Of a stretch of DNA of 64,000 nt, positions 1-64,000 are shown piece after piece (position 1 is the stretch's first letter; each line of letters begins with the position of its first letter). Location of the stretch: NCBI GenBank assembly GCA_021771915.1, contig JAETNY010000002.1, positions 1-64,000 of the forward strand, given 5' to 3'. Origin of the DNA: Bacillota bacterium. GTDB taxonomy: Bacteria > Bacillota > Dehalobacteriia > UBA4068 > UBA4997. The notes beneath the pieces are model-generated. The model was not told where the DNA came from. It worked only from the letters and a program-made list of their open reading frames with translations, and did not search any database. Both the position numbers and the translations under genes were made by a program.

Positions 1-367
1 CATCGCTTACACCAATAATACCAGTTTCATCATATACCATATTACCATAGCGCAGATTATCATTAACCAATGGTACAAAGGGCGTAAAGGCGTCATATAA
101 ATCCTTATCTGCCTCTATAACGCGCAGTAAATCCATTTCATTAAAGCTTTGCTTGGATTCAGCGCGCATAAACACACTTACAAACACCATGTCACGACTA
201 TACTGCTGATAAATACCATCTATTCTTTTCAACATGCCCTGCCCTACACATAAAATTGTAAAAATGGCAGCCACGGCAATAATAAACCCAAGCATACTTT
301 GCCAAAATCGTGCCCGATTAACATGCATATTTTTCAGCGCTATATTGAATATCTGGCTTATATTCAT
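1..367 (-). CDS. MacB/FtsX-type ABC transporter permease, N-terminal part (runs off window)
   Basis: This is the first 122 codons of a membrane protein that continues beyond the left edge. It opens MNISQIFNIALKNMHVNRAR and is followed by a hydrophobic helix (about residues 27-47, FIIAVAAIFTILCVG). It then enters a soluble region (VFVSVFMRAES), which is the layout of the MacB periplasmic-core permease family, where an N-terminal helix precedes a large extracytoplasmic domain. Such permeases pair with an ATPase to export peptides or lipoproteins, or to drive mechanotransmission. The ATG lies 2 nt past the stop of the XRE regulator, so the two are probably translated together. The substrate is unknown and the ATPase is not in view. 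Confidence 0.75.
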   Translation of the reverse strand, partial: MNISQIFNIALKNMHVNRARFWQSMLGFIIAVAAIFTILCVGQGMLKRIDGIYQQYSRDMVFVSVFMRAESKQSFNEMDLLRVIEADKDLYDAFTPFVPLVNDNLRYGNMVYDETGIIGVSD

Positions 368-369
368 AA

Positions 370-1068
370 TCAGTCCGCCTCTCTATTATTTTTAGTGTTC
401 TCCAAAAGATTATCAATGGCCTGAAAGTAGACCTGATAGCCTGCAATAGTAAAAAACAGGAGTATTATGCTGAACAAAAGCGGAAAAAGAAATATGCCGC
501 TCAAAAAAATACAATTATTATATAAAATAAAACATAAAATCAAAAAGATAATGCCAAAATACAATAACCAATTACGCTTATGAGAAATTAAACGTAATAT
601 TAAACCAAATACAAAAAGCAATACCGAACATATAAGCAGGGCAAAAGGCAAATTGTTCTCCCCCTGCTCTATCTCTGACCAGGAAATGCCTGGTGGAATA
701 ATTATCATACTTATCATTATTGGCATTAATATAACCAAGGCAGTAAGTCCCATACCCTCAAGCAGCCAGCAACTTTTTCTGATATCTCGTACATTACTAA
801 TCAAACGCATTGTTTGAAGAAGCTGCTCATCGGCCCCACGTTTATATTCTGCTTCAGCAAAGCGCTGCCCGGCGATTAATTCATTAACACTAACACCAAG
901 CCGCGCCGCCAATTCCGGCAACACAGCCAAATCCGGCATATAATTACCATTCTCCCAACGGGAAACGGTTTTATTGGTTACGCCCAAATCACCTCCCAAT
1001 TCTGCCTGCGTCAATCCATGTTCCCTTCGCAGTTCAGCAATAAATCTGCCAATTTTTATCTGGTCCAT
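370..1068 (-). CDS. XRE-family transcriptional regulator with membrane C-terminus
   Basis: The protein begins MDQIKIGRFIAELRREHGLT, a Cro/C1-type helix-turn-helix (about residues 7-60; LTQAELGGDLGVTNKTVSRWENG is the recognition region). It continues with a charged linker and four or five hydrophobic stretches (about residues 105-220), so it is a membrane-tethered DNA-binding protein. I chose the ATG at 1068 because a GGAGG site lies 8 nt upstream; the frame is open to 1095. It is immediately followed by the permease gene at 367. Two direct repeats upstream (1132-1187) could be its own operator. Proteins of this build often control an adjacent transporter; the signal is unknown. Confidence 0.85.
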   Translation of the reverse strand: MDQIKIGRFIAELRREHGLTQAELGGDLGVTNKTVSRWENGNYMPDLAVLPELAARLGVSVNELIAGQRFAEAEYKRGADEQLLQTMRLISNVRDIRKSCWLLEGMGLTALVILMPIMISMIIIPPGISWSEIEQGENNLPFALLICSVLLFVFGLILRLISHKRNWLLYFGIIFLILCFILYNNCIFLSGIFLFPLLFSIILLFFTIAGYQVYFQAIDNLLENTKNNREAD

Positions 1069-1131
1069 TTTCATAGCCTCCAAATCTCTTCTCAACCATA
1101 ATTATAGCTAATATGATATTTTTTTGTATTC

Positions 1132-1187
1132 CCCATAAATAGCGAAAATAATTTTTTTCAAATTTTATATTACCCACAAATAGCGAA
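1132..1187. promoter_or_regulatory. Pair of 15-base direct repeats upstream of the XRE gene, candidate operator
   Basis: CCCATAAATAGCGAA (1132-1146) and CCCACAAATAGCGAA (1173-1187) differ at one base and start 41 bases apart, close to four helical turns. They lie upstream of a TATAAT-like -10 on the minus strand (1101-1106) that has no good -35 hexamer. The spacing on one DNA face and the position suggest binding sites for the XRE regulator itself. This is inference. Confidence 0.4.
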
Positions 1188-1296
1188 TTGCCTGCTAAAA
1201 CCGGTTATAACAACATTGTAAACAAAAAACTGATGAATAAAGCATGAAAAAACCTCTCATGTATCCACCAGCTTAAACCATGTTTTAAGTGTAATA

Positions 1297-1812
1297 TCAA
1301 TTATAAGTCAAATTCCAATTATAGTAATTATCCAGCAAATAAGCGTCCAGAATATAATCCTCTTTGCTTATATCTACTGTAATATTTTTTATAACCCGAC
1401 CATTTTCGGTAATCTGTAATGTATATTGGCTATATTTATTCTCCGGGTTCTGGCCAAAAACAACATAATGCTTGTTGTTCACCCAAATATCAACATCATC
1501 TCTAAAAATCATGCTGCCGCCGATACTTTCATTATCCTCAAAAGCAAATACTCGCAAAGCATCATTTGACCAACCCAGATAATAAAAAAAATGATGCCCA
1601 AGTTCAACTTTTTTACAAAAATCAAAACCACCAACACCAGCATATTGTATTGTCAGGCTTTCCATATTCTGTTGATTATATTTTTGCGCCTGCAATTCGG
1701 CTATCTCATAATTGAAGTAATAATTACCGGACGGTTGTCTGACCAGACCAAAGCAGCAGATTGCCAAAAATAATATAAGTATTAAACCCCATGCCGCTTT
1801 TTTATTTTGCAT
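1297..1812 (-). CDS. Membrane-anchored protein of unknown function
   Basis: The 171-residue product starts MQNKKAAWGLILILFLAICC, a single N-terminal membrane helix or uncleaved signal. The rest is a hydrophilic, beta-rich domain with many Tyr, Asn and acidic residues. I do not recognise a family. The ATG at 1812 is preferred over the GTG at 1821, because GGGGG lies 10 nt before the ATG and only 1 nt before the GTG. A good promoter (1843-1872) faces it. It is divergent from the BlaI/M56 operon, and the two -35 elements are about 27 bp apart, so the BlaI-type repressor might also affect it. Confidence 0.6.
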   Translation of the reverse strand: MQNKKAAWGLILILFLAICCFGLVRQPSGNYYFNYEIAELQAQKYNQQNMESLTIQYAGVGGFDFCKKVELGHHFFYYLGWSNDALRVFAFEDNESIGGSMIFRDDVDIWVNNKHYVVFGQNPENKYSQYTLQITENGRVIKNITVDISKEDYILDAYLLDNYYNWNLTYN

Positions 1813-1842
1813 ATCGCTCACACCCCCACTATTTTTTACTTA

Positions 1843-1872
1843 ATTATATATCTATTCTGCTCAAATAGTCAA
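1843..1872 (-). promoter_or_regulatory. Promoter of the 1297-1812 gene
   Basis: On the minus strand, TTGACT (1867-1872), an 18-base spacer and TATAAT (1843-1848) form a sigma-A-type promoter. It would start transcription about 20-25 nt ahead of the ATG at 1812. Confidence 0.6.
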
Positions 1873-1899
1873 GTAACAAAATATTTTATCTTAGACCTA

Positions 1900-1928
1900 T
1901 TGACATTTAGCCTACAATATGTTATCAT
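1900..1928 (+). promoter_or_regulatory. Promoter of the blaI-M56-AraC operon
   Basis: TTGACA (1900-1905), a 17-base spacer and TATCAT (1923-1928) form a strong sigma-A promoter. The spacer and -10 lie inside the left arm of the 1906-1956 operator, so repressor binding would directly exclude RNA polymerase. Confidence 0.75.
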
Positions 1929-1956
1929 AAATTTAGATAACATATTGTAGGCTAAA
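1906..1956. promoter_or_regulatory. BlaI/MecI-type operator, 21-base inverted repeat
   Basis: Two perfectly complementary 21-base arms (1906-1926 and 1936-1956) flank a 9-base centre. Each arm contains TACAATATGTTA or its complement, resembling the TACA-n-TGTA half-site pairs bound by BlaI/MecI dimers. The element covers the spacer, the -10 and the predicted start site of the promoter at 1900-1928 and sits directly before the blaI-like gene, which indicates autorepression. The Shine-Dalgarno site AAGGAG follows it. Confidence 0.75.
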
Positions 1957-1969
1957 AGGAGATGTTGTT

Positions 1970-2365
1970 ATGCTACAAAAAAAATTTATCCAACAGGTTT
2001 CAGATTCTGAATTAACACTGCTGCAAATTATCTGGGCAGAAGGCGGCAAAGCGCTTTATGCTACAATTATGGAACAGCTGGCGGCAAACGGCAACAGCTG
2101 GCAAAAAAATACCGTTATCACTCTGCTTTCCCGACTTGTTGAAAAGGGTTTGCTGCAAACCAGTAAAATCGGCCGCCGCAACGAATACACCGCCATTGTA
2201 ACCGAAGCGGATTATCAGGCGGCGCAGGCGCAAACATTATTAAACAAACTTTATGCCGGCAATGCAAAGGGGCTGGTATCCACACTGATACAGCAGGAAA
2301 TGCTTTCTGCCAAAGATTATGAGGAGTTGCGAAAGTTCTGGGCGCAGGAGCGTGAATTGAAATGA
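1970..2365 (+). CDS. BlaI/MecI-family transcriptional repressor
   Basis: The 131-residue protein has the usual length and winged-helix start of the family (SDSELTLLQIIWAEGG, then NTVITLLSRLVEKGLL, about residues 11-70). Its helical C-terminal dimerisation part ends in LSAKDYEELRKFWAQ. Family members bind dyad operators as dimers and are inactivated by proteolysis when the partner M56 protease senses its ligand. AAGGAG lies 10 nt before the ATG. The stop overlaps the start of the M56 gene by 4 nt (ATGA), so the pair is co-translated. The operator 1906-1956 is the probable target. The inducing signal is not evident; I see no beta-lactamase nearby. Confidence 0.92.
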   Translation: MLQKKFIQQVSDSELTLLQIIWAEGGKALYATIMEQLAANGNSWQKNTVITLLSRLVEKGLLQTSKIGRRNEYTAIVTEADYQAAQAQTLLNKLYAGNAKGLVSTLIQQEMLSAKDYEELRKFWAQERELK

Positions 2366-4290
2366 ATGAAATTTTTAAAATCATCTTATCTCTTTCGCTT
2401 TCCGGTTCAATTTTGATTTTAATTTTGCTGCTTGGCAAACCATTTCTGCGCAAATATTTTAGCCAACGCTGGTATTATTACACCTGGCTAATAGTCATTG
2501 CCAGACTGCTACTGCCCTTTGCCCCGAAGAACAATCTGATAAACGCCTGCTTTAACCTCAAACAACCAAATGCCATCATGCCCTATATAGAAAATATTGA
2601 ACATTACCCATCCCCTATTCCAGCACTTAGTGGTAAGCTTTTAACTTCCACCACCGCAGTGCCACACCTAACCTCCAACCTGTTACTGCCCGATTTTCTG
2701 GCTTATCTCTGGTTAATTTGGCTTGGAATTGCTCTGTTGCTACTCATTTACAAAATAACTGCTTATCAAAACTTTGTTAAATATGTGCATGCCGGCCAAA
2801 GCCAGGTTAATGATGTACAAATTTTGGATAGATTGACCCAAATTGCCACCCAAAATGGTATCAAACGGCCTGTCGAATTAGCAATTAATCCCATGCTGGC
2901 CACACCGCTGCTTATTGGCCTGCGCAAACCAACTATTGTTATGCCGTCAATAAAGCAGACCGTCACCGACTTTGATTATACAGTCAAACATGAATTAATT
3001 CATTACAAACGGTATGATATAATTTATAAATGGTTATTACAGCTGACAGTTTGCCTGCACTGGTTTAATCCACTAATCTGGTTAATGCAAAAAGAAATAA
3101 ATCGGGCATGTGAATTGTCCTGTGACGAAGCGGTAATTTACCATTTGAATATTACCGAACGCCGCGCTTATGGCGACGCACTGCTGCATGCTATGGAATA
3201 TAGCGGAAATTGGCAAAATTCCACAGCCGCTATAAATTTTAATGATAACATCAAATTATTAAAAGAAAGGTTGAGAGCAATTATGCGTTTTAAGAAAAAA
3301 TCTCCTGTTATAACTGTTTTCTCTCTGTTGCTGACTGCATTATTTGTGATAGGAGCCACCACAGCAGGGGCTTACACAATAAAAGATTTTTATAACGACG
3401 ATTACGATTACGATTATAAAATAACCAAAGCGTATCTTGAACAAACATATACAGATAATAATGTTGCCCAATTTGCAGCAAATATCTATGGTATGACAGC
3501 TGAAAACCCACTCATTAATTATTTTGCAGAAAAGGCCTATAATGACGGTAAAACAAATTTCTTTTCTATCATTGCCCACAGCATGAACCAGAAACAGTTG
3601 GATAGTTGGCTGGAGCGTACTGCTAAGGACAAGACAAACAGTTTTCATGCCATACTACTGAAACTCAGCGGTCAGGAAACAGAATTGAATTCCTGGTTAG
3701 ATAAAATGGAACAGCAGCGTTTATCAGAATATGCAGAACTTGGCATTACACAACAAGATGGTCAATTCTATTATCAAGGGCAATTACTGCGTATTTTGCT
3801 GGATATACATACTAATGATTATTCCTGTGTTACTCTGCAAACCAATCCCAACGGTACATTGGCCATTAAAATCACGCGTGATGCGAACGAGAATATATTA
3901 AGTTTCGGTTATATGACAGAAACAGAGATAAACGAATTATTTGGCGATGATTTTGAAAAAGTTTCAACCGAACCGGCTGCTAAACCACTCTTCGACGTTC
4001 AAAATCTTACTTTCGATGAACTGCCTGATGATGTGCTTAAATTAATGGATAAATGCAGTATACGCGAATGGTATTTAATTCACGCTAATGGCCGACAATA
4101 TATCCGCTATAACGGTTTTGCCTGGAATTTTGCCTATCAGCCGATACAAACCACAGACGGCTGGCAGATTAATATTGTTAAGCTTAATAAAAAAGAATAT
4201 GGTAATCTTTTACTGTCCATGCCAGACGGCATGCCGCTGACAGTGTTTTGTGATGGACAAAAAGTGAATTTGGCAGAAATTTATGAATAA
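2362..4290 (+). CDS. M56-family (BlaR1/MecR1-like) membrane metalloprotease sensor
   Basis: The 642-residue protein begins with paired membrane helices (FKIILSLSLSGSILILILLL and the YYTWLIVIARLLLPF region). A cytoplasmic zinc protease domain follows, with HELIH (His210, Glu211, His214) and the downstream zinc-ligand motif NRACELSCDEAV (Glu251). Another helix at about residues 315-335 leads to an extracytoplasmic C-terminal domain of about 300 residues. In BlaR1 that domain is a penicillin-binding serine sensor; here I see no SxxK/SxN set, and the sequence looks unrelated, so the ligand is probably not a beta-lactam. Family members cleave the partner repressor upon signalling. It overlaps the repressor gene by 4 nt and the AraC gene by 8 nt. 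Confidence 0.88.
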   Translation: MNEIFKIILSLSLSGSILILILLLGKPFLRKYFSQRWYYYTWLIVIARLLLPFAPKNNLINACFNLKQPNAIMPYIENIEHYPSPIPALSGKLLTSTTAVPHLTSNLLLPDFLAYLWLIWLGIALLLLIYKITAYQNFVKYVHAGQSQVNDVQILDRLTQIATQNGIKRPVELAINPMLATPLLIGLRKPTIVMPSIKQTVTDFDYTVKHELIHYKRYDIIYKWLLQLTVCLHWFNPLIWLMQKEINRACELSCDEAVIYHLNITERRAYGDALLHAMEYSGNWQNSTAAINFNDNIKLLKERLRAIMRFKKKSPVITVFSLLLTALFVIGATTAGAYTIKDFYNDDYDYDYKITKAYLEQTYTDNNVAQFAANIYGMTAENPLINYFAEKAYNDGKTNFFSIIAHSMNQKQLDSWLERTAKDKTNSFHAILLKLSGQETELNSWLDKMEQQRLSEYAELGITQQDGQFYYQGQLLRILLDIHTNDYSCVTLQTNPNGTLAIKITRDANENILSFGYMTETEINELFGDDFEKVSTEPAAKPLFDVQNLTFDELPDDVLKLMDKCSIREWYLIHANGRQYIRYNGFAWNFAYQPIQTTDGWQINIVKLNKKEYGNLLLSMPDGMPLTVFCDGQKVNLAEIYE

Positions 4291-4912
4291 CATACAATAT
4301 TGGTACAATTCTGCTACCAGACAGGAAATAATTTTTTGCCATAATTCAACCATATCGTACCCATGGCATAATCATAGCTCTATTTTTACAATCGGCCTGC
4401 TGTTAGCCGGAACACTAAATCTGCAAATTGGCAAAACAAATATAACCTGCCTACCAGGATATATTTTCATCATTCCGCCTTATCTTCCTCACCGACTAAC
4501 AGCCAATCAACCATACACCATGCTTACCATTTGTCTGCCAAATACCCAAACGAACATTTTCAACGCCAATACCAACAAACTATGGTTTGAATTAACCGAA
4601 CAAATAAAAAAACAACCGGAACAAGCATTAAACCTTGATGAAATGGCTCAGACTGTATATCTCAGTAAATATCATTTTCTGCGTTGCTTTAAGCAAACAG
4701 TTGGTTTAACACCACACCAGTTTCAACTGCAAAACCGCGTGCGTAAAGCACAAAGAATGTTAAACCAGCATACCGGCATAACAGAAGTGGCTTTAGCCAC
4801 CGGTTTTTGTGACCAAAGCCATTTCATCAGGCAATTTAAAAAACATTTGGGTTTAACACCAAGCGCCTATCAGGCCGCATATCATCAGCTTTCTAGCTCT
4901 GCGCCGGCATAA
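4283..4912 (+). CDS. AraC-family transcriptional regulator
   Basis: The 209-residue protein has a short N-terminal cupin ligand-binding fold (WHNHSSIFTIGLLLAG through PGYIFIIPPYLPHRL, about residues 27-75). It has a C-terminal pair of AraC helix-turn-helices (about residues 110-205; MAQTVYLSKYHFLRCFKQTVG and ITEVALATGFCDQSHFIRQFK). Its start overlaps the end of the M56 gene by 8 nt, so it is the third gene of the repressor-sensor operon, an unusual partner for a BlaI/M56 pair. It converges with, and overlaps by 20 nt, the cupin gene on the other strand, which may be related functionally. The effector is unknown. Confidence 0.9.
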   Translation: MNNIQYWYNSATRQEIIFCHNSTISYPWHNHSSIFTIGLLLAGTLNLQIGKTNITCLPGYIFIIPPYLPHRLTANQPYTMLTICLPNTQTNIFNANTNKLWFELTEQIKKQPEQALNLDEMAQTVYLSKYHFLRCFKQTVGLTPHQFQLQNRVRKAQRMLNQHTGITEVALATGFCDQSHFIRQFKKHLGLTPSAYQAAYHQLSSSAPA

Positions 4913-5288
4913 ATTTGGCAAACAAATATAAACCATCTGACCCAGCCCAAACCTCATGCGCCACTTTCGGCGGCATAATAGAAATTACCCCAGGCGCATA
5001 GGCAATTTTCTCATCATTATTAATACAAAAACCACTACCGGCAATCACTTCATGCGTTTCAAGCTGTTCCGCATGTATGTGATTGCCAATTTTTTTATTT
5101 GGGGCAATACACACCAAATGATAACTGAACTGCCCGGCCGTCTGCTCGCCATTAATCAATGTTTTTAATTGCACACCATCAAATGTTGAGTGTACGCTCC
5201 AGGGAATATCCGCAAACGCTGCATTCTTATCCGGTGTACAAAAGCTGCCTTTTTGACTGAATTGCTCAAACAAATCCTGAAAAATCAT
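4893..5288 (-). CDS. Small cupin-domain protein
   Basis: The 131-residue protein has a single cupin barrel. The motif GNHIHAEQLETHEVIAGSG carries the metal-binding His-x-His and Glu, and the second motif is PGVISIMPPKVAHEV. Such single-domain cupins bind a metal and either a small ligand or a substrate; the actual role cannot be told. The ATG at 5288 is chosen because AAGGAG lies 8 nt upstream; the longer frame starts with a GTG that overlaps the Shine-Dalgarno site. Its last 20 nt overlap the end of the AraC gene on the opposite strand. Confidence 0.85.
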   Translation of the reverse strand: MIFQDLFEQFSQKGSFCTPDKNAAFADIPWSVHSTFDGVQLKTLINGEQTAGQFSYHLVCIAPNKKIGNHIHAEQLETHEVIAGSGFCINNDEKIAYAPGVISIMPPKVAHEVWAGSDGLYLFAKFMPAQS

Positions 5289-5372
5289 TTTTTTCACTCC
5301 TTAATTATTGATTATAACATCATAATACAACAATTAAAAAGTTTTAGCTTGTACAAAATTGCTGTTTCAAAA

Positions 5373-6161
5373 CTAATCTGCAAATTTTTCAAAGGATTCG
5401 GTTTGCAAAAGCTTACCAGCCACCGCCAAACCATATATTGCCGCTGGTCTGGCCGATTGCAAAGCAACAGCACAAGCTCTCATTGTTGAACCAGTAGTAA
5501 TAATATCATCTAAAAGAATAATATTCTTGCCTGCAAGCTGCTCAATACCATCTTCACAGGCAAATGCCGACTCAACATTACTTTTCCTTTCCTCTGCATT
5601 CAATTTATTCTGCACCTCCGTTGCCTTGACACGCTGCAAAACATTAGACAACACTGGCAAATTAAGAACCTCACCACAGGCTTTCGCTAATAAATCACAC
5701 TGATTATAACCGCGCTGTTTCATTTTTTCAGCATGAAGCGGAACAGGGATAATAACATCTGCTGGCCAACCTGTATGCTGCCAGGCTCTGGCAATTTCCT
5801 GACCTAATGGTTTAGCCAGACGACGCTGCCCATGGTATTTAAGCTGTAAAAGATTTTGACGCATTTGCCCTGCATATGGCGCCAAAGCATTAAAAGCGGC
5901 AATACCCTGAACTTGTGAAGAATGACAAAATCTATGATGCAACGCTAATTGTTCAGGGGTTGCATTACTATGAATAAAAGTTGCGCAATTTGGACAACAA
6001 TTATAAGCAGCCAAATCATGCCGGCAATGCTGGCACAAACCAACTCCCAGCAGCAAATCTGTTGCCGGAATAAGACCACAGCATAACAAACAGTGGTTAG
6101 GGGGCCAAATAAGTTCTATAACATCATCAACAAATTGATAAATAGCCTGCCTAATGCGCAA
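5373..6161 (-). CDS. comF: ComF-family phosphoribosyltransferase-like protein
   Basis: The N-terminus holds a four-cysteine zinc-ribbon-like segment (PPNHCLLC, then CQHC and CCPNC). This is followed by a phosphoribosyltransferase fold with VIIPVPLHAEKMKQRGYNQ and the PRPP loop IILLDDIITTGST. ComF proteins take part in uptake of single-stranded DNA during natural transformation; the biochemical reaction is not established. The frame is open up to a TTG at 6203 inside the upstream gene. I prefer the TTG at 6161 because GAGGG lies about 12 nt upstream and the resulting start (MRIRQAIYQF) fits the family length. No other competence gene is in view. Confidence 0.85.
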   Translation of the reverse strand: MRIRQAIYQFVDDVIELIWPPNHCLLCCGLIPATDLLLGVGLCQHCRHDLAAYNCCPNCATFIHSNATPEQLALHHRFCHSSQVQGIAAFNALAPYAGQMRQNLLQLKYHGQRRLAKPLGQEIARAWQHTGWPADVIIPVPLHAEKMKQRGYNQCDLLAKACGEVLNLPVLSNVLQRVKATEVQNKLNAEERKSNVESAFACEDGIEQLAGKNIILLDDIITTGSTMRACAVALQSARPAAIYGLAVAGKLLQTESFEKFAD

Positions 6162-6178
6162 AATATTACACTTCCCTC

Positions 6179-6580
6179 TTACATGGCCAACAAACGCTGC
6201 CAATCACCATCCGGCTGTTTATTCAGACGATATAAAACGCCGGCGGCACTGATAAAATAAAACTGATAACTCTGGTTCTGACAAAGCCGACGGCATTCGC
6301 CAGCGCTCAACAAAGAAAAACCCCAACGTCCAGCCAGCATATCAAATAGATGCCAATACTCCGTCTGCATCAAATTGCCTGTTTGAGGCAAATAAACATA
6401 CCAATGACGATATTCGGCTGTATAACGCTGCGCAAAAATATATAATGCCTGTTCCATGCGTGTTGTTGGCAAATCATAAGCCACAAGTAAAACCGCACAA
6501 TGCTGGTTTTGATGCCGCCGCAACACACTAACCGCACAAAGCAAAATCAAAAATACACCAATTATAAAAAACAACAGCAT
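6179..6580 (-). CDS. Small membrane-anchored protein of unknown function
   Basis: The 133-residue product has one N-terminal transmembrane helix (LLFFIIGVFLILLCAVSVL). A cytoplasmic domain of about 110 residues follows, containing a beta strand AVLLVAYDLP and many aromatic residues. GGGGAGGG lies 6 nt before the ATG. It is 17 nt upstream of the comF start, so the two are probably co-transcribed. I do not recognise a family. Confidence 0.6.
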   Translation of the reverse strand: MLLFFIIGVFLILLCAVSVLRRHQNQHCAVLLVAYDLPTTRMEQALYIFAQRYTAEYRHWYVYLPQTGNLMQTEYWHLFDMLAGRWGFSLLSAGECRRLCQNQSYQFYFISAAGVLYRLNKQPDGDWQRLLAM

Positions 6581-6664
6581 ATACAGCCCTCCCCAACATT
6601 TTTATAGCTGTATATGCTGCTGACAAACTATTTTGTGCCTGTCAATTAAATAAATATCTGACAA

Positions 6665-9217
6665 TTAATACAAATTAAAGAGGATTTTAGCAATCTCGGC
6701 TCTGGTAATATTTGCCAGCGGTTTAATAGTGCCGTCCTCATAACCGCTAACAAGTCCCAATGTCACCAAACGCTCCACCGATTCTCTTGCCCAAACGCTG
6801 ATATCCTCAGCGTCAGCAAATTCCTGCGCTTCAACTGGATAGTTATTGGTTAAAATACGGCTAATAACCGCCATTGCCTCCTGTCGGCTTATATTGCTGC
6901 GCGAATAGAAATAAAGCTGCCCCTTAACATCTTGGCCGGCCATCACGCCAGCGTCATAAACCGCACAAATAGAACCTAACGCCCAAGACGGAATATCTTC
7001 CTTATCCTGATAAGGAAGGACAATATCCGTTGCCGTTGTATCCAGCTGTAAATACCGGGCAATAATCACAGCAAATTCTCCCCTGGTTAAATTTCGTGAA
7101 GGATTAAATAGCTGCTCGCCTGCTTTATTAGTCTCGCCCTGCATCAAACCTCGCTCACTCAAATAGGTTATATAGGAAGCTGCCCAATGCTTACCAGCCA
7201 CATCTACATATGCAGTAGTATCAGAAACTGCAACTTCACCAACCTGTAAGCTAACCGATTTACGTGCCAGTTTGCCATCATTATCAGCCGCCACCAACGT
7301 CATACGATGCAAACCGTCCGCTAAAGCGCTGATTTCAGCGCGCATAATACCCGTAGCTTCATCATATTCAAAATCAAGCTGGCTGCCGTCAACAGTAAAC
7401 CGTAATTGCTCCTTGGTCGGGAAATAAGAGCCCAAACCAGCCACCACGCGGAAACTGATATTAGAAGTTTCACCGCTGGCCAAAGTAGTCGGCACTGTTA
7501 CCGCCACAATATTTGGCCCGTCACCCTGCGTCAGCTGCGCCACCTGCACCACAGCCTGTGCCTGACCGCTACGCGCAATAATCTTACCGCTTTCCGCCTG
7601 ACCGCCGGCATGATAAAGCCCTTCCTGGTCAATCGTACCAATATCACCCTCCAGCTCCCATGTCACACTGTTATCAGAAATAGACACAGCCTCACCTTTA
7701 TATAAACCGCTGACTGATAAATCAATCTCCTCACCCGGTAAAACCAAAAGCTGATTAACGGCATTATCCCCCTGATAAATCTGCAATTCGCTTAAAGCAG
7801 ATAAAATGTATAAAAACTGGCTGCCGCTGGCACTGCCTGAAGTTGCCTGCAAAACCACGGCTCCAGTCTTGTCGCCGGCTGTAAAAATATTTTCATGCAC
7901 TGTTCCCATAGAATTGCTGACCTGCCATTCCAGCGGTTGATTATTTTGCGCTGTCTGCATAGCATTATCCAAAAGCGTAACCTCCAGCGGCACTGAAGCA
8001 CCAGCCAGCACATAACGAAACTGCGGTTTAATATTCAAATAGGTAACCTGACCATCGGAACGGGCATGATTTAGCAAAAAAATGTAATTGGCGCACGGAC
8101 GTAAACGACCATCAGACGGAGAATTAACCACCGCCAGTGGCTGTCCGCTCAAACGCACAGAAACGGCCGAGGAACCACCGCCATCTAGGTTTATAGCATT
8201 CTGCACACCCAAAGCCGCCATTTCCTGCGCCAACACTGCCGGCGTTAAGCCAACACTGTAACCGGATTGCCGACCATCATTTTCAAAGAAAATCATACTG
8301 CCGTCTGCTTTAAAACCAATTGCTGTGCGCGCCGAAGTGCCTGTCGGCGTATCGTCAACCGCCGGCTGTCCATTCAAAAGCAACGATTTGCCGCCCACAG
8401 CGTAAACAACCTCCTGCCAAGCTGAATCGCTTACAGTTATACTAAATACAACCTCGTCACCAATATTAAAAACGCCTACTTTAGTAGCATCACCAGTAGC
8501 AGCAATAGTTAAAAGCATTTGATTAGCGGCAAGTGCGGTAGACTGGGCCGTTTCCACAACATCAACCACACGCATGCGTATTGAACAACCCAGATACGGG
8601 TCTTCAGTATCAAGCTTTTCCAGCAACACATTTGTTCCCATACTGTCTATACGCGTCTGTTCACCCCAGTTATGGTCATAAAGATTAACAGTATAAGATG
8701 AACGGGTTTTATTAAAATTTTCTACCTGCACACTATGGCCAGCGCCTTGCAGCAGCATAGTCAGCTGGGGTTTACCAAAAACAGCTGTGCCGTCGGCTCT
8801 AAAGCCCACGGCGTATGCTCCCCCGGCGGAGGTAATCAAAGTGCTGTCTTTAATTACAATGCCAATCGGGATACCAGTGCTGACATTAAAGAAATCTGCA
8901 TTAAAACCAGCCAGTGGGTCAGCTGACAAATCCGTCTGCAAATATTCCATCACATGGTTAATAGTAGATTTGCCATAAAAACCACGCCCATAAGCCACCA
9001 CTGGCAAAACATTTTCATTAGGTGTATACTCAATATAATGCTGTTTTTGCAGGCCCAGTTCATTTTCACCAGCTACATCATAATACTTTAAGCCAGCGCC
9101 AATATCATATACCTGCGGATAGGCTGCGGTAAGTGCATAAGCCGGAGAAACAACCGTTAAACAGGCAACTAACAGCAATGCAAAACTCCAGCCAAACAAC
9201 TTACACCATCTAAACAT
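6665..9217 (-). CDS. Exported phosphodiester glycosidase (NAGPA-type) with three SLH repeats
   Basis: The 850-residue protein starts with a signal peptide (SFALLLVACLTVVSPAYA). The region to about residue 385 is the NAGPA/DUF2233 fold, with NADFFNVSTGIPIGIVI and the hallmark NLDGGGSSA; this family removes N-acetylglucosamine from phosphodiesters. Beta-sandwich, Ig-like segments follow (about 390-660). Three S-layer homology repeats end the protein (about 670-730, 735-793 and 799-850; each has an LTRGEFAV-, ISRQEAMA- or ITRAEIAK-type core). SLH repeats bind secondary wall polymer, or the outer-membrane-linked wall in Negativicutes, so the enzyme is held at the cell surface. It lies 23 nt downstream of the next surface-protein gene. 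The substrate is inferred only. Confidence 0.85.
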   Translation of the reverse strand: MFRWCKLFGWSFALLLVACLTVVSPAYALTAAYPQVYDIGAGLKYYDVAGENELGLQKQHYIEYTPNENVLPVVAYGRGFYGKSTINHVMEYLQTDLSADPLAGFNADFFNVSTGIPIGIVIKDSTLITSAGGAYAVGFRADGTAVFGKPQLTMLLQGAGHSVQVENFNKTRSSYTVNLYDHNWGEQTRIDSMGTNVLLEKLDTEDPYLGCSIRMRVVDVVETAQSTALAANQMLLTIAATGDATKVGVFNIGDEVVFSITVSDSAWQEVVYAVGGKSLLLNGQPAVDDTPTGTSARTAIGFKADGSMIFFENDGRQSGYSVGLTPAVLAQEMAALGVQNAINLDGGGSSAVSVRLSGQPLAVVNSPSDGRLRPCANYIFLLNHARSDGQVTYLNIKPQFRYVLAGASVPLEVTLLDNAMQTAQNNQPLEWQVSNSMGTVHENIFTAGDKTGAVVLQATSGSASGSQFLYILSALSELQIYQGDNAVNQLLVLPGEEIDLSVSGLYKGEAVSISDNSVTWELEGDIGTIDQEGLYHAGGQAESGKIIARSGQAQAVVQVAQLTQGDGPNIVAVTVPTTLASGETSNISFRVVAGLGSYFPTKEQLRFTVDGSQLDFEYDEATGIMRAEISALADGLHRMTLVAADNDGKLARKSVSLQVGEVAVSDTTAYVDVAGKHWAASYITYLSERGLMQGETNKAGEQLFNPSRNLTRGEFAVIIARYLQLDTTATDIVLPYQDKEDIPSWALGSICAVYDAGVMAGQDVKGQLYFYSRSNISRQEAMAVISRILTNNYPVEAQEFADAEDISVWARESVERLVTLGLVSGYEDGTIKPLANITRAEIAKILFNLY

Positions 9218-9240
9218 ATAAATTTTTGCCCCCTAAACTA

Positions 9241-11274
9241 TCACGACTCCAAAGCATAAGAGATAATAACCTCTTTGCTGGCCGAATTAAATACACATTT
9301 ACATTTTAATTTCTCAGAAACATAACGTATTGGTACAAACGTCGTACCATTAACAATCTCTGGTGTGGAGTCAAACCCCTCTATATTTTTGCCAACTTCC
9401 ATATAAAACCGTTCATCATCTTTTTTAATAGTAATCTGCTTATGCTCGCTGTTATAATTCACAGAAGCACCCAAAGCTTCCGCAATTACGCGCACCGGCA
9501 CCAGCGTACGACCACCGGAAATATAAGGCGCCGCCGTTAAAGGTTTACTAACGCCATTAACTACATAGCTGGTTTTGCCAATACGCAAAACAACTTTACC
9601 AGCCACCAAACCCTTGCGATCCAGCGTAATCTTATATTTGGCAGTATCGCCATTTTCGGCCGTTACAATAACTTCTATTGGTGTAACGCTATCACCCATA
9701 ATAAACTGTTCAGACTCTACACCGCTAACCAAAGTTTTATTATTAACGCTGATTGTTGACTCCTTAGAGGAAGCAGTTGCTGTAATTGTATAATATTTTG
9801 AGTCGTCATCACCAGACGCTTTATATTCATAGTTAGTTCGACTAAACCCAGGTGATAATTTGGCTGGCAAATTATCAACTTTCAACACCAGATTATCCAA
9901 TAAATAGTTATCATCTAAAATTCTGGCGGAAGTTTCAATGTTATAATCCTGATAATGCTTAAAATCGGCACTGAAAACCCGAATAAAAATTTTATCATCC
10001 ATACTTAACTGCACAGGGTCAGAATAACCAGACTCTGAAAGCGGTATCATTTTTTTATCCACAACCAAAAAGGCGGCACAATTACTATCCACATAAGATG
10101 GACGGAAAGAGAAAAAGCTGTAAGCAGAATCCATTACAAGTTCATATTCATAAACATCACGATTAAATACAGGTATGGTATCCTGCATCATCATTGAAGA
10201 TTCATTTTTAGAATTGCCCTGCTTAATGCGTAGATTGGTCAAAGCCGGGTCAGAACCATCAGAACGGGTTGTACGCAACAAATTAATAGTATAAACATTA
10301 ATCTGATTATTCAAATCAGTTACCATAACCATAACCTGATTACCGCTCGTGCTGGTTGTATAATTTCCACTGGGCTTGCCGCTGGGAACAATAACGCCGT
10401 CCATGCTGATGCTGGCGCCAGTATTACCCAGAGTTGGCGTTATTGATACGCTGCGCGCATTGTTAGGCAGCATAACATAATAATTATAAACATCTGGGTC
10501 AAAGGCCGGAAACATCTCATAGCTATCCGTGCCAGAAGTTACTTTAAGCGCACTTAAAGCACCCTGCGCAGTGGCCTCATCAGAAAGACGCTTAATTTCA
10601 ATTTTATATTGCGTATAGTTGTTTGGCTTGTCCTTAGGCGCCACAGTTATGTAAACCGGCATTGGTTTGGCTTCAGGCAAATCAATGTCCCAGGTATTAT
10701 TATCTGAAAGCTTGGTATTATACTGTACAATATAATCGTTTGAACTCTGTTTAACCTCCATAGTTAAAACGTCAACCCAGGATGGTACTGTTAAAACATT
10801 ATTGGAAACGAGAGAATCAAAAGTGTAGTTAAAATTGTTACCACTGAAAATAACCGACTCAATTCCCTGCGCTTTACGACGCAACTGCAAATAATAATGC
10901 TTTTGCAGGTTTCCATCTTTGTCTAAAATTTTAATAGTCAAGTCAGCATATTCATTGGGCAGACTAACTACATAATATTTACCGTCCAGATTAGCCCCCT
11001 CAATATCATAATAACCATTAGTGACGCTGGCTCGAATACGTACTGTGCTCCAGTCTACCACTTGACTCATTGAACTGTCAATCTTAGAACCGGAAATCAC
11101 CACCGTATCATCAGTATCATGATAATCATACAAATATATTTTTTCCAATTCATAATTTGTAGTGGTGGCTGCCGCCGCACTCCGGGCTGTAATAGTATAA
11201 ACCAGAATAGTAGCTGCGAATACACACAGGACTGTTAGCCATACTGACTTTTTGTTAAATAAAGCTGCAAGCAT
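9241..11274 (-). CDS. Exported protein with cadherin-like repeats and a copper-amine-oxidase-like domain
   Basis: The 677-residue protein has an N-terminal signal or anchor helix (VWLTVLCVFAATILVYTITA). It contains several cadherin-like beta-sandwich repeats (for example LSALKVTSGTDSYEMFPAFD, LTNLRIKQGNS and LDNLVLKVDNLPAKLSPGF). It ends with a copper-amine-oxidase N-terminal-like domain (about residues 560-675; GGRTLVPVRVIAEALGASV and NGTTFVPIRYVSEKL). That domain is common in Bacillota surface proteins and is thought to be a wall- or ligand-binding stalk rather than an enzyme. GGAGG lies 10 nt before the ATG. It is the first gene of a two-gene unit with the SLH protein. The function is unknown, probably structural or adhesive. 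Confidence 0.75.
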   Translation of the reverse strand: MLAALFNKKSVWLTVLCVFAATILVYTITARSAAAATTTNYELEKIYLYDYHDTDDTVVISGSKIDSSMSQVVDWSTVRIRASVTNGYYDIEGANLDGKYYVVSLPNEYADLTIKILDKDGNLQKHYYLQLRRKAQGIESVIFSGNNFNYTFDSLVSNNVLTVPSWVDVLTMEVKQSSNDYIVQYNTKLSDNNTWDIDLPEAKPMPVYITVAPKDKPNNYTQYKIEIKRLSDEATAQGALSALKVTSGTDSYEMFPAFDPDVYNYYVMLPNNARSVSITPTLGNTGASISMDGVIVPSGKPSGNYTTSTSGNQVMVMVTDLNNQINVYTINLLRTTRSDGSDPALTNLRIKQGNSKNESSMMMQDTIPVFNRDVYEYELVMDSAYSFFSFRPSYVDSNCAAFLVVDKKMIPLSESGYSDPVQLSMDDKIFIRVFSADFKHYQDYNIETSARILDDNYLLDNLVLKVDNLPAKLSPGFSRTNYEYKASGDDDSKYYTITATASSKESTISVNNKTLVSGVESEQFIMGDSVTPIEVIVTAENGDTAKYKITLDRKGLVAGKVVLRIGKTSYVVNGVSKPLTAAPYISGGRTLVPVRVIAEALGASVNYNSEHKQITIKKDDERFYMEVGKNIEGFDSTPEIVNGTTFVPIRYVSEKLKCKCVFNSASKEVIISYALES

Positions 11275-11506
11275 AAAAATAAGTCCTCCCTTTTAAAATA
11301 CAACGGGCTGAGCCTGTTGTTAAAAGCTAAAATAAAAGTTTTTTTCAAAAATTTAACAACTATACTTTGCTATAATGCATTGTACCACAAAACGCCTGAA
11401 TAAACAACCTGCTAAGCCAAATTTTTTTACCCAAAATTTGTATATTTCAAAAAACAAGTGCACTTTTAGTAATTTTTTTCCAAAATAAATATCTGCAAGT
11501 CTATTT

Positions 11507-11914
11507 TTACAATTTAAACGCATGCGGCAACAAGTCTTTTAATAAAAAATGCTGTGGTTGGCCGCCATTTACTCCCTGCTTACCAACAATCCAGATTGGC
11601 ATGTCAGGCTTTGCAAATTCGGCCAAAACCTGTAAACAAAGCGCACAGGGCAAAGCGGTTACCGTCAACATCTGCGGTGACTGTGCAGGGCTTAACTTAC
11701 CGGCCGCAACAGCCGCAAAAACAGCTACTCTCTCCGCACAAACCGTCGCCCCATATGAAGCATTTTCTACATTGCAGCCACAGCTTACCGAACCATCAGC
11801 CAACAAAAGCGCCGCACCAACCTGAAAATGTGAATATGGCGCATAAGCTGTTTCTGCGGCTTGCTGTGCCCGATTTAACAAATTTTTTATTTCCGGTGTA
11901 ATAACAGTCTGCAA
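11507..11914 (-). CDS. cdd: Cytidine deaminase
   Basis: The roughly 135-residue homotetrameric-type enzyme converts cytidine and deoxycytidine to uridine and deoxyuridine in pyrimidine salvage. It shows FQVGAALL, the catalytic CAER motif (Cys59, Glu61) and the paired zinc ligands PCALC (Cys90, Cys93) followed by QVLAEF. Family members usually read PCGxC; Leu here is a small change outside the ligands. I chose the TTG at 11914 because AAGGAG lies 11 nt upstream, while the GTG at 11926 overlaps that site. It is the last gene of the long leftward run that starts with cobT. Confidence 0.9.
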   Translation of the reverse strand: MQTVITPEIKNLLNRAQQAAETAYAPYSHFQVGAALLLADGSVSCGCNVENASYGATVCAERVAVFAAVAAGKLSPAQSPQMLTVTALPCALCLQVLAEFAKPDMPIWIVGKQGVNGGQPQHFLLKDLLPHAFKL

Positions 11915-11949
11915 AATTAATTTCACTCCTTAAAAAATTTCTATTTTTT

Positions 11950-13080
11950 TTAAACAGCATAAATATTAGTTTCCCAACCTGGAATATATGGGTGATGCCG
12001 CAGATATAAACGATAATCGGGATTTAACTGTTTAATTAACAATGGCAAAGTAAAAATATCCTCGGTGCGATGATAAGCAGCCACTGACAATTTTGGACGC
12101 GCCCCAGCCAGCACCTGCCGTCCGCCCAGCAATGCCCACTCCTCTGCGCCTTCAACGTCCATTTTAATAAAAGTAGGCGCAGCCTCTAAATAGTCACGCT
12201 GTAAATCGTCCAAACTTATCCCCTGCACCACGTATTGTTTTTTCGCTCTGGCCTGCCGTGTATTTTGAACATCATTTTGCAACAACGCAGAATTTCGTCC
12301 AGCCTGACCACTGAAAACCAAATCGCCGCTATGTTGGTATATTGCCAAAGGCAAAGTAAAACAGTTTAACAATTCTGCCAATCTAGCCTGAAGTTTGGCA
12401 AAATTTTTGCTGTCAGGCTCCAAAGCCCATATTTGTCGCCAACTTCCAGATGCAAAATCCGCAAATTCCAGCACCGTATCACCATCATAAGCACCCAAAT
12501 CCAAATAAATCTCATCTGATTGCAAATTTAGAAGTCGCCATGCGTCTGCACGTGATGAAGTAACTGATTGTAAAAAATCAACCCGGCCTGTCCACATATA
12601 ATATAAATAGTTAATATAAACGGCTCTGGAAGCTGCGTCTGCCCAAACCTCGGCCGCCGCAGCCAATCTTTGCCGATTCTGCTGCCAAAAAGCTTCATCA
12701 GCCAATGTGTTGCCAAAAAGCGGCAAATGTGGCGCATAAAGTTCCTGCTCCGATGCAATTTGGTTTATATTAGCCAAAACCTCCGGCTGCTCCGTACCAA
12801 AACAGACCAGCACTATCATATCACCAAAACACTGTTTAGCCTCGGCATAAGTCAGCACCGGCATGCCAGCAAAGCTTTGACCACGCACAAATTCATCACT
12901 GGCAAAAATGCCGGCCGGCTCCAGTTGCCTTACTGCCAACTGATTTAACAGCTTATCCGCACCATCTCCCATGCCGTAAAGCACCAAAGGTTTGTTGGCA
13001 GCCAAATCTGGCAGACGTTGCCAAAAAGATTTTTCCTTATCAATACCACTTATTTCAATATCCCAAAGCTTGATAGCCAA
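11950..13080 (-). CDS. FkbM-family SAM-dependent methyltransferase
   Basis: In the 376-residue protein, the C-terminal half carries the SAM-binding motif LDLGAYDGDTVLEF (about residue 195). It also has the FkbM signature TFIKMDVEGAEEWALLGG (about residue 305). The N-terminal half looks like a sugar-nucleotide or Rossmann-like domain (LVLYGMGDGADKLLNQL, IVLVCFGTEQPEVL). FkbM proteins O-methylate sugars or polyketides. No glycan cluster surrounds it, so the substrate is unknown. The TTG start at 13080 has GAGG 8 nt upstream. Confidence 0.85.
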   Translation of the reverse strand: MAIKLWDIEISGIDKEKSFWQRLPDLAANKPLVLYGMGDGADKLLNQLAVRQLEPAGIFASDEFVRGQSFAGMPVLTYAEAKQCFGDMIVLVCFGTEQPEVLANINQIASEQELYAPHLPLFGNTLADEAFWQQNRQRLAAAAEVWADAASRAVYINYLYYMWTGRVDFLQSVTSSRADAWRLLNLQSDEIYLDLGAYDGDTVLEFADFASGSWRQIWALEPDSKNFAKLQARLAELLNCFTLPLAIYQHSGDLVFSGQAGRNSALLQNDVQNTRQARAKKQYVVQGISLDDLQRDYLEAAPTFIKMDVEGAEEWALLGGRQVLAGARPKLSVAAYHRTEDIFTLPLLIKQLNPDYRLYLRHHPYIPGWETNIYAV

Positions 13081-13099
13081 TTTATTTTCCTCTAATTAA

Positions 13100-14068
13100 T
13101 TAAACCGTTAACAACAAAAATGATATATAACAAAGCACTCCGGCTAAAAGCAGCAGCAAACTCTTAGCTGCTCCCAACCGCCGACCATGACTATTGCTCC
13201 ATACATAAATCATCATAACCAGACCGGCCGCTATACCGCAGACCAACAGCACTATTGATTGATAGCCAAAAATATACACCGTGCCAGCCGTATATAAAAA
13301 GTCGGCAATAGCCAGAATTGTAAAATTGAACAAATTGCTGCCTAAAATATTACCGCAGGCAGCATTATAATTGCCCAGGCGCACCAGCTGACTGGTAGAC
13401 ACCAACTCTGGCAGAGAGGTTGCAACACCCAAAAATACCGCGCCGGCAAAAGAAGCTCCTAAATTATAGGTCTGGCTTATTTTATCTGTAATAACGGTCA
13501 GAGCAATGCTGACCAAAACCAGACACAAACTCAAAAAAGCAAAACGCATAAGTATCTGCCGCGGTGTTAAACCGCTAACAGCTGCATCATTTACAGACTC
13601 TGAACTATCCTCACCGCTTAAGGTTTTAACCCCCAGCACATATAAAATGACAATTAAAACAGAAGCAATGTTAACGCCAAAAAGATAAATATGGAATAAA
13701 TCAGCAGCCAGCACTGCCAACAAAGCATAAATAGTCAGCGTAAACAGCACAGTTTTAGCATGGCTGGCAGCAACAGGCCGTCGCCTTATAATTTTAAAAC
13801 CTAACAATGAAACCATAGACAGCGCCGCCACATTAAACAAATTACTGCCTAAAATATTGCCAACAACCATTTCCGGTTCATCTAAAAACACAACCAAAGA
13901 TATACTTGTAAACAACTCCGGCAATGATGTAACCGCAGCCAGAAGCACGCCGCCTAAAAAAGCCCCAGACAAATTGGTTTGCTTATCCAACAAATCAACA
14001 TAATTTGACAATTTTAAGGAAAGCAAAATCACCAGCAACGCCGATACGGCATAAGCCAAAATTAACAT
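13100..14068 (-). CDS. Sodium/calcium exchanger family protein (YrbG/CaxA-like)
   Basis: The 322-residue membrane protein has about ten helices in two inverted halves. Each half has an ion-binding alpha-repeat: GVLLAAVTSLPELFTS with GNILGSNLFN, and AVFLGVATSLPELVST with GNILGSNLFN. This is the signature of K-independent Na/Ca (or cation/proton-coupled) exchangers that export calcium. GGGAGG lies 12 nt before the ATG. It sits between the asparaginase and FkbM genes in the same direction. Confidence 0.9.
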   Translation of the reverse strand: MLILAYAVSALLVILLSLKLSNYVDLLDKQTNLSGAFLGGVLLAAVTSLPELFTSISLVVFLDEPEMVVGNILGSNLFNVAALSMVSLLGFKIIRRRPVAASHAKTVLFTLTIYALLAVLAADLFHIYLFGVNIASVLIVILYVLGVKTLSGEDSSESVNDAAVSGLTPRQILMRFAFLSLCLVLVSIALTVITDKISQTYNLGASFAGAVFLGVATSLPELVSTSQLVRLGNYNAACGNILGSNLFNFTILAIADFLYTAGTVYIFGYQSIVLLVCGIAAGLVMMIYVWSNSHGRRLGAAKSLLLLLAGVLCYISFLLLTV

Positions 14069-14166
14069 TATCTGTTAAATCCTCCCTGTAATAAGGTAAA
14101 TTACTTCTTAATAATTATATTTATCTTACAATTATATATAACAGATAATTATTAATTCGATGTAAA

Positions 14167-15150
14167 TTAATACAGCCTGAAATATCTCTCAATATCGATA
14201 TTTTTTTTGCCACAGGCTAAGGCCAACATCAACAGTATTCTGGCCTTTTGCGGCGATAAATCAGCAGACGGCAGTAAACCGGGCAAATGGCTGACTGTAA
14301 AACCGCTTTGCGTGCGAGAAGCCACCGCGCAAATAATGCCACGCTCTAATAGTTTTTGCAGTTGCTCCTTCACCGCGTCAGAAAATGTTCCATTACCAAA
14401 ACCAGCCAAAACAACGCCGGCAGCACCCAAATCTGCCATTGCTGTCAGCAGTCTGGCATCAACACCAGCAGCCATATAAAAAATTTCTACCGGCGGCAGA
14501 TTATCTATATCTGTCAAATATAATTCAGTATCAAGAGTATGTTGCTGACCCGGCCAGGCAACAAAACGTACCTGACCGGCCACCACATAGCCCAGAGGCC
14601 CAAATTCACCACTGCCAAAACTATGCAAACGAAAACTATCCTGCTTAGTTGCCTGTCTGGCTGATAAAATAGTATCATTCATCACCAACAAAACGCCCCG
14701 ACGCTGGCTCTCTGGTGTTGCGGCCACAGCTACAGCATTATATAAATTGACCGGCCCGTCTGTACCATAAGCAGAAAGCGGCCGCATAGCGCCAGTCAAT
14801 ACCACCGGTTTTGATGTTTTCAGCAACAAATTCAAAAAATAGGCCAATTCCTCCATGGTATCCGTACCAGCTGTAATCACCAAGGCGTCCACATTATCAG
14901 CTGACAAGATTTCATTCGCCCTTTTGGTCAGACCAAGCCATAATGCCGGGTTTGCATTCTCACTGGCCACTTGACAAAAATTTTCCACTTGCAAATCGGC
15001 CAAATCATTAATCTCCGGCAACGCCGCCAATACTTCTTCCACCCTGGCCGCACCGGCCGTATAACCTAGAAAGTCCAGTTTAGAATCCGCAAGTCCGGCA
15101 ATAGTACCCCCACTGGCCAAAATCTGAATTTTCGGCTTTATACTCATCAT
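14167..15150 (-). CDS. L-asparaginase family amidohydrolase
   Basis: The protein hydrolyses asparagine to aspartate and ammonia. The N-terminal nucleophile motif ILASGGTIAG (Thr16) and the second active-site motif VITAGTDTMEELAYFL are both intact. No signal peptide is seen, so a cytosolic enzyme is likely. The frame reaches a TTG at 15162, but GGAG lies 6 nt before the ATG at 15150 (a second ATG follows immediately). It is downstream of trxB in the cobT-to-cdd run. Confidence 0.9.
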   Translation of the reverse strand: MMSIKPKIQILASGGTIAGLADSKLDFLGYTAGAARVEEVLAALPEINDLADLQVENFCQVASENANPALWLGLTKRANEILSADNVDALVITAGTDTMEELAYFLNLLLKTSKPVVLTGAMRPLSAYGTDGPVNLYNAVAVAATPESQRRGVLLVMNDTILSARQATKQDSFRLHSFGSGEFGPLGYVVAGQVRFVAWPGQQHTLDTELYLTDIDNLPPVEIFYMAAGVDARLLTAMADLGAAGVVLAGFGNGTFSDAVKEQLQKLLERGIICAVASRTQSGFTVSHLPGLLPSADLSPQKARILLMLALACGKKNIDIERYFRLY

Positions 15151-15179
15151 ACCACACTCCAATATATTACATTTTTTGT

Positions 15180-16082
15180 TTAATGCAAATAAGCAATCGC
15201 CCGGCTGGCAGCCACAGCACCGTCAGCCGCAGCCGTTATCAGCTGACGCAGAGGCTTGGTACGGCAATCGCCAGCCACATAAACCCCAGGCAAAGCAGTA
15301 CAACAGTCCTCACCGGCAATCACATAACCAGATGCGTCTAAAGCCAAGTTATCTGATAAAATTTGATTAGACGGCAGCTTGCCAATAGCCTGAAAAACCG
15401 CCGCCGTCGGCAAAACCTCGCGGCCATCCGGCGTTTGCAGAACCAACTGTTCCAAACGCTTATTGCCCTCAAATCTGCTAACCTGCGCTGGCATATGCAA
15501 CACAATATTCGGACGCTGCTTTATCTTCTGCACCAAAGCCGCCTCTGCCCGAAAACTATCTCGACGATGCACTAAATGTACATGCAGACAGATTTTGCTC
15601 AAAAACAAGGCTTCTTCCAGCGCCGTATTGCCGCCGCCAATAACCGCCACGTCTTTACCCTTATAAAGCATGCCGTCGCAGGCTGCACAAAAAGAAACAC
15701 CACGCCCCAAAAACTGCTCCTCGCCCGGACAGTCCAAACGCCGTGCCACCAAACCAGCCGCCCAAATGATTGTTCTGGCCTGATATTTAGCGCCGCTGGC
15801 AGTTTCAACCTCTTTGATTTCTTCCGTCAAATGCAGCTTAGAAACTGTTTCGTATTTAATTTCCAACTCCAGAGCCGCCGTCTGCTCCAAAAGACGCTGC
15901 ACAAAAGCCACACCGCTGACTTTAGGCAGTGCTGGATAATTTTCCAATTCCGGACTGGCAATAATCTGACCGCCCGGCGCACCTCCCTCTAAAAGCAAAG
16001 TGTTTAATCCGCCACGGCGCGCATAAATCGCCGCCGTCAGACCAGCTATACCGCCGCCAACAATAATCAAATCATAAAGCAT
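15180..16082 (-). CDS. trxB: Thioredoxin reductase (NADPH)
   Basis: The 300-residue flavoprotein transfers electrons from NADPH to thioredoxin. Visible are the FAD-binding IIVGGGIAGLTAAIYARRGG, the redox-active FCAACDG (Cys132, Cys135), the NADPH-binding VAVIGGGNTALEEALFLS and the second FAD motif GVYVAGDCRTKPLRQLITAAADGA. AGGAGG lies 8 nt before the ATG. It starts 3 nt after the mscS-like gene ends. Confidence 0.93.
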   Translation of the reverse strand: MLYDLIIVGGGIAGLTAAIYARRGGLNTLLLEGGAPGGQIIASPELENYPALPKVSGVAFVQRLLEQTAALELEIKYETVSKLHLTEEIKEVETASGAKYQARTIIWAAGLVARRLDCPGEEQFLGRGVSFCAACDGMLYKGKDVAVIGGGNTALEEALFLSKICLHVHLVHRRDSFRAEAALVQKIKQRPNIVLHMPAQVSRFEGNKRLEQLVLQTPDGREVLPTAAVFQAIGKLPSNQILSDNLALDASGYVIAGEDCCTALPGVYVAGDCRTKPLRQLITAAADGAVAASRAIAYLH

Positions 16083-16085
16083 CGG

Positions 16086-16928
16086 TTAAACCTCCTTAGA
16101 CATATGCACATCAAGCTGCGGATAAGGAATATTAATATTTTCTCGCCGAAAACGCAACAAAACTTCCTCCATAAGATAATAATATACTGTCCAATAATCT
16201 TCATTTTTACACCAAACACGAAAAATCAGTTCAATCGCTGAGTCACCATGACCGCAAACCCCCACGAATGGCTCCGGCTCGGCTAAAATTTCCGGTTTCT
16301 CTGCCGCCAAACCTAAAAGAACTGCTTTTACCTGCGGCAAATCGGTTTCATAGCCAATCTGAACCGTAACATCAACACGACGCTGTTCAGCCGTTGAAAA
16401 ATTAACAATCGCCCCAGCCAGCAACGTATTATTCGGCACCATAATATACTTATTATCTAAAGTATGCAAACGACAGTTAAATAAATGAATTTCATCAACC
16501 ACACCGCTCAATGAACCGCTTTCTATAAAATCACCCTGTTCAAAAGGTTTGTTGGCAATAATCAAAATGCCGGAAGCCAGATTGGAAAGACTGTCTTTCA
16601 AAGCTAAAGCCACCGCTGCAAAAGCTGCCGAAAGCACAGCCACCAATGAAACCACGGAAACCCCCAGTGTTCCCAAAACAATAATCAGCAACAAAACGTA
16701 AAGCAAAGTCCGCACACATGTATGCAAATATCCTGTAACAATCAAATCTAAAGGGCTTTTTTCGGTTAATCGACTTACAAAACGCATAATTATTTTAATC
16801 AACACCAAACCAACAACCAAAATCAGCAAAGCCGTACCCAATTCCTTAAGCCACCACATATTAGCATGCAATAACTCTGATAAAACACTATCTTCTTTCA
16901 ACACAAAATCATTATTACTTTCGTCCAT
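16086..16928 (-). CDS. Small-conductance mechanosensitive channel (MscS family)
   Basis: The 280-residue protein has three N-terminal membrane helices. The pore helix region is SVVSLVAVLSAAFAAVALALKDSLSNLASGILI, and the cytoplasmic beta domain has PFEQGDFIESGSLSGVVDEI and IMVPNNTLLAGAIVNFS. MscS channels release solutes on hypo-osmotic shock. I use the ATG at 16928, which overlaps the TGA of cobC by one base (TGATG) and has GGGAGG 9 nt upstream inside cobC; the longer frame is a shadow of cobC. It is translationally coupled to cobC. Confidence 0.92.
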   Translation of the reverse strand: MDESNNDFVLKEDSVLSELLHANMWWLKELGTALLILVVGLVLIKIIMRFVSRLTEKSPLDLIVTGYLHTCVRTLLYVLLLIIVLGTLGVSVVSLVAVLSAAFAAVALALKDSLSNLASGILIIANKPFEQGDFIESGSLSGVVDEIHLFNCRLHTLDNKYIMVPNNTLLAGAIVNFSTAEQRRVDVTVQIGYETDLPQVKAVLLGLAAEKPEILAEPEPFVGVCGHGDSAIELIFRVWCKNEDYWTVYYYLMEEVLLRFRRENINIPYPQLDVHMSKEV

Positions 16929-17539
16929 CAAACATTTCCTCCCAAAACTTGCAGCTGTAACAAGCGTTTTTGCTGCCGCCAAACATTTTTTTCTAAAACA
17001 CAACTGTAACCGCCGCCGTTTTCACACATCGCATCAAAATAATCCAGCCCGGCATAAGCGGCAAGCAAGGCCATAATCGTACCGCCATGCACCACAAAAA
17101 CTACTCTTTGCAGAAATTTGGGGTCTACCAAAATTTGCTCCACCACCTGTTCAAAACACCGGCAACAGCGCGCTGCAAAAATTTCCCGACTCTCACCGCC
17201 CGGAAAAGGCATCAAACCATTACTATCCAGCCACTGCTGATATGCAGCATTACCACACAAATCCTGATAATTCTGATTTTCAAAATCACCAAAATCACAT
17301 TCGCGCAAATCTTCCAATAAATCAGGCCGCAGCTGTGGATAAATCAAGGCTGCCGTTTGCTTGCAGCGCTGCATGGGGCTGCAAATTAGCCAATCCGTCG
17401 CAGGATAGCAACCAGCCGCCTTTTTCTGCTGTAAATTAGCTATTCCCTCCGGACAAAGCGGCTCGTCAGTGCGCCCAACATAATTATGACGCAGATTACC
17501 AGCCGTTTGACCATGACGGATAAAAATCAATTCAGGCAT
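16928..17539 (-). CDS. cobC: Histidine phosphatase, probable alpha-ribazole phosphatase CobC
   Basis: The 203-residue phosphoglycerate-mutase-fold phosphatase has the catalytic ELIFIRHGQTAGN, a second active-site segment (CSPMQRCKQTAALI) and the distal VVFVVHGGTIMALL. Its neighbours are cobS, cobU and cobT, so the likely role is removal of the 5-phosphate from alpha-ribazole phosphate or adenosylcobalamin phosphate in nucleotide-loop assembly. A generic phosphatase role cannot be excluded from sequence alone. Its stop overlaps the mscS-like start. Confidence 0.82.
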   Translation of the reverse strand: MPELIFIRHGQTAGNLRHNYVGRTDEPLCPEGIANLQQKKAAGCYPATDWLICSPMQRCKQTAALIYPQLRPDLLEDLRECDFGDFENQNYQDLCGNAAYQQWLDSNGLMPFPGGESREIFAARCCRCFEQVVEQILVDPKFLQRVVFVVHGGTIMALLAAYAGLDYFDAMCENGGGYSCVLEKNVWRQQKRLLQLQVLGGNV

Positions 17540-17557
17540 TTTATCTCCAATTCCCTG

Positions 17558-17962
17558 CTATTTAAGACGCTGCGGCAATCCGCAAAATATACGCCAAACC
17601 TCACTGGATTCCGCCGCCAAAGCACAACAAGTTCTTCCAACCAACTCTCGCCATTCTCTATCCAAACGCTCAATAGGCACCAAACCACCGCCCACGCTAT
17701 TGCAAATAACCACAAAATCCTCCGGCAGCTGTAAAAGGCTCGTTTGCAATGCTAACAACTCACCGCTTTGCCAACCCTGTTTCAAGGCATTACTCAACAG
17801 ATCTTCCAGATGATTAAGAACCTGAAAGCCAGCCACCGGCAAAGGCTGCTCTGGCTGTAATAACAAATCGCAGCCATTTAAAACCTGTTCTGGCATGTAA
17901 CCAAAATTTTGCATTGCCCAGTTTAGTTTACCCTGCTGACTACCGCCAATCACCAAAATCAT
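17558..17962 (-). CDS. Short CobU-like protein with degenerate P-loop
   Basis: The 134-residue protein starts MILVIGGSQQGKLNWAMQNFG, a CobU-type P-loop in which the Ser/Thr after the invariant Lys is Leu. It retains the C-terminal CobU segment FVVICNSVGGGLVPIERLDR (canonical SNEVGxGxVP) and REWRELVGR. The middle RHRxxR region of full CobU (about 180 residues) is missing. It sits between cobS and cobC, close to a full-length CobU at 18803. It may be a non-catalytic or partial-function paralogue. AGGAG precedes the ATG. Confidence 0.75.
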   Translation of the reverse strand: MILVIGGSQQGKLNWAMQNFGYMPEQVLNGCDLLLQPEQPLPVAGFQVLNHLEDLLSNALKQGWQSGELLALQTSLLQLPEDFVVICNSVGGGLVPIERLDREWRELVGRTCCALAAESSEVWRIFCGLPQRLK

Positions 17963-17989
17963 AAAATCAAACTCCTAAAGCTTCATATA

Positions 17990-18772
17990 TTATATTGCCA
18001 AGCGTTGCAACAAAAATATCATTAACAACCAGGCCAATTCTAAAATCTGCAAAAACCAACCAGCCAAATCGCCATTAATACCACCAAAATGACTATAAGA
18101 AAGCCAGCGATAATATATAAAACAGGCCACCGCCACCATTAAACCGCAAAACGCCCAAAGCCAGTTCAAATAAAAAAGCCCGGCCGCCACCCCAACCAGC
18201 CAAACCAGCAAAAATGCTGTTACGCCGCGTTTATCCGCATTGCTGGCAAAAGTGGCCGCCAAACCGCTGGTTTTAGCACAACGCAGATTAGCAATAGAAA
18301 GACCGCTCAAAATTCTGCATAAAACATAGCCCAAACCAATAAACAGACAAGTTTGGACATCTGGTTGAATTTCTGTCCAACAGGCCAGATATGCCAACAA
18401 ATAACAACAGCAACCAATCAAGGCAAAAGCACCAATATGAGAGTCCTTTAATATCTCCAAACGGCGTTCCCTAGTTTGCCATGAACTCAAGGCATCGGTC
18501 ACATCACAAAAACCATCAAGATGTATACCACCAGTAATTATCAGCGGCCCCAGCAATGCGCCCACCGACCACATAAAATTGTCAATCGACAAAAACGCCG
18601 CCAAATAATGCCAAAGCAACAGCCAACCACCACAAAATACGCCAACCAGTGGAAAAAAAGCCAGTGCATAAGCCATATTTTTTTTCTGCCAATCCACCTG
18701 CGGCACCGGCAGTTTGGAATACATTGCCAAAGCCACCAACATACTATTAAACATATTACGCAAAATTGACAT
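17990..18772 (-). CDS. cobS: Adenosylcobinamide-GDP ribazoletransferase (cobalamin synthase)
   Basis: The integral membrane enzyme joins adenosylcobinamide-GDP and alpha-ribazole (or its phosphate) to give adenosylcobalamin (phosphate). It shows YSKLPVP near the N-terminus, the signature GGIHLDGFCDVTDALSSW, and several membrane helices. The ATG at 18772 is the second codon of a frame opening with TTG. It lies between the two CobU-like genes, with short gaps on both sides. Confidence 0.93.
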   Translation of the reverse strand: MSILRNMFNSMLVALAMYSKLPVPQVDWQKKNMAYALAFFPLVGVFCGGWLLLWHYLAAFLSIDNFMWSVGALLGPLIITGGIHLDGFCDVTDALSSWQTRERRLEILKDSHIGAFALIGCCCYLLAYLACWTEIQPDVQTCLFIGLGYVLCRILSGLSIANLRCAKTSGLAATFASNADKRGVTAFLLVWLVGVAAGLFYLNWLWAFCGLMVAVACFIYYRWLSYSHFGGINGDLAGWFLQILELAWLLMIFLLQRLAI

Positions 18773-18802
18773 CAATATACCACACTTTCTTTATGGCTTT
18801 TA

Positions 18803-19348
18803 TCATGGACTTTTCAACAAAGGGCTTTGCTTGTGATACAGCGGCAGACCGCAACAGACCTCCACCACCAAATCCGCAGCAGCAGCTAAATGTTGGTTCA
18901 ATAATCCCAGCTGATATAAATATTCATGCATTTCCGGTGAAAGACTGGCGCCATCGGCAAAAACACAGTTTGATACAACTACCAAATGTGCCTGCTGACA
19001 CTGTAAATTATTTACTCCGGCCAAAATCGCCTGCCAGCTTTTTTCTGCTGCACCATCAGGCAGATATAATTCATTACCCAGCAATGTAGAAGCACATTCC
19101 AGCAGCGCAATCCTTTCCGTACCTTCTATGTCCGGCATTTGCAGACCAGCCAAATCAAGTGAACGCTCCAGCGTAACAAACCCCTTGCCCATGCGCATCT
19201 GACGATGCCGTTCAATGCGCCGCTGGCTTTCAGCGTCTGCAACCTGCATTGTCGCTATATAATAACGCTCTGGCGCCCACTGCATGGCCAGCAGCTCCGC
19301 AAATTCTGATTTACCGCTGGCGGCATCACCCAAAACCAAAGCCAACAT
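18803..19348 (-). CDS. cobU: Adenosylcobinamide kinase / adenosylcobinamide-phosphate guanylyltransferase (CobU family)
   Basis: The roughly 180-residue protein has an intact P-loop LVLGDAASGKSEFAE, then YYIATMQVADAESQRRIERHRQMR with the guanylylated-His region, and a C-terminal ADLVVEVCCGLPL. The usual SNEVGxGxVP motif is changed to SNCVFADGASLSP. CobU phosphorylates adenosylcobinamide and adds GMP. AGGAG lies 10 nt before the ATG at 19348; TTG codons just upstream are alternatives. It follows cobT by 16 nt. Confidence 0.85.
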   Translation of the reverse strand: MLALVLGDAASGKSEFAELLAMQWAPERYYIATMQVADAESQRRIERHRQMRMGKGFVTLERSLDLAGLQMPDIEGTERIALLECASTLLGNELYLPDGAAEKSWQAILAGVNNLQCQQAHLVVVSNCVFADGASLSPEMHEYLYQLGLLNQHLAAAADLVVEVCCGLPLYHKQSPLLKSP

Positions 19349-19364
19349 CAACAATATTCTCCTA

Positions 19365-20465
19365 TTATTTTTCTACCAAATCATTATAATCTTCAATACT
19401 GGTTTCCTCAAAAGTACGCATTTCATCATAAACCGTCAAAGCCAACTGCAAAACAGGCAGCACCGCCACTGCGCCGGTTCCCTCGCCCAGACACATATCA
19501 GCCTGAATAATCGGCCTTTGCCCCAAAGCCTGTAAAATTAACTGACCAGACGGTTCCTTGGAGCAATGACTGGCCAACATATAATCAGCCGCCTCCGGAC
19601 AAATACGCTGCGCCAACAGCGCCGCCGCACCGGAAATCACGCCGTCAATCAGCACTGGCACTCCACAAAGCGCACCGCCAAGAAAAACACCAACCAAACC
19701 GGCAATATCCAAACCACCCACAGCAGCCAATACCTGCAAAGGATTTTGTGGGTCAGGATTGTGCAGCCTAATAGCATTGCTAATCGCCGCCTGTTTACGT
19801 TTAATACCAGCGCGCGTTAAACCAGAACCAATGCCTGTCATTTTTTCTACCGGCTCCTGCAACAAAACTGCTAAAATAGCGCTGCTGGTAGTGGTATTAC
19901 CAATACCCATCTCACCTGTTGCCAGCACATTATAACCCTGCTCTGCCAAAGCTACCGCCAGATTAAGCCCAACTTCAATCGCTTTCTCTGTTTCTGCCCG
20001 GCTCATGGCCGGCTCCTGCACCATATTTTTAGTACCCCAGGCCAGTTTACGATTGATTAATCCCTTATCATAAACAGCCTGCGAGAACTCATGGTTCACG
20101 CCAATATCCACCGGAAAGATGTCCACACCGGCTTTGGCAGACATAACCGCCACGCTGGTTGAATTACGAACAAAATTCTCCGTAACCGTTGCGGTAACTT
20201 CCTGCCCAACCTGGCTCACTCCCTCTGCGACCACACCGTTATCCGCACACATAATTACCAGCGCCGGCTTATCCAGCTTAACATCAGCGCTGCCCTGTGC
20301 GGCGGCAATACGGCAAACAGCCTCTTCCAGTAATCCCAAACTATAAAGCGGCTTGGCCAGACTATTCCAGCGCGCCCTGGCCGCCGCCGCTGCTTCTGTC
20401 TGAGCCGGCTTAATCTGCGCCAAAGCGTCAGCCAAACTATATTTTTGCGTAAAATCAAAAGCCAT
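19365..20465 (-). CDS. cobT: Nicotinate-nucleotide-dimethylbenzimidazole phosphoribosyltransferase
   Basis: The 366-residue enzyme makes alpha-ribazole phosphate, the lower ligand of cobalamin. Recognised segments are PALVIMCADNGVVAEGVSQVG, ATGEMGIGNTTTSSAILA, GLDIAGLVGVFLGGAL and the C-terminal CLGEGTGAVAVLPVL, which holds the catalytic glutamate. AGGAGG precedes the ATG, and a TATAAT promoter (20496-20524) faces it. It is the first gene of the leftward run; the corrin-ring genes are not in the window, so the cluster could serve salvage or the end of de novo synthesis. Confidence 0.95.
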   Translation of the reverse strand: MAFDFTQKYSLADALAQIKPAQTEAAAAARARWNSLAKPLYSLGLLEEAVCRIAAAQGSADVKLDKPALVIMCADNGVVAEGVSQVGQEVTATVTENFVRNSTSVAVMSAKAGVDIFPVDIGVNHEFSQAVYDKGLINRKLAWGTKNMVQEPAMSRAETEKAIEVGLNLAVALAEQGYNVLATGEMGIGNTTTSSAILAVLLQEPVEKMTGIGSGLTRAGIKRKQAAISNAIRLHNPDPQNPLQVLAAVGGLDIAGLVGVFLGGALCGVPVLIDGVISGAAALLAQRICPEAADYMLASHCSKEPSGQLILQALGQRPIIQADMCLGEGTGAVAVLPVLQLALTVYDEMRTFEETSIEDYNDLVEK

Positions 20466-20495
20466 TTATCTAACCTCCTAAAAAACACTTCTTCT

Positions 20496-20524
20496 ATTAT
20501 AATGCAAATTTATGTAAATTTCCA
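20496..20524 (-). promoter_or_regulatory. Promoter of cobT and the downstream run
   Basis: On the minus strand, TGGAAA (20519-20524), a 17-base spacer and TATAAT (20496-20501) lie about 30 nt before the cobT start. There is not enough room here for a cobalamin riboswitch. Confidence 0.55.
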
Positions 20525-20562
20525 GCCATTCCGCAAAAAATATTCTTTAAACAAAGTTCAAT

Positions 20563-21330
20563 TTACTGATATTTTTTCCAGATATCATAGTTATCCCTAT
20601 ACCAAAGCAGTTTTTCCTCAACCTCAGCCTGTATATCTGCCGCCGAAAGCGGCTCTTTTGTATCAAAATCAAAGGGCATTACCCATAGCGGATAAAATTT
20701 ATCTTTCGGCCAGTCCGGCTCCCGATAAATGAACACAAAATCCAATCCAATAGCATAGTCGTAACCCAAAGGCAACTGCGCCAATGTGTCCCGGGCAGAC
20801 GCTGCGACCAATTCATACATCGCTGGCCAATTATCTACCGCCTTCAACTTGATATTTACATTAATGCCCGAGTAATATCCAGTTGAAGCCTGACACGGAT
20901 AACTATCATATGTCAACTCGTAAGCCAAACCGGATTGCGCCGCTCGCTCTGCAAAAGTGGCCAGCATAATTTCTGCACTTAATGTGTCACGCAAACCATC
21001 AGACGCACCAAAAATGCCGCCGCTTTCTGCCTTAACAATATTAAAAGCCCAAAAATGTCGCTCTGGCTCGTCCGCTGGAACCACATCATAAACCTTAACG
21101 CGCCATACGTTCTCTGCCCTTTCAGCTTCATTAAGACTGTGTGTAGATTGCACAATAAATTCCCGGTCATAAATCCGCGTTAAACAGGCCAACACCTCTT
21201 TATCAGACATAAACCGCACGTCATAGGCCAAAAACAGGCAGAAAAACAAAAAAATACCAATAATCAGATAAATTGTCAAACGAAACTGCTTTAAGTAAAT
21301 TAAAAAAATCTGTTTAAGTATGTTACACAT
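20563..21330 (-). CDS. Membrane-anchored protein of unknown function
   Basis: The 255-residue protein has an N-terminal hydrophobic helix (LTIYLIIGIFLFFCLFLAY, about residues 18-36). The rest is a hydrophilic extracytoplasmic domain with many Tyr, Trp and acidic residues. AAAGGAG lies 5 nt before the ATG. It stands alone between the cobT promoter region and the terminator after alaA. I do not recognise a family. Confidence 0.6.
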   Translation of the reverse strand: MCNILKQIFLIYLKQFRLTIYLIIGIFLFFCLFLAYDVRFMSDKEVLACLTRIYDREFIVQSTHSLNEAERAENVWRVKVYDVVPADEPERHFWAFNIVKAESGGIFGASDGLRDTLSAEIMLATFAERAAQSGLAYELTYDSYPCQASTGYYSGINVNIKLKAVDNWPAMYELVAASARDTLAQLPLGYDYAIGLDFVFIYREPDWPKDKFYPLWVMPFDFDTKEPLSAADIQAEVEEKLLWYRDNYDIWKKYQ

Positions 21331-21383
21331 TTAGGCTCCTTTGTTTATTCCATAATTTTGTTAAATAATTATAGCATAAACGT

Positions 21384-21422
21384 CAGAAAAAAGCAAAACT
21401 GCCTGCCCAACCGGCAGACAGT
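21384..21422 (-). terminator. Rho-independent terminator after alaA
   Basis: Ten-base arms (21398-21407 and 21413-21422, one G-U pair) enclose a 5-base loop. On the minus strand they are followed by TTTTGCTTTTTT. The hairpin lies just past the alaA stop at 21440. Confidence 0.8.
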
Positions 21423-21439
21423 TATAATATTAAGCTGAT

Positions 21440-22693
21440 TTATTCCTCAACAGAAGCCAGAGGCTCGGAAAAGGTAATTTTCTGCTGATAGCTGCGCAGG
21501 AATATTTCCAGTCTGTCCATCACCTTAGTCAACATTTCCACTCTGGCCAGATAAACCACTCGGAAATGGTCAGGATTTATCCAGTTAAAACCGGTTCCCT
21601 GTACAATCAACACTTTTTGCTGCTGTAACAGGTCCAAAGCAAACTGCGCATCGTCAGTGATATTAAATTTTGCCACATCTATATGTGGAAAAATATAGAA
21701 AGCTCCCTTTGGTTTGGCCACAGTAATGCCGTCAATACTGTTCAAGCGCTCATATACAAATTGGCGCTGCTCATAAATGCGCCCACCTGGCTGCATCAAC
21801 TCAACCAAACTTTGATAACCACCCAACGCAGTCTGAATAATTGCCTGTGCCGGCACATTAGCACAAAGACGCATAGTTGTCAGCATTTCCACGCCTTCAA
21901 TATAATCACGCGCCACTTTCTTATTACCGGAAAAAACCAGCCAACCGGCCCGATAGCCAGCAATTCGGTGTGATTTGGAAAGACCGTTCAGCGTCACTAC
22001 AAAAATATCTGGCGCCAGCGCCGCCAATGATTCATGCTTCACACCGTCCATCAACAGTTGCTCATAAATCTCATCACAGAAAATCATCAAATCATTTTCC
22101 CGAGCTACCTGAATAATATCCAACAAAACTTCACGTGGATAAACCGAACCTGTTGGGTTATTGGGATTAATAACCACAATCGCTTTAGTGCGGCTGGTAA
22201 CCTTGCTACGCATGTCAGCAATATCAGGATACCAGTTAGCCTGCTCATCGCAAAGATAATGCACAGGCTTGCCACCGGACAGATTAACAGCCGCCGTCCA
22301 AAGCGGATAATCCGGCGCCGGCAATAAAACCTCATCACCGTTATCCAGCAAAGCCTGCATGGAAAGCAAAATCAATTCACTAACACCATTGCCAGTGTAA
22401 ACATCATCTAAACTGATATTTTTCAAACCACGCAGCTGATAATGCTGCATAATGGCCTTGCGTGCAGAAAACAAACCCTTAGAGTCTGAATATCCCTGAC
22501 AATCAGGAGCCTTAATCAACACATCATGAATAATTTCATCGGGAGCAAAAAGGTCAAAGGCGGCTGGGTTACCAATATTCAACTTGAATATTGACTCCCC
22601 CCTGGCCGCCATTTTATCTGCCAAATCAACAATAGGTCCACGCACTTCATAACGAACATCAGCCAACTTGCTGGATTTATTAAATTTACGCAT
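21440..22693 (-). CDS. alaA: Alanine-type PLP aminotransferase (AlaA/AlaT family)
   Basis: The 417-residue class I aminotransferase opens MRKFNKSSKLADVRYEVRGP and contains GNPAAFDLFAPDE, GYSDSKGLFSARKAIMQHYQ, YTGNGVSELI, NPNNPTGSVYPRE and the PLP-lysine segment TLNGLSKSHRIAGYRAGW. The start and these blocks closely match the glutamate-pyruvate transaminase AlaA. It interconverts pyruvate plus glutamate with alanine plus 2-oxoglutarate. The ATG at 22693 has GGAG 9 nt upstream. It has a perfect consensus promoter and its own terminator, so it is monocistronic and probably well expressed. Confidence 0.93.
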   Translation of the reverse strand: MRKFNKSSKLADVRYEVRGPIVDLADKMAARGESIFKLNIGNPAAFDLFAPDEIIHDVLIKAPDCQGYSDSKGLFSARKAIMQHYQLRGLKNISLDDVYTGNGVSELILLSMQALLDNGDEVLLPAPDYPLWTAAVNLSGGKPVHYLCDEQANWYPDIADMRSKVTSRTKAIVVINPNNPTGSVYPREVLLDIIQVARENDLMIFCDEIYEQLLMDGVKHESLAALAPDIFVVTLNGLSKSHRIAGYRAGWLVFSGNKKVARDYIEGVEMLTTMRLCANVPAQAIIQTALGGYQSLVELMQPGGRIYEQRQFVYERLNSIDGITVAKPKGAFYIFPHIDVAKFNITDDAQFALDLLQQQKVLIVQGTGFNWINPDHFRVVYLARVEMLTKVMDRLEIFLRSYQQKITFSEPLASVEE

Positions 22694-22723
22694 TTTTATC
22701 ATCTCCATATTCAAGTGCATTTT

Positions 22724-22752
22724 ATTATAGTCGATAAGCAGGCTATTGTCAA
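22724..22752 (-). promoter_or_regulatory. Perfect consensus promoter of alaA
   Basis: On the minus strand, TTGACA (22747-22752), exactly 17 bases and TATAAT (22724-22729) match the sigma-A consensus fully. The expected leader to the ATG is only about 25 nt. The further 170 bases up to the PflX-like gene are AT-rich with no other clear element. Confidence 0.85.
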
Positions 22753-22926
22753 ACCACGCAAAACAGATTTTTATAGCCATAAAAAAGAAAACGCTGACAA
22801 ACGACAAGCAGCCAAACCCAAGGCGACAAAATATTTACGATAAAACAATATTTTTAAGCAAAATTATAGTTATTTTGCAATAAAACACAAACAATAAACA
22901 AAAAATTTTTGGCCAAACGATTCAAC

Positions 22927-23832
22927 CTAAAAAATACCGGTCAAATCAAAATCTGGTATGGCTTCTTGACCAGCGGCCTCTGGTTCCTGCAAATAACCAT
23001 CTTCCCAACCGGTTGCCAGCAAATATTCTTCTGCCTGTGCGTATTCGAACTCAGTCAATGGATTCTGTAATTCTGGAAATGATTGCAAATCGCCACAAGG
23101 CGTGTATTGCCCCATTAAACTGAACAGCACTTGTCCGGGTTGAAAATTTTGCGCCAACCAATCAATTACCCGAAAAGTATTATCTAAATTTCCCGGCAAA
23201 ACCAAATGTCTGATTAAAACGCCGCTTTGCATTAAACCGTTTTTATCAAGCTGATACGAACCACGCTGTCGCAACATCTCCTTAATAGCTGCGGCCGCTA
23301 CCTGCGGATAATCCGGCACGCCAGAATAACGCTTTGCCGGCGGTATCAGAGCATATTTATAATCAGGCAGATAAATCTGTACCTTGTCCTCCAAAAGCCG
23401 TAGGGATTCCACACGCTCATAACCGCTGCTGTTGTAAACTACAGGCACCGGCAAAGGTTCTTCCAACGCCTCAGCAATCGCCATAATAAAATGAGTGGAA
23501 TTTACCAGATTAATGTTATGAACGCCGCTATCAATCAGTCTGAAAAAAATCTCACGCAGGCGAGGAACAGTAATTTCCTGACCAACAAATTTCTGACTAA
23601 TATCAATATTCTGGCAAAAAACACAGCGCAAGGAACAACCACTAAAAAAAACGGTGCCACTACCCCGGGAACCACTAATACAGGGTTCTTCTCCAAAATG
23701 TGCTGCTGCACGCGCTAAAACCGGTTGTTGCCCCACGCGACAAAGCCCGGCTGCCTTGCCGGGCTGAACGCTTAACAATCGCTGTACACCACATCTACGA
23801 GGGCATATATTACATTTTAGATTATCTAACAA
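22927..23832 (-). CDS. Radical SAM protein, PflX/COG1313-like (pyruvate formate-lyase activase homologue)
   Basis: The 301-residue protein has an N-terminal cysteine cluster (CNICPRRCGVQR) and the radical-SAM motif GCSLRCVFCQN (CxxxCxxC). The C-terminal text LVLPGNLDNTFRVIDWLA and SLMGQYTPCGD is typical of this activase-like family. Members are thought to generate a SAM radical on a partner enzyme; the partner is unknown. The start is a TTG at 23832 with only a weak GGGAAT site. It lies 2 nt after the kinase-like gene, so it is co-transcribed with it. Confidence 0.87.
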   Translation of the reverse strand: MLDNLKCNICPRRCGVQRLLSVQPGKAAGLCRVGQQPVLARAAAHFGEEPCISGSRGSGTVFFSGCSLRCVFCQNIDISQKFVGQEITVPRLREIFFRLIDSGVHNINLVNSTHFIMAIAEALEEPLPVPVVYNSSGYERVESLRLLEDKVQIYLPDYKYALIPPAKRYSGVPDYPQVAAAAIKEMLRQRGSYQLDKNGLMQSGVLIRHLVLPGNLDNTFRVIDWLAQNFQPGQVLFSLMGQYTPCGDLQSFPELQNPLTEFEYAQAEEYLLATGWEDGYLQEPEAAGQEAIPDFDLTGIF

Positions 23833-23834
23833 TT

Positions 23835-24461
23835 TTATTTATTCCCAAATTTATACTGCATATAATCCAAAATTAAATCCACAGCTTTTTCATGACCAAT
23901 ATCTGCGGTATTAATAGTCAAATCATAATTGCTGGCCTCGCCCCAATTACGACCACCAGTATAATATTTAAAATAAGCTTTTCGATTTTCATTGGTACGT
24001 TTGATTAAACGACGCGCCTCATCTGGGTTCATACCAAAACGCATTTGCACATTTTCCACACAAACATCAAAAGGAGCATGAATAAATATACGTATTAAAT
24101 AAGGCAAACCAGTCAGCACATAACCAGCGCAACGGCCAATAATCACACAGTTTTCTTTTTCTGCCAGACTACGAATTACTTTAGCCTGCAATTTAAAAAG
24201 ATTATCATCTGAAACAAATTTTTTATCGTCTGGCGATACAATATCATTTAAATCCGCTGATGAAAACTTATGAAACAGCTTATTACGCACAGTTTCATCA
24301 TACTGCACAAAAAGGCGTTCATCAATGCCGCTGTACTCTGAACTGAGCCGGCTTATATCGCGGTCATAATACTCAACTCCCAATTTAGCAGCCAAATTCA
24401 TGCCAATAGTTTTACCCCAGCTGCCAAAACTCCGGTTAATCGTGATACAAAATTTCTGCAT
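23835..24461 (-). CDS. Cytidylate-kinase-like family protein
   Basis: The 208-residue protein matches the cytidylate-kinase-like P-loop family common in anaerobic Bacillota. It has ITINRSFGSWGKTIGMNLAAKLG at the N-terminus, in which the usual GSGG loop is altered, then LGVEYYDRDI, CVIIGRCAGYVL and RIFIHAPFDVC. A true nucleotide-kinase role is unproven for this family. The ATG at 24461 has AGGAG 10 nt upstream. It follows livF by 33 nt and is followed by the PflX-like gene. Confidence 0.82.
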   Translation of the reverse strand: MQKFCITINRSFGSWGKTIGMNLAAKLGVEYYDRDISRLSSEYSGIDERLFVQYDETVRNKLFHKFSSADLNDIVSPDDKKFVSDDNLFKLQAKVIRSLAEKENCVIIGRCAGYVLTGLPYLIRIFIHAPFDVCVENVQMRFGMNPDEARRLIKRTNENRKAYFKYYTGGRNWGEASNYDLTINTADIGHEKAVDLILDYMQYKFGNK

Positions 24462-24494
24462 TTTTATCACTCTCCTATTTTTGTTAAATAAAAA

Positions 24495-25205
24495 TTATTC
24501 ACCCAAATAGGCTCGTTTCACCGAGTCATCATTCATCAAACTTTGTGCCTCGCCCGACTGAATAATTTTGCCGGTTTCCAAAACATAAGCGCGATTAGCA
24601 ATAGAAAGTACCTTTTTCGCATTCTGCTCCACAATCAGAACGGTGGTGCCGGCTCTGTTAATTTCCTGAATAATATCAAAAATTTCACTGACAAACAAAG
24701 GAGAAAGTCCCATAGACGGTTCGTCCATTAAGATAATACGCGGCTTGCTCATCAACGCCCGACCAATCGCCAGCATCTGCTGCTCACCGCCAGAAAGCGT
24801 GCCGGCAATCTGTTTTTTACGCTCCTCCAAACGTGGAAAACGCGTATAAACCATTTTTAAACTCTCTGCTACCTCCGCCTTATCTCGACGAGTAAAAGCA
24901 CCAAGCTGCAAATTTTCATACACAGAAAGTTCCTGAAAAATACGACGCCCCTCTGGCACATGCGCCATACCCATGCTTACAATTTTATGAGAGGGCGTTT
25001 TCAGCAAATCCTTGCCGTCAAACTGAATTTGCCCGGCTTTGGCCGGCACCAGACCGGTCACAGTATGCAGAATCGTGGTTTTACCGGCGCCATTTGCACC
25101 AATCAAGGCCACAATCTCCCCCTGGTTCACTTCAAAGGATATGCCTTTGATAGCTTGAATAACACCATAGAAAACCTGCAAGTTTTCCACCTGCAACATT
25201 GCCAT
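24495..25205 (-). CDS. livF: Branched-chain amino-acid ABC transporter ATPase LivF
   Basis: The 236-residue ATPase has Walker A GANGAGKTTI, the signature LSGGEQQMLAIGRALM, Walker B RIILMDEPSMGLSP and the switch His in TVLIVEQNA. PEGRRIFQELSVYENL identifies the LivF subgroup. It powers import of leucine, isoleucine and valine with LivG, LivH, LivM and LivK. GGAGG lies 7 nt before the ATG, and it lies 12 nt downstream of livG. Confidence 0.95.
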   Translation of the reverse strand: MAMLQVENLQVFYGVIQAIKGISFEVNQGEIVALIGANGAGKTTILHTVTGLVPAKAGQIQFDGKDLLKTPSHKIVSMGMAHVPEGRRIFQELSVYENLQLGAFTRRDKAEVAESLKMVYTRFPRLEERKKQIAGTLSGGEQQMLAIGRALMSKPRIILMDEPSMGLSPLFVSEIFDIIQEINRAGTTVLIVEQNAKKVLSIANRAYVLETGKIIQSGEAQSLMNDDSVKRAYLGE

Positions 25206-25217
25206 AAAACAGCCTCC

Positions 25218-25976
25218 CTATTCCCCAAGATAAGCCACAACAACTTTGGGGTCATTCAAAACATCACTCGGCTTGCCCTGCGCCAGCATCTGGCCAAAGT
25301 TAAGCACCGTAATTTCTTCACAGATACCAGAAACCAGCTTCATATCATGCTCAATCAACAAAATTGTCATATTAAACTCATCTCGCACAAAGCGGATAGT
25401 TTCCATTAGTTCAGCCGTTTCATTAGGATTCATGCCTGCCGCCGGCTCATCAAGCAACAAAAGTTTCGGACTGGTCGCCAAGGCTCTGGCAATCTCTAAT
25501 TTACGCTGTTTGCCATAGGGCAGATTGGAAGCCAAAAAATCCTTTTCTCCATATAAATCGAAAACCTCCAGCAACTTTCTGGCACGCTCATTCAGTTCCT
25601 GTTCATCTCTGAAATAGGAAGGCAAACGGAAAATACCAGACACCAGGCTGTATTTAACATGCCGATGCAGCCCAACCTTTACATTATCCAAAACCGACAT
25701 TTTAGTAAAAAGACGAATATTCTGAAAGGTTCTGGCAATACCCCGATGAGAAATTTCCATAGTGCTATGACCGGTTAAATTCTCGCCATCAAGAAAAAAC
25801 GTACCCTCGGTTGGCTGATAAACACCCGTAAGTAAATTAAATACAGTGGTTTTGCCTGCGCCATTTGGGCCAATCAAGCCATATAAACTTCCCTGTTCAA
25901 TGCTAACATTAAAACCGTCAACAGCACGCAGGCCGCCAAAATGAATGCCCAGATTTTTAACCTCCAGCAATGACAT
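25218..25976 (-). CDS. livG: Branched-chain amino-acid ABC transporter ATPase LivG
   Basis: The 252-residue ATPase has Walker A GPNGAGKTTVF and the LivG-specific RGIARTFQNIRLFTKMSVLDNV. It also has a variant signature region LPYGKQRKLEIARAL, Walker B LLLLDEPAAGMNP and TILLIEHDM. It forms the ATPase heterodimer with LivF. AAAGGAGG precedes the start, and it lies 1 nt after livM. Confidence 0.95.
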   Translation of the reverse strand: MSLLEVKNLGIHFGGLRAVDGFNVSIEQGSLYGLIGPNGAGKTTVFNLLTGVYQPTEGTFFLDGENLTGHSTMEISHRGIARTFQNIRLFTKMSVLDNVKVGLHRHVKYSLVSGIFRLPSYFRDEQELNERARKLLEVFDLYGEKDFLASNLPYGKQRKLEIARALATSPKLLLLDEPAAGMNPNETAELMETIRFVRDEFNMTILLIEHDMKLVSGICEEITVLNFGQMLAQGKPSDVLNDPKVVVAYLGE

Positions 25977-25977
25977 T

Positions 25978-26952
25978 TTATTCGCCCTCCTTTACCAGGT
26001 CAGCGCCCTGCTTCTTAGCTTTTTTACTGAACACACGCTGTTTAAAATTGTTAAATTTAGCATTATTGTTTAACAACATCATAACAATCAGAACCACCGC
26101 ATAAATCAACATACGATAATCCTGCAAACCACGCAGAATTTCCGGCAGAACCGTGATAAGCAAAGCCGCTATTACTGAACCGGGAATACTGCCCATACCG
26201 CCCATAACCACCATAACCAGAATTTCAATAGATTTATTGAAATCAAAAGTGCTTGGTTTCAAAATACCCAGATTATGTCCATATAAAACACCAGCAATAC
26301 CAGCAAAAAAAGCAGCTACCACAAAGGCCAGCAATTTATAATAAACCACAGGAATACCCATAGATTCTGCTGCAATCTTATTATCACGAATTGAACAAAT
26401 AGCACGACCATGCCGGGAATTAACCAGATTGGTAATGACGATAATTGTAATAACCAGCATTATATAAACAATAGTATAATTGGAATATTTAGGAATACCA
26501 TTCAAACCGCCGGAGCCACCAACAATGCTTAAATTATTGAAAATTGAACGAATAATTTCACCAAAAGCCAGCGTAACAATCGCCAGATAGTCGCCGCGCA
26601 GACGCAAGGCCGGAATACCAATAATTACGCCAAAAATGGCCGCCACAATGCCACCCATCAGCATTGCCAGGGGTAACTCTATATATATTGGCAAATCAAG
26701 ATTAACCGTCAGCATACAACCAGTATAAGCGCCAACCGACATAAACCCGGCATGACCCAATGAGAGTTCTCCCAAAAAACCAACAATCAGACTTAATGAT
26801 ACAGCCAAAATAATATTAATACCGATTGGTACCAACAAAGCCTTGGCCTGACGACTGAAAAAACCCTGCGCATCAAGTGCAAACAGCACCGCATATATGG
26901 CGGCAATCACCGCCAGTAAAAACAAATTCTTCTTTGACAATAATTGTTTCAT
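25978..26952 (-). CDS. livM: Branched-chain amino-acid ABC transporter permease LivM
   Basis: The 324-residue permease has about nine membrane helices and the LivM segments GELSLGHAGFMSVGAYTG, IIGIPALRLRGDYLAIVTLAFGEI and MVVMGGMGSIPGSVIAA. It forms the channel with LivH. The frame is open up to 27036 across the livH end; the ATG at 26952 (MKQLLSKKNLF) is the realistic start and has AAGGGG 11 nt upstream. It lies 22 nt after livH. Confidence 0.94.
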   Translation of the reverse strand: MKQLLSKKNLFLLAVIAAIYAVLFALDAQGFFSRQAKALLVPIGINIILAVSLSLIVGFLGELSLGHAGFMSVGAYTGCMLTVNLDLPIYIELPLAMLMGGIVAAIFGVIIGIPALRLRGDYLAIVTLAFGEIIRSIFNNLSIVGGSGGLNGIPKYSNYTIVYIMLVITIIVITNLVNSRHGRAICSIRDNKIAAESMGIPVVYYKLLAFVVAAFFAGIAGVLYGHNLGILKPSTFDFNKSIEILVMVVMGGMGSIPGSVIAALLITVLPEILRGLQDYRMLIYAVVLIVMMLLNNNAKFNNFKQRVFSKKAKKQGADLVKEGE

Positions 26953-26974
26953 TTCTTTAAACGCCCCTTGCCGC

Positions 26975-27850
26975 TTATACCTTTTCCGTAACTTTTTTGC
27001 CCAGCAAACCAGTGGGCTTAACCAGCAGCACCACAATCAAAACGCCAAATACAATAGCATCAGCCAGCTGCGTGGAAATATAAGCCTTAGACAAGCTTTC
27101 AATAATACCCAATAATATGCCGCCCAGCATCGCGCCAGGCACACTGCCAATACCGCCCAAAACAGCAGCGACAAACGCCTTGATACCCGGCATTGAACCG
27201 GTATACGGACCAACATATCCATAAGAAGCAATATAAAGCACGCCAGCCACCGCAGCCAGAGCAGAACCAATCAGAAAAGTTACCGCAATAGTTTTATTAA
27301 CATTAACGCCCATCAACTGCGCAGCGCCTTTATCTTCAGAAACAGCCAGCATTGCCTTGCCGGTCATAGTATGGTTAATAAACCAAGTCAACCCCACCAT
27401 CAAAACAATAGTCAAAAGTAATGTAACAACAGCATTACCACTGATTGCAAAATCACCTATATGTATCAGGCCAACATTAATTGCTGATTCCACTTTTCTC
27501 TGTGTAGAACCAAAAATCAACAGAGCTAAACTTTGCAGAAAATAGCTGACGCCAATAGCTGTAATCAAAACAGCCAACGGCGAAGCTTGACGCAAAGGCT
27601 TATAGGCAATGCGCTCAATCGTAACGCCCAGAACAGCACAAACCAGCATGCTGACCGGAATAGCCAGATATGGCGGAAAATGCAGAGTTGACATAGCAAT
27701 AGAAAGCGTATAGGCGCCCACCATAATAACATCACCATGAGCAAAATTCAACATTTTACATATGCCGTAAACCATTGTATAGCCCAGCGCAATCAATGCA
27801 TATATACTGCCTAAGCTTAAGCCGTTTACAAGTTGTGCTAAAAATTCCAA
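26975..27850 (-). CDS. livH: Branched-chain amino-acid ABC transporter permease LivH
   Basis: The roughly 291-residue permease has the canonical start (EFLAQLVNGLSLGSIYALIA) and LGYTMVYGICKMLNFAHGD, plus the C-terminal AAVLGGIGSVPGAMLGG. I use the TTG at 27850, which has GAGGTGG 5 nt upstream; the frame starts with GTG at 27859. A promoter (27889-27918) and a preceding terminator (27985-28026) suggest partial independence from livK. Confidence 0.94.
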   Translation of the reverse strand: MEFLAQLVNGLSLGSIYALIALGYTMVYGICKMLNFAHGDVIMVGAYTLSIAMSTLHFPPYLAIPVSMLVCAVLGVTIERIAYKPLRQASPLAVLITAIGVSYFLQSLALLIFGSTQRKVESAINVGLIHIGDFAISGNAVVTLLLTIVLMVGLTWFINHTMTGKAMLAVSEDKGAAQLMGVNVNKTIAVTFLIGSALAAVAGVLYIASYGYVGPYTGSMPGIKAFVAAVLGGIGSVPGAMLGGILLGIIESLSKAYISTQLADAIVFGVLIVVLLVKPTGLLGKKVTEKV

Positions 27851-27888
27851 ATATACCACCTCATTAAAACAATAAAAACTATTTTTAT

Positions 27889-27918
27889 ATTATATCATAG
27901 GTTAGTATAGAAACACAA
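27889..27918 (-). promoter_or_regulatory. Internal promoter for livH-livM-livG-livF
   Basis: On the minus strand, TTGTGT (27913-27918), 18 bases and TATAAT (27889-27894) lie about 40 nt before livH. The -35 is poor. The element lies downstream of the livK terminator hairpin, so it could drive the permease and ATPase genes alone. Confidence 0.45.
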
Positions 27919-27984
27919 TTATTTTTTTCAGATTTGGTGACAAAAAAACAAAAAAATTTTATTTTTATACATAAATTTCTTGTT

Positions 27985-28026
27985 AAATAAATAAATCTGC
28001 CGTCAGCCTCGGCCAACGGCAGATTT
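27985..28026 (-). terminator. Terminator (probably leaky) between livK and livH
   Basis: Perfect 11-base arms (27993-28003 and 28016-28026) enclose a 12-base loop and are followed on the minus strand by ATTTATTT. The hairpin is placed right after the livK stop, where an attenuating terminator would keep the binding protein in excess over the membrane parts. Confidence 0.75.
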
Positions 28027-28049
28027 TAGTTTCGCAAAATAATTATTGA

Positions 28050-29213
28050 TTATTCAGCAGGAACAGTATCGCCGTCCTGAACGATAGCAATAATAGCTTC
28101 TTTAGTAGCGTCACCATTTTCGTCCCAAGACATCTTACCGGTTACGCCATCAATCTCAATTTCATGCATAGCAGCAATCAAAGCCTCACTATCAGCAGAG
28201 CCAGCTTTTTCCAAAGCAGCAGCAATAGCATATACAGCATCATAACCGTCAGCAGCAAACTGATCCGGAATAGCGCCATAAGCTTCCTGATAAGCAGTTA
28301 CAAAACCAACTGTCTTTTCGTCGGTAGCATTAGCAAAGAAAGGAGTCAGGAATGCAGCACCATTAATCAGAGTGGTATCCCCCTCCAACTGTTTGATAAC
28401 ACCGTCCCAGCCATCGCAGCCATAATACGGAACAGACAAGCCTACATCGCCGGCCTGATTAGCTACATAAGCAACTTCCTGATAATAGAAAGGCATAAAC
28501 AAAGCCTGTGCGCCAGAGTTTTTAATGCTAGTCAGCTGAGTATGGAAATCAACATCGCCAGAAGCAAAGGATTCAGCAGCAGCCACAGTGCCACCCAACG
28601 CTTCATAAGCAGCTACAAAAGCTTCATAAATACCGGAGGAATATGCATCAGATACATCATACAGTACTGCACAATTAGTAACACCCTGTGCATAGATATA
28701 ATCAGCCATATGCTGACCCTGCTGTGGGTCTGTGAAGCAAATGCGGAAGCAGTTATCATACTGTGCCGCAGCTGCTGCGGAAGCAGAAGGAGTAATCTGC
28801 AACAGATTGTCTGCATGAGATTCTTCAGTTACAGCAATACAGGGAACGCTGGTAACCGCACCAATCAACGCGTTCATACCCTTATCCATCAATGTGTTAT
28901 AAGCGCTTACAGCTTTTTCTGCATCATGCTGGTCATCTTCAGGCATCAACTGAAATGTGTAGCCAGCAACGCCACCAGCAGCGTTAATTTCTGCCACAGC
29001 AATCTCCTCACCCTGCTTAGCAGAATTACCATAGCTAGCCGCGCCACCAGTCAGTGGGCCGATGCTGCCAATGATAAATACTTTGCTTTCATCATCGCCA
29101 GCTTTGTTGCTGCCCTGATTCTGGTCGGTATCATTGCCACAGCCAGCAAAAGCAAACAGTGCAACAACAGCAACCATACACAAAGCAAACAACTTAAAGT
29201 AGTTCTTCTTCAT
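28050..29213 (-). CDS. livK: Branched-chain amino-acid ABC transporter substrate-binding lipoprotein LivK
   Basis: The 387-residue lipoprotein has a signal peptide ending in the lipobox FAGC (Cys25). It is followed by the periplasmic-binding fold (KVFIIGSIGPLTGGAASYGN, EINAAGGVAGYTFQLMPEDD, TPSASAAA). It captures branched-chain amino acids and delivers them to LivHM. The ATG at 29213 has AGGTGG 8 nt upstream; the frame opens with GTG at 29225. It is the first gene of the liv operon, behind the promoter 29284-29313. Confidence 0.93.
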   Translation of the reverse strand: MKKNYFKLFALCMVAVVALFAFAGCGNDTDQNQGSNKAGDDESKVFIIGSIGPLTGGAASYGNSAKQGEEIAVAEINAAGGVAGYTFQLMPEDDQHDAEKAVSAYNTLMDKGMNALIGAVTSVPCIAVTEESHADNLLQITPSASAAAAAQYDNCFRICFTDPQQGQHMADYIYAQGVTNCAVLYDVSDAYSSGIYEAFVAAYEALGGTVAAAESFASGDVDFHTQLTSIKNSGAQALFMPFYYQEVAYVANQAGDVGLSVPYYGCDGWDGVIKQLEGDTTLINGAAFLTPFFANATDEKTVGFVTAYQEAYGAIPDQFAADGYDAVYAIAAALEKAGSADSEALIAAMHEIEIDGVTGKMSWDENGDATKEAIIAIVQDGDTVPAE

Positions 29214-29283
29214 GTCTTTTTCCACCTTTTCTAAAAATTTTTTAGCGTAAAGCCAATTTTTCAGCCTTGCGTTATAATAGAAA

Positions 29284-29313
29284 ATTATACGTCAAATCAA
29301 CAGAGCTTGTCAA
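29284..29313 (-). promoter_or_regulatory. Promoter of livK
   Basis: On the minus strand, TTGACA (29308-29313), an 18-base spacer and TATAAT (29284-29289) give a leader of about 65 nt to livK. Both hexamers match consensus. Confidence 0.75.
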
Positions 29314-29395
29314 TACAATTTTACAAATTTTACCGTTGTATTTTGTATTTATTTTGTTTTTTTATACAGAAAAGATAAACCCAACCACAATTTAC

Positions 29396-29424
29396 TTGCT
29401 TATACGCGTATTTTCTGTTATAAT
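29396..29424 (+). promoter_or_regulatory. Promoter of the 29468-30037 lipoprotein gene
   Basis: TTGCTT (29396-29401), 17 bases and TATAAT (29419-29424) lie about 40 nt before the ATG at 29468. Confidence 0.65.
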
Positions 29425-29467
29425 TTGTGTATTAATTACATTATTATTTATAATTAAGGAGTTTAGT

Positions 29468-30037
29468 ATGAAATTTTTAAAGTATTTTTTAAGCCTGCCA
29501 ATAATTCTTTTGCTTTTTATGGCAGCTGGCTGCCAAAATGAACCAATAAATATAATGCAGGTTATAAATGCCAACGAGTTTTCCACCAGCAGCACCAATT
29601 CTGTTATCCATCAGGCTCAGGCCAATGAACCAGAAGATTGTTTGCTTTACATTATACATGAGCCAACAGATGAAGAACTCTCCGAGTTACTCTCCTATAC
29701 CATGCTCAAATTGAACGAAGATGAACCGCTGACGCTTTTGGCGCCGCGTGAGCAAAAGAGTATGATGAAAATATATAATCTTAATTATAATGAAGAAACT
29801 GAAAGCTATGAGCGCGGCTTGGAGGTTTGGAGCCTGGACAGTACCAATAAGGGATTTATTGCGGCAGCTCAAATGAAATATGGTCAGCCCGGCCAGCCAG
29901 TTTATGAGTTATACATTGAAAGCAATGACAGCTATGGCAGTTATTTTTTTGAATTGCCAGCCGAGGAAGATACCATGCCCCATATTGATTATCTGGTTAA
30001 ACAGGGGACTGTCATTACCGTTAAAGGACTTGATTAA
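29468..30037 (+). CDS. Small lipoprotein of unknown function
   Basis: The 189-residue product begins MKFLKYFLSLPIILLLFMAA and has the lipobox AAGC (Cys22), so it is probably lipidated and exported. The mature part is acidic, with no recognised domain. The longer frame from 29267 is rejected: AAGGAG lies 6 nt before 29468, and the promoter lies inside the longer frame. It stands alone on the plus strand, divergent from livK and convergent with rpsO, with which it shares a two-way terminator. Confidence 0.72.
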   Translation: MKFLKYFLSLPIILLLFMAAGCQNEPINIMQVINANEFSTSSTNSVIHQAQANEPEDCLLYIIHEPTDEELSELLSYTMLKLNEDEPLTLLAPREQKSMMKIYNLNYNEETESYERGLEVWSLDSTNKGFIAAAQMKYGQPGQPVYELYIESNDSYGSYFFELPAEEDTMPHIDYLVKQGTVITVKGLD

Positions 30038-30076
30038 TAAACGCCGCCGTTTTTCAATAAAACGGCAACATAAGAT

Positions 30077-30113
30077 AAAAGGTGGTATGTGTTTATTCAA
30101 CATGCCACCTTTT
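30077..30113. terminator. Two-way terminator between the lipoprotein gene and rpsO
   Basis: Fourteen-base arms (30077-30090 and 30100-30113; the only non-Watson-Crick pair is a wobble) enclose a 9-base loop. The arms end in A-runs and T-runs, so the hairpin can act on both strands, after the plus-strand lipoprotein gene and after the minus-strand rpsO. A second, smaller hairpin lies at 30046-30066 without a U-tract. Confidence 0.75.
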
Positions 30114-30136
30114 ATAATGCAATTTTAATTAATCAA

Positions 30137-30406
30137 CTAACGGCGCAGGCCAAGTTCAGTGATGATTTTGCGGTAACGCTCAAAATCCTGGGCTTTGATA
30201 TAGCCAAGAAAACGGCGACGCTGGCCAACCAGCTGCAACAGACCGCGGCGAGAATGGAAATCTTTGGGATGACGCTTCATATGCTCAGTTAAATCTGAGA
30301 TACGCTGACTGAGCAGCGCAACCTGAACCTCCGGAGAACCGGTGTCACCTTCATGCTGCTGAAATTTAGCAATGATTTCCGCTTTTTTAGCAGTAGTCAA
30401 CGGCAT
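30137..30406 (-). CDS. rpsO: 30S ribosomal protein S15
   Basis: The 89-residue protein has the standard length and sequence ([49 protein letters not shown]). It is a primary 16S rRNA binder in the small-subunit platform. AGGAGG lies 11 nt before the ATG. It has its own promoter and a structured leader after ribF, consistent with autoregulation. Confidence 0.97.
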
Positions 30407-30503
30407 AAATTCTTTACCTCCTGTTTAATATTGGCCAACAGCCCAGATAGGGTCGGAGTGTCCATATCCGCGCTGTGGTATGGCGACGGTCTTGCAGACC
30501 GCT
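30407..30503 (-). promoter_or_regulatory. Structured 5' leader of rpsO, candidate S15 autoregulatory element
   Basis: The roughly 95-nt leader is GC-rich compared with its surroundings. It contains a perfect hairpin with arms CGGTCT/AGACCG near its 5' end and a second small hairpin (CGGA...TCCG), then a run to AGGAGG. S15 represses its own mRNA in several bacteria through unrelated leader folds. Location and structure suggest the same here; the fold does not obviously match a described one. Confidence 0.45.
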
Positions 30504-30509
30504 TTTCAT

Positions 30510-30538
30510 ATTATATATTATAAATTGCTTTTTGGCAA
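30510..30538 (-). promoter_or_regulatory. Promoter of rpsO
   Basis: On the minus strand, TTGCCA (30533-30538), 17 bases and TATAAT (30510-30515) lie just past the ribF stop, giving a transcript with a leader of about 95 nt. Confidence 0.7.
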
Positions 30539-30541
30539 TAG

Positions 30542-31471
30542 TTATTGTAAAATTTTTGCAGCTTTTTTACTATCTGCGGCAATTTGTTCCCGTAACAGTT
30601 CCATTGAAGCAAATTTACGCTCCGGCCGAATTTCCTGCACAAAACGTACGCGCATTTCCTTACCATAAAAATCACAATCCGCACCCAAACAATGAGTTTC
30701 AATCGTTGGCACAATATTTTCAGCAATCGTCGGGCGCAAACCTACATTAACAACAGACGGCCAAATTCTGCCAGCACACTCGGCCCAGGCGGCATAAACG
30801 CCATAAGCCGGCAACAACATTGCCTGCTCTGCCAGAATATTCGCAGTGGGAAAACCAAAGAATTGTCGTCCCAGCTGTCGGCCATGCACAACCTCACCGG
30901 ACAGCGCGTATTCTCGCCCCAGTAAACAATTGGCTTTGACAATCTGACCAGCGGCAATCAGCTGGCGCAGCCAACTGCTGCTGACAATCTGGCCCTCATG
31001 TTGACACGGTGGCAGTATTTCCACCTCAAAATTTTGCCCATTCCCCAGCCGCTGTAAAGTTTGAGCCTTACCAACCCCTCTGGCGCCAAAGCTAAAGTTA
31101 AAGCCTACAATCACCAGATTGGCCGCCAAACCAGCCTCTGCCAAAAACTGAGCAACAAAATCGGCCGGCGACAAATGTGACAACTCCGCAGTAAAAGGCA
31201 TCTCTAAAAGATAATCCAAACCAATGTCCGCAATCGCCCGGCGCTTTTCAGTTTGGCTCTGCAAAAGCTGCGGCTGCTGGTCTGACAAAACCGCCAAAGG
31301 ATGCGGTGCAAAGGTAAAAGCCATTGAAACACCGCCGGCCGCCTGAGCCGCCATTACAGCCCGGCGTAAAAGTTGCTGATGGCCTAAATGCACACCGTCA
31401 AAATTACCTAAAGTTACAGCTAAAAATTTATTCTGCTGTTCAAATTCTTTAACTGAACGCAAAATTTTCAT
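30542..31471 (-). CDS. ribF: Bifunctional riboflavin kinase / FAD synthetase
   Basis: The 309-residue enzyme makes FMN and FAD. The N-terminal FAD-synthetase part has AVTLGNFDGVHLGHQQLL and the distal VVGFNFSFGARGVG. The C-terminal riboflavin-kinase part has GRQLGRQFFGFPTANI, YGVYAAWAE, VVNVGLRPTI and ETHCLGADCDFYGKEMRVRFVQEIRPE. I use the ATG at 31471, which has AGGTGA 10 nt upstream; an ATG at 31480 is an alternative. The long N-terminal extension reading into truB is a shadow. Confidence 0.95.
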   Translation of the reverse strand: MKILRSVKEFEQQNKFLAVTLGNFDGVHLGHQQLLRRAVMAAQAAGGVSMAFTFAPHPLAVLSDQQPQLLQSQTEKRRAIADIGLDYLLEMPFTAELSHLSPADFVAQFLAEAGLAANLVIVGFNFSFGARGVGKAQTLQRLGNGQNFEVEILPPCQHEGQIVSSSWLRQLIAAGQIVKANCLLGREYALSGEVVHGRQLGRQFFGFPTANILAEQAMLLPAYGVYAAWAECAGRIWPSVVNVGLRPTIAENIVPTIETHCLGADCDFYGKEMRVRFVQEIRPERKFASMELLREQIAADSKKAAKILQ

Positions 31472-31499
31472 ATTAAACATATCACCTGAATTTTTTTTC

Positions 31500-32438
31500 T
31501 TAAAGCAATACCTTATCCATATGCAGCAACAACATTTCATTACAAGCACAGCCCTGCGCTTCATATCTTGTTTCCCCAATGCCAACCAGCTGCCCCTGAT
31601 AGCAAACTTGACAAGCCGGCGCTTCGGCTTCAGATAAACCAAGCACAATTTCACGACCATGCAGCGCAGATTGAAAATCCTGCTCCGTCTGCAATTCCAC
31701 CATGGGTAAATGAGCCACCCCAACAGATAAGGGCAAAAAATGACTAAAATCTCCAGCCTTCAACATTTCTTCTGCTTTAGCCAATGGCAAAGCACCCTCT
31801 CTGGTAAAGTTGCCCACCGCTGCACGTTCCAACGCCGACATATGCGCCCCAACACCCAAGGTCTGGCCAATATCGTGAAACAGACTGCGTATGTAGGTGC
31901 CGCTGGAACAGCAAATTTCCAAAGTCAACCGGGGTAAAGCCCAATCCAGCACGCGCAGGCTATAAATCCGCACATCGCGCGCCGGCCGCTCCACCTCCAC
32001 ACCAGCTCTGGCCAGCTGATGCAACCTTTGACCACCAATTTTGACAGCGCTCACCATTGGCGGCACCTGTTTAATAAAGCCCTGAAACTGCGGCAAAACG
32101 GCCATAATATCAGACTCCGTCACCGCCGCCAATTTAGCCGGCTCCGCCTGCCAGGTTGTTTCACCCCATTTATCATAAGTGCTGGTAACACTACCCAGCG
32201 TTAATTCGCCCACATAAGTTTTAGGCAAGGAGGTAAAATATTCCGCCAAACGCGTAGCTTTACCAAAACAAACAGGTAAAACGCCGGTGGCCTGTGGGTC
32301 CAACGTACCAGTATGCCCCACCTTGCTTTTGCGCGGCAAATGACGACGCAAAACCGCCACCACATCATGCGAGGTATAATCGGCCGGCTTATAAATATTC
32401 AAAAACCCATTTACGGTCTGCACCAAATTTTCGGTCAT
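31500..32438 (-). CDS. truB: tRNA pseudouridine-55 synthase
   Basis: The 312-residue enzyme modifies U55 in the tRNA T-loop. Motifs are GFLNIYKPADYTSHDVV, KVGHTGTLDPQATGVLPVCFGKATRLAEY (with the catalytic Asp), PMVSAVKIGGQRLHQLAR and CSSGTYIRSLFHDIG. Its start overlaps the nrnA stop by 4 nt. It is part of the nusA-infB cluster. Confidence 0.96.
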   Translation of the reverse strand: MTENLVQTVNGFLNIYKPADYTSHDVVAVLRRHLPRKSKVGHTGTLDPQATGVLPVCFGKATRLAEYFTSLPKTYVGELTLGSVTSTYDKWGETTWQAEPAKLAAVTESDIMAVLPQFQGFIKQVPPMVSAVKIGGQRLHQLARAGVEVERPARDVRIYSLRVLDWALPRLTLEICCSSGTYIRSLFHDIGQTLGVGAHMSALERAAVGNFTREGALPLAKAEEMLKAGDFSHFLPLSVGVAHLPMVELQTEQDFQSALHGREIVLGLSEAEAPACQVCYQGQLVGIGETRYEAQGCACNEMLLLHMDKVLL

Positions 32439-33439
32439 GAAAGTTTGGCCTCCGTTTCTTTCAACAAAACTTCCGCCGCCGCCAAAACCTTAGGCATAAC
32501 CTCGGCCAGATTGCCAGAAATAGTGCAACCGCTCGCCGCATAATGACCGCCGCCGCCAAACTCCGCCGCCAATTTACCAACATTATAACCATCACGCCCA
32601 CGCATGGAAACCTTAACCGTACCCTGCTCCACACGTTCGTCAAAAAACAGGCCGATTTTTACGCCCTCCAACTGCATAGTTTCGCCGGCAATGCCGTCTA
32701 TATCCTCCGGCAAAGCGTGATATTTCTCCTTGGTAACAGCGTCCATACTGCACCAAACCAGTTTATTATCATCGGTTTTCTGCATATTCAACAAAGCCAA
32801 ACCTAACATTTTAAGGTGTCCAAGACTGCGCGACTCAAAAAGATTAATGCGCATTTCTTCCATATTAATACCCTGCGCCAGCAACTCAGCAGCAATCTGC
32901 AAAGTATGCACCCTGGTGTTAGTAAAGCGAAAACCGCCTGTATCTGTACAAATACCAGTATATAGGCAGCGTGCCAAATCCAAATCCCACGATACACCAA
33001 GCGACTGCAAAAACCAGTAAATCAACTCTGCTGTAGCAGCTAAATGAGGGTCCACCAGAGAAACTGCCGGGATATCATCACGCAATGCATGGTGGTCAAA
33101 AATCAGCAAGGGAATTTGCGGCAGATAATCATTAATCCAGCCATTGCCAGTACGCTCCAATGTAGCACAGTCTACCAGTATCACTAAATCCGGCGGCATA
33201 TAGCTGGCTTCTGGCAGCTGGTCAGGGCGTAAAATTTCTGCGGCACCAGGCAAAAAACTTAAATGCCGCGGCACAGCGTCCTGAAAAACCACATTAACCT
33301 GCTTGCCCAGCTTACGCAAACCACGCGCCAGACCCAAAGCAGAACCAAGCGTATCACCATCAGGCGAAATATGCCCCACAATCATCACCTTTTGCTTATC
33401 AGCAAGCAAATCGCAGGCTGGTTGAAAATCATATTTCAT
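32435..33439 (-). CDS. nrnA: Bifunctional oligoribonuclease / PAP phosphatase (DHH family)
   Basis: The DHH/DHHA1 phosphoesterase degrades nano-RNA and 3-phosphoadenosine-5-phosphate. Motifs are MIVGHISPDGDTLGSALGLARGL, LVILVDCATLERTG, LIFDHHALRDDI and the C-terminal DHHA1 block VSMRGRDGYNVGKLAAEFGGGGHYAASGC. The ATG at 33439 has GGAGG 10 nt upstream, inside the end of rbfA. It overlaps truB by 4 nt. Confidence 0.94.
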   Translation of the reverse strand: MKYDFQPACDLLADKQKVMIVGHISPDGDTLGSALGLARGLRKLGKQVNVVFQDAVPRHLSFLPGAAEILRPDQLPEASYMPPDLVILVDCATLERTGNGWINDYLPQIPLLIFDHHALRDDIPAVSLVDPHLAATAELIYWFLQSLGVSWDLDLARCLYTGICTDTGGFRFTNTRVHTLQIAAELLAQGINMEEMRINLFESRSLGHLKMLGLALLNMQKTDDNKLVWCSMDAVTKEKYHALPEDIDGIAGETMQLEGVKIGLFFDERVEQGTVKVSMRGRDGYNVGKLAAEFGGGGHYAASGCTISGNLAEVMPKVLAAAEVLLKETEAKLS

Positions 33440-33444
33440 CAATT

Positions 33445-33816
33445 TTATTCCTCCGATTTTATTACACTGCCAGTGCGTTCGCGCTCATAATCAGCCAGCA
33501 TTTCCGTTATTTTAAAGCCAGCTTCAATGCTGTGGTCGTCCACGAATACCAATTCTGGTACAGTACGCGTATGCAGACGGCGTGCCAACTCACTGCGAAT
33601 ATACCCACCAGCCTTATACAAAGCAGCCAGAGTTTCATCTTTGGCACTTCCCTGCGCAAAATGACTGACAAAAACCTTGGCTTGAGTCAACTCTCTATCA
33701 ACCTGCACTGCCAGAATGGATACCAGCTGCAAGCGTGGGTCTTTCATCTGTCGCACAATATCGGCAATTTCTTTTTTCAATTCCTCGGACAAACGTCGAT
33801 TTCTATATTGAGCCAT
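33445..33816 (-). CDS. rbfA: Ribosome-binding factor A
   Basis: The 123-residue KH-like protein helps mature the 30S subunit. It shows YRNRRLSEELKKEIADIVR, DPRLQLVSILAVQVDRELTQAKVFVS and the C-terminal RTVPELVFVDDHSIEAG. It lies between infB and nrnA as in most Bacillota. The 146 bases before it contain a GC hairpin (33893-33922). Confidence 0.95.
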   Translation of the reverse strand: MAQYRNRRLSEELKKEIADIVRQMKDPRLQLVSILAVQVDRELTQAKVFVSHFAQGSAKDETLAALYKAGGYIRSELARRLHTRTVPELVFVDDHSIEAGFKITEMLADYERERTGSVIKSEE

Positions 33817-33892
33817 TTTTTATTAAATTTTCTCCCTTTTTTAGTATTCAATAATTTATTATATTGCTTTTCTATTAAATTATTGGGGCTTC

Positions 33893-33922
33893 ACGCCAGA
33901 AATATTCCGCCCAAAGCCCCAA
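33893..33922 (-). other. Hairpin in the infB-rbfA gap
   Basis: Nine-base perfect arms (33893-33901 and 33914-33922, TTGGGGCTT type) enclose a 12-base loop. On the minus strand the hairpin is followed by an AT-rich but not T-run sequence, so it could be a weak terminator or a processing site within the operon. Confidence 0.4.
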
Positions 33923-33962
33923 ATAAACTTATCTATTACAGTTCTCAATTAAAGCTTATGAA

Positions 33963-36845
33963 CTAAAGCTCTCTGGCAGTTTCCTCCATAATAAACGCTT
34001 CAATGATATCGCCGTCTTTAATATCGTTATAATTTTCAATACCAAGACCACATTCAAAGCCCTGCATAACCTCTTTAACATCGTCCTTGAAGCGTTTCAA
34101 GGACGCCAGCTTGCCCTGGAAAATAACCACGCCGTCACGAATAATGCGCACCTCTGAATTACGCGTAACTTTACCCTCCTGCACATAACCGCCGGCCACC
34201 AAACCAATCTTAGGTACCTTGAAAGTATTGCGAACCTCAACCTGCCCCTGCCAGGTTTCTTTCAAAACCGGAGCCAACAAGCCCTGCATAGCCTGCTTAA
34301 CATCTTCAATAGCATCGTAAATAACGCTATACAGGCGCATATCCACCATGGCGTTTTCCGCCGCTTTTCGCGTCTGTGCATCAGGCCGCACATTGAAGCC
34401 GATAATAATGGCGTTGCTGGCGTCAGCTAACATAACGTCAGATTCATTAATGGCGCCCACGCCAATATGAATAATTTTAACCTTAACTTCATCGGTACTC
34501 AATTTTTCCAGCGACTGGCTTAAGGCTTCAACCGAACCGCGCACGTCGGCCTTAATAATAATATTCAAATCCTTAACTTCGCCCTCGGCAATCTTGGAGA
34601 ACAAATCGTCAAGCGATACTCTGGCCGATTTACGCATTTCCTCTTCACGCTTTTTATCAGCCTGAATTTGCGCCGCGTATCTGGCGTTGCGTTCTTCCTT
34701 AATAGCGATAAATGTTTCGCCGGCCTCCGGCACTTCCGAGAAGCCCAAAATCTCCACTGGCATAGATGGCCCGGCACTGCGTACTGTCCGACCGCTGTCA
34801 TCTGTCATGGCGCGCACCTTACCAAAAACGGAACCGGCAATAATTGTTTCGCCAACTTTCAAGGTACCTTTCTGCACCAGCAATGTCGCCAGTGGGCCTC
34901 TGGCTCTGTCAAGCTTGGCTTCAATAACCGTACCACGTGCCAGACGCTTGGGATTGGCCTTAAGTTCAGAAACTTCGGCCACCAGCAAAATCATTTCCAA
35001 CAATGTTTCAATATTAATACCCTGCTTGGCAGAAACCGGCACCATAATTACATCGCCGCCCCAATCTTCTGACACCAATTCATATTCTGTTAATTCCTGC
35101 TTAACTTTCTCCACATTAGCGCCCGGCTTATCAATTTTATTGATAGCAACAATAATCGGCACGTCAGCCGCCTTGGCATGGTTAATAGCTTCAACCGTCT
35201 GTGGCATAATACCATCGTCAGCCGCCACAACCAACACAGCAATATCCGTAACCTGAGCGCCGCGCGCACGCATTGAAGTAAAGGCTTCATGACCCGGAGT
35301 ATCCAGGAATGTGATTTTGCGTCCCTGAATACCAACCTGATAAGCGCCAATATGCTGGGTAATACCGCCTGCCTCAGTTGATGTTACACGCGTATTGCGG
35401 ATTGCGTCCAAAAGTGAAGTTTTGCCATGGTCAACATGACCCATAACCGTTACTACTGGCGGACGTTCTTTCATATCGCGCGGATTATCCAAATCATCTT
35501 CCAGAATTTCAACAATTCTTTCCTGACGAACTTCAACCTCCACGCCAAATTCATCAGCCAGCAGAATTGCCGTATCAGACTCCAGATTTTGGTTAATCGT
35601 GGCCATAATACCCATTTCAAACAATTTTTTAATCAACTCGCTGGCCGTTTTATGCATGCTCTTAGCCAATTCAGAGAGAATAATCGTTTCACCGATAACC
35701 ACTTTTTTAGGTGTAGCCGGAGCAATTTCTACCTTCTGGCATTTCTGCTCCTTATACTTATTACGCGGCCGATTTTTGCCAGCTTTTTCAAAGCGATTTA
35801 TACGTTCCTGATTAAATTCCTGTTCTTTCTGTGTTTTGCCAGTACGTTTTTTCTCTGAACGGCGACTGTCTGGTTTGGCCGCAGCCGTCGGAGGAGCATA
35901 AACAACCTCGGCTCTGGCCGCCGGCGCTTTACTGCGCTCATTACGCTCGCCCCGGTCACGTCCGGCATTATCCGGACGTTTATTATCAAAACGCTTATTA
36001 TCCCGATTATTATTAGCGCCATTATTATTGTTATTGACACGGTTATCACGACTGGCGTTATTAGCATTGCGCTCAAGATTATCCCGTTTATCACGGCCTC
36101 CGCGATTATCACGATTTTCTCTGTTTTCTTTATTATCGCGATTATTGCGTTCACGATTATTTTCTTTGTTATTATCCCGATTAGTATTTTCCTTATTATC
36201 CCGACGATTATTTTTGCCAGCCGGCTTCTGTTCGGATTGGGAACGAGCAGCAGCCTCATGCACAGTTTTATTTTCTTTAACCGGAGTATTTTGCGCAGAT
36301 GCATTCGGCTTTTGGGCAGTATCAGACACAGCCTTACTGTCCTGGACCTCTTCAGCCGGCTTAGTCAATTCTTTAGTATCTGCGGTTTCAGTTTTAACAG
36401 GCTCTTCCTTAACAGGCGGCTCCGGCATTTTTTCCGGCACAGTAACTGCCTCGTCCGCCAGTTTGGTGGCTTCCTGCTTGGGCTGCTCCGGTTTTGGCTC
36501 CTCATGCACAGCTTTTGCAGGAGCAGCTTTTACTTCCGTTTCAACTGACTTGGTTGCTGTTTCCACTTCCGCAGCTGCCGTTTGTTTTAGCGTTTCTTCA
36601 ACATGCTGCTCTTTTAAAGCACGTTCAGCCTCCACGACCTCTTTTTTAATACGCTTTACCGTAGGGCGAAAGCCTGGTACAGCGTCAGCCTTACCAAAAT
36701 ACCGGCGCGCCAAATCCTCGGCCTTTTCGTCCATAATACTCATGTGATTTTTAATGTTGCAGCCCTGTTTTTGCAGATACTCCACCATTTTTTTACTTTC
36801 TACATTCAATTCCTTTGCCAACTCATGAACACGAATTTTTCCCAA
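33963..36845 (-). CDS. infB: Translation initiation factor IF-2
   Basis: The 960-residue GTPase places initiator tRNA on the ribosome. It has a first IF2_N module ([22 protein letters not shown]) and an Ala/Glu/Pro/Lys-rich linker. An unusual Asn-Arg-Asp-Lys-rich stretch follows (about residues 210-310), then the second IF2_N module ([20 protein letters not shown]). The G domain has [16 protein letters not shown] (P-loop near residue 466), DTPGHEAF and NKIDKPGAN, and domains II-IV follow. The start is a TTG with GGAG 8 nt upstream. Confidence 0.97.
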
Positions 36846-36931
36846 TCAAAACACTCCTTTAAGAACCAAAACAAACATTAATTAGTTCTTAGCTTTATAT
36901 AATATCATAATTTATAGCAAAATATAAATTT

Positions 36932-37312
36932 TTAGAGTTGCCTGGCCAACTCTTGGCTTGAAACAACTTGCAGCTGCTGCAATTTACTTTCAATACCCCG
37001 GCATAAATTTTCATCACCCAAGGCCAAAATACCACGCTCCGGTTTACCTATGGCCTGACCCAGCTGTTGTTTTGCACCAAAACGCCAAACCTGCACTTTC
37101 TGACGAAATAAATCAGACTGCTGCTGCCAATGCTGGCAAAAACGCGTATAGGAATTTTCGCTCAAATCCCAAGCCAAAAGAATTAACCTGACGCGATGTT
37201 TGCTTAAAGCCTGCGTTACCATATCAGTGCCGCTAAACAAACTACCAGACTTTTGCGCCAATCCCAAAAGCGTGTAAACCCCAGCTTGAGCCTTTTGTAT
37301 CTCAAATTCCAT
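36932..37312 (-). CDS. L7Ae-family RNA-binding protein (YlxQ-like)
   Basis: The 126-residue protein occupies the ylxQ position between ylxR and infB. It has the L7Ae/L30e start TLLGLAQKSGSLFSGTDMVTQAL and RLILLAWDLSENS. YlxQ-type proteins bind kink-turn-like RNA, with an unclear role in translation. The C-terminal part (QQLGQAIGKPERGILAL) fits the family. The ATG overlaps the end of ylxR by 11 nt. Confidence 0.88.
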   Translation of the reverse strand: MEFEIQKAQAGVYTLLGLAQKSGSLFSGTDMVTQALSKHRVRLILLAWDLSENSYTRFCQHWQQQSDLFRQKVQVWRFGAKQQLGQAIGKPERGILALGDENLCRGIESKLQQLQVVSSQELARQL

Positions 37313-37583
37313 ATTTTTTTATTAGCTCCTCTTTAAATTCCTCACTAATCTGCTGTTTCAAAACACGTTCCAGCGCCCGGCTTTTCAATGCTTTTTTCAA
37401 ACAGTCTGCATCATTACACAGATAAGCGCCGCGCCCGGCCATTTTACCGGTTGTGTCTATTACAATCTCACCGCCAGGCGTGCGCACAACCCGACACAAG
37501 TCCTGTTTGTCCAGCATACGCCGACAGGCAATACAAGTGCGCTGCGGTTTTTTCTTATTCTTCTGTATCGGTTGATTTTGCAT
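37302..37583 (-). CDS. YlxR-family protein (DUF448)
   Basis: The 93-residue basic protein has the family core RTCIACRRMLDKQDLCRVVR and GKMAGRGAYLCNDADCLKKAL. YlxR binds nucleic acid and has been linked to RNase P and to transcription control in other Bacillota. The ATG at 37583 overlaps the end of nusA by 29 nt and has only a weak GAAGAAA site; a TTG at 37601 is an alternative. Confidence 0.9.
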   Translation of the reverse strand: MQNQPIQKNKKKPQRTCIACRRMLDKQDLCRVVRTPGGEIVIDTTGKMAGRGAYLCNDADCLKKALKSRALERVLKQQISEEFKEELIKKYGI

Positions 37584-38775
37584 TGTTTTCTGTTTCTTCA
37601 ATAATATTTTCTTTTATAATATCTTTTTCTGTAATCTTTTCTTCTGTAATTTTTTCTTCACTAACAGTTTTTTCATTAACAATTTCCGCCGCTTCTTCAT
37701 CAGCGACTTCCTGTTGTGCCATGCGCACCGCCTGTTGAGAAACACTTTCAATATCAATCTTGCAAGCCGTTAAACGTACCGCCAAACGAGCGTTCTGTCC
37801 ACGCCGGCCAATCGCCAAAGAAAGCTGATTATCGGCCACCAGAACTCGTGCCGTGCGGTTTTCTTCGTCAACTGATACCTGCAAAGCCTTAGCCGGACCA
37901 ATAGCATTACTGATAAACTGCGCCAGATTATCAGACCAGCCAACAATCTCCACCTTTTCACCAGATAATTCTTCAACAATATTCTGAACACGCATACCTC
38001 TGGCGCCCACGCAGGCACCCATTGCATCAACGTCCTCATCATGGCTGACAACCGCCACTTTAGCGCGACTTCCTGGGTCACGCACCACAGCCTTAATTTC
38101 CACTACGCCATCGTAAATCTCCGGAACCTCCTGCTCCATCAAACGGCTTAACAAACCAGGCTGGGTACGACTAATCATGATATAAGTGCCACGATTGCCC
38201 TTGCGTACTTCTTCTACATAAACCTTAATTGGTTCGCCAACGACATAGCGTTCACCGGGTATTTGGTCAGAAGGCGTTAAAACAGCCTCTGTTTTGCCAA
38301 TATCAACAATCACGTTGCGTCCCTCCATACGCACAATGGAGCCACGCACAATTTCGCCCTCTGCCTTGGCATAAGCATCATAAATAACATTGCGTTCTGC
38401 TTCTCTGATACGCTGCACAATCACCTGCTTTGCGGTCTGCGCAGCAATGCGACCAAAAGAGCGTGGTGTAACCTCTGACTCAAACATATCCCCAATTTCA
38501 AATTCAGGGTCATAGGTTTGTGCTTCAGCCAAAGACATTTCCACTTTGTCGTTTTCAACCTCTGCCACAACTTCTTTACGATAGTAAACATGAATATCGC
38601 CGTCTTCACGGTTTATCTCAACTCGTACATTCTGGGAAGAACCATAGTTCTTTTTATAAGCTGAAATCAAAGCGTCCTCCAAAGCCTCCAGCAGCACATC
38701 CATTTTTATACCTTTTGTCTGCTCCAACTCAGCCATGGCGTCCAGAAACTCCTTGTTGACATATTCACCTGCCAT
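37555..38775 (-). CDS. nusA: Transcription termination/antitermination protein NusA
   Basis: The 406-residue protein has the N-terminal RNA-polymerase-binding domain (ALEQ- to EVEI-type text, LEALEDALISAYKKNYG), an S1 domain (GEIVRGSIVRMEGRNVIVDIG) and two KH domains (GACVGARGMRVQNIVEELSGEKVEIV and LAIGRRGQNARLAVRLTACK). A Glu/Lys/Ile-rich acidic tail follows from about residue 350 instead of the AR repeats of Proteobacteria. GAGGTG precedes the ATG. Confidence 0.96.
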   Translation of the reverse strand: MAGEYVNKEFLDAMAELEQTKGIKMDVLLEALEDALISAYKKNYGSSQNVRVEINREDGDIHVYYRKEVVAEVENDKVEMSLAEAQTYDPEFEIGDMFESEVTPRSFGRIAAQTAKQVIVQRIREAERNVIYDAYAKAEGEIVRGSIVRMEGRNVIVDIGKTEAVLTPSDQIPGERYVVGEPIKVYVEEVRKGNRGTYIMISRTQPGLLSRLMEQEVPEIYDGVVEIKAVVRDPGSRAKVAVVSHDEDVDAMGACVGARGMRVQNIVEELSGEKVEIVGWSDNLAQFISNAIGPAKALQVSVDEENRTARVLVADNQLSLAIGRRGQNARLAVRLTACKIDIESVSQQAVRMAQQEVADEEAAEIVNEKTVSEEKITEEKITEKDIIKENIIEETENNAKSTDTEE

Positions 38776-38877
38776 TTTGTCACCTCATATTTTATATATT
38801 TTTACACATTTTTCAGGCTTAAATATTAAATCAAGCCCAATCTTTATGGATATTTTTCTAACAGGTTCTGTTTAATC

Positions 38878-39345
38878 TTAAAACTTAAAAACCAGATGCG
38901 CCTTAGCAATTTTATCCAAAGCAAAAGCAAGGCGCTGGCCGCTGTTCTCCTCCAGCAACGCCACACCCTCCTCGGGCTTATAACCAGCCAATTCACCATA
39001 AAACTGCTTTTGACCATTCTGCGCCGCAAAAAGCTTAATGCTCACAGGCTGCCCGGCAAAACGCTCAAAATCAGCCGGTTTAAGCAAAGGCCTCTCCAAT
39101 CCCGGCGAACTAACCTCCAAATTATAAGACGGCTCAATAAAATCCTGAGCGTCTAAAGCATCGCCAACCGCCCGGCTGACATTGACGCAAAGCTCATGCC
39201 CCACGCCCTCCGCACTGTCAATATATAAACGCAAAATCCAATCCCTGCCGGCTTTTTGCCATTCCACCGCCACAAGTTCTGCGCCCTGCTCCACACATAA
39301 AGGCTCCGCCAGAGCCATAACTCTGCTTTCAATAGCATTTGCCAT
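38878..39345 (-). CDS. rimP: Ribosome maturation factor RimP
   Basis: The 155-residue protein is needed for 30S assembly. Recognisable blocks are LCVEQGAELVAVEWQKAGRDWILRLYID, CVNVSRAVGDALDAQDFI and YNLEVSSPGLERPLLKPADFERFAG. It is the first gene of the nusA-infB cluster. GAGGTG lies just before the ATG. The promoter is at 39470-39498. Confidence 0.95.
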   Translation of the reverse strand: MANAIESRVMALAEPLCVEQGAELVAVEWQKAGRDWILRLYIDSAEGVGHELCVNVSRAVGDALDAQDFIEPSYNLEVSSPGLERPLLKPADFERFAGQPVSIKLFAAQNGQKQFYGELAGYKPEEGVALLEENSGQRLAFALDKIAKAHLVFKF

Positions 39346-39415
39346 TTAGTCACCTCAAAAAAATTTTGTATATTTCTTCCATATATTTTCAGTCAGATAG
39401 CAATTTTATCAAACC

Positions 39416-39445
39416 AAAAAAAATAGCATACCATACGGTACACTA
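39416..39445 (-). terminator. Terminator-like hairpin in the rimP-nusA leader
   Basis: Nine-base arms (39424-39432 and 39437-39445, two G-U pairs) enclose a 4-base loop and are followed on the minus strand by eight T. The hairpin sits only about 20 nt after the predicted start site and 70 nt before rimP, so it would attenuate the whole cluster unless read through. Confidence 0.65.
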
Positions 39446-39469
39446 CGGGTTCACTGGTCTTCTTGCTAT

Positions 39470-39498
39470 AATATAACAGGTACAACGGAATTTGTCAA
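39470..39498 (-). promoter_or_regulatory. Promoter of the rimP-nusA-infB cluster
   Basis: On the minus strand, TTGACA (39493-39498), 17 bases and TATATT (39470-39475). No other comparable promoter appears before rimP. Confidence 0.8.
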
Positions 39499-39559
39499 GT
39501 CTTTTTTGCAATTTTTTGTATATTTTGCATAAAAAATACTTTAACCAGCTTAAATTTGC

Positions 39560-39607
39560 CTGGCGATTAGCAAACCTGGAAAATTTTATAGGTTCACTAA
39601 CCGCCAG
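39560..39607 (-). terminator. Long inverted repeat after the nitrilase gene
   Basis: Eighteen-base arms (39560-39577 and 39590-39607) pair throughout, with three G-U wobbles, around a 12-base loop. On the minus strand the hairpin immediately follows the nitrilase-family stop codon. There is no T-run, so termination is possible but not typical; it may also shield the upstream mRNA end. Confidence 0.45.
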
Positions 39608-39617
39608 ACAATGCAAA

Positions 39618-40472
39618 TTATAACTGGCTATCATCAATTTCATCTAAAATCCGCAAACGATTATCATAAACCGGAATACTGGAACGAATTTTGGGCAAAA
39701 CCGTATAATCCAAATCAGCAAGCAAAATCCCTGCCGATGTTGCCTCTTTACCACCACACAAAATCTCACCCAAAGGGTCAACCGCCACTGACCAACCCGG
39801 ATATTTACCGCTATGGTCATGACCGGTGCGGTTGCAGGCCAAAACAAAAATCTGATGGTCAATCGCTCGTGCCTGATTAAGCATAAGCCAGTGCTTCGCC
39901 CGAATAGTCGGCCATTGCGCCGGCACAATCAGCGTGTTAGCGCCGCGCAGAGTCAAATTTTGAATAGTCGCCGGAAAACGCAAATCATAACATATCGCCA
40001 GCCCAAACAGTCCCCATGGTGTCTCCACCAAACCCCATTCATCACCTGGCATAAAATATTCCGGTTCTTTCAAACCGTTCGGGAAAAGATGCAGCTTACG
40101 ATATTTATATATAATTTCACCATTATTATCAATAACCAACGCCGTATTAAAAAAACTGTCACCTTTTTTCTCGGCAATCGTACCGCCAAAAATATACATG
40201 TCATGCTCTTTAGCCTTGCGCATTAACAGCCGGGCGCTGCTACCCTGCCGCAGATTTTGAGCCAGCTGCGGCAAATGCGGCAAATCATAGCCCACATTCC
40301 AAAGCTCCGGCAACACCACCAGTTGCGCTCCACAGGCCTTACTCTCGTCTAACAAAGCGGATATAACCGCTTCATTATGCTGAACCTCGCCCGGCCTTAC
40401 ATCAAATTGTAATAAAGCCGCGCGCAGAGAATGTTTGTTAAAATTTTCCTGCAAAATATTCACTCTCCCCAT
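39618..40472 (-). CDS. Carbon-nitrogen hydrolase (nitrilase/omega-amidase family)
   Basis: The roughly 284-residue protein has the full Glu-Lys-Cys triad: LVVLPELWNVGYDL, YRKLHLFPNG and GLAICYDLRFPATIQNLTLRGA. The closest functional group by motif is the omega-amidase/NIT2-like amidases that hydrolyse 2-oxoglutaramate or similar omega-amides; the true substrate is unknown. The start is ambiguous: the ATG at 40472 has only AAG upstream, while a TTG at 40454 has GGGGAG 10 nt upstream. It follows the HAD gene by 18 nt. Confidence 0.88.
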   Translation of the reverse strand: MGRVNILQENFNKHSLRAALLQFDVRPGEVQHNEAVISALLDESKACGAQLVVLPELWNVGYDLPHLPQLAQNLRQGSSARLLMRKAKEHDMYIFGGTIAEKKGDSFFNTALVIDNNGEIIYKYRKLHLFPNGLKEPEYFMPGDEWGLVETPWGLFGLAICYDLRFPATIQNLTLRGANTLIVPAQWPTIRAKHWLMLNQARAIDHQIFVLACNRTGHDHSGKYPGWSVAVDPLGEILCGGKEATSAGILLADLDYTVLPKIRSSIPVYDNRLRILDEIDDSQL

Positions 40473-40490
40473 ATCTTAACAGCAACTAAT

Positions 40491-41183
40491 TCAAATTTTT
40501 GGCAGTAAAGTTAAAATATCCATTAATTGACGCACCACCGGCACCCTTTGTTCCAGTTCAATATTTTCAAAATCCCAGCCCTGACAAACACGCACCAAAA
40601 TAGGTTTGGCCTGTACAGCCAAAGCCGGCGCAATCTCGCTTTTCAGACTGTTACCAATAACAACCGTCTGACCGGGCGCAAAATTATGGCGCTCCATAAT
40701 GTTCAAATAGACAGCTGGCGTTTTTTTATCAACCACAATAATCTCGTGAAAATATTCATTCAAATGATGCAACTCAACCTTATACTTCTGCTCATCATAA
40801 CCACCCTGCGTCAACAATACCAGCCGATGACCGTCATCGGCCAACGTATCAAGCAGAGTTTTAACGCCGTCAACCAGAGGGTAATCCGCCTCCCGAAAGC
40901 TGTTGCCCAAAGCCTCAAAAGTTTCAGCCTGCGCTTCGTCTAAAGGTTGAAAATATTTTTCACAATAAAATTCATAAGTTTTGCGCATAGCCTGCGGAAA
41001 AGCCCAGGGTACATAAGCATCAGCCTGTTCTACCGCTTCGCGGTCATAAGCGTCCAGCGTATAATACAAATTATCGTCCGACATTCCCAAATCAGCCATT
41101 TGCTGCAAAAATTCAGCAGTTAGTTCCACAAAAACCTGATGTGTATAAATAAGCGTATCATCTAAATCAAAAATCAACAGCAT
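40491..41183 (-). CDS. HAD-superfamily hydrolase
   Basis: The 230-residue phosphatase-like protein has motif I LLIFDLDDTLIYTHQ, an alpha-helical cap (about residues 20-95), motif II LVLLTQGG, the conserved Lys in VVDKKTPAVY and motif IV TVVIGNSLKSEIAPA. The substrate is unknown. The ATG at 41183 is favoured by AAGGGG 7 nt upstream. It lies 27 nt after the DnaI-like gene. Confidence 0.88.
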   Translation of the reverse strand: MLLIFDLDDTLIYTHQVFVELTAEFLQQMADLGMSDDNLYYTLDAYDREAVEQADAYVPWAFPQAMRKTYEFYCEKYFQPLDEAQAETFEALGNSFREADYPLVDGVKTLLDTLADDGHRLVLLTQGGYDEQKYKVELHHLNEYFHEIIVVDKKTPAVYLNIMERHNFAPGQTVVIGNSLKSEIAPALAVQAKPILVRVCQGWDFENIELEQRVPVVRQLMDILTLLPKI

Positions 41184-41210
41184 AGCTAATCCCCTTAAAA
41201 TGTTCAAGAT

Positions 41211-42026
41211 TTAGGCTTTTTCAAGTCCGCGCAGCCGAATATCCCGGTCACTGGCCAAAAGACAGGGCTCGCAAAGACTAAGCAAACGCGACAATGAACG
41301 CGTGCCTAAAAGTTCCTGCAAGCTGACAAAATCCAGGTTGGTGGTCGCAATGGTGGTTAAACATTCATTCATGCGGTAATTCAAAATACTGAACAAAACA
41401 CTGCGCGTCCAATCGGAAAAATTATGACTGCCCAAATCATCTAAAATCAAGACCGGCACCCTTTTGGCCTGCTCCTGCAAATGCCGCACCTCATCTTCCA
41501 AGCCGGAAAAAGCGCCGCGCAACTCGTCTAAAAAATCCGGCACCACCAAAAATAATACGCGTTGACGATTACGCAGCAAATAATTGGCCGCCGCCGCCGC
41601 CAAATGAGTTTTGCCGCTGCCCACTTGCCCGAGCAGCAGCAAACCACGCGGCGCCTGCCCCCTATGCTGACCAGCGGCAATCGCCTTATCACAGCAGCTA
41701 CGCATTTTTGTCAAGGCTTCACGCGCCAGTTCATAATAAGTGCGCCCCTTGCCGTCCGGCGCCGGCATATTAGCCGGATAATTGGCCAAATCAAATTGAG
41801 CAAAGGTCATTTTTTGCAGCGCCGGCTGCAAACGCGCCGCCCTGAACAGCTGCTGCATACGGCGCTCTGTGTAACAGCGGCAAATCTCAGCCTGACCGTC
41901 CGGCCTTAAAATAAAACCACTGCCGCCGCAAACCGAACATTCGCCGTTCTCCTGCGATTTTTGCACCACTGGCTGATTATCTGTTTCAATATCCGCCGCT
42001 GTAATAATTTCCGCCAAATTTTGCAT
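41211..42026 (-). CDS. DnaI/DnaC-like AAA ATPase (helicase-loader type)
   Basis: The 271-residue protein has an N-terminal zinc-binding segment CSVCGGSGFILRPDGQAEICRC. An AAA core follows, with Walker A LLLGQVGSGKTHLAAA, Walker B VPVLILDDLGSHN, the sensor TTIATTNLD and the arginine-finger region GTRSLSRLL. Proteins of this type load the replicative helicase DnaB/DnaC. The IstB transposition proteins are close relatives, but no transposase is near, so a replication role is more likely. Confidence 0.85.
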   Translation of the reverse strand: MQNLAEIITAADIETDNQPVVQKSQENGECSVCGGSGFILRPDGQAEICRCYTERRMQQLFRAARLQPALQKMTFAQFDLANYPANMPAPDGKGRTYYELAREALTKMRSCCDKAIAAGQHRGQAPRGLLLLGQVGSGKTHLAAAAANYLLRNRQRVLFLVVPDFLDELRGAFSGLEDEVRHLQEQAKRVPVLILDDLGSHNFSDWTRSVLFSILNYRMNECLTTIATTNLDFVSLQELLGTRSLSRLLSLCEPCLLASDRDIRLRGLEKA

Positions 42027-42134
42027 TAAAGGCTCACTCCTAATTATTATCCTGAATTAACTATCAGAATATTCGCCTGTCGCCAGACAATAAAATAAAC
42101 TGCTTTAACTAAACTTTCATTTAAATATCAGCTT

Positions 42135-43526
42135 TTAGTTTTTAAAGATATTTAACCATGCCGCCGCCTGCTCAAGCGCTGTTTCCACAGCTGGCAGAGC
42201 CGGGCCGCCGGGTGTGCAGCGTGCTGCCACGCATTTATCAATAGCAATGTAATCGAAAATATCCGCCTGAAATACCGACGAAAATTGCTGAATTTCTGCC
42301 AGCGATAAATCCTCCAGACCAACACCTTTATCCTCAGCATATTTTACCAGCTGACCAATAATGCTGTGCGCCTCCCGGAAAGGCACGCCGCGCGCCGCCA
42401 GATAATCAGCCGCGTCCGTGGCATTAATAAAACCGCCCTTGGCGCGCTCATGCATACGCTCACAATTAACGCGCATAGTAGCCAGCATCGGCGCAAACAC
42501 CAGCAGAGATTTTTTTATAGTATCAACCGTATCAAACAGCGCCTCCTTGTCCTCCTGCAAATCCTTGTTATAGGCCAACGGCAAGCCTTTCAGCATTGTC
42601 AGCGCCCCCATCAAATGACCAAAAACACGCCCACTTTTACCGCGCACCAATTCGGCTACATCAGGATTTTTCTTCTGCGGCATAATAGAAGAACCAGTGC
42701 TATAACCATCATCAAGGGTAATATAACCAAACTCATTGGAGGACCACAAAACAATTTCTTCTGAGAGACGCGATAAGTGCACCATAATCAAAGAGGCGGC
42801 ACTGATAAACTCCACCACAAAATCACGGTCGCTGACTGCGTCCAGCGTGTTGGCGCAAATATCCGCGAAGCCCAACTCCATCGCCACAAAATAGCGGTCA
42901 ATCGGGAAAGTAGTACCAGCCAGCGCACCAGCGCCCAACGGCAAATAATCCGCACGTCGGCGACAATCCGCCAAACGCTCAAAATCACGCCGAAACATCT
43001 GAAAATAAGCCAGCAAATGATGCCCCATGGTTATCGGCTGCGCCTTTTGCAAATGAGTATAGCCAGCCATAACACTGGTCTTGTTATCGGCGGCAACCTG
43101 CCAAATAGTTTCTTCCAGTTTTAACAGCAGCGCCTGCACCTCATCAATCTGCAATTTCACATACAAACGCATATCCAGCGCCACCTGGTCATTACGGCTG
43201 CGCGCCGTATGCAGCTTTTTGCCAACCTCGCCCACGCGTTCTGTCAGAATTTTTTCAATATTCATGTGGATATCTTCCGCCCCAACTTCAAACTCCACGC
43301 GACCGGCATCAATATCCTCCCGAATTTGCTGTAAACCGGCAACCAGCTGTTCAGCCTCCGCCGGCGTGATGATACCCTGCCGCCCCAACATTTTGGCATG
43401 CGCAATCGAGCCGGCAATGTCCTGCTGATATAAAATCTGGTCAAAACTAATGGAGGAATGAAAGTCCTCAACCAGTTTATCCGTAGTCTTGGCAAAGCGT
43501 CCGCCCCACATTTTTGTTTCTGTCAA
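42135..43526 (-). CDS. argH: Argininosuccinate lyase
   Basis: The 463-residue enzyme releases arginine and fumarate from argininosuccinate. Clear blocks are KMWGGRFAKTTDKLVEDFHSS, EDIHMNIEKILTERVG, LHTARSRNDQVALDMRLYVK, AGYTHLQKAQPITMGHHLLAY and the fumarase-superfamily signature GSSIMPQKKNPD. The start is a TTG with AGAGGTG 7 nt upstream. No argG is nearby. Its promoter appears nested in the preceding terminator. Confidence 0.96.
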   Translation of the reverse strand: MTETKMWGGRFAKTTDKLVEDFHSSISFDQILYQQDIAGSIAHAKMLGRQGIITPAEAEQLVAGLQQIREDIDAGRVEFEVGAEDIHMNIEKILTERVGEVGKKLHTARSRNDQVALDMRLYVKLQIDEVQALLLKLEETIWQVAADNKTSVMAGYTHLQKAQPITMGHHLLAYFQMFRRDFERLADCRRRADYLPLGAGALAGTTFPIDRYFVAMELGFADICANTLDAVSDRDFVVEFISAASLIMVHLSRLSEEIVLWSSNEFGYITLDDGYSTGSSIMPQKKNPDVAELVRGKSGRVFGHLMGALTMLKGLPLAYNKDLQEDKEALFDTVDTIKKSLLVFAPMLATMRVNCERMHERAKGGFINATDAADYLAARGVPFREAHSIIGQLVKYAEDKGVGLEDLSLAEIQQFSSVFQADIFDYIAIDKCVAARCTPGGPALPAVETALEQAAAWLNIFKN

Positions 43527-43557
43527 TTTATCGCACCTCTGTTTTCAAATAATTCAG

Positions 43558-43623
43558 CATAAAAAAATCCGCTGTAATAATGCTTTTGCTTTAAGCAATC
43601 AAGCAATATTATAGCAGATTTTT
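43558..43623 (-). terminator. Terminator after the TIGR04086 gene
   Basis: Twenty-three-base arms (43563-43585 and 43601-43623, two mismatches and one wobble) are followed on the minus strand by seven T. The hairpin closes the sigK-TIGR04086 unit and contains the -10 of the likely argH promoter. Confidence 0.75.
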
Positions 43624-43636
43624 TCCGTTCTGGCTA
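43608..43636 (-). promoter_or_regulatory. Likely argH promoter overlapping a terminator arm
   Basis: On the minus strand, TAGCCA (43631-43636), 17 bases and TATAAT (43608-43613). The -10 lies in the upstream arm of the 43558-43623 terminator, so transcripts would start inside the hairpin. Confidence 0.45.
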
Positions 43637-43665
43637 GTGGCTGTTGCAAATTTTTCTTGCAATAT

Positions 43666-44094
43666 TTAAGCAACGCCCATTATACCGCCCAAACTGCCAG
43701 CCAAAACCAAAACCAGGCCCTTAACCAACAGCGCTAACAACGTAACGCCGCCAGCCGTAAGCCCGGAAAAGGCCGCCAACAGCAACAGCGCCAACATTAT
43801 CACCGCCAACAACAGGCCATGCCAAAGCCCTTTGCGGCCAGCGCCACGAGCCGCGCTAAACCCGCCGACAAAAACTGCAACCGCCAAAACCAACAACTGC
43901 AACAAATGCGCCGTAACACCGGACAGACTGGTATAACAATAAACGGCCGCCAGCGCCAGACTGCAAAGCGCCAGCAATACACAGGCCACTAACAGCCCCT
44001 TGCCAACCTGACTAAAACACAGACCATCACCATCGCTATTGCCACGCACCGCCGAAAACAACGCATTATCGGATAAAGAAAATAAATTTTTCAT
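43666..44094 (-). CDS. TIGR04086-type small membrane protein
   Basis: The 142-residue protein has four membrane helices. Its pattern matches the TIGR04086 family of Bacillota membrane proteins of unknown function (GKGLLVACVLLALCSLAL, VFVGGFSAARGAGRKGLWHGLLLAVIM, LAGSLGGIMGV). AGAAAGGA lies before the ATG. It follows sigK by 50 nt and is followed by a terminator. Confidence 0.8.
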   Translation of the reverse strand: MKNLFSLSDNALFSAVRGNSDGDGLCFSQVGKGLLVACVLLALCSLALAAVYCYTSLSGVTAHLLQLLVLAVAVFVGGFSAARGAGRKGLWHGLLLAVIMLALLLLAAFSGLTAGGVTLLALLVKGLVLVLAGSLGGIMGVA

Positions 44095-44144
44095 ATGTAG
44101 CCAATCCTTTCTTTTGCATATCTGATAAACTGCTAAAATATATG

Positions 44145-44837
44145 CTATTCCTCAAATGATTTATGCAGCTTTTGCAAAGCTTTTTTCTCAATCCGGCTGA
44201 CATAAGAACGGCTAATCCCCAACTGCTTGGCAATCTCCCTTTGGGTATGCTCCTCCGCCCCACAAAGTCCATAACGCTGAATAATTATATAACGCTCCTT
44301 TGGGGAAAGCGTTTTTAGTGATAGATGCAGTAGGCGTTCATCGTCTTTACTCTCCACCGTTTCCAAAATTTCTGTGCCGTCACTGCCCAGCGTTTCCAGC
44401 AGAGTAATCTGATTACCCTCTTTATCTGAACCGATTGAATCGTTCAGCGAAACCTCTGTTCGGGCATTCTTGGTGCTGCGCAAAAACATTAACACCTCGT
44501 TCTCAATGCATTTGGCCGCATATGTAGTCAACTTAATTTTTTTATTCAAATCAAAAGTATTAATCGCCTTAATCAAACCAATCGTACCAATCGAAATTAA
44601 ATCCTCCCGGTCTGGGCCGCTGTTTTCAAATTTTTTCACAATATGCGCCACCAAACGCAAATTATGTTCAATCAGCTTTAAGCGTGCGTTTTTGTCTCCC
44701 TCTGCCCAGGCCTGCAAATACTGCCGTTCCGCCTCCGGCTCCAATGGCTTGGGAAAGGCGTTGCTGTTCAGATAACCCAGCAAAAAGCCCATACCAGGCA
44801 CTAATGACCCAAATAAATAGATAAGTTCCCAAAACAT
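44145..44837 (-). CDS. sigK: Sporulation sigma factor SigK, pro-form
   Basis: The 230-residue sigma factor is colinear with Bacillus pro-sigma-K. It has a hydrophobic pro-sequence (LIYLFGSLVPGMGFLLGYLNSNAFPKPL) and region 2 (NLRLVAHIVKKFENSGPDREDLISIGTIGLIKAINTF with KIKLTTYAAKCIENEVLMFLR). Region 4 is TQREIAKQLGISRSYVSRIEKKAL. In spore formers SigK drives late mother-cell genes. The gene is uninterrupted, with no skin element. The ATG at 44837 has GGAGG 9 nt upstream. The promoter resembles sigma-A sites. Confidence 0.9.
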   Translation of the reverse strand: MFWELIYLFGSLVPGMGFLLGYLNSNAFPKPLEPEAERQYLQAWAEGDKNARLKLIEHNLRLVAHIVKKFENSGPDREDLISIGTIGLIKAINTFDLNKKIKLTTYAAKCIENEVLMFLRSTKNARTEVSLNDSIGSDKEGNQITLLETLGSDGTEILETVESKDDERLLHLSLKTLSPKERYIIIQRYGLCGAEEHTQREIAKQLGISRSYVSRIEKKALQKLHKSFEE

Positions 44838-44856
44838 AGCAGTCAACCTCCACTAT

Positions 44857-44885
44857 TTTATAAGGAATTTGCTAAATAATGGCAA
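44857..44885 (-). promoter_or_regulatory. Promoter of sigK
   Basis: On the minus strand, TTGCCA (44880-44885), 17 bases and TATAAA (44857-44862). This is a vegetative sigma-A-like promoter rather than an obvious SigE/SigK one. Confidence 0.6.
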
Positions 44886-44918
44886 ATTCTGGCTGGTTAA
44901 ATACTATGCAAATTTTTC

Positions 44919-44954
44919 AAAAAAATACCAGGGCTTATCAAGCAAAGCCCTGGT
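44919..44954 (-). terminator. Terminator after the M56-M23 gene
   Basis: Perfect 10-base arms (44927-44936 and 44945-44954) enclose an 8-base loop and are followed on the minus strand by ATTTTTTT. They lie 6 nt past the stop codon at 44960. Confidence 0.88.
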
Positions 44955-44959
44955 GTATA

Positions 44960-47401
44960 TTATTTCTGTTCAAAAAAACTCATTGGGTCAAGCGGCTGGC
45001 CATTCTGCAAAATAGAAAGGTGCAGGTGCGCACCGGTGCTTTTACCGGTTGAGCCAACATAGCCGATGACCTGACCGGCTTCTACCACATTCCCAGCCTT
45101 AACTGCAATGCTGGATAAATGAGAGTAACGCGTTTCCCAGGTGCCATCGTCAGAATGTTGCAAAATAATTTTATTGCCGTCTTCTCCCATATAATCAGCA
45201 GCCAGAACCTTACCGGACGACACCGCATAAACCGGCGCACCTGTCACGGCCGGAATATCAATGCCGCTATGTTGACGTTCACCACCAAAACTGGCGCTAA
45301 TAATATGATACTTGTCATCAAGCGGCCATTGCCAATGCTGCTCTGTGTTCTTACTCAAAGTATCAGCATCCATACTGCTACTGCTGCGCAAACCGCTAAT
45401 CAGCCATTTGCCATCTTTTTGCTGCTCCACCTCCAGCGTCACGGCCAGTTCGCTGTAACCGCTTTGACCGTCCGGCCGTATTATCAGCACATGCAAATTA
45501 AGGCTGTTTGGCTCTGCCGCCCACTGCTCCGCATAGACGGCTCTCGCCTGACCCAGCATAACATCAGCATATTGCCAGCCAACGCTTTCCAAAACATATT
45601 TTGTACAGAAACTTTGCATTTTTTGGTAATCACTTTGCTGCCAGGCCTGAGCAAACTGTGTTACCACCGCAAACCGTTCCGGCAGGAATAAAGCCGTATT
45701 TACCATTTTACTTTCACCAAGCAAGGGCAGGCTGACCATACGCAGAACCTCGCCGCCATTTTGGTCATACTGCAAAATCATCAATCCGTCCAGCATGCTG
45801 CTGCCTTCAACTGCGGACATCTGCGCAATCCCCAGCAACATTTCCGCCGGCACATAAATAACATCATTATACATTTGCGCGCCAACCAGATTATCAGTCA
45901 TATTGAATTGACGCTGGTAGAAGCAATGCAAAACCCTACCGCCGGCTGCATCCGTCTGCCACTGATAAAGCTCCAGTTTAACCAGCCCATTATCATATTG
46001 CAAACTGCTGTTATCATTCGGCTCGATTATCTGAAATCTTTCTAGCATCTCACGCAGAGGCAGATAAATTTTGCCATCAGGCGTTAAATACGGCTTATTA
46101 TTAAAATTAATCGCCTCGCCATTATTGTAAACCACAATACCATTAACATTAGTATATAAAGAAACTTCATCAACACGCTTCACAGTATCGTTATCAGATG
46201 TAACGCTCCACACAACTCCATTATCAACCGTTTTAGCCGATGCGACCAACTCCAGATTGGTCGCTTGAGCTGCAGCAAAAGCACTGCCACCCAAAGCCAG
46301 CATTACCAACATGGTGCTGCAAAATACTGCCAGCCCTCGCTGCCAATAACGGCTGTTTATTTTATGTTTATTAATCATTTCAAACCTCCTTTTAATTTTT
46401 CTCTTATCACCACTCATACCTGTATGCAAACCACCCACCAACGCCGTCGGCGTTAACATGCGCAGGATTGTCCGCATATAATCACAGCGTTCATTTTCAG
46501 TCATATCGCTTGTTACTGCCAAATCACAGGAAATTTCACAATCCTGCTCAAGATGAAAACTCAGTAGATAAACCAACGGGTTAAACCAATGCAGACACTG
46601 CGCAAACAGCAACAGCCACTTATATTGCACATCATGCCGCTGATAATGCGTCAACTCATGCCGCAGCAAATTCTGCCAATCTGTTGAGCTTAATTCCAAT
46701 GCTATAGCCGGCGCTGGCAACAACAGACAAGGCCGACGCAAACCACTCACAAAAGGAGCAGTCAGCATTGATTTTTCGTCTGCCACCTTAAGCTGCCGCA
46801 GCTGCAACTTTGGCGCCAAATTCTGCCAATATACCGCTTCAGAAGCGGCAAACGGCAAATCAGACCAGGACACTATCACACTGCTTTTAAGCATATGTTG
46901 ACGAAAAACGCCATAAATCAGCAAACGACCGACCAGCAGCAACATCGCGCCAATTAACCATACCAGCGCCCAGAACTGCCAGTCTATGAACGGCATAAAC
47001 TGCTGACCAAGATGACGCACAGACTCGGCTATGGATAATTGTGCCGGTGCGGCCGTAATTTTCGAATCTGGCACGCTTTTAAACTGCCCTGACCGACCCT
47101 GCCAATCTACATACCCCGGCACACTTTCCGGCAGTAATAATTCCGTTTCCGGCTGAGGCGAGTTAAAACCACTTAAAAGATTGATTTTTCCGGCAAAATC
47201 GGCAAAAATCTCACCAGACACATTTACAGGCAGGAAAAAAAGCGGCAACAACAGCACCAATAGCACCGGCAAGCAGCTATAATACTGCCATTTTGCGCCA
47301 AACATGCGACCAGTTATGGGACGCAACACACACAGCAACAAAATCAACAAAGCGCCCCAGACCGAAACGGCCAGACAATAAAGAAAAATTTGTGTCAGCA
47401 T
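44960..47401 (-). CDS. M56 sensor protease fused to a copper-amine-oxidase-like stalk and M23 peptidase
   Basis: In the 813-residue protein, paired helices precede a BlaR1-like zinc protease domain with RHELTHYQRHD (His248, Glu249, His252) and EQDCEISCDLAV (Glu289). A further helix (about 360-380) leads outside. There follow a copper-amine-oxidase-like region (about 410-560; GKIYLPLREMLERF, DVIYVPAEMLL) and an NTF2-like segment. An M23/LytM domain with HSGID (His711, Asp715) and GAHLHLS (His792, His794) ends the protein, so both metal sites look intact. I use the ATG at 47401 (GAGGG 7 nt upstream); the longer frame reads into the repressor gene. The usual penicillin sensor is absent. It is encoded 10 nt after its repressor gene. 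Confidence 0.88.
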   Translation of the reverse strand: MLTQIFLYCLAVSVWGALLILLLCVLRPITGRMFGAKWQYYSCLPVLLVLLLPLFFLPVNVSGEIFADFAGKINLLSGFNSPQPETELLLPESVPGYVDWQGRSGQFKSVPDSKITAAPAQLSIAESVRHLGQQFMPFIDWQFWALVWLIGAMLLLVGRLLIYGVFRQHMLKSSVIVSWSDLPFAASEAVYWQNLAPKLQLRQLKVADEKSMLTAPFVSGLRRPCLLLPAPAIALELSSTDWQNLLRHELTHYQRHDVQYKWLLLFAQCLHWFNPLVYLLSFHLEQDCEISCDLAVTSDMTENERCDYMRTILRMLTPTALVGGLHTGMSGDKRKIKRRFEMINKHKINSRYWQRGLAVFCSTMLVMLALGGSAFAAAQATNLELVASAKTVDNGVVWSVTSDNDTVKRVDEVSLYTNVNGIVVYNNGEAINFNNKPYLTPDGKIYLPLREMLERFQIIEPNDNSSLQYDNGLVKLELYQWQTDAAGGRVLHCFYQRQFNMTDNLVGAQMYNDVIYVPAEMLLGIAQMSAVEGSSMLDGLMILQYDQNGGEVLRMVSLPLLGESKMVNTALFLPERFAVVTQFAQAWQQSDYQKMQSFCTKYVLESVGWQYADVMLGQARAVYAEQWAAEPNSLNLHVLIIRPDGQSGYSELAVTLEVEQQKDGKWLISGLRSSSSMDADTLSKNTEQHWQWPLDDKYHIISASFGGERQHSGIDIPAVTGAPVYAVSSGKVLAADYMGEDGNKIILQHSDDGTWETRYSHLSSIAVKAGNVVEAGQVIGYVGSTGKSTGAHLHLSILQNGQPLDPMSFFEQK

Positions 47402-47411
47402 AACAATACCC

Positions 47412-47810
47412 TCACAACTTAAACAACTCTCGCAATTCATCAATATCCTGCGCGGAAAGGCGGCGACTGGCCACCAGAGAGGCCGCCAGACTGCGCACGG
47501 AGCCATGATACAGCGTATCCAGCAAATCGTTGGCGGCACTTTGCCGGTATTGTTCCTCATCAATTTGCGCCTGATAAAGATAGCCGTTGCCGCTAGCGGC
47601 CTTTTGCCGCTGCACCGCCCCCTTTTCCTCCAGCCGCGCCAGCATGGTTGCCAGCGTGGTGCGCTGCCACTGCTTTTCCGGCAGAGCCTGATTAATCTCT
47701 CTGGCTGAAAACCCCTGCGAAGCACCTCTATCGGTATTTTGCCAGAGCACTTGCATAATAGCCAGTTCTGCCTTTGTCAGGCTAATCTTTTTCTCACTTT
47801 TACTATTCAT
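47412..47810 (-). CDS. BlaI/MecI-family transcriptional repressor (second copy)
   Basis: The 132-residue winged-helix protein has LTKAELAIMQVLWQNTDRG, then TTLATMLARLEEKGAVQRQK, and a helical tail. It is the partner of the M56-M23 protein encoded directly downstream. GAGGTAAG precedes the ATG. Its own promoter is embedded in a paired operator (47858-47906), so self-repression is expected. Confidence 0.93.
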   Translation of the reverse strand: MNSKSEKKISLTKAELAIMQVLWQNTDRGASQGFSAREINQALPEKQWQRTTLATMLARLEEKGAVQRQKAASGNGYLYQAQIDEEQYRQSAANDLLDTLYHGSVRSLAASLVASRRLSAQDIDELRELFKL

Positions 47811-47843
47811 TTTCTTACCTCTGTACCTTACTTAAGTAATCTT

Positions 47844-47855
47844 TGACACGTGTCA
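47844..47855. repeat. 12-base perfect palindrome in the repressor leader
   Basis: TGACACGTGTCA lies between the promoter and the start of the second blaI-like gene. It may be an extra regulator site; no partner is evident. Confidence 0.35.
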
Positions 47856-47857
47856 TC

Positions 47858-47906
47858 ATTGCGTCTACATTTATAGACACTTATATTCTACACTTGTAGA
47901 CGCAAT
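47858..47906. promoter_or_regulatory. BlaI/MecI-type double operator
   Basis: Twelve-base inverted arms (47858-47869 and 47895-47906, ATTGCGTCTACA type) frame the element. Each is also part of a smaller dyad (GTCTACATTTATAGAC on the left, CTACACTTGTAG on the right) of the TACA-n-TGTA class. The element covers the spacer and -10 of the promoter 47885-47913. Confidence 0.7.
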
Positions 47907-47913
47907 TTGTCAA
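47885..47913 (-). promoter_or_regulatory. Promoter of the second blaI-M56 unit
   Basis: On the minus strand, TTGACA (47908-47913), 17 bases and TAGAAT (47885-47890), overlapping the operator. Confidence 0.72.
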
Positions 47914-47923
47914 GCCCTTTCTC

Positions 47924-47976
47924 AAAAAAAAAAACAGTGCATCACCGTTCATTAAAAAAAACGGCAATGCACTGTT
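47924..47976 (-). terminator. Terminator after the crotonase gene
   Basis: A two-part stem (47934-47942 with 47967-47975, and 47945-47949 with 47960-47964) is followed on the minus strand by eleven T. It isolates the purine-side operon from the repressor promoter. Confidence 0.85.
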
Positions 47977-48002
47977 CCAATATGTGTAAAGAACCACAAT
48001 TT

Positions 48003-48776
48003 TTATTCACCCTTAAACTGCGGTTGGCGTTTTTCCTTAAAAGCAGCCAAACCCTCTTTGCAGTCAGCGCTAACAACCAGCTTACCCTGTATAGCGGCTT
48101 CAGCAGCCAACATTTCAGCCATGGTCATATTATCACTTTGATTTACCAGCTTTTTGCAATTTTGCAAAGAAAGCGGTGCGCGCTGAGCCAAAGCCACAGC
48201 ATATTTTTTGGTGGCTTCCGCCAATTCTGCCGCCGGATAAACAGCGTTAACAAAGCCCAGTTCTTTGCCTTCCTCCGCCGTAATCGGGGCAGCCTCAAAC
48301 ATGGCCTGTTTGGCGCGCCAGTTGCCAATCGCACGCGGCAACAAATAATGACCGCCGCAATCCGGCACCAGACCAATATTGCTGAAGCTTTGAATAAACT
48401 TCACGCCCTCCGCAGCAAAAACCAAATCACAGGCCAAAGCCAGATTAAAGCCAGCGCCTGCCGCCACGCCATTAACCATCGCAATAACCGGCTTGCGACA
48501 GTTAAACAGGGCTTCACTGGTTTTGCCAGCCGCTGTAACAAAAGCCACCGCCTCGTCTTCATTGGTCAAGGCATTTAAGGAGTCTAAATTACCACCGGCA
48601 CAAAAAGCCCGGCCCTGGCCAGAGAACACCAGAACCCTAACCTCCGGGTCTGCCTCCAGCGCTGCCACAGCTTCAACCACAGCTGCCGCCAACTCCGCTG
48701 TCAAGCTGTTCAACGAATTTGGCTGATTTAAATATAACCAGCCCACGCCCTGTTTTTTTTCGGTCAAAACTAACAT
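48003..48776 (-). CDS. Enoyl-CoA hydratase/isomerase (crotonase) family protein
   Basis: The 257-residue protein has the oxyanion-hole segments FSGQGRAFCAGGNLDSL and MVNGVAAGAGFNLALACDLVFAA and the active-site segment FIQSFSNIGLVPDCGGHYLLPRAIG. The Asp in GLVPDCGG, where hydratases have a catalytic Glu, resembles the PaaG-type isomerases, so an isomerase rather than a hydratase is more likely. The substrate is unknown. AAGGAGG precedes the ATG. It is 41 nt downstream of the guanine-deaminase frame. Confidence 0.87.
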   Translation of the reverse strand: MLVLTEKKQGVGWLYLNQPNSLNSLTAELAAAVVEAVAALEADPEVRVLVFSGQGRAFCAGGNLDSLNALTNEDEAVAFVTAAGKTSEALFNCRKPVIAMVNGVAAGAGFNLALACDLVFAAEGVKFIQSFSNIGLVPDCGGHYLLPRAIGNWRAKQAMFEAAPITAEEGKELGFVNAVYPAAELAEATKKYAVALAQRAPLSLQNCKKLVNQSDNMTMAEMLAAEAAIQGKLVVSADCKEGLAAFKEKRQPQFKGE

Positions 48777-48817
48777 TTTTAAACCCTCCTTAATACTATA
48801 ATTAAAATATCCGATAT

Positions 48818-49591
48818 TTAATAAAGCTTACCCTGATTTTTTTGATATTTATTAAAAACCTGCTGACATTCAGTCCGGTTCAATTCCTGCATAGTTACAG
48901 GCAACGTGCCGCAGCCGGCAAAAAAATCATAAATATTTTCATCACGAAAACCAATAGCCGATGCGTCCGCTCTGGTACAGCCATAAACCACCCGTTCAAT
49001 GTTCGCCCAGATAATAGCGGCCAGACACATCGGACAAGGTTCACAGGAGGTATAAAGTGTGCAACCCTGCAAATCATGGTTGTCAATTTTAGCGCAGGCC
49101 GCCCGAATTGCCATAATCTCCGCATGTGCTGTGGGGTCTTTGCTCAACAAAACCTGATTATGCTCCGCAGCCAGAACCTGGCCGTCAGCCGAAGCCACAA
49201 CTGCGCCAAAAGGGCCGCCCTCGCCAGCATCACTACCCTGCTCTGCCTGCTGCAAAGCCAAAGCCAGCATTTCCTTATCCCACGGCAATGCTTTATGCAT
49301 ATTTTTCTCCTCCTCTGCCCACAAACGAGGGCAGGCCTCAGCCAAAGTTATTTGTCCACTGGCCAAACGTCTTTTTTTATTAGTTTTCAGCTGTTTAATC
49401 AATACTTCTGCACGCCGAGCCAAACGTGTTTCCGGCAATTCAGCCGCCCAAAGCAGGCGTACCGGTAAACGCTGCTTGGTATATTTGGCACCACGCCCGG
49501 CATTATGCACGGCCAAACGCCGTCGCAGATTTACAGTATAGCCAGCATACATAGTATTATCAGCGCATTGCAATATATATACAAAAGCCAT
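48818..49591 (-). CDS. GIY-YIG nuclease-like domain fused in frame to guanine deaminase
   Basis: The 257-codon frame has two parts. Residues 1-97 are a UPF0213-type GIY-YIG domain ([41 protein letters not shown]). Residues 98-257 are a CMP/dCMP-type deaminase closest to GuaD ([52 protein letters not shown]), which converts guanine to xanthine. There is no stop between them, but AGGAGG lies 8 nt before the ATG at 49300, so the deaminase (48818-49300, 160 residues, normal family length) may also be made alone. The frame starts 3 nt after purD, so it belongs to the purine operon. Confidence 0.85.
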
Positions 49592-49594
49592 GTT

Positions 49595-50863
49595 TTAACG
49601 CAGCGCTTTAGCCCCAATATCCCGACGACAGAAACAATCCGACCAGCTGATTAAATCAACTGCCGCATAAGCCTTATCAATAGCCTCTTTAATTGAGGGC
49701 GCACAAGCCGTTACGCCCAAAACCCGGCCGCCATCGCTCACAACCTGTTGAGCGCTGAATTTGGTACCGGCATGAAAAACGACCGTGTCCGACAGTTCAG
49801 CAGCCTGCTCCAAGCCGCTGATAGGCTGCCCCTTAGCATAAGAACCGGGATAACCGCCGCTGGCCATAACCACACAAACCGCCGCATCTTCAATCCATGA
49901 CAATTCATGCTCATGCAGACTTTCATCAATAACCGCCAACATAATTTCTACCAAATCAGATTGCAGACGCATTAACACAGCCTGCGTTTCCGGGTCACCA
50001 AAACGCGCATTAAATTCCAAAACCTTAACACCCTGCTTCGTCAACATCAAACCGGCATAAAGCACTCCCTTATACAAACGCCCCTCCTGACGCAGACCGT
50101 CAACCGCCGGTTGCAGAACCTGCTGAACAACCTGTTCAGCCAGCTGCGGTGTATAAATCGGCGCAGGAGAATAAGCCCCCATGCCGCCGGTATTGGGACC
50201 TTTATCGTCATCAAAAACCCGTTTATGGTCCTGGGCGGAAACCATCGGCAACACTGTCTTGCCATCGCTAAACGCCAGAACGCTGACTTCCTCGCCCTCC
50301 AAATATTCTTCAATCACCACTCTGGCTCCAGCCTCCCCAAAGGCATTGCCGGAGAGCATGGACTCCACGGCCTCCTTGGCTTCAGCCGTAGTCATTGCTA
50401 CAACCACGCCTTTGCCAGCAGCCAGACCGTCAGCTTTAACTACAATCGGCGCCGGGTTAGCGTCCAGATAGGCCAAAGCCACTTCTTTATCCGTAAAAGC
50501 TGCATATTTGGCAGTCGGTATGTTATATTTTTCCATAATTTCTTTGGCCAGCGCCTTGCTGCCCTCTATCATAGCCGCTTTCTGGCTGGGACCAAAAATC
50601 TTTAAGCCGGCGGCTGTAAATTTATCCACAATACCGGCGGCCAAAGGAGCCTCCGGCCCAACCACCGTAAGCCCTATACCCTCTGCCTGCGCAAACTCCA
50701 GCAGAGTATCAACATCATCAGCCGGAATATTAACACATTCCGCCAAATCAGCAATGCCGGCATTGCCCGGTGCGCAATATATTTCATCAGCTAGTGGACT
50801 CTGAGCCAACTTCCAAACAATAGCATGCTCACGGCCACCGCTGCCAACAACTAAAATTTTCAT
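49595..50863 (-). CDS. purD: Phosphoribosylamine-glycine ligase
   Basis: The 422-residue ATP-grasp enzyme performs the second step of purine synthesis. Blocks include MKILVVGSGGREHAIVWKL, GPEAPLAAGIVDKF, VVKADGLAAGKGVVVA, SAQDHKRVFDDDKGPNTGGMGAYSP and VLEFNARFGDPETQ. It lies 11 nt after purH and 3 nt before the GIY-YIG/deaminase frame. Confidence 0.96.
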   Translation of the reverse strand: MKILVVGSGGREHAIVWKLAQSPLADEIYCAPGNAGIADLAECVNIPADDVDTLLEFAQAEGIGLTVVGPEAPLAAGIVDKFTAAGLKIFGPSQKAAMIEGSKALAKEIMEKYNIPTAKYAAFTDKEVALAYLDANPAPIVVKADGLAAGKGVVVAMTTAEAKEAVESMLSGNAFGEAGARVVIEEYLEGEEVSVLAFSDGKTVLPMVSAQDHKRVFDDDKGPNTGGMGAYSPAPIYTPQLAEQVVQQVLQPAVDGLRQEGRLYKGVLYAGLMLTKQGVKVLEFNARFGDPETQAVLMRLQSDLVEIMLAVIDESLHEHELSWIEDAAVCVVMASGGYPGSYAKGQPISGLEQAAELSDTVVFHAGTKFSAQQVVSDGGRVLGVTACAPSIKEAIDKAYAAVDLISWSDCFCRRDIGAKALR

Positions 50864-50874
50864 TTTTTCACCTC

Positions 50875-52413
50875 TTAATAATGGAAATGGCGAACCCCGG
50901 TGAACACCATGGCAATATTGGCTTCATTAGCCGCCGCAATAGAACTTGCATCATAAATTGAGCCGCCCGGCTGCACAATTGCGGTAATACCATACTTGGC
51001 GCAGGCGTCTACCGTATCACGGAAAGTAAAGAAAGCGTCGGAGGCCATAACCGCGCCAAAAGAACGGTGCCGCGCTGAATTAAAGGCCATATCCACAGAA
51101 CTGATACGGCTCATCTGACCAGCGCCAACACCGATAACCTGAAAATCCTTGGCTAAAACCACCGCATTAGATTTAACATGTTTGGCAACTGTCATAGCAA
51201 AACGCATCTGTTCAATTTCGTCAGCCGTAGGCTCACGATGCGTAACCACACGCATAATTTCGTTTTTCATTGGTTCGGAATCCGTTTCCTGCAACAAAAC
51301 GCCGCCTTTAATCGGATAAAAAGCTATTGTTGGCTGCGGACTTGTCAAACCATCAACTGTCAAAAGGCGCAGTTTGGGCTTTTCCTGCAAAATCGCCAAC
51401 GCCTCCTGCGTAAAGCTCGGTGCCACAATCGCCTCTAAAAATACTTTATTCATTTCCAGAGCACAATCTACATCAACCTCGCGATTGACAGCCACAATAC
51501 CGCCATATGAAGCCATAGTATCGCCCTCATAAGCCTTAACATAAGCATCGCAGATATTAGTGCCAACACCAAGACCACAGGGATTGGTGTGCTGAATAAT
51601 AGTGGCTGCCGGCTCATCAAATTCCCTCACCAACTCCAGCGCAGCGTCCAAATCCAGCGTATTATTATAGGAAAGCTGCAAACCTGAAAGCTGCACAGCA
51701 TGGCCAATGCCCGGCTCCGTATTGCCAAAACAGCTATACAGGGCTGCACGCTGCTGGGCATTTTCACCATAGCGCAGTTCTTGCTTTTTCTCACCCAACA
51801 ACAGGAAACGCTCCGGAAAAGGCTCATCAACACCAGCCTTATCTCGCAGATAAGTTGAAATAAATATGTCATATTCCGCCGTATGCCGAAAAGCTTCAGC
51901 AGAAAGCTGCAAACGATATTCTTTATCCATATCGCCGTTACGCAAGCGCTGCGCAATTTCCGAATAACGCGCCGGGTCAGTTACCACAACTACATATTCA
52001 TAATTTTTAGCCGCCGCCCTAATCATCGAGGGGCCGCCAATATCAATATTTTCAATCGCCTCGGCCAGCTGCACGCCCGGTTTTTCAATCGTCTGGCGGA
52101 AAGGATAGAGATTAACCACTACCAAATCAACCGGCGTTATATCATGCTCTGCCAGTTGTGCCAGGTGCTCCGGCGTGCGCATCGCCAAAATACCGCCATG
52201 AATACGGGGATTCAGCGTTTTAACACGTCCATCTAAAATCTCCGGAAAACCAGTCACATCACTGACATATGTAACCGGCAGACCAGCGTCTTTAATTGTT
52301 TGATATGTACCACCAGTTGAAACCAGTTCAAAATCCATTTGTACCAATTCTTTAGCAAAATCCACAATCCCCGTCTTATCAGAAACGCTAATGATAGCTC
52401 GTCTGGAAGCCAT
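50875..52413 (-). CDS. purH: Bifunctional AICAR transformylase / IMP cyclohydrolase
   Basis: The 512-residue protein performs the last two steps to IMP. The N-terminal cyclohydrolase has RRAIISVSDKTGIVDFAKEL, STGGTYQTIKDAGLPV and DGRVKTLNPRIHGGIL. The C-terminal transformylase has ELRYGENAQQRAALY, TIIQHTNPCGLGVG, FNSARHRSFGAVMASDAFF and the ending GITAIVQPGGSIYD. AGGAGGAG precedes the ATG. It lies 82 nt after purN. Confidence 0.96.
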   Translation of the reverse strand: MASRRAIISVSDKTGIVDFAKELVQMDFELVSTGGTYQTIKDAGLPVTYVSDVTGFPEILDGRVKTLNPRIHGGILAMRTPEHLAQLAEHDITPVDLVVVNLYPFRQTIEKPGVQLAEAIENIDIGGPSMIRAAAKNYEYVVVVTDPARYSEIAQRLRNGDMDKEYRLQLSAEAFRHTAEYDIFISTYLRDKAGVDEPFPERFLLLGEKKQELRYGENAQQRAALYSCFGNTEPGIGHAVQLSGLQLSYNNTLDLDAALELVREFDEPAATIIQHTNPCGLGVGTNICDAYVKAYEGDTMASYGGIVAVNREVDVDCALEMNKVFLEAIVAPSFTQEALAILQEKPKLRLLTVDGLTSPQPTIAFYPIKGGVLLQETDSEPMKNEIMRVVTHREPTADEIEQMRFAMTVAKHVKSNAVVLAKDFQVIGVGAGQMSRISSVDMAFNSARHRSFGAVMASDAFFTFRDTVDACAKYGITAIVQPGGSIYDASSIAAANEANIAMVFTGVRHFHY

Positions 52414-52495
52414 AATAATCTCCTCCTGTTTTATCGCGTCAAGGTTCCTAAAACGCCATGTTTACTCGCCAGTTTCGGCTTAATCCTCTGGTAAC

Positions 52496-53116
52496 TTAAT
52501 CATCAATCTGCACACGCCGCCCCACAATATGCAATTTTCCCTCCGCCAACAAACGCAAGGCCAGCGGATAAATAATATGCTCCTGTTCCAAAATACGCGC
52601 AGTCAGGCTATCAGCATCGTCAGTATCCAAAACCGGGACCGGCGCCTGCAAAATTATCGGGCCGCTGTCCATACCCTCATCAACAAAATGTACGGTGCAA
52701 CCAGCCACCTTAACGCCATATTCAAACGCTTGCCGTTGGGCATGTAACCCAGGAAAGCTTGGCAGCAAAGCCGGGTGAATATTCAAAACACGCTGGGGAA
52801 AAGCATTTAACAGCGTTGGCGTAACCAAACGCATATAACCAGCCAACGCCACAACCTCAACCTTTGCCGCCTGCAAAAGCTGCACCAGCTGCGCATCATA
52901 ATCTGCCCGGCTGGCAAAATCCTGCGGCAACAAAATTTTAGTTGGCACATTAGCCTTTTGCGCGCGCTGCAAAGCATAAGCGTCCGGTTTATCGCTAATA
53001 ACCAGACACAATTCTGCCGGCAGAAGCCCGGCGGCAATTTCATCAATTATTGCCTGTAAATTAGAACCACTGCCAGAAGCCAGAACAGCAATTTTTAATT
53101 TCTCTGCTTGCGCCAT
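52496..53116 (-). CDS. purN: Phosphoribosylglycinamide formyltransferase
   Basis: The 206-residue enzyme transfers formyl from 10-formyl-THF to GAR. It shows IAVLASGSGSNLQAIID, LAGYMRLVTPTLL, RVLNIHPALLPSFPG and GCTVHFVDEGMDSGPIILQ, with the catalytic Asn-His-Asp set. It lies 9 nt after purM. Confidence 0.96.
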   Translation of the reverse strand: MAQAEKLKIAVLASGSGSNLQAIIDEIAAGLLPAELCLVISDKPDAYALQRAQKANVPTKILLPQDFASRADYDAQLVQLLQAAKVEVVALAGYMRLVTPTLLNAFPQRVLNIHPALLPSFPGLHAQRQAFEYGVKVAGCTVHFVDEGMDSGPIILQAPVPVLDTDDADSLTARILEQEHIIYPLALRLLAEGKLHIVGRRVQIDD

Positions 53117-53125
53117 AATTTCCTC

Positions 53126-54148
53126 CTATTTGATTACTACACCCGGCATATCGTTTGCACGCTCAATCATCTGACCAATTACCAGCGCATCAGGGCATTG
53201 CTGCTGCACAGCCGCCACTGCGTCAGCCGCCACAATCACCACATAACCAATACCCATATTAAATACACGATACATTTCTGCCGGCTCAATTGCGCCCAAA
53301 CGCTGAATTAAATCAAAAACAGCATGTCTCTGCCAAGAGGTAGCATCAATTTCTGCGGTCAGATTTTCAGCGTAAACGCGAGGCAGATTTTCCAGCAAAC
53401 CACCGCCAGTAATATGGCACATGCCTTTAACCTCAACCTTGTCCAGCAAAGGCAAAATATCCGCAACATAGATACGCGTAGGTGTTAGCATAGCCTCGCC
53501 CACAGTCTGCCCCAATTCCTCCACATAGCTTTGCGCATTCAAACTGCCCTCCAGCAAAACCCGACGCGCCAAAGAAAAACCGTTGCTATGCAGACCAGTG
53601 CTTGGCAAGCCCAGCAAAACATCGCCAGCCGCCACCTTATCTCCAGTCAAAACCCGGCTTTTATCGGCAACACCCACCGCAAAACCGGCAATATCATATT
53701 CATCATCAGGATAAAAGCCAGGCATTTCAGCGGTTTCACCGCCAATCAAAGCACAACCAGCCTGTTTGCAGCCCTCCGCTACGCCTTTCACTATATCCGC
53801 CACCCGGTCCGGCACCAGCTTGCCCAAAGCAATATAATCAAGGAAGAAAAGCGGCTCCGCGCCCTGAGCCAAAATATCGTTAACGCACATGGCCACGGCG
53901 TCAATACCAACTGTATCATGCTTATCCAAAAGCTGCGCCACACGCAGCTTGGTGCCAACACCATCAGTGCCAGAAAGCAGCACCGGCTGGCGATATTTCT
54001 GCGTGTTCAGCTCAAAAAGCCCGGCAAAGCTGCCTAAATCCGTCAAAACCTCCGGCCGATAAGTGCTTTGCACAAAACCTTTCATTTTTTTCACAGCCAG
54101 ATTGCCAGCATCAATATCCACACCGGCATCTTTATATGAAATTGCCAT
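53126..54148 (-). CDS. purM: Phosphoribosylformylglycinamidine cyclo-ligase
   Basis: The 340-residue AIR synthetase has [78 protein letters not shown] and [14 protein letters not shown]. The ATG at 54148 has GGCGG 7 nt upstream; the frame is open to 54166. It follows purF by 45 nt. Confidence 0.96.
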
Positions 54149-54193
54149 ATTCAAACCGCCTTTCATCTATTATATTATTTTTTTTCATGCCTA

Positions 54194-55654
54194 TTATTCG
54201 GAAATATTAAAATTGTATTTTTCCTGGTCCTTATACTGCTTTTCAGGCACGTCAACCGGGTATTTACCAGAGAAACAGCCCTCGCAGAATTTTAATTTAC
54301 ATTCCGGGATTAGCTTTGGCAAATGCTCCAGCTTCAAATAACCCAGACTATCCACGCCGATAAGTTCTGTCAATTTTTCCAACGGAACCTTGTTGGCAAT
54401 CAAATTTTCCGGTCTGTCCACGTCAGTGCCAAAATAACAGGGAAATTTAAAAGGCGGCGCCGCAATACGCAAATGAACTTCCTTAGCGCCAGCATTACGC
54501 AAAATTTCTACAATGCGTTTACTGGTAGTGCCACGCACAATCGAATCATCAAGCATAACCACCCGTTTGCCGCTAACGGTTTCTCGCAGGGCATTAAGCT
54601 TAATCTTTACAGAATTTTCACGCTGACTTTGTGTGGGCTGAATAAAAGTGCGTGCAATATAACGATTTTTAATAAAACCGACACCATAGGGAATACCCGA
54701 CTCCTGCGCATAACCCAAAGCAGCGTCCACGCCGCTGTCCGGCACGCCAATTACAACATCGGCCTCCACCGGATAATCTTTAGCCAGCAGCTGGCCAGCA
54801 CGTAAACGGGATTTATGCACACTAACGCCTTCGATAGTAGAATCAGGCCGGGCAAAATAGCAATACTCAAAAATACAAATGCCGCCTTCATTTTTACCGC
54901 AGTGTATGTTAATACTTCGCGGACCTTTTTTATCAATAACTATAATTTCACCGGGCTCAATATCACGTACAAATTCAGCACCAATACACTCCAACGCGCA
55001 GGATTCTGAAGCGACCAGCCAGGCATTGCCCAACCGCCCCAGGCAAAGCGGCCGAAAACCATATGGGTCACGCACCGCCAAAAGCTTGTCCGCACAGCTT
55101 AAAACCAGTGAATAAGCGCCTTTCAGGTGAAACATCGCAATTTGCACCGCTTCTTCCAGACTGTCAGTTTGCAGCCACTGTTCAATAATAACTGAACTGA
55201 TAACCTCGGTATCAGTAGTTGTCTGGAAAGTTATACCCTTATGTTCAAGATTGGATTTTAACTCTGAAGCATTTATCAAATTGCCGTTATGCGCCAAAAC
55301 CATCAACCCCTTAAAATGGCGCGAAAGCAACGGCTGCGCATTAAAACGATAAGGCTGGCCAGTTGTGGAATAGCGCGTATGGCCTATTGCAATCTGGCCA
55401 CTGCCCAGTCCGTCCAGATGTTCTCTGGTGAAAACGTCCGGCACCAGCCCCAAATCCTTATGCAGAGATACCGCACCATTATTATTTACCGCAATACCGC
55501 AACTTTCCTGACCGCGGTGCTGCAAAGCATAAAGCGCCATATAAGTTTTCTGCACCACATTTGTTTCATTTGTAGCGTCATAAATCCCAAAAACGCCACA
55601 CTCTTCATGCAACTTGTCCCACGGAGTTTTTTGCTGAAATTGCTCCATTTGCAT
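54194..55654 (-). CDS. purF: Amidophosphoribosyltransferase
   Basis: The 486-residue enzyme makes phosphoribosylamine from PRPP and glutamine. A short propeptide precedes the nucleophile in HEECGVFGIYD (Cys19). Then come ALQHRGQESCGIAV, GHTRYSTTG, the PRPP loop VVMLDDSIVRGTTSKRIV and the C-terminal CEGCFSGKYPVD typical of the iron-sulfur form. It lies 85 nt after purB. Confidence 0.96.
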   Translation of the reverse strand: MQMEQFQQKTPWDKLHEECGVFGIYDATNETNVVQKTYMALYALQHRGQESCGIAVNNNGAVSLHKDLGLVPDVFTREHLDGLGSGQIAIGHTRYSTTGQPYRFNAQPLLSRHFKGLMVLAHNGNLINASELKSNLEHKGITFQTTTDTEVISSVIIEQWLQTDSLEEAVQIAMFHLKGAYSLVLSCADKLLAVRDPYGFRPLCLGRLGNAWLVASESCALECIGAEFVRDIEPGEIIVIDKKGPRSINIHCGKNEGGICIFEYCYFARPDSTIEGVSVHKSRLRAGQLLAKDYPVEADVVIGVPDSGVDAALGYAQESGIPYGVGFIKNRYIARTFIQPTQSQRENSVKIKLNALRETVSGKRVVMLDDSIVRGTTSKRIVEILRNAGAKEVHLRIAAPPFKFPCYFGTDVDRPENLIANKVPLEKLTELIGVDSLGYLKLEHLPKLIPECKLKFCEGCFSGKYPVDVPEKQYKDQEKYNFNISE

Positions 55655-55739
55655 TTTTCTTACCCCATTTCCCTAATATGCGAAATCAATAAAGCAAAAC
55701 TTATATAATGTTTTTTATATTTTAAAACTACAAATCGTT

Positions 55740-57038
55740 TTAAAAAATATTGGCACGTTTGTAGATGTAATCAAAATGTTTCATATAATATTCATAATCA
55801 AAGAGAGAGTCCAATTCCTCAATAGAAATAATGCTCATAACCTCACTGTCCTGCAACAGATAATAAGCAAAATCCATATGCTCCTGCGCGGCTGCAATAG
55901 CATTGCGCTGTACCATTTCATAAGCCTGCACACGCGGCACGCCATGCTCCTGCAAGGCCATCAGAACTCTTTGTGAGAAAATAAGCCCTTTAGTCAAATC
56001 AAGATTGCGTTCCATCTGCTCATGATTAATGCTGATGCCTCGCAACGTTTCCAGCATCATTTGCAGCATGTAATCAACCAGCAGACAGCTATCAGCAATA
56101 ATTATGCGTTCTGCGGAAGCATGCGTGTAATCACGTTCGTCCCAAAGCGGCACGTCCTCCAACGCCGCCATGGCATTGCCACGCAAAATCCTGGCCAGAC
56201 CACTGACGCTTTCCGCTTTAACTGGATTAATTTTATGCGGCATAGCAAAGGAACCAACCATGCCATGCTCAAACGGCTCAGCCAGTTCAGCAATTTCCGT
56301 ACGCTCCAGCGTACGAATTTCAATCGCAAACTTATCCAGCGTGGAACCCAAAAGCGCCAACACCAGCAAAAGTTCCGCATGCCGGTCACGCTGTAAAATC
56401 TGCGAGGCCGAAACAGTCTGACGCAAATCCAAACGCCGACAAATATGCTCCTCTACAAAAGGGTCAATATGAGCATAGGAACCAACCGCACCGGACATTT
56501 TGCCCACGGCCACACAGTTACGCGCCTGATGTAGCCGCGCCAGAGAACGGTCAATCTCTCCCGTCCAAACTACCATTTTAAGCCCGAAAGACATCGGTTC
56601 GGCATGCTCGCCATGCGTTCGACCCACCATTAAGGTATATTTATGTTCTTTAGCCAACTCGGCCAAAACATCGCGCAGCTGATAAAGTTTGCCAATAATC
56701 AGGTCTACCGCCTGACGCATCTGCACCGCCATAGAGGTATCAACCAAATCTGAAGCAGTTATACCCCAATGTAGTTTTTTGGCGTTTTCCTCGCCGATAC
56801 GTTCAGAAACTGCAGCGAAAAAGGCCGCCACATCATGCCGGGTAACGCTCTCAATCTCCTTTATACGCTGCAAATCAAAACCAGCCTTAGCCACAATATC
56901 ATCATAAGCTTCTTTATCCAGCTGCCCCATATCTTTCATGGCTTCGCAAACATAAAGCTCCACTTGCAGCATCTGCTGAAAACGATTTTCATCTGACCAT
57001 ATTTTCTCCATTTCCGGCAGTCTATAACGCGCAATCAT
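55740..57038 (-). CDS. purB: Adenylosuccinate lyase
   Basis: The roughly 432-residue enzyme cleaves SAICAR and adenylosuccinate. It shows ARYRLPEMEKIWSDENRF, VTRHDVAAFFAAVSE, GITASDLVDTSMAVQMRQA, VGRTHGEHAEPMSFGLK and the superfamily signature GSFAMPHKINPVKAE. The ATG at 57038 has AGAGGTG upstream. It lies 34 nt after purE. Confidence 0.96.
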   Translation of the reverse strand: MIARYRLPEMEKIWSDENRFQQMLQVELYVCEAMKDMGQLDKEAYDDIVAKAGFDLQRIKEIESVTRHDVAAFFAAVSERIGEENAKKLHWGITASDLVDTSMAVQMRQAVDLIIGKLYQLRDVLAELAKEHKYTLMVGRTHGEHAEPMSFGLKMVVWTGEIDRSLARLHQARNCVAVGKMSGAVGSYAHIDPFVEEHICRRLDLRQTVSASQILQRDRHAELLLVLALLGSTLDKFAIEIRTLERTEIAELAEPFEHGMVGSFAMPHKINPVKAESVSGLARILRGNAMAALEDVPLWDERDYTHASAERIIIADSCLLVDYMLQMMLETLRGISINHEQMERNLDLTKGLIFSQRVLMALQEHGVPRVQAYEMVQRNAIAAAQEHMDFAYYLLQDSEVMSIISIEELDSLFDYEYYMKHFDYIYKRANIF

Positions 57039-57072
57039 GGCTCTCACCTCTTATTCCAACATATAAAATCTG

Positions 57073-57585
57073 CTATTTTTGCGCAAGATAACCATCAACG
57101 CCCAGCTTCTGCAATTTCTCATCTTTGGCTTCCACACCGGCAACCATATTCTGCTTAAATGACTGCAAACGCACAGACAAATCACTATCCGCCAAGGCCA
57201 AAATCTGCGCAGCCAAAATACCAGCATTACGCGCGCCGTCTATCGCCACCGTAGCCACTGGTATACCGGCCGGCATCTGCACAGTTGCCAGCAGGGCATC
57301 AAAACCAACCAAAGCGCCGGACTTTATCGGCACGCCAATCACCGGTAGAGTTGTTTCCGCAGCAATCACACCGGCCAGATGCGCCGCGCCGCCGGCTCCA
57401 GCAATAATCACACCAAAATCAGCCGCTGCCGCGCCTGCCGCCAGTTGTGCCGTCCGCTGCGGTGTGCGGTGAGCAGAACTGACATGCACCTCATAGCCCA
57501 CCTGCAATTCATCTAAAACCTGGCAGGCATTCCGCATAGTAACCAGGTCAGAATCGCTGCCCATGATAATCAAAACTTTTTTCAT
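57073..57585 (-). CDS. purE: 5-(carboxyamino)imidazole ribonucleotide mutase
   Basis: The 170-residue protein has VLIIMGSDSDLVTMRNACQVLDEL, VSSAHRTPQRTAQLAAGAAAADFGVIIAGAGGAAHLAGVIA and LPVIGVPIKSGALVGFDALLATVQMPAGIPVAT. It is the first gene of the purine unit. No purK, purC, purS, purQ or purL follows, unlike the Bacillus operon. AAGGAG lies 11 nt before the ATG. No purine riboswitch fits in the 85-nt gap after thrC. Confidence 0.95.
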   Translation of the reverse strand: MKKVLIIMGSDSDLVTMRNACQVLDELQVGYEVHVSSAHRTPQRTAQLAAGAAAADFGVIIAGAGGAAHLAGVIAAETTLPVIGVPIKSGALVGFDALLATVQMPAGIPVATVAIDGARNAGILAAQILALADSDLSVRLQSFKQNMVAGVEAKDEKLQKLGVDGYLAQK

Positions 57586-57670
57586 CAGTCAAACCGCTCC
57601 TTAATCTTAACCAATCCCTAAAAACAAAACCTTTTTAACAATTTCCCAATTTATCAATTATTTTATATAA

Positions 57671-59161
57671 TTACACTTCCAACAAATCACATACCACCTG
57701 CGGCATGTTTTGAGCTGTGGTCACCTGTTTATGCCGAATTGGCCGACTGTCCAAATCACGCAAAGCCTGATGTACCGGCTGACCAATAACAGCAGATAAA
57801 CGATTTAGAATTTCAGTTTCCACGTCTTCCGCCGCCACAGTTTCACCCAAAGCCGCCAAAACAGCCCGGCCAAACTTAAAGGGACTGGCTGTGGAAGCAA
57901 CTACCACCGGCCGATTATCCCCACTTTGTGCCAGATAATCCTCATAAACAGCCACAGCCACCGCAGTATGTGGGTCCAAAGCATAATGCTGTTCAGTAAA
58001 ATATTTATTTATTGTCGCTGCCACGCGTTCTTCAGTAGCATAACCACCGCTTATCAGTGTCTGCCATTTGGCAAACGCCTCCTTATCGGCTGTAAAACAG
58101 CCCTTTTCGGCCAAATCAGCATAGGCTGCTCTTACTTTGACAGTATCGCCGTCGGTCATCGCATAATAGAAACGCTCAAAATTACTGCTTATCAGAATAT
58201 CCATGCTGGGGCTGGTGGTTTTCACAAAATCACGACGGCGATCATAAACGCCAGTGGTTAACACATCAGCCAACACTTTATTGCTATTGCTGGCACAAAC
58301 CAGATGTCCAATCGGCAGGCCCATTTCCCGGGCATAATAAGCCGCCAGAATGTTGCCAAAATTACCTGTCGGCACAACTACATTAAAGCTATCACCCGGT
58401 TGCAGACTGCCCTGACGCAACATTTCTGCATAACTCCAAAAATAGTAAACAATCTGTGGACACAGCCGCCCCCAGTTGATTGAATTGGCCGAGGAAAACT
58501 CCTTATCGGCCGTCTGTAAACGCTGTTGCATAGCAGAGTCCGCAAAAATCTGCTTAACACCGGTCTGACAGGTATCAAAATTGCCCTCAACAGCCACCAC
58601 ATAAGTATTATCGCCGTCGGTGGTAGACATTTGCAAATATTGCGCCTGACTGACGCCGCCCTGAGGATAAAAACAAATAACTTTAATCCCGGGAACATTT
58701 TTAAAACCCTCCAGCGCGGCCTTACCCGTATCACCGGAAGTTGCCACCAACACGGCAATCTCCCGGCTATCGCCTTGCAGACGCACCGCTTCAGTTAAAA
58801 GACGAGGCAAAATTTGCAGCGCCATATCCTTAAATGCCGCCGTCGGCCCCTGCCAAAGTTCCAGAATATGCATACCGTCTTTCAGTTTAACCAACGGCGC
58901 AATTTTCGGACAGGCAAAATTTTTGCCGTAAGAAGCCTCTACAATTTCCTGCAAGCGTTCCGGCTGATAATCAGTTAAAAACAGCCCCAAAATTTTAACC
59001 GCCAGAGTTTGATAACTCATGGTCTGCAATTCAGTCCAGCTATAAGCAAATTCAGGCAATTTATCCGGCACATAAAGACCGCCGTCCGCCGCCAACCCCT
59101 GCCGAATGGCCGCTGCACTGCACTGACTGGCCGCCGCACCACGCGTACTGATATACTGCAT
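57671..59161 (-). CDS. thrC: Threonine synthase
   Basis: The 496-residue PLP enzyme converts O-phosphohomoserine to threonine. Blocks are YISTRGAAASQCSAAAIRQG, GLAADGGLYVPDKLPEF, LWQGPTAAFKDMALQ (PLP lysine), VLVATSGDTGKAALEGF, SSANSINWGRLCPQIVYYF and VPTGNFGNILAAYYA. GAGGTG lies 6 nt before the ATG at 59161 and gives the normal family length. The upstream trmB gene has no stop before this ATG, so the reading frame is continuous with it. Confidence 0.93.
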   Translation of the reverse strand: MQYISTRGAAASQCSAAAIRQGLAADGGLYVPDKLPEFAYSWTELQTMSYQTLAVKILGLFLTDYQPERLQEIVEASYGKNFACPKIAPLVKLKDGMHILELWQGPTAAFKDMALQILPRLLTEAVRLQGDSREIAVLVATSGDTGKAALEGFKNVPGIKVICFYPQGGVSQAQYLQMSTTDGDNTYVVAVEGNFDTCQTGVKQIFADSAMQQRLQTADKEFSSANSINWGRLCPQIVYYFWSYAEMLRQGSLQPGDSFNVVVPTGNFGNILAAYYAREMGLPIGHLVCASNSNKVLADVLTTGVYDRRRDFVKTTSPSMDILISSNFERFYYAMTDGDTVKVRAAYADLAEKGCFTADKEAFAKWQTLISGGYATEERVAATINKYFTEQHYALDPHTAVAVAVYEDYLAQSGDNRPVVVASTASPFKFGRAVLAALGETVAAEDVETEILNRLSAVIGQPVHQALRDLDSRPIRHKQVTTAQNMPQVVCDLLEV

Positions 59162-59866
59162 TGATTTCACCTCAAAATCATTTTCATTCAAATTATCTTT
59201 ACTATTTATATTATTAACCGCTTTTCTGGCTATCAAACGATAAATTGGCTGTCCCAGCCGCCGAAAACGCATTTCATATTCAGTCGGTCTATCCTCCGCC
59301 GCGCCTTGCAGCGGATAATCATAATCAATATCGTCAAGCCGCCAGGAATTAGCCAGCAAACTATCAGCGGAAAAAGTAAACAGATTACGGTTATCCGTTT
59401 TCAAACAAATTTCACCGTCCGGCGCCAACAAATCCGCATACAGCTGCAAAAAGCTGCGATATGTCAAACGGCGCTTGGCATGCCGTGCTTTCGGCCAGGG
59501 GTCGGAAAAATTCAAATAAATTCTGTCCAACTCACCAGGCGCAAAGCAAGCCGCCAAAGACGCGGCATTAAGCCACAAAAACGCCAGATTAGGCGGTGTA
59601 TTAGCTGAATTATCACCCACCGCCTTGGCCAGAACAGCATCATACTGCTCCAGACCGATAATATTTAATTCAGGAAAATCCTGCGCCATAGTATTGGCAA
59701 AACGCCCACGGCCACAGCCAATCTCCAAACATAATTTTGCACCCCGGCTGCCACGGTCAGCAAAATACTGCCGCCAACGCCCCTTCGGCGCACTATCCGC
59801 TTGCAGCACCAGCTTTGGTCTGGCCAAAAGCAATTCCTTGCTGCCGGGAATATTTCGCAAACGCAT
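59162..59866 (-). CDS. trmB: tRNA (guanine-N7)-methyltransferase, in frame with thrC
   Basis: The 235-codon region encodes a complete TrmB. It shows CLEIGCGRGRFANTMAQDFP (SAM site), NIIGLEQYDAVLAKAV, YLNFSDPWPKARHAKRRLTYRSFL and the C-terminal PTEYEMRFRRLGQPIYRL. It methylates G46 of tRNA. No stop codon follows the domain: an Asn-rich run (VNNINSKDNLNENDFEVKS) leads straight into threonine synthase, so the product may be a 731-residue fusion or the genes may simply overlap as one frame. Confidence 0.88.
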
Positions 59867-59939
59867 ATCAAATAAGTCCTTAAAATTTTATTAAATAAAA
59901 ACAGGCCAGCTGCCGCATAGCAAAGACCCGGCTGCCGTT

Positions 59940-60290
59940 TTAAACGTCAGCCAGCAGTCTGTCTATTTCTGCGTCCACCTGGTCTTTAGTCATTTCATAT
60001 TCTTTTTCCAGGCGCAATTCTATAGCCTGCGCCCAAAAAGACATTTTTTCCGCCATTTTCTTAAACTTTTTGGCGTTGGGGTCTTTTTTATTCTCCTTAC
60101 CGCGATCAATCGCATTTGCAGCCACAACCGTAGCAATGGACTGACACTTCAACATGGTTTCCTTATCATATTGCTGATAATTAGCCTGCCATTCAGCAAT
60201 AACCTGTTTGAAATAGGCCGCAAATTCCGCATAGGGAATTTCGTCTTCCATCTGCAAATATTCACAAAGCTTAGCGAATAAAGCTTCCAT
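59940..60290 (-). CDS. Small helical protein of unknown function
   Basis: The 116-residue product is mostly charged and helix-forming, with a Lys-rich middle (DRGKENKKDPNAKKFKK) and an acidic tail. It has no signal peptide or membrane segment. The ATG at 60290 has GGGAG 7 nt upstream; the frame extends to 60383 but would overlap the RNase P RNA. I do not recognise a family. It lies between rnpB and trmB. Confidence 0.6.
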   Translation of the reverse strand: MEALFAKLCEYLQMEDEIPYAEFAAYFKQVIAEWQANYQQYDKETMLKCQSIATVVAANAIDRGKENKKDPNAKKFKKMAEKMSFWAQAIELRLEKEYEMTKDQVDAEIDRLLADV

Positions 60291-60343
60291 ATATCTTCTC
60301 CCTTTCATTGTATAAGAACAGTTATTAAAGCCAAAAAGCAAGC

Positions 60344-60706
60344 CAAGCAAGCCTATAAGCCGGGTTCTGTCGTGAATGAACATCTATCTGGGACGACTGT
60401 TGCCAGCCGCCTCCTGCGGCCTTTACCCGAAAACAAGACGGGCCGCCTTTTGCGTTTTCTTCTTTGGCCTTGCTTCAGGTGGGGTTTACCTAGCCGGTTG
60501 GTCTCCCAACCGCTGGTGCGCTCTTACCGCACCGTTCCATCCTTGCCGGTCTGGCCTTGCGGCCAAACTTAGGCGGTTTGTTTCTGTGGCACTTGCCTTA
60601 AGATTACTCTCACCGGCCGTTAGCCGGCACCCTGCCCTATGAAGCCCGGACTTTCCTCAGAGAGAGCCTTTTGGGATTTCCCTCCGCGTTCATTCAGCTT
60701 ACTTGG
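60344..60706 (-). ncRNA. rnpB: RNase P RNA
   Basis: The catalytic RNA of tRNA 5-end maturation. On the minus strand it starts near AAGTAAGCTGA. It contains the universal GAGGAAAGTCCGGGCTTC (CR I region) and the downstream GGTAAACCCCACC region. It ends with AGAACCCGGCTTATAGGC and a P1 strand AAGC-rich partner, so the two ends pair. Exact ends are estimated from P1. The length (about 360 nt) fits the bacterial type. Confidence 0.93.
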
Positions 60707-60756
60707 TTTTATTTTTTTGGCAAAAGTCAACAAAAAATTATTTTTATTGACTTCTC

Positions 60757-60785
60757 ATTATAGCATTTTTTTTCAGCATATGCAA
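60757..60785 (-). promoter_or_regulatory. Probable rnpB promoter
   Basis: On the minus strand, TTGCAT (60780-60785), 17 bases and TATAAT (60757-60762) lie about 45 nt before the RNase P RNA. A 7-base inverted repeat (AAGTCAA...TTGACTT) lies between the promoter and the RNA. Confidence 0.5.
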
Positions 60786-60826
60786 TCAATTTTGCAGATA
60801 TTTTTAATAATTAAGAAAATAAATAA

Positions 60827-61471
60827 TCAAAATCCAAGTTTTTCATCAATCAGAACAATCTCCGCTTCAGCTCGCTTCAAGCAATGCAGATGAATTACCA
60901 GCGCATTACAAATACGGTCCGGGCTTTGGCAATCATAACATTTATCGCCCTTAACAGCGCAAGGCGTGCGATACCCCTTACGAGAAGTATTTTGCGGCGC
61001 AGCCACATTGCGCGCCCTCCAAATAGCATGCTCCAAATCAGTGCACAGCTTGCTGATGCTGAACACAAAGTAAACCTTGCCATGCCCATAAAGCGTGCCG
61101 GCCACACGGTTGCCGATAGCGTCAATATTAACCAACTCGCCATTAATCGTAGCCGCATTAACCGAGGTCAAAAAAATCTCTCCCTGCGTAGTCAGCGGCA
61201 GAACCTCAAAAAAATTCTGTCCCGACTCCGGGTGCATTGGGTCAATCACCTGATTATGCTTGGCCAGCAAATCATAAACACCCATATTGTACAGTGTACG
61301 GGAATCGCCAAAAGACACCGTGCAGCCGTCAATCTGCTCGTTCAGATAGGCCGCCGCAGCCGCACCATCAGCAAAATGCGCCGTTTTATAGCCTTTTTTG
61401 GCAAAAGCCGCCAAAACCTGCTTAATATCAAAATTTTGCATAATATCATTATTCTGTTCATTATTCAACAT
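60827..61471 (-). CDS. LUD-domain protein (LutC/YkgG-like, DUF162)
   Basis: The 214-residue protein has the LUD fold (TVSFGDSRTLYNMGVYDLL, GEIFLTSVNAATINGELVNIDAIGNRVAGTLYGHGKVYFV). Its C-terminal cysteines (GDKCYDCQSPDRICN) are typical of the stand-alone LUD group. Relatives act with LutA/LutB in lactate oxidation, but neither is nearby, so a role in lactate use is not supported here. The ATG at 61471 has GGGG 8 nt upstream. Confidence 0.85.
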   Translation of the reverse strand: MLNNEQNNDIMQNFDIKQVLAAFAKKGYKTAHFADGAAAAAYLNEQIDGCTVSFGDSRTLYNMGVYDLLAKHNQVIDPMHPESGQNFFEVLPLTTQGEIFLTSVNAATINGELVNIDAIGNRVAGTLYGHGKVYFVFSISKLCTDLEHAIWRARNVAAPQNTSRKGYRTPCAVKGDKCYDCQSPDRICNALVIHLHCLKRAEAEIVLIDEKLGF

Positions 61472-61485
61472 ATGTATCACCCCAA

Positions 61486-62283
61486 TTATGAACAGCTATA
61501 AAACTGCCAGCTATCGCCCACTTCCGCATATAAAACTTCCAAATCCGGCAAAGCCTTGGCCAATTTGGCGCCCAGACGTTTAATGCCTATAATCTCCGTG
61601 GCAAAATGCGTACCGTCAATAACGGTAAAACCATTGTGCGCCGCCTGCAAGCCAATATGATGTTTGCCGTCTGCGGAAAGCAGAGCATCACAGCCGGCCG
61701 CCTGCGCCTGCGGCCACAAGTCCAGACCGGCGCCACCCACCACGGCCAGTTTATGATAGATTTTATTCGGCTGACAACCAGCCGCGCGTACCACCGGCAA
61801 ATCCAACTTCTGGCAAACCAGGTTCAGCAAAGCCTGTCCCAACAAAGGCTTTGGCAGTTGACCGGCCAACAGCAGAATTTCTGTCGCGGTGTAATTGGGG
61901 TCTAAAATTGGCGTAATATTCTGCAAACCCAGAGTTTCAGCCAACGCCCAGTTTATACCGTCCTGAGCATTATCCCAGTTGGTATGCGCCGCCGCCGCGG
62001 CAATACCCTGCCGAGCCAGCGCCATAATCAAATCGCCCTCATAGCCGCCAGCCAGAACTCGCTTCTGCCCGGTAAAAATAAACGGGTGATGTGTTAAAAT
62101 CAGCTGACAATCATGCGCCGCTGCCTGCTCCAACACCGGACAGGTTAAATCCAGCGCCACCATAACCCGGCGACAATCGGCTGTCATATCGCCCAGCAAC
62201 AGACCGGGATTATCCCAGTCTGCCGCCAACTGCGGCGGCGCCAGACTCTCCACAACTGCCATAATATCCTCAATCTTCCGCAT
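61486..62283 (-). CDS. Nif3-like dinuclear metal-centre protein
   Basis: The 265-residue member of the Nif3/YqfO-YbgI family, which forms hexamers with a two-metal site of unknown activity. It shows WDNPGLLLGDM, LILTHHPFIFTGQKRVL, AAHTNWDNAQDGINWALAE and VIDGTHFATEIIGIKRL, with the metal-binding His residues. AGAGGTG precedes the ATG. It is followed after 14 nt by the LUD gene and lies next to trmK, a conserved pairing in Bacillota. Confidence 0.92.
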   Translation of the reverse strand: MRKIEDIMAVVESLAPPQLAADWDNPGLLLGDMTADCRRVMVALDLTCPVLEQAAAHDCQLILTHHPFIFTGQKRVLAGGYEGDLIMALARQGIAAAAAHTNWDNAQDGINWALAETLGLQNITPILDPNYTATEILLLAGQLPKPLLGQALLNLVCQKLDLPVVRAAGCQPNKIYHKLAVVGGAGLDLWPQAQAAGCDALLSADGKHHIGLQAAHNGFTVIDGTHFATEIIGIKRLGAKLAKALPDLEVLYAEVGDSWQFYSCS

Positions 62284-62333
62284 TATTTCACCTCTGTAAT
62301 ATGCGTAATTATTAATTTATGTCAAGCCACGGC

Positions 62334-63026
62334 TTAAAGCGTGCCAATCAGCTTGCCAATGCGTGAAATTTCATCTTCCAGCTGCTGCTTGCGCCGCAGA
62401 GAATCTGGACTGTTACTCTCCGCCATAGAAACCAAAAGCTGGGTCATATCGGCTTCTTTTAAAATCAGGAAATCCCTGAACAGCGCATGTCCCTCGGCCA
62501 ACAGCAATGGGCCAAAATCAGCCTCATCATCGGTCAGAGTCATCATACCCGGCTCCGCGGCAATAATTTCATAATAGAAACCATCATCTTCAGCCAAATC
62601 CTCCGCAACAATCTTAAAGCCGTTGGCCGCCAGAAAACGGCGCACCGCCGAAACATTGCGTTGCGGCTGCAAAACCAGACGTTTCGCCGCCTTAGCCAAA
62701 GGCAGATTGGCCGCTATTATTTCCTTTATAGCCATGCCGCCCATGCCAGCCAGACAAATAACCTCTGCCTCCGCCGTCTTTAAAACGGACAGTCCATCAC
62801 CAAGACGTATGTCAATTTGACTTTCCAAAGACAGCAAACTCACAAGCTGCTGCGCTGAATCCAAAGGCCGCTTACCACGGTCGGCCGCAATAACGCGTGG
62901 TGCAATATCATTTACTACCAGATAAACCGGCAGATAACCATGGTCGGTACCAATATCAGCCACCGTCAGACCGGCCGGAATTTGCCGCGCCACAGCCTGT
63001 AAACGATTGGACAATTTTATTCTCAT
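62334..63026 (-). CDS. trmK: tRNA (adenine-22-N1)-methyltransferase
   Basis: The 230-residue SAM-dependent enzyme methylates A22 of tRNA in Bacillota. Motifs are IKLSNRLQAVARQIPAG, VADIGTDHGYLPVYLV (SAM site), VICLAGMGGMAIKEII and LVLQPQRNVSAVRRFL, with a helical C-terminus. It sits upstream of the Nif3 gene, its usual neighbour. Confidence 0.92.
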   Translation of the reverse strand: MRIKLSNRLQAVARQIPAGLTVADIGTDHGYLPVYLVVNDIAPRVIAADRGKRPLDSAQQLVSLLSLESQIDIRLGDGLSVLKTAEAEVICLAGMGGMAIKEIIAANLPLAKAAKRLVLQPQRNVSAVRRFLAANGFKIVAEDLAEDDGFYYEIIAAEPGMMTLTDDEADFGPLLLAEGHALFRDFLILKEADMTQLLVSMAESNSPDSLRRKQQLEDEISRIGKLIGTL

Positions 63027-63118
63027 CTCATCACCATCACTTTCCCAACTGTATTTTTAACATATCCGCCTACTTTCAAACTATTTTTTCAGAATATTTT
63101 TATGCTCGAACGCAAATT

Positions 63119-64000
63119 TTATTGCAATTCAGCCATAGCCAGTTCAATGCGCGCCAGACTTTCCGCCTTGCCAAAAACCTCCATAAGTTCAGTGGCGCCG
63201 CCCGGCGTTACTGCCTGTCTGGCCACCGCCAGACGCACCGCCAGCATTACCGCACCAGCTTTAACGCCGCTTTCCGCTGCATAGGCTTTTAAAAGTTCAA
63301 AAAGCGTATCGTTCTGCCAATCCGCACAGGCAACCAGCCTCGGCTGCACCTCCTGCAAAATGCGCAGGCAAAGCTCCGGCGTGGTCTTATTCTTTTTATT
63401 GGTATAGTTGGCCAAATCCAGCGGAAGACGTTCCGCCACAAAATCCACCATATTTGCCGCTTCATTAATCGTGCTGACACGTGTATGCAAAAGCTGCGCC
63501 AGCTTGTCCAAATTCAAACCGTCCGATGGACATTTTTGCTTAAGCAGCGGCATAACGCGCTCAGCAAAATTCGTTGGTGACAGCTGCTTAATATATTCAG
63601 AATTAAACCAATTCAGCTTACCATAATCAAACACCGAGGGAGATTTGCTGATACCATCAATCGAAAAGGCCTGACAAAGTTCTGCCAAATTAAAAATCTC
63701 CTGATTGCTGTCTTTAGGGCACCAGCCCAAAAGCGCAATATAATTGACAATCGCCTGCGGCAGATAACCGGCCTGTAACAAATCCTGAAAACTAACTGCA
63801 CCATGTCGTTTGGAGAGTTTGGAAATTTTGCCGTCCTCATTTTGCCCCATCAACAGCGGCAGGTGAACATAATGCGGCCTCGGCCAGCCAAAAGCGTCAT
63901 ACAGCAGCACATATTTAGGCGTTGAGGTCAAATATTCACTGCCACGCACCACATGCGTAACCCCCATCAAATAATCGTCCACCACATGTGCAAAATTATA
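63119..64000 (-). CDS. gltX: Glutamyl-tRNA synthetase, C-terminal part (runs off window)
   Basis: The last 293 residues or so. Visible are DDYLMGVTHVVRGSEYLTSTPK, the KMSKS-like loop DGKISKLSKRHGA (a lysine pair typical of GluRS), the DWQN- to FELL-type anticodon-binding region and the usual C-terminal VTPGGATELMEVFGKAESLARI. The N-terminal catalytic fold with HIGH lies beyond position 64000. Confidence 0.95.
   Translation of the reverse strand, partial: YNFAHVVDDYLMGVTHVVRGSEYLTSTPKYVLLYDAFGWPRPHYVHLPLLMGQNEDGKISKLSKRHGAVSFQDLLQAGYLPQAIVNYIALLGWCPKDSNQEIFNLAELCQAFSIDGISKSPSVFDYGKLNWFNSEYIKQLSPTNFAERVMPLLKQKCPSDGLNLDKLAQLLHTRVSTINEAANMVDFVAERLPLDLANYTNKKNKTTPELCLRILQEVQPRLVACADWQNDTLFELLKAYAAESGVKAGAVMLAVRLAVARQAVTPGGATELMEVFGKAESLARIELAMAELQ

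Follow-up and report, generated by a model that had tools for sequence, protein, structure and literature searches.

A BlaI-Controlled M56–M23 Fusion Protein as a Candidate Self-Regulating Wall Hydrolase in a Bacillota Bacterium

Introduction

What does a BlaI-type repressor control, and what may its partner protease sense, when the outside part of that protease carries a peptidoglycan hydrolase of family M23? This question is raised by a locus in the window, the whole stretch of 64,000 nucleotides that was analyzed here. To our knowledge, the signals for most M56/BlaI pairs are not known. In the BlaR1/BlaI family, the M56 protease is switched on by a signal from outside, cleavage of BlaI follows and the promoter is freed; BlaR1 itself is also cut during signalling (PMC7593790). 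M56 has been listed among the rare M23 architectures, in which the combinations with other catalytic domains together make up less than 1% of the hits, and in the same review a role of M56 in peptidoglycan cleavage is described as not shown (PMC9662197). That review, which assigns the pairing no function, was the only source found in searches of the literature for the function of M56-M23 proteins.

Results

One Chain Carries Intact M56 and M23 Sites

The fusion gene is one uninterrupted open frame of 813 amino acids, with its ATG at 47401, and the fused state was likewise found in the G005 ortholog, which confirms the single 813-residue chain of the original prediction. Both catalytic sites claimed for it were also present in full. 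Peptidase_M56 (PF05569) matched with 144.1 bits (cut-off 31), and the HExxH motif with its downstream Glu places the protein in peptidase family M56; His248, Glu249, His252 and Glu289 are invariant across an alignment of 50 M56 proteins. Peptidase_M23 (PF01551) matched with 104.3 bits (cut-off 28.7), and the HxxxD and HxH motifs (His711, Asp715, His792 and His794, with no metal ligand replaced), together with the further histidine H761, are those of a LytM-type M23 peptidase. On these grounds we infer that the M23 domain would act as a peptidoglycan cross-link endopeptidase.

Four hydrophobic segments were detected by hydropathy (residues ~1-32, 38-67, 142-167 and 356-378), followed by a C-terminal domain that this profile puts outside, as in family M56. 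The topology of BlaR1 supports an arrangement in which M56 would lie inside and M23 outside. The PF07833-like stalk that had been proposed between them was seen in all four orthologs, but its scores of 15–20 bits (17.0 in the window protein) are below the gathering cut-off of 24.2. No Pfam match was obtained for the linker domain that follows, and its best relevant PDB match was a "predicted ester cyclase" (E = 1.9); the NTF2-like label given to it originally thus finds no significant support. An AlphaFold model of the ectodomain, for which the input was the window protein and L006 only, reached a pLDDT of 31.5 and a pTM of 0.22, values too low for the model to be used.

The BlaR1 model of NCBIfam gave 105.6 bits against a cut-off of 400, the M56 part alone being matched, and a direct comparison of this part with BlaR1 (8exp) gave a weak match (E 8e-4). 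No transpeptidase or penicillin-binding (class-D-like) sensor was matched in the fusion by Pfam. Judged by its sequence, the fusion is not a BlaR1 at the sensor domain. The features of the locus are collected in Table 1.

Table 1. Positions of the features of the fusion operon and its surroundings (window coordinates unless a locus is named).
Feature	Position	Strand	Basis or remark
M56-stalk-M23 fusion gene, stop codon included	44960..47401	-	Open frame and Pfam; intact ortholog in G005
M56 domain with TM3, residues 141-345 (H248, E249, H252, E289)	46367..46981	-	PF05569
TM4, residues 356-378, then AFA-AA stretch	46268..46336	-	Hydropathy
Copper-amine-oxidase-N1-like stalk, residues 409-560	45722..46177	-	Sub-threshold PF07833 in all four orthologs
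Linker domain, residues 561-690 ("NTF2-like" in the original prediction)	45332..45721	-	71-80% identity among orthologs
M23 peptidase domain, residues 710-806 (H711, D715, H761, H792, H794)	44984..45274	-	PF01551, ligands checked
Low-conservation stretch, M56 half of fusion	46071..47330	-	DNA identity to G005
blaI-family repressor gene, 132 aa	47412..47810	-	PF03965 (Penicillinase_R), 97.2 bits, cut-off 22.6
Sigma-70-type promoter, TTGACA-17-TAGAAT	47885..47913	-	11/12 consensus matches
Operator I, perfect palindrome TCTACAAGTGTAGA	47887..47900	-	Kept in G005, G006, G007
Operator II, TCTATAAATGTAGA, 23 bp downstream of operator I	47864..47877	-	Pattern search
Terminator-like hairpin between fusion gene and sigK	44927..44954	-	Sequence
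Terminator-like hairpin upstream of operon	47931..47978	-	Sequence
S41-peptidase gene	L064 473-1774 (G007); L068 8007-9323 (G006)		First gene of the orthologous operon

The Predicted Operator Is Private to the Fusion Operon

A repressor gene 10 nt upstream of the fusion gene and a promoter buried in a double TACA/TGTA operator had both been predicted, and both were found. The blaI gene ends at this distance (Penicillinase_R, 97 bits), and its product falls outside staphylococcal BlaI/MecI by the NCBIfam cut-offs. The two operators, of the TCTACA/TGTAGA type, straddle the promoter: operator I takes up the greater part of the spacer and runs into the -10, with operator II just downstream. The observed count of matches to the operator pattern was reached in 0 of 100 shuffles of the window, and the pair is present with identical spacing in three other genomes of the same genus (G005, G006 and G007). 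These sequences support a BlaI repressor that would bind the TACA-NN-TGTA operator at its own promoter.

The genome-wide scan for further operator targets, which had been suggested originally, covered all 2.3 Mb of the genome. A single copy of the core CTACANNTGTAG was found, at the fusion operon, and every remaining site that departs from the 14-mer operator by at most one mismatch is situated in a coding frame; judged by the translations, one of these frames resembles fliF and another site falls in a region that resembles mobilisation genes. A regulon beyond the fusion operon was rejected because of this position of the near matches, within a scan that reached one mismatch and that more degenerate sites may have escaped. 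By sequence, the operator would thus serve the fusion operon alone, and the circuit most likely acts on its own operon. Read-through from the fusion gene into the neighbouring gene was also rejected, as a terminator-like hairpin intervenes. Sigma-70 domain matches were obtained in this neighbour, which is presumably sigK, a name taken from those matches and from reading of the sequence.

Elsewhere the genome has three more M56 genes, which likewise come with BlaI-like genes; their promoter repeats are different, for example CCTACA...TGTTA. A second BlaI-M56 pair (1970-2365 and 2362-4290) is located in the window at 1970-4912 on the forward strand, and its M56 gene overlaps a gene for an AraC-type regulator (4283-4912); the promoter repeat of this pair, CCTACAATATGTTATC...GATAACATATTGTAGG, is unlike the fusion operator. 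In G006, another BlaI-M56 operon, which has no M23 (contig C1, L048 1627-1671), carries CTACANNTGTAG twice, at a distance of about 29 bp, so two BlaI proteins of G006 may share operators.

Orthologous Loci Differ in the M23 Domain and in Operon Content

In the window, G006 and G007 the operon has sigK on one side and a gene for enoyl-CoA hydratase on the other; in G005, where the fusion is intact, it adjoins sigK. A frameshift or assembly join that might have created the fusion, the refutation foreseen at the outset, was ruled out by this intact ortholog at the same locus in a genome of the same genus. Purifying selection on the ectodomain also makes it unlikely: its segments gave dN/dS values of 0.16–0.26 between the window and G007.

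The comparison of the orthologs rests on draft assemblies. The G007 ortholog is split at contig ends with its M23 domain intact; the break between its contigs, C57 and C79, omits just the M56 half, as if this half were variable among the sampled strains. In G006, M56 and the stalk are kept, and a deletion with a frameshift has removed about 60 residues, among them the counterparts of H711 and D715, and with these half of M23. All of the M23 residues are kept in the window, G005, G007 and G002.

Between the operator and blaI, G006 and G007 carry a gene for an S41 peptidase with a lipoprotein-like signal, which is not present in the window genome or in G005. It is thus the first gene of the operon in two of the four orthologous operons, one of them (G006) having the broken M23, and ten related genomes yielded no further homolog of the S41 gene. 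The operons of the window genome and G005 have no product besides BlaI and the fusion. The full ectodomain stalk was found in only 4 of the 43 genomes searched in the class, all of one genus, and no record of a plasmid-borne horizontal copy of the fusion reached 80% coverage. Nearby in the window (48818-49591, reverse strand), a frame of 257 amino acids joins a GIY-YIG nuclease to a cytidine/guanine-deaminase-type domain, and it stays a single frame in G006 and G007.

Conservation Is Uneven Along the Gene

Protein identity between the window and G005 was 79.5% for BlaI, 43.7% for the M56 core, 26% for the TM4 region, 67.8% for the stalk, 74.4% for the linker domain, 72.7% for M23 and 91% for SigK. 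Hence the M56 part is only ~40% identical between subclades, with BlaI and the ectodomain (68–74%) conserved. At the DNA level, identity to G005 between 47330 and 46071 was mostly 36–62%, with one 90-nt block at 69%, and the flanks were mostly at 70–80%. The two halves of the gene are about equally diverged between G005 and G006 (74% and 79%), so the drop in M56 arose between the subclades. A single clade (support 100/99) still unites the M56 domains from the window, G005 and G006. Replacement of the module by another of the sampled paralogs was rejected on this basis, and the drop is read either as rapid divergence or as the result of exchange with a close relative outside the sample, two readings that look alike at this distance because synonymous sites are saturated.

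The M56-M23 Pairing Appears More Than Once

Fifty M56 proteins were sampled from the class, from a spread of the phylum and from one plasmid. The original prediction had contrasted the fusion with BlaR1/MecR1 proteins, which normally carry a penicillin-binding sensor; for the relatives sampled this contrast does not hold, a transpeptidase or PBP family match having been found by Pfam in 0 of 50. M23 was present in 5 of the 50, and the other ectodomains were very varied (DUF4825, BNR repeats, NAGPA, DUF4309 and LRR). A phosphodiester glycosidase of the NAGPA type, the ectodomain of one of the surveyed proteins, is also encoded in the window at 6665-9217 (reverse strand), where it is joined to S-layer homology domains.

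The M23-bearing M56 proteins do not form one clade (AU p 0.00057), and the tree shows four changes of the M23 label, two of them forced by well-supported branches. On this tree, therefore, the M56-M23 pairing arose repeatedly. A BlaI-family gene was found beside each of the M23-bearing M56 proteins that were checked. The M23 site is intact in the G002 fusion; in the G033 fusion the initial His, the Asp and the HxH motif of M23 are gone. Plasmid OY725877.1 of Subdoligranulum variabile (L069 1831-5183), a record that carries no annotation, encodes BlaI and an M56-M23 protein whose frame is probably broken; directly behind them comes a coiled-coil M23 gene of its own, which was counted in favour of a hydrolase circuit.

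The Negativicutes setting suggested beforehand is not supported, the nearest named record being a MAG of an uncultured Peptococcaceae. A Negativicutes or diderm host was rejected in the absence of Omp85/BamA from the genome, and the host is probably not a Negativicute.

Discussion

The architecture, the topology, the intact catalytic sites and the control by BlaI and its operator are supported by the sequences described above, and they are best accommodated by a closed circuit in which a wall hydrolase regulates its own synthesis and the wall probably feeds back on it, a reading to which we give a probability of roughly one half. In this circuit, BlaI dimers on the paired operator would repress a single promoter driving only the fusion operon. 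The second protein would be a four-TM M56 protease of the BlaR1 type whose outside part is a stalked M23 peptidoglycan endopeptidase. An event at the wall, either binding or cutting of the substrate or a stress on the wall that the stalk and M23 register, would be passed via TM4 to the M56 site, and the activated M56 would cleave BlaI. Derepression of the operon would then raise the amount of the M23 protein, and of S41 in the operons that have it; as the promoter appears to drive only this operon, the M23 protein is the product expected to rise. The hydrolase would be the circuit's output and would probably contribute to its input as well, with no separate resistance gene under control. That M23 cuts the wall, which signal is received and that M23 takes part in sensing are steps that we infer. 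A more specific version, in which engagement of M23 with peptidoglycan switches the attached M56 and destroys the repressor of the operon, so that one protein would measure, perform and dose its own hydrolysis, is put forward tentatively. Two interpretations had been offered originally, a wall sensor and a hydrolase controlling its own synthesis. The latter fits better, given that the genome holds no second copy of the operator and that here and in G005 the operon has no other product; wall sensing stands as a conjecture.

The locus shares with BlaR1/MecR1-BlaI/MecI a repressor gene adjoining that of an M56 protease, which has four TM segments and its C-terminal domain outside, and an operator of the TACA-NN-TGTA type at the promoter. 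It differs from them in its ectodomain, a stalk and M23 in place of a penicillin-binding sensor, and in the private operator, no beta-lactamase or PBP target having been found. As in the M56 and M23 entry of the M23 review, both catalytic domains are in one chain; unlike the present locus, that entry comes without repressor, operator, locus or function (PMC9662197). The M23 fold and all of its metal and catalytic residues are those of LytM-type endopeptidases (3slu, 6muk, 2gu1, lysostaphin and LytM), but here the domain is joined to a regulatory membrane protease, not free or lipid-anchored. The amount of hydrolase would be tuned to the cross-link state of the wall, as in the WalRK control of CwlO and LytE in Bacillus subtilis, which by contrast uses a two-component kinase and separate hydrolases, with no M56 or BlaI (PMC7299342).

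Other explanations of the same protein have to be weighed. M23 might serve purely as a wall sensor, binding peptidoglycan as a ligand module with its catalysis incidental and the effect coming from elsewhere, for example from S41. The degenerate domain of G033 points this way, and so does G006, which keeps M56 and the stalk without a full M23 and has S41 in its operon; together they indicate that catalysis by M23 is dispensable in some of the fusions. Degenerate LytM domains in EnvC and SpoIIQ bind peptidoglycan as ligand modules. This explanation is nevertheless unlikely, because the window protein and those of G005, G007 and G002 keep every M23 residue, and because neither a further product of the operon nor a further target of the operator is seen in G005 or the window genome.

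The ectodomain could also have been shuffled onto M56 without any coupling, M23 being one of many exported domains gained by M56 proteins. The locus does change fast, as seen in the M56 divergence between subclades, the S41 gene in two of four operons and the one broken M23; M56 ectodomains are in general very diverse, and this one was found in four genomes only, all from a single genus. Such shuffling, which we consider improbable, is at odds with the purifying selection on the ectodomain, the conserved private operator and the repeated independent joining of M56 to M23. Least probable is a shed hydrolase, with TM4 acting like a signal peptide, or S41 or another protease cutting the chain, and M56 regulating the dose only. 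It would be in keeping with the basic residues before TM4 and the AFA-AA after it, with S41 in half of the operons and with the cutting of BlaR1 during signalling (PMC7593790); however, the small-residue stretch after TM4 is also found in other M56 proteins, and S41 is absent from this genome. The autoregulated hydrolase circuit is therefore preferred.

The domain pair was already on record in databases but is uncharacterised; what is new here is its private operator and its repeated origin. None of the 50 sampled M56 proteins has the textbook penicillin sensor of BlaR1. At the present locus, as is seldom so, the sequence itself reveals what the circuit probably puts out: with the operator private, the circuit would control its own ectodomain enzyme. 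If it is true that M23 sets the signal, the fusion would provide a one-protein route to wall-hydrolase homeostasis.
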